Part shown: positions 1 through 9,145 of the stretch, one piece after another
Layout of the letters: every line of letters starts with the position of its first letter
Position numbering within the stretch: the stretch's first letter is position 1
Assembly: GCA_001313065.1 (NCBI GenBank)
Contig: BBFD01000165.1
Span: 1 to 9,145 of the forward strand
Source of the DNA: Silvimonas sp. JCM 19000
Lineage (GTDB): Bacteria; Pseudomonadota; Gammaproteobacteria; Burkholderiales; Chitinibacteraceae
Direction of reading: 5' to 3'
Length of the DNA stretch: 9,145 nt
The notes under the pieces: model-generated
What the model was told of the DNA's origin: nothing
Seen by the model: only the letters and a program-made list of their open reading frames with translations
Database searches by the model: none
Translations under genes and position numbers: made by a program

Positions 1-159
1 CATGGCGCCCGTGGCCCGGCGATTGCTGTAGTTGGCAGCTATGAAGCCGCTGGGCCTTCTGAGACAATAATGCGCGTCAAGGTTTCAGCAATGCTGCAAC
101 AGCCTGATACAGACCGGGCGGTGCTCTTGCGCACCCCTACTTACTTTTCTTATGGTTAG
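1..159 (+). CDS. Possible C-terminal tail of an upstream gene (uncertain)
   Basis: A reading frame is open from the left edge to a TAG at 157-159, about 52 codons, ending nine bases before the rfbB start. Its tail reads RTPTYFSYG. I recognise no family. Codon use is only moderately like that of the genes downstream, and the last 30 bases are AT-richer, as an intergenic leader would be. The close spacing to rfbB would suit an upstream operon member, but the region could equally be a non-coding leader. Frames in this window are often broken, so the absence of a longer match means little. No promoter or terminator here is convincing. Confidence 0.3.
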   Translation, partial: HGARGPAIAVVGSYEAAGPSETIMRVKVSAMLQQPDTDRAVLLRTPTYFSYG

Positions 160-168
160 AGTAAACAA

Positions 169-1232
169 ATGATTCTGGTGACTGGTGGTGCCGGCTTTAT
201 CGGCGGCAATTTCGTGCTGGACTGGCTTGCGCAAAGCGACGAGCCCGTCATCAACGTCGACAAGCTCACGTACGCCGGAAACACCGACACGCTCAAATCG
301 CTGGACGGCCATCCGGGGCATGTTTTTTTGTCCGCGCGGATATCGGCGACCGCGCCGTACTTGGCCAGCTGCTGGCCGAACATCGTCCGCGTGCCGTGAT
401 CAACTTTGCGGCCGAATCGCATGTCGACCGCTCCATCAGTGGCCCCGGCGAATTTATCCAGACCAATGTGGTGGGCACCTTCAATCTGCTGGAAGCCGTG
501 CGCGCGTACTGGACTGATCTGCCCGCCGACGACAAAGCCGCCTTCCGCTTTCTGCATGTCTCTACGGATGAGGTGTATGGCACGCTGAGCGCTACCGACG
601 CCCCGTTCGCCGAAACCAACCGCTACGAACCCAACAGCCCGTACTCCGCGTCCAAGGCCGCGTCCGACCACCTGGTCCGCGCCTGGCACCACACCTACGG
701 GCTGCCGGTGTTGACCACCAATTGCTCCAACAACTACGGCCCGTATCACTTTCCGGAAAAGCTGATCCCGCTGGTCATCCTGAATGCGCTGGCGGGCAAG
801 CCGCTGCCGATTTATGGCGATGGCCAGCAAATCCGCGACTGGCTGTACGTCAAAGACCATTGCTCCGCCATCCGCCGCGTGCTGCAAGACGGCAGGCTGG
901 GCGAGACCTACAACGTGGGTGGCTGGAATGAAAAAAAAGCCAATCTTGATGTGGTCAACACCATTTGTTCCATCCTGGACCAGATCAAACCGCGCGCTGA
1001 TGGTGCGGCCTATGCCAGCCAGATTACCTATGTGCAAGACCGCCCCGGCCATGACCGGCGCTATGCCATTGATGCGCGCAAGCTGGAACGCGAACTGGGC
1101 TGGAAACCGGCCGAGACGTTTGAAACCGGCATCCGCAAAACCGTGCAGTGGTATCTGGACCACCAGGACTGGGTGAACAACGTAAGCAGCGGCGCGTATC
1201 GCGACTGGGTGGCGCAACAATATGGCCAGTGA
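169..1232 (+). CDS. rfbB: dTDP-glucose 4,6-dehydratase RfbB/RmlB (frameshifted as given)
   Basis: This is the second enzyme of dTDP-L-rhamnose synthesis. It converts dTDP-D-glucose to dTDP-4-keto-6-deoxy-D-glucose with bound NAD+, in the cytoplasm. The extended-SDR Rossmann motif [10 protein letters not shown] is at residues 5-14. STDEVYG (131-137) carries the Thr-Asp-Glu catalytic trio, and Y158-x3-K162 (YSASK) is the SDR active-site pair. Reconstructed length is about 353 aa, normal for RmlB. The frame breaks at the T7 run 323-329: the first part starts at ATG 169 and the rest runs in another frame to TGA 1230-1232. Reading the run as T5 (or T8) restores [19 protein letters not shown]. An A8 run at 931-938 stays in frame but adds a residue in the NEKKANLD segment, where homologues usually have NEKxN. 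The start has only a weak ribosome site. The end overlaps rfbD by 11 bases. Confidence 0.95.
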
Positions 1233-2134
1233 TCTGCCTCTGATTCTGGTCACCGGCAAGACGGGCCAGGTGGGTTTTGAACTGCAACGCAGTCTGGCCG
1301 TACTCGGCCAGGTGGTGGCGCTGGATCGCCACGAGTGCGATCTGTCGCAGCCGGAGGCTTTGCGCGCCTTATCCAGCGCTTGCAGCCTGATGTGATCGTC
1401 AATCCGGCGGCCTATACCGCCGTCGACAAAGCCGAAACCGATCAGGCGGCCGCGCAAGCCATCAATGGCAGCGCGCCCGGCGTGCTGGCCGAAGAAGCGG
1501 CAAAGCTGAATGCGCTGCTGGTGCATTACTCCACCGATTATGTGTTTGCGGGCGACGACCAGAGCGAGCCCTATGCCGAAGACGCGGCCACCGCGCCGCG
1601 TTCGGTGTATGGCCAGACCAAGCTGGCTGGCGAAGCAGCCATCCGCGCCGCCCACGCCCGCCATCTGATCCTGCGCACCAGTTGGGTGTATGGCGCGCAC
1701 GGCGCCAATTTTCTGAAGACGGCGTTACGTCTGGTGCAGGAGCGCGACGCGCTCAAGATTGTCGCCGACCAGATCGGCGCCCCGACGGCGGCCAGCCTGA
1801 TCGCCGACGTGACGGCGCAGCTGGTGGCGCAATATCTGCATGCCGAAGAACCGGCGGCGTATCCGTATGGCACCTATCACCTTGCAGCCGCTGGCGAAAC
1901 CAGCTGGCATGGCTATGCCCGCCATGTGGCCGAAATGGCGCAACAGGCGGGTGTGACGCTCAAAGCCACGCCCGAGCGGATTGAAGCCATCCCGACCAGC
2001 GCCTACCCGCTACCCGCGCCGCGGCCCGCTAATTCACGGCTGGATACCACGCGGCTGCGCGAGACCTTTGGCCTGACGCTGCGCCGTGGCAACAAGGCGT
2101 GGAACAGGTGCTGACGCTGTTGCTGCGTCGCTAA
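1222..2134 (+). CDS. rfbD: dTDP-4-dehydrorhamnose reductase RfbD/RmlD (two frameshifts as given)
   Basis: This enzyme does the last step of dTDP-L-rhamnose synthesis, NAD(P)H reduction of the 4-keto group. The start ATG 1222 lies inside the end of rfbB and gives [18 protein letters not shown], with a GxxGxxG nucleotide-binding motif near residues 11-18. STDYVF (about 104-109) and Y130-x3-K134 (YGQTK) form the SDR active site. LRTSWVYG and ADQIGAPT are further RmlD family motifs. Two single-base losses break it. One C is missing at 1367-1368, where restoring CCC gives [21 protein letters not shown]. One C is missing near 2082, where restoring it gives [15 protein letters not shown], the usual RmlD C-terminus, ending at TAA 2132-2134. 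The reconstructed protein is about 304 aa, normal for the family. As written, the first frame stops at 1395. Confidence 0.94.
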
Positions 2135-2139
2135 CGCTC

Positions 2140-2144
2140 AAGGA
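2140..2144 (+). promoter_or_regulatory. Ribosome binding site for rfbA
   Basis: AAGGA lies eight bases before ATG 2153. It is a clear Shine-Dalgarno site and fixes the rfbA start. It sits in the 18-base gap after the reconstructed rfbD stop. Confidence 0.7.
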
Positions 2145-2152
2145 ACAAGACG

Positions 2153-3039
2153 ATGAATCGTAAAGGCATTATCCTGGCTGGCGGCTCCGGCACCCGCCTG
2201 TATCCGGCCACCCTGGCGGTATCAAAACAACTGCTGCCCATCTATGACAAACCGATGATTTATTACCCGCTCAGCGCGCTGATGCTGGCGGGTATCCGTG
2301 AAATTCTGGTGATCTCCACCCCGCAAGACACGCCGCGCTTTGAACAATTGCTGGGCGACGGCAGCCAGTGGGGCATCCGGCTGCAGTACGCGGTGCAGGC
2401 CAGCCCGGACGGCCTGGCGCAGGCGTTTATCATTGGCGAACAGTTCATCGGCGATGACGACTGCGCACTGGTGCTGGGCGACAATATTTTCTACGGCCAC
2501 GACTTTGCCGAGCTGCTGCAAAACGCCGCCGCCAAACCGTCGGGCGCTACGGTCTTTGCCTATCGTGTGCATGATCCGGAACGCTACGGCGTGGTGGAAT
2601 TTGACGCCGAAGGCCATGCGCTCAGCCTGGAAGAAAAGCCCGCCGAGCCCAAATCCAACTACGCGGTGACTGGTTTGTATTTCTATGACAACAAAGTCGT
2701 GGAGATTGCCAAATCGATCAAACCGTCACCGCGCGGCGAGCTGGAAATCACCGACGTCAACGCGGCGTATCTGAGCGCGGGCCAGCTCGATGTGCAGACC
2801 ATGGGCCGTGGCTACGCCTGGCTGGACACCGGCACGCATGAATCGATGCTGGAAGCCAGCCAGTTCATTCATACCATCGAAGACCGCCAGGGCCTCAAAG
2901 TGTGCTGCCCGGAAGAAATCGCCTTTCGCTCGGGCTGGGTGAGCGCCGCCGAGATCGAACGCCTGGCGCAACCCCTCAAGAAAAAAAACGGCTACGGCCA
3001 GTACCTGCTGCGCATGCTCAAGGAAAAGGTTTTTTTTAA
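2153..3039 (+). CDS. rfbA: Glucose-1-phosphate thymidylyltransferase RfbA/RmlA (3' end frameshifted)
   Basis: This is the first enzyme of the rhamnose pathway: dTTP plus glucose-1-phosphate gives dTDP-glucose and pyrophosphate. The nucleotidyltransferase signature GGSGTRLYP is at residues 10-18, with K25 in [27 protein letters not shown] (about 108-115) holds the metal-binding Asp. [15 protein letters not shown] and KNGYGQYLL are characteristic of long RmlA. The body is open from 2153 to about 3029. The T8 run at 3030-3037 then removes the natural stop and the written frame runs on into rfbC until 3145. Reading T6 (or T9) puts TAA at 3037-3039, giving a protein of 294-295 aa that ends KEKVF and overlaps the rfbC ATG as TAATG. 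An in-frame A8 at 2981-2988 gives LKKKNGYG where homologues often have one residue fewer. Confidence 0.95.
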
Positions 3040-3585
3040 TGAACGTGATCGACACCGCCATCCCGGACGTCAAGATCATCGAACCGCAAGTGTTCGGCGA
3101 CGACCGTGGTTTCTTCTACGAAAGTTTCAACCAACAACGCTTTGATGCCGCCATTGGCCGCCCGGTGCAGTTTGTGCAAGACAACCACTCGCGCTCCGCC
3201 CGTGGCGTACTGCGTGGGCTGCATTATCAGATTGAACATCCGCAAGGCAAACTGGTGCGCGTAGTGGCGGGCGAGGTCTACGACGTGGCCGTCGATATGC
3301 GTCAATCCTCGGCCACCTTTGGTCAGTGGGTGGGTGTGACGCTGAGCGCGGAAAACAAACGCCAGCTGTGGGTGCCGGAAGGCTTTGCACATGGTTTTGT
3401 GGTGACCTCGGATTACGCCGAGTTCTTGTACAAGACCACGGATTACTGGTTTAAAGAACACGAACGCAGTGTGCTGTGGTCGGACCCGACGCTGGCCATC
3501 AACTGGCCGCTGGACGGGGCGCCGGCGTTGTCGGCGAAAGATGCCGCTGCCGCACTGTGGCAAAAACGCCGAGGTGTTTGCGTAA
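3039..3585 (+). CDS. rfbC: dTDP-4-dehydrorhamnose 3,5-epimerase RfbC/RmlC (3' end frameshifted)
   Basis: This enzyme epimerises C3 and C5 of dTDP-4-keto-6-deoxyglucose, between RmlB and RmlD in the pathway. It is a cupin-fold protein. Visible motifs are [13 protein letters not shown] (about 19-31), [10 protein letters not shown] with the catalytic His at 62, [22 protein letters not shown], and the active-site Tyr at about 131 in FLYKTTDYW. An A5 run at 3562-3566 should probably be A4. That gives LWQNAEVFA and a TAA at 3583-3585, for a normal-sized protein of 181 aa. As written, the frame skips this stop and reads into wzm as far as 3725. The start sits about ten bases after AAGG at the end of rfbA. 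The stop overlaps the wzm start (TAATG), which suggests translational coupling. Confidence 0.95.
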
Positions 3586-4405
3586 TGCTGCAATTTTCGG
3601 CGTCACCCCTTGAGTTGCCGCGTGGGCTCTGGCGGCACCGGGGGCTGGTCGGGGCGTTGATCCAGCGCGAGGTCGTCGGCCGTTATCGCGGTTCCGCGAT
3701 GGGCTTGTTGTGGTCGTTTTTTTAATCCGGTGTTCATGCTCTCGGTCTACACCTTTGTCTTCAGCGAAGTGTTCAAAGCGCGCTGGAGCGGTGCCAGCGG
3801 CGCGAAATCAGAATTCGCCCTGATCCTGTTTGCCGGGCTGATGGTGTTCAACCTGTTTGCCGAGTGCATCAACCGCGCCCCAACCCTGGTGCTGGCCAAC
3901 CCCAACTATGTGAAGAAGGTGATCTTTCCGCTGGAAATGCTGCCCTGGGTAAGCCTGGGCGCCGCCTTTTTTTCATATGTTGATCAGCTTTGTGGTGTGG
4001 CTGTTTTTCTACTTGATTTGCCGTGGTATTCCGCCCGCCACCATCTGGTTGCTGCCGCTGGTGATTGCGCCCTTGCTGCTGTTTACGCTGGGTGTCTCCT
4101 GGGCGTTGGCGGCTTTGGGTGTTTATTTGCGCGATATCGCCCAGGTGACGGCCTTGCTGACCACGGTCTTGATGTTCATGTCGCCGATTTTTTATCCGGC
4201 ATCTTCTTTGCCGCCTGAATACCGCGCGTTGCTCAACCTGAACCCGCTGGTGCCTATCATCGAGCAAGCGCGCAACGTCATGCTGTGGGGCCAGGGGCCC
4301 GCGTGGTCGATGCTGGCCGTGCAGTATGTGGCGGCCGTGGTAGTGGCGTGTATCGGTTTTGCCTGGTTTCAGAAAACCAGAAAAGGATTTGCAGATGTCC
4401 TCTGA
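3585..4405 (+). CDS. wzm: ABC-2 type polysaccharide export permease Wzm (two frameshifts)
   Basis: This is the membrane subunit of the ABC exporter that moves lipid-linked polysaccharide across the inner membrane. The start ATG 3585 gives [14 protein letters not shown], followed by the family N-terminus LIQREVVGRYRGSAMGLLW. About six hydrophobic segments follow: around NPVFMLSVYTFVF; FALILFAGLMVFNLF; MLISFVVWLFFYLI; LPLVIAPLLLFTLGVSWALA; LLTTVLMFMSPIFYP; and LAVQYVAAVVVACIGFAWF. RDIAQ and NPLVPIIEQAR are typical of the family. Two T7 runs, 3717-3723 and 3967-3973, each carry one T too many. T6 restores LLWSFFNPVF and GAAFFHMLISF. The reconstructed protein is about 272 aa, normal for Wzm. The TGA at 4403-4405 overlaps the wzt start by 11 bases, as expected for partner subunits. 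Confidence 0.93.
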
Positions 4406-5658
4406 ACCCGCCATCAAGGTCGAGAACGTCGGCAAGTGCTATCACATTTATGAACGCCCGCGCGATCGCCTGCTGCAGATGCTGGCGCGCGGCCGTAAGC
4501 AGTTTTTTTCGCGAGTTCTGGGCCGTTAATGGCGTGTCGTTCCAGATCGGCAAAGGCGAGACCGTCGGCATCCTCGGGCGCAACGGCAGCGGTAAATCCA
4601 CGCTGCTGCAAATGATCTGCGGCACGCTTAATCCAACCATGGGCCAGATCAGCGCGCATGGCCGCATCGCCGCCTTGCTCGAACTGGGCTCGGGGTTTAA
4701 CCCGGACTTTACCGGCGCGAAAATGTGTTCATGTATGGCAATTTGCTGGGCATGAGCCGCCAGGAAATTACCGCCCGCTACGATGCCATCGCCGAATTTG
4801 CCGATATCGGTGATTTTATCGATCAGCCGGTCAAGACTTATTCCAGCGGGATGATGGTGCGGCTGGCGTTTGCCGTGCAGGTGCAAGTCGATCCGGACAT
4901 TCTGATCGTGGACGAGGCGCTGGCCGTGGGCGATGCCGGTTTTCAGCTCAAATGCATGTTGCGTATGCGCGAGCTGCAGGAGCGTGGCGTCACCATTTTG
5001 TTTGTGTCGCATGACACCGGCAGCATCATCCGGCTGTGCGACCGGGCCATACTGCTCGACCATGGTCAGTTGCTGGTGGACAGTGATGACCCACTCGCGG
5101 TGGTCAAACAATATGAAACCCTGACCCGCGCGGGCGTGGCGCCGGTGGCAACACCGGCACAAGTGGTGCCCCAGGTCACGGTCGATTATCAGGCCGAGCT
5201 GCAGGGCATCAGCGAAACCCGGCTGGGTACGCGTGAAGCTGAATATCTTGGCGTAGATTTTCTGGGCGATGATGGCAAACCACGCCAGGTCTACCAGGCG
5301 GGTGATGTGCTGGAAATTCGCGCCACCATCCACAGCCATAAATCGTTTGCGCGCGTGGTGAGTGGTTTTACCTTGAAAAAACAAGGCCGGCGTAGACGTC
5401 TGGGGCGATAACAACCTGTATGCCGGGATAGATCTGGCATTAAGCCCGGGCAAACATACACTGGCTTATCGGTTTGTTTTGAACGTGCCTGCGGGCGAAT
5501 ATTTTCTGTATATCGGCCTGGCCGATATCTCGGGCAATCGCATCGAACTTGACCAGCGTTGGCCGATACGAAAACTTACCGTTGTGTCAAAACGCCAGGT
5601 GCTTGGTTACGTATACTCACCGGCAAATATCGAATTAAAACCGGTCACTCCGGCGTAG
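4395..5658 (+). CDS. wzt: Polysaccharide ABC exporter ATPase Wzt with C-terminal glycan-recognition domain (three frameshifts)
   Basis: This is the ATPase partner of Wzm, cytoplasmic and membrane-associated. The start ATG 4395 gives MSSEPAIKVENVGKCYHIYE. Walker A GRNGSGKS is at about 61-68, the ABC signature YSSGMMVRL at 149-157, Walker B ILIVDE at 169-174 and the H-loop His at 206. After a linker, residues about 270-420 match the Wzt C-terminal carbohydrate-binding type, with SETRLGTREAEYLGVDFL, VSGFTLKNKAGVDVWGDNN and VPAGEYFLYIGL. In characterised systems this domain recognises a terminal modification on the finished chain. Breaks: T7 at 4503-4509 should be T6 (QFFREFWAVNG). One base is missing at about 4719-4723; restoring it gives TGAENVFMYG (or TGAKNVFMYG). 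A6 at 5376-5381 should be A5 (LKNKAGVDV). The reconstructed protein is about 420 aa, ending at TAG 5656-5658. Confidence 0.93.
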
Positions 5659-5680
5659 TTCAGCACTACATGAGGGTTAA

Positions 5681-5697
5681 GACCGCGCGCGGCGGTC
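5681..5697 (+). other. Small GC-rich hairpin in the wzt-cytidylyltransferase gap
   Basis: GACCGC at 5681-5686 pairs perfectly with GCGGTC at 5692-5697 around a five-base GCGCG loop. It lies in the 72-base gap between the wzt stop and the next start, the longest gap in the operon. Only a T4 tract follows, eight bases downstream, so it is not a canonical intrinsic terminator. It could be an attenuator, an mRNA-stability element, or chance in GC-rich DNA. Confidence 0.3.
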
Positions 5698-5720
5698 GCC
5701 CCGGTTTTGCCTCATTTTGT

Positions 5721-5725
5721 GGAGA
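5721..5725 (+). promoter_or_regulatory. Ribosome binding site selecting a GTG start
   Basis: GGAGA lies five bases before GTG 5731. No ATG is suitably placed at this N-terminus. Translation from the GTG begins MVNIIAFVPAKGSS, exactly where cytidylyltransferases begin, so this site decides the start over the in-frame TTG (5707) and GTG (5719) upstream. Confidence 0.65.
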
Positions 5726-5730
5726 TCAGA

Positions 5731-7023
5731 GTGGTCAATATCATTGCCTTCGTGCCGGCCAAAGGGTCGAGCGACCGTATTCAGAACAAGAATCTGCGCG
5801 TACTGGACGGCGAGTATCTGTTCAAGCGCAAGCTGCGCCAGCTGTTGCAGTGTGACCGGATTACCGAGGTCGTGCTGGATACCGACAGCGATGAGATCGC
5901 ACACCTTGCCTCTGATTTGCCGGTCAGCCGCCTGCAGCGCCCCGCCGATCTGGCCAGCAACGCCACCGATGGGCACGAACTGTTTGCCTGGGAATGCAGC
6001 CAGCGCACGGCCGACTTGTATGTGCAGGCCTTGTGTACTGCGCCCTTTGTCGATGCCGATACGCTTAACCGTGCGATAGACGCCCTGCTGGCTAGCCCGG
6101 AGCACGACTCGCTGGTCGCGGTCACCCAGGGCAAACAGTACACCTGGAAAGACGGCAATCCGGAGTACGGCCGCGGCCGCATTCCTAACAGCGTGGACCT
6201 GCCGGCGGTCACCATCGAGGCCATGTCGCTCTACATCGTGCGTGCTCGGTGCTGACCTCGGGCAAGCGCTTTGGCAGCAAACCGCTGATGTTTGTGCTGA
6301 ACCCCACCGAAGTCGTGGACGTGAACTGGCCTGAAGATCTACAACTGGCCGAAACCATCGCAGCGGGCGCGCGTGCGCGCGAAAACCTGGCGTTGGGCGC
6401 GCTGTTTCCGTATCTGACTTCGTCGATGCTGGCCGATATCACGCGTGAAATGGGGCACAACTTTGTGCTGCCCAAAGAAATCATGGGTGGCGGGCGCTTT
6501 TTTTGGGCGGGCCAAAACCTTGCTGCTGGATCGTCCCAACGAGAACGAATCGTGGCAGGGCATTTATGACGCGCTCGACACTTATCAGTTTGTGCGTCCG
6601 GGCGATGTGATCATGGTGGAAAACCGGGTGCCTGATCATGCTTACTTCGGCAACCTGAACGCCCAGCTCGCCATGCGCGCGGGCGCGGTAGGCGCCGTGG
6701 TGGATGGTGTTACCCGCGACAAATACGATGTCGCCAAGCTCGATTTTCCGGTGTTTGCACGCGGCCATTATTGCGTGGACATCAAATTTGAAGGCACGAC
6801 GCGCGCGATGAACATGCCGATCACCATCGGCAACGTCACGGTCAAGAATGGCGATTTCATTTTCGCCGACGGCGATGGCGTGGTGGCGATTCCTGAGCAG
6901 CTCTGGCCTGAGATCAAGGATCTGGCGCTCAAAGGCATCGAAAAAGAATGGCGGGTGGGTATGGCGGTTGCGCTAGGTATTGCGCCCAAAGAAATTTTTT
7001 TTACCCGTCACGGGGAATTCTGA
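5731..7023 (+). CDS. Fused acylneuraminate cytidylyltransferase / RraA-like (HMG-aldolase family) protein (two frameshifts)
   Basis: Residues 1 to about 210 form a CMP-sugar synthetase-like domain. The nucleotide-binding segment FVPAKGSSDRIQNKNLRVLDG is at 7-27, LDTDSDEIA at 49-57, QRPADLASNATD at 69-80, YVQALCTAPFVDADTL at 97-112, and the late metal-site motif VVDVNWPEDLQLAE at 195-208. Residues about 222-430 form an RraA / HMG-CHA aldolase-like domain. Its motifs are YLTSSMLADI, PGDVIMVENRVPDHAYFGNL, AVVDGVTRD with the conserved Arg-Asp pair at 329-330, VFARGHY and FADGDGVVAIP. The inter-domain linker lies in one uninterrupted stretch (about 6249-6497), so the fusion does not depend on a correction. 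Breaks: one C lost at 6245 (RASVLTSGK restored), and T7 at 6498-6504 for T6 (GGGRFFGRAKTLLL). Reconstructed length is 430 aa. The substrate is unknown; Neu5Ac, legionaminic or pseudaminic acid, or a Kdo-like acid are all possible. The aldolase activity is family-based inference, since other RraA proteins are RNase E regulators. Confidence 0.85.
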
Positions 7024-7027
7024 AGTA

Positions 7028-9145
7028 ATGAACATCCTGTTTTATGTGGAGCCGTTGGTCGAGCGCGACAATCCGCTCTGGAAGAAAGGGTGGCTCCTCG
7101 ATTTTATGCACCGCATGGTGTCGAGCCTGAGCACGGCCGACACCCAGGCGCATGAATTCGCCTGCATCACCGGTAGCGCCTCGGGGCGACGGCGCGCCAG
7201 GTCCTGGGCCAGAGCCGCGTCGCAACGATAGGGCAAACCGAGCTGATTCCGGCGTTTGGCGCCAATGCGCTGGACGCCGCATCACGCTGGTATCTGGGCC
7301 AGAACGACGCCGCCACCACAGACGCGATGGCTGCGCTGATCAAGCGCAAACTCGGCGGCTATGTGCCGGATGTCTGCATCACGTTTTCACCCGCGCCGTT
7401 CTTGCAAACTGCATTCCCGCAAAGTCAGACCTTCCACTTTGAACTGGGCATGATTTCGCGCCCGCCGTTTCCGGAAACCATTTATCTAGACCCGTGCGGC
7501 ATGTTCTCGGCCGGGATGTTGGGTAAGTTTGCGGAGCAGATCAGAGCGCACACGGCGTCGGCCGAAGCGGAGCAAATCGTACGCCTGATCCGCGAGCGTT
7601 ATTGCACCGCCCGCGCTGATCAAAGCAACCCGGTTTACCCCTATGTGGCCGATATCATCGCGCGCTTTCAGTCCGCTATTTTATTGCCGCTGCAGTTCTC
7701 CAGTTTTTTTATGCTTACGACGCCAATGCGACGTACAAAGACCAGTACGACTTGCTGATCAATGTGCTCGAGGCCACGCCGCGTGATGTGGCCGTGGTGG
7801 TCTGTGAGCATCCGGAATACGAAATCTTGCGCGCCGATCTGATCGAGCATCTGACGGTGCGCTACCCCAACTTTGTCTGGCATCCGATGTTCCGGGTGGT
7901 GTACGGCACTTCGCATTACCTGATGCCATTTGTGCAGGGCGTGGTATCGGTCAGCTCCAGCGTGGGCTTGCAAGCGATGTTGTGGCAAAAGCCGCTGGCG
8001 GTGTTGGGGCATAGCCATCTCGACGTGGCCGCAGATGGCCACGATATTCCGGCGTTGTTGCACGCAATGGTGGCACCGTGGCCGCAGCGCAAAGAGAATG
8101 TGCTGGCCTGGATCTTGTCGCGCTTCCACCTGCCATCCGCCTTGTTGTTGCAGCCCCGCATCCTTGAGGCCTGGCTGGCGCAGGTGCGTGCCAGTACGTT
8201 TGAGCAATTCAATGCTACCGAGCTCAGCGCCGGACTGCGCGACGACACCGTGTTGGCCTGGTATCAAGAGGCCAGCAATTCGGGCTGGTTGTCGCCCAAA
8301 TCAAGCACCAACAAGCTTCCGCGCGGATATTTTTTTTGCCGCGCTGTATTTTGCGACCACCGAGGAAAGCTTTAACGAGTTGAACTGCGTACGCAGCTTT
8401 GGCCAATGGGGCGCTGAACCTTCGGTGATCGAGTTCCAGTTACCCGCAGTGCCATTCACTGCACTGCGGCTGGACCCGGTAGCGCAACCCGACATGCTGA
8501 TGCTGAGTGAACTGCAACTCAGCGACGCCACGGGCCAGCCGGTGTGGCAGTGGGATCGCACCGAGAACGGTCTGGGCGCCCTGGTCAATATCGTGAGCGT
8601 GCCGGTGCTGGAACAGCGTGGCCTGTTATTGCAATGCGATAACGATGATCCACAGATTTTTTCCAGCAATCGATGCCGCCACCTTAGCCGCCGCAGCCAT
8701 GCCGCTGAAATTGCGCGCGGTGTATGCCAAGGCGGGCATCGGGGTGCTGCGCTACAACAGCCGCGCCATGATGACGGCCATTGCCGAAGCGAACCTGCGC
8801 TGCCAGCAACTGGAAGCCGACCGCGAAAAGCTGGTGCTGGCCAACAAGATCCAGTTAAAGAAAATTGCTGAAAACGAAGGCCTGTTGGCTCGTTTCAAGA
8901 AGGAAAAAAAGAAGTCATGTCACAGCGCCTTGGCGAGCAGAACAAATTACTGGGCCAGCGCGAAGCAAGCACATCCGATCTGGCCACCGAGATCAACACC
9001 CTCAAGCATGAAATCGCGGCCTTGCGTGGTTCCACCAGTTGGCGCGTTGCCGCGCCGGTGCGTTGGGTGGGCGCCGCCTTTGGCGGCAGTTCGCCGCTGC
9101 GCAAAGGCCGGGTCGCGTTGTATGTGGGCGCTGCCCGTCGCGGCG
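7028..9145 (+). CDS. Large multidomain capsule-synthesis-like protein with coiled coil, runs off window (five frameshifts)
   Basis: The start ATG 7028 gives MNILFYVEPLVERDNPLW, four bases after the previous stop. About 705 residues are reconstructed before the right edge. Residues about 210-345 resemble the capsule polysaccharide synthesis family that includes the Kdo transferases KpsC/KpsS: ILLPLQ (218-223), VVVCEHPEY (256-264) and VSVSSSVGLQAMLWQKPLAVLG (306-327). Residues about 432-545 look like a beta-rich module with FFAALYFATTEESFNE and TALRLDPVAQPDM, of a kind I associate with large glycosyltransferases. Residues about 585-665 are a charged heptad-like coiled coil. GSTSWRVAAPVRWVG (667-681) matches a motif common near glycosyltransferase domains. 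Breaks: G4 at 7183-7186 (G5); T7 at 7704-7710 (T5 or T8); T8 at 8330-8337 (T7); T6 at 8657-8662 (T5); A7 at 8904-8910 (A8 or A5). I see no in-frame stop between the domains, but with this many breaks two genes cannot be excluded. Function is inferred to be glycan chain synthesis or termination. Confidence 0.72.

Follow-up and report, generated by a model that had tools for sequence, protein, structure and literature searches.

To our knowledge, the described pathways to Kdo, the sialic acids, and similar ulosonic acids rely on PEP-dependent synthases. The described systems closest to the locus studied here are the WbbB-type polymerase/terminator systems of Raoultella terrigena and Klebsiella O12, the NeuA-type CMP-Kdn and CMP-Neu5Ac synthetases, the HMG/CHA aldolase and RraA-like proteins, and two proteins in which RraA is fused to a metabolic enzyme, hexulose-6-phosphate synthase-RraA (PRK07028) and FAH-RraA (PRK12764). 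GT99 enzymes have a QXXXD motif, and families GT99, GT107, and GT140 use a nucleophilic Asp (PMC12887879); in HMG/CHA aldolase, N71 and K147 are needed (PMC5065237). The present locus shares with the WbbB-type systems its overall plan, the module order encoded by one gene, and the GT99 fold with its HP motif, Gln, and Glu, but the QXXXD Asp is missing, and that gene is adjoined by one dedicated to a CMP-sugar, which also encodes an aldolase domain. This adjoining gene, which encodes a NeuA-like cytidylyltransferase fused to an RraA-like domain, is the subject of this analysis.

The window, that is, the whole 9,145-nucleotide stretch of Silvimonas sp. JCM 19000 DNA that was analysed, aligned end to end (window positions 21 to 9145) with a locus of Amantichitinum ursilacus IGB-41 (Neisseriales, Chitinibacteraceae; locus L001) at 82% DNA identity, and its features are listed in Table 1. 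We propose that the fusion gene sits in an ABC-exporter-dependent O-antigen or capsule locus of a soil bacterium. The Pfam-matched rml open reading frames lie at 396-1229, 1335-2111, 2153-3142, and 3039-3722, and the same order is found intact in L001. The exporter genes were identified by KpsM/Wzm-type NCBIfam matches and by a Wzt_C match (PF14524, 30.5 bits; cut-off, 30.4), and the pair is unbroken in L001 (6988-9139).

Table 1. Features of the window, in window coordinates
Feature	Position	Strand	Basis or remark
rmlB, rmlD, rmlA, rmlC (dTDP-L-rhamnose supply)	156..3593, approximate	+	Pfam matches; several frame-broken
Wzm and Wzt-like ABC exporter genes, Wzt with C-terminal domain	3730..5411, approximate	+	frame-broken
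NeuA-like cytidylyltransferase domain, N-terminal, first frame	5731..6248	+	GTG start at 5731 as in intact relative; PF02348
Cytidylyltransferase remainder, linking helix, and RraA start, other frame	6249..6506, approximate	+	ORF 6249-6569
RraA-like domain (class II pyruvate-aldolase fold), first frame again	6507..7023, start approximate	+	Asn-308 at 6652-6654, Arg-Asp at 6715-6720
Next gene, 5' part, frame-broken, runs off window end	7028..9145	+	L001 counterpart 1314 aa

An earlier note on this DNA had read the two domains as one continuous gene. In the window, no single open frame crosses the gene, which is split into three pieces by a shift near 6248 and a second shift near 6500 that restores the first frame; the linker does lie in one open stretch (about 6249-6497), as the note had it, since this frame is open from 6249 to 6569 in the ORF list. 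The majority of the window genes are frame-broken. The alignment with L001 contains 31 gaps, 28 of which have a length not divisible by three and many of which fall at homopolymers, and because they are scattered along the window, the frame breaks are most likely sequencing errors. The A. ursilacus counterpart is a single intact frame of 429 aa with a GTG start. A Silvimonas sp. JCM 19000 protein, P0004, likewise has 429 aa and is 99.4% (172 aa), 94.5% (91 aa, corresponding to P0004 residues 174-264), and 98.9% (176 aa) identical to the three window pieces in order. Intact fusion frames were also read in L008 (70% identity) and in L009 and L010 (42% identity), and both domains lie in one ORF in 83 of 83 viral locus records, which, like the neighbourhood counts drawn from them, are repeats of 34 contigs. 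The fusion itself is therefore real and intact in relatives, and its homologues are not always encoded as two genes.

With the intact relative as the query, 765 homologues were found; among the matches listed, 120 of 120 paired PF02348 with PF03737 over nearly the full query length, in agreement with the domain pairing first noted. Sources among the matches listed included Silvimonas, Methylomonas, Yersinia frederiksenii, Rhodopseudomonas, and Delftia, and the JGI product names gave both domains. The 34 viral contigs, from IMG/VR, encode fusions with approximately 43 to 51% identity, and several carry T4-like core genes (by eye). Genome sampling within the same class (assemblies of unstated completeness) placed the fusion in 4 of 369 genomes; further samples contained it in 2 of 398 (both already among the four), 1 of 399, and 1 of 53. 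Searches of plasmids (tblastn, E 1e-25), deposited phage genomes (tblastn, E 1e-8), and Escherichia coli genomes (blastn) gave no fusion, and in PHROGs neither the two phage fusions nor the three related phage proteins queried had a match. The fusion is thus widespread, yet rare and patchy in genome samples.

The N-terminal half matched CTP_transf_3 (PF02348) at window positions 5731-6252 with 57.2 bits (cut-off, 22.6; intact relative, 52.0 bits). In a fold search with the intact relative, the N-domain matched best with NeuA-type CMP-Kdn/CMP-Neu5Ac synthetases (PDB 9t4z, 6ifd, 1eyr, and 1qwj), from which it differs in sharing only about 20% identity and in additionally carrying RraA; in the structure model, residues 201 to 228 form the linking helix. 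Residue pairings for both domains are alignment based. At the positions that we take to correspond to the NeuA metal-binding Asp pair and carboxylate-binding Arg, the fusions have D197 in 134/134, Asn in place of the second Asp in 132/134, and an invariant Asn-Ser at the position of the Arg. Scores were below the cut-offs of the KdsB models PRK05450 and PRK13368 (best score of the intact domain, 38.5 bits; cut-off, 193) and of the pseudaminic acid cytidylyltransferase model PseF (TIGR03584; 63.8 versus 205.7 bits). In all four fusion-bearing genomes, a full-length PF02348 gene (254 to 269 aa) is present in addition to the fusion; for this reason, and because the KdsB cut-offs are missed, the reading of the fusion as the KdsB for the housekeeping CMP-Kdo pool was rejected.

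The next-gene product in L001, 1314 aa long from the matching ATG, comprises a GT99-like domain, a predicted beta-sandwich and a coiled coil (both by eye), and two GT2 domains. Profile and fold searches indicated that the first of these domains (L001 10533-11780) folds like the GT99 beta-Kdo chain-terminating transferase of WbbB; a phmmer search of this domain alone against the PDB gave no match. In alignments of 21 relatives, the Gln of QXXXD was present in 21/21, whereas the position of the nucleophilic Asp was occupied by Phe (10), Tyr (9), or His (2). His-261 of the HP motif and Glu-139, the general base, were found in 21/21 and Pro-262 in 20/21, the Glu-139 pairing coming from a weak HMMER stretch. 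The Gln, Glu, Arg, and HP histidine are thus retained despite the lost nucleophile, and because the latter is replaced in every relative, the domain, judged by its sequence, may transfer by a mechanism other than that of GT99. In addition, MptE-like genes adjoin some phage fusions and a GT29-like gene adjoins one distant bacterial fusion, with matches that mostly lie under Pfam cut-offs and profiles built from three sequences each (two of the three GT29 seeds came from HpcH contigs). Because the next gene is WbbB/GT99-like and such MptE-like and GT29-like genes stand beside other copies, the fusion product is likely a CMP-activated acidic ketose (CMP-ulosonate) for transfer to chain ends. The CMP-ulosonate role earlier given to the first half is accordingly supported by fold, neighbouring transferases, and locus type.

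The C-terminal half matched PF03737 at window positions 6493-7020 with 93.4 bits (cut-off, 24.5; intact relative, 94.1 bits), and its fold is that of RraA and HMG/CHA aldolase (LigK/PcmE, PDB 3noj; RraA-like, 3k4i, 5x15, and 2c5q). The Arg-Asp pair reported earlier at 329-330 is encoded at that place, in the numbering of the intact relative, and R329 and D330 are invariant in 134/134 fusions, as are D350, N361, and E406. The first motif Asp of HMG/CHA aldolase (D102 position) is Asn in 109/134 fusions, including that of the window, and otherwise Asp (10), Glu (6), Ser (5), Cys (3), or Gly (1). These 109 fusions, the window's among them, therefore read N-X20-R-D, whereas the ten phage representatives have the D-X20-R-D motif of HMG/CHA aldolase; 21/134 have neither the first-motif acid nor the alternative one that follows R-D-X2. 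At the position aligned with metal ligand E199, 113 of the 134 have Glu, 13 have Lys, 6 have Asp, and 2 have another residue. The expectation that metal- and pyruvate-binding residues would be kept thus holds for R329 and D330 but not for the D102 position, and the E199-aligned residue varies.

Scores for the RraA half were under the cut-offs for LigK/PcmE (TIGR02798; 62.9 versus 304.5 bits) and for the RNase E regulator RraA (PRK09372, 45.2 versus 136 bits; TIGR02998, 32.4 versus 241.25 bits). Compared with HMG/CHA aldolase and RraA-like proteins, the fusion usually has N-X20-R-D-X2-(D/E), its RraA half showed no Asn or Lys matching the catalytic N71 and K147 in the alignments, and these LigK/PcmE and RraA scores are far under the cut-offs. 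The best-scoring equivalogs were PRK06201/PRK08245, followed by PRK07028 and PRK12764; the latter two are alike in joining RraA to a metabolic enzyme, but their partner is not a nucleotidyltransferase and the fusion scores far below their cut-offs. A role as an RNase E regulator was rejected, since neither the locus nor the cut-offs fit.

The best single reading, which we favour tentatively, is that of a bifunctional enzyme whose RraA half builds an ulosonate from pyruvate and whose NeuA half charges it with CMP. In a first step, itself quite possible, the metal-dependent RraA domain, as a pyruvate-enolate enzyme, would combine pyruvate with an aldose not made by the locus to give a 2-keto-3-deoxy sugar acid. 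In the second step, which is well supported, the NeuA-type N-domain would charge this ulosonic acid with CMP. Being fused, the two halves would pass the sugar acid straight to the activating site. In the third step, also supported, the GT99-like domain would probably cap the end of the rhamnose-containing chain and halt elongation, and the Wzt C-terminal domain would read the cap before export. Several observations count against this reading: the departures from HMG/CHA aldolase and NeuA residues in the two halves, the missing nucleophile of the GT99-like neighbour, RraA and NeuB side by side on two phage contigs, NeuB-family matches in genomes G001 and G163, NeuB in two and nonadjacent pairs in 29 of the 43 HpcH loci described below, and GT29 and MptE matches that mostly lie under the cut-offs.

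A comparable arrangement is found in phages, where stand-alone cytidylyltransferases (26 to 29% identity) occur near HpcH/HpaI aldolases, which are TIM barrels and passed the Pfam cut-off in three of three tested. These clusters likewise pair a cytidylyltransferase with a pyruvate aldolase, but the aldolase belongs to an unrelated family with a different fold, and the genes are separate. A cytidylyltransferase lies within 8 kb in 40 of the 43 HpcH loci (L117-L159) and within 50 bp in 14, with 29 of the 43 pairs not adjacent; the loci also contain a GT29-like gene (29/43), a SIS-domain gene (32/43), and, in two cases, NeuB. Among 80 gmd control loci, taken from >600 viral rows, a cytidylyltransferase was present in 9/9 with HpcH (some of which share contigs with the 43) and in 9/71 without; the Fisher value of 2e-7 for the pairing is a guide only, as phage loci are not independent. 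In L138 (6572-9651), the order is a GT29-like gene (35.1 bits; cut-off, 23), the cytidylyltransferase, HpcH, and a SIS-like gene (by eye), and the aldolase matched best with HpaI, GarL, and 2-keto-3-deoxy-L-rhamnonate aldolase, all below their cut-offs. No HpcH was found in fusion loci and no RraA in HpcH loci, a pattern that may simply reflect different lineages.

These phage clusters, with their separate genes, may encode a pyruvate-based route to ulosonates. Because HpcH/HpaI holds the equivalent place beside stand-alone phage cytidylyltransferases, the pyruvate aldol chemistry earlier proposed for the fusion gains indirect, analogical support, whereas the key residues of HMG/CHA aldolase are only partly kept. 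More broadly, surface-glycan loci and phages could perhaps share a second, PEP-free route to CMP-ulosonic acids, with a class II pyruvate aldolase of the RraA type (fused) or HpcH/HpaI type (adjoining) and with GT99-like, GT29-like, and MptE-like transferases placing the acid at chain ends, although we regard this with some doubt.

The explanation ranked second, and judged unlikely, is that the ulosonate comes from a KdsA or NeuB encoded elsewhere and that the RraA half has an accessory function in the same pathway, such as precursor preparation or the retro-aldol removal of incorrect or surplus ulosonate. It accords with the loss of the acceptor-side HMG/CHA aldolase residues, with NeuB-family matches in genomes G001 and G163, and with two phage contigs (L211/L240 and L241) on which GT29-like, cytidylyltransferase, RraA (D-X20-R-D), and NeuB genes are consecutive and overlapping (L211 1945-5219). 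This operon encodes the two halves of the fusion separately, together with a PEP-type synthase. Because RraA stands beside NeuB there, it cannot simply be a NeuB substitute in that operon, and RraA need not take over from a PEP-dependent synthase. The accessory role is opposed by the HpcH/HpaI clusters, in which a pyruvate-aldolase family occupies the same place and 41 of 43 are without NeuB, and by the lack of a NeuB match in genomes G333 and G211 (assemblies of unstated completeness) and in any of the fusion loci (83 viral, 4 bacterial). As judged by NeuB, the suggested bypass of the PEP-dependent synthase would fit G333 and G211 but is not borne out by G001, G163, or the two phage contigs.

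It is improbable that the RraA half instead dehydrates or decarboxylates a 2-keto-3-deoxy sugar acid, with the altered acid then activated and no aldol step: HMG/CHA aldolase also decarboxylates oxaloacetate (PMC5065237), but a supplier of such an acid was not seen in the loci, and the HpcH/HpaI analogue is a better fit to an aldol step. Still less probable is a noncatalytic RraA half serving only enzyme assembly, for which the binding of E. coli RraA to the RNA degradosome (same source) and the one variable metal-ligand position can be cited; the five residues invariant in 134/134 exceed what a scaffold needs, and a free-standing RraA partner exists. That the fusion is an artefact of frame errors and represents two genes, as the two frame changes within the window's gene might suggest, is refuted by the intact single frames in L001, L008, L009, L010, and the viral records and in 120/120 among the matches listed.

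In the open-licence literature searched, no paper contained both "RraA" and "cytidylyltransferase," none was recognised by title or abstract as describing the fusion, and the pairing seems undescribed. If the bifunctional reading is true, one protein that makes an ulosonate from pyruvate and charges it with CMP would constitute a new biosynthetic route and a handy tool enzyme, and its product could be tested directly as the donor of a GT99-like chain terminator that is as yet uncharacterised. With the HpcH/HpaI phage clusters, this question also arises for viral glycan islands. Even without the aldol step, a conserved, so far unassigned two-domain family of O-antigen/capsule loci would gain a testable function.

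Other cytidylyltransferase-like genes were observed in passing. A PF01467 gene, TagD-like by eye, lies a short distance upstream of the fusion with 42% identity in genome G163 (L009 11269-11721). A phage gene near a fusion (L032 10053-10817) joins a cytidylyltransferase-like PF01467 domain to a mannose-6-phosphate isomerase C-terminal cupin (PF01050), and a phage PF02348 cytidylyltransferase (L107 3682-4818) has a fused C-terminal cupin domain.
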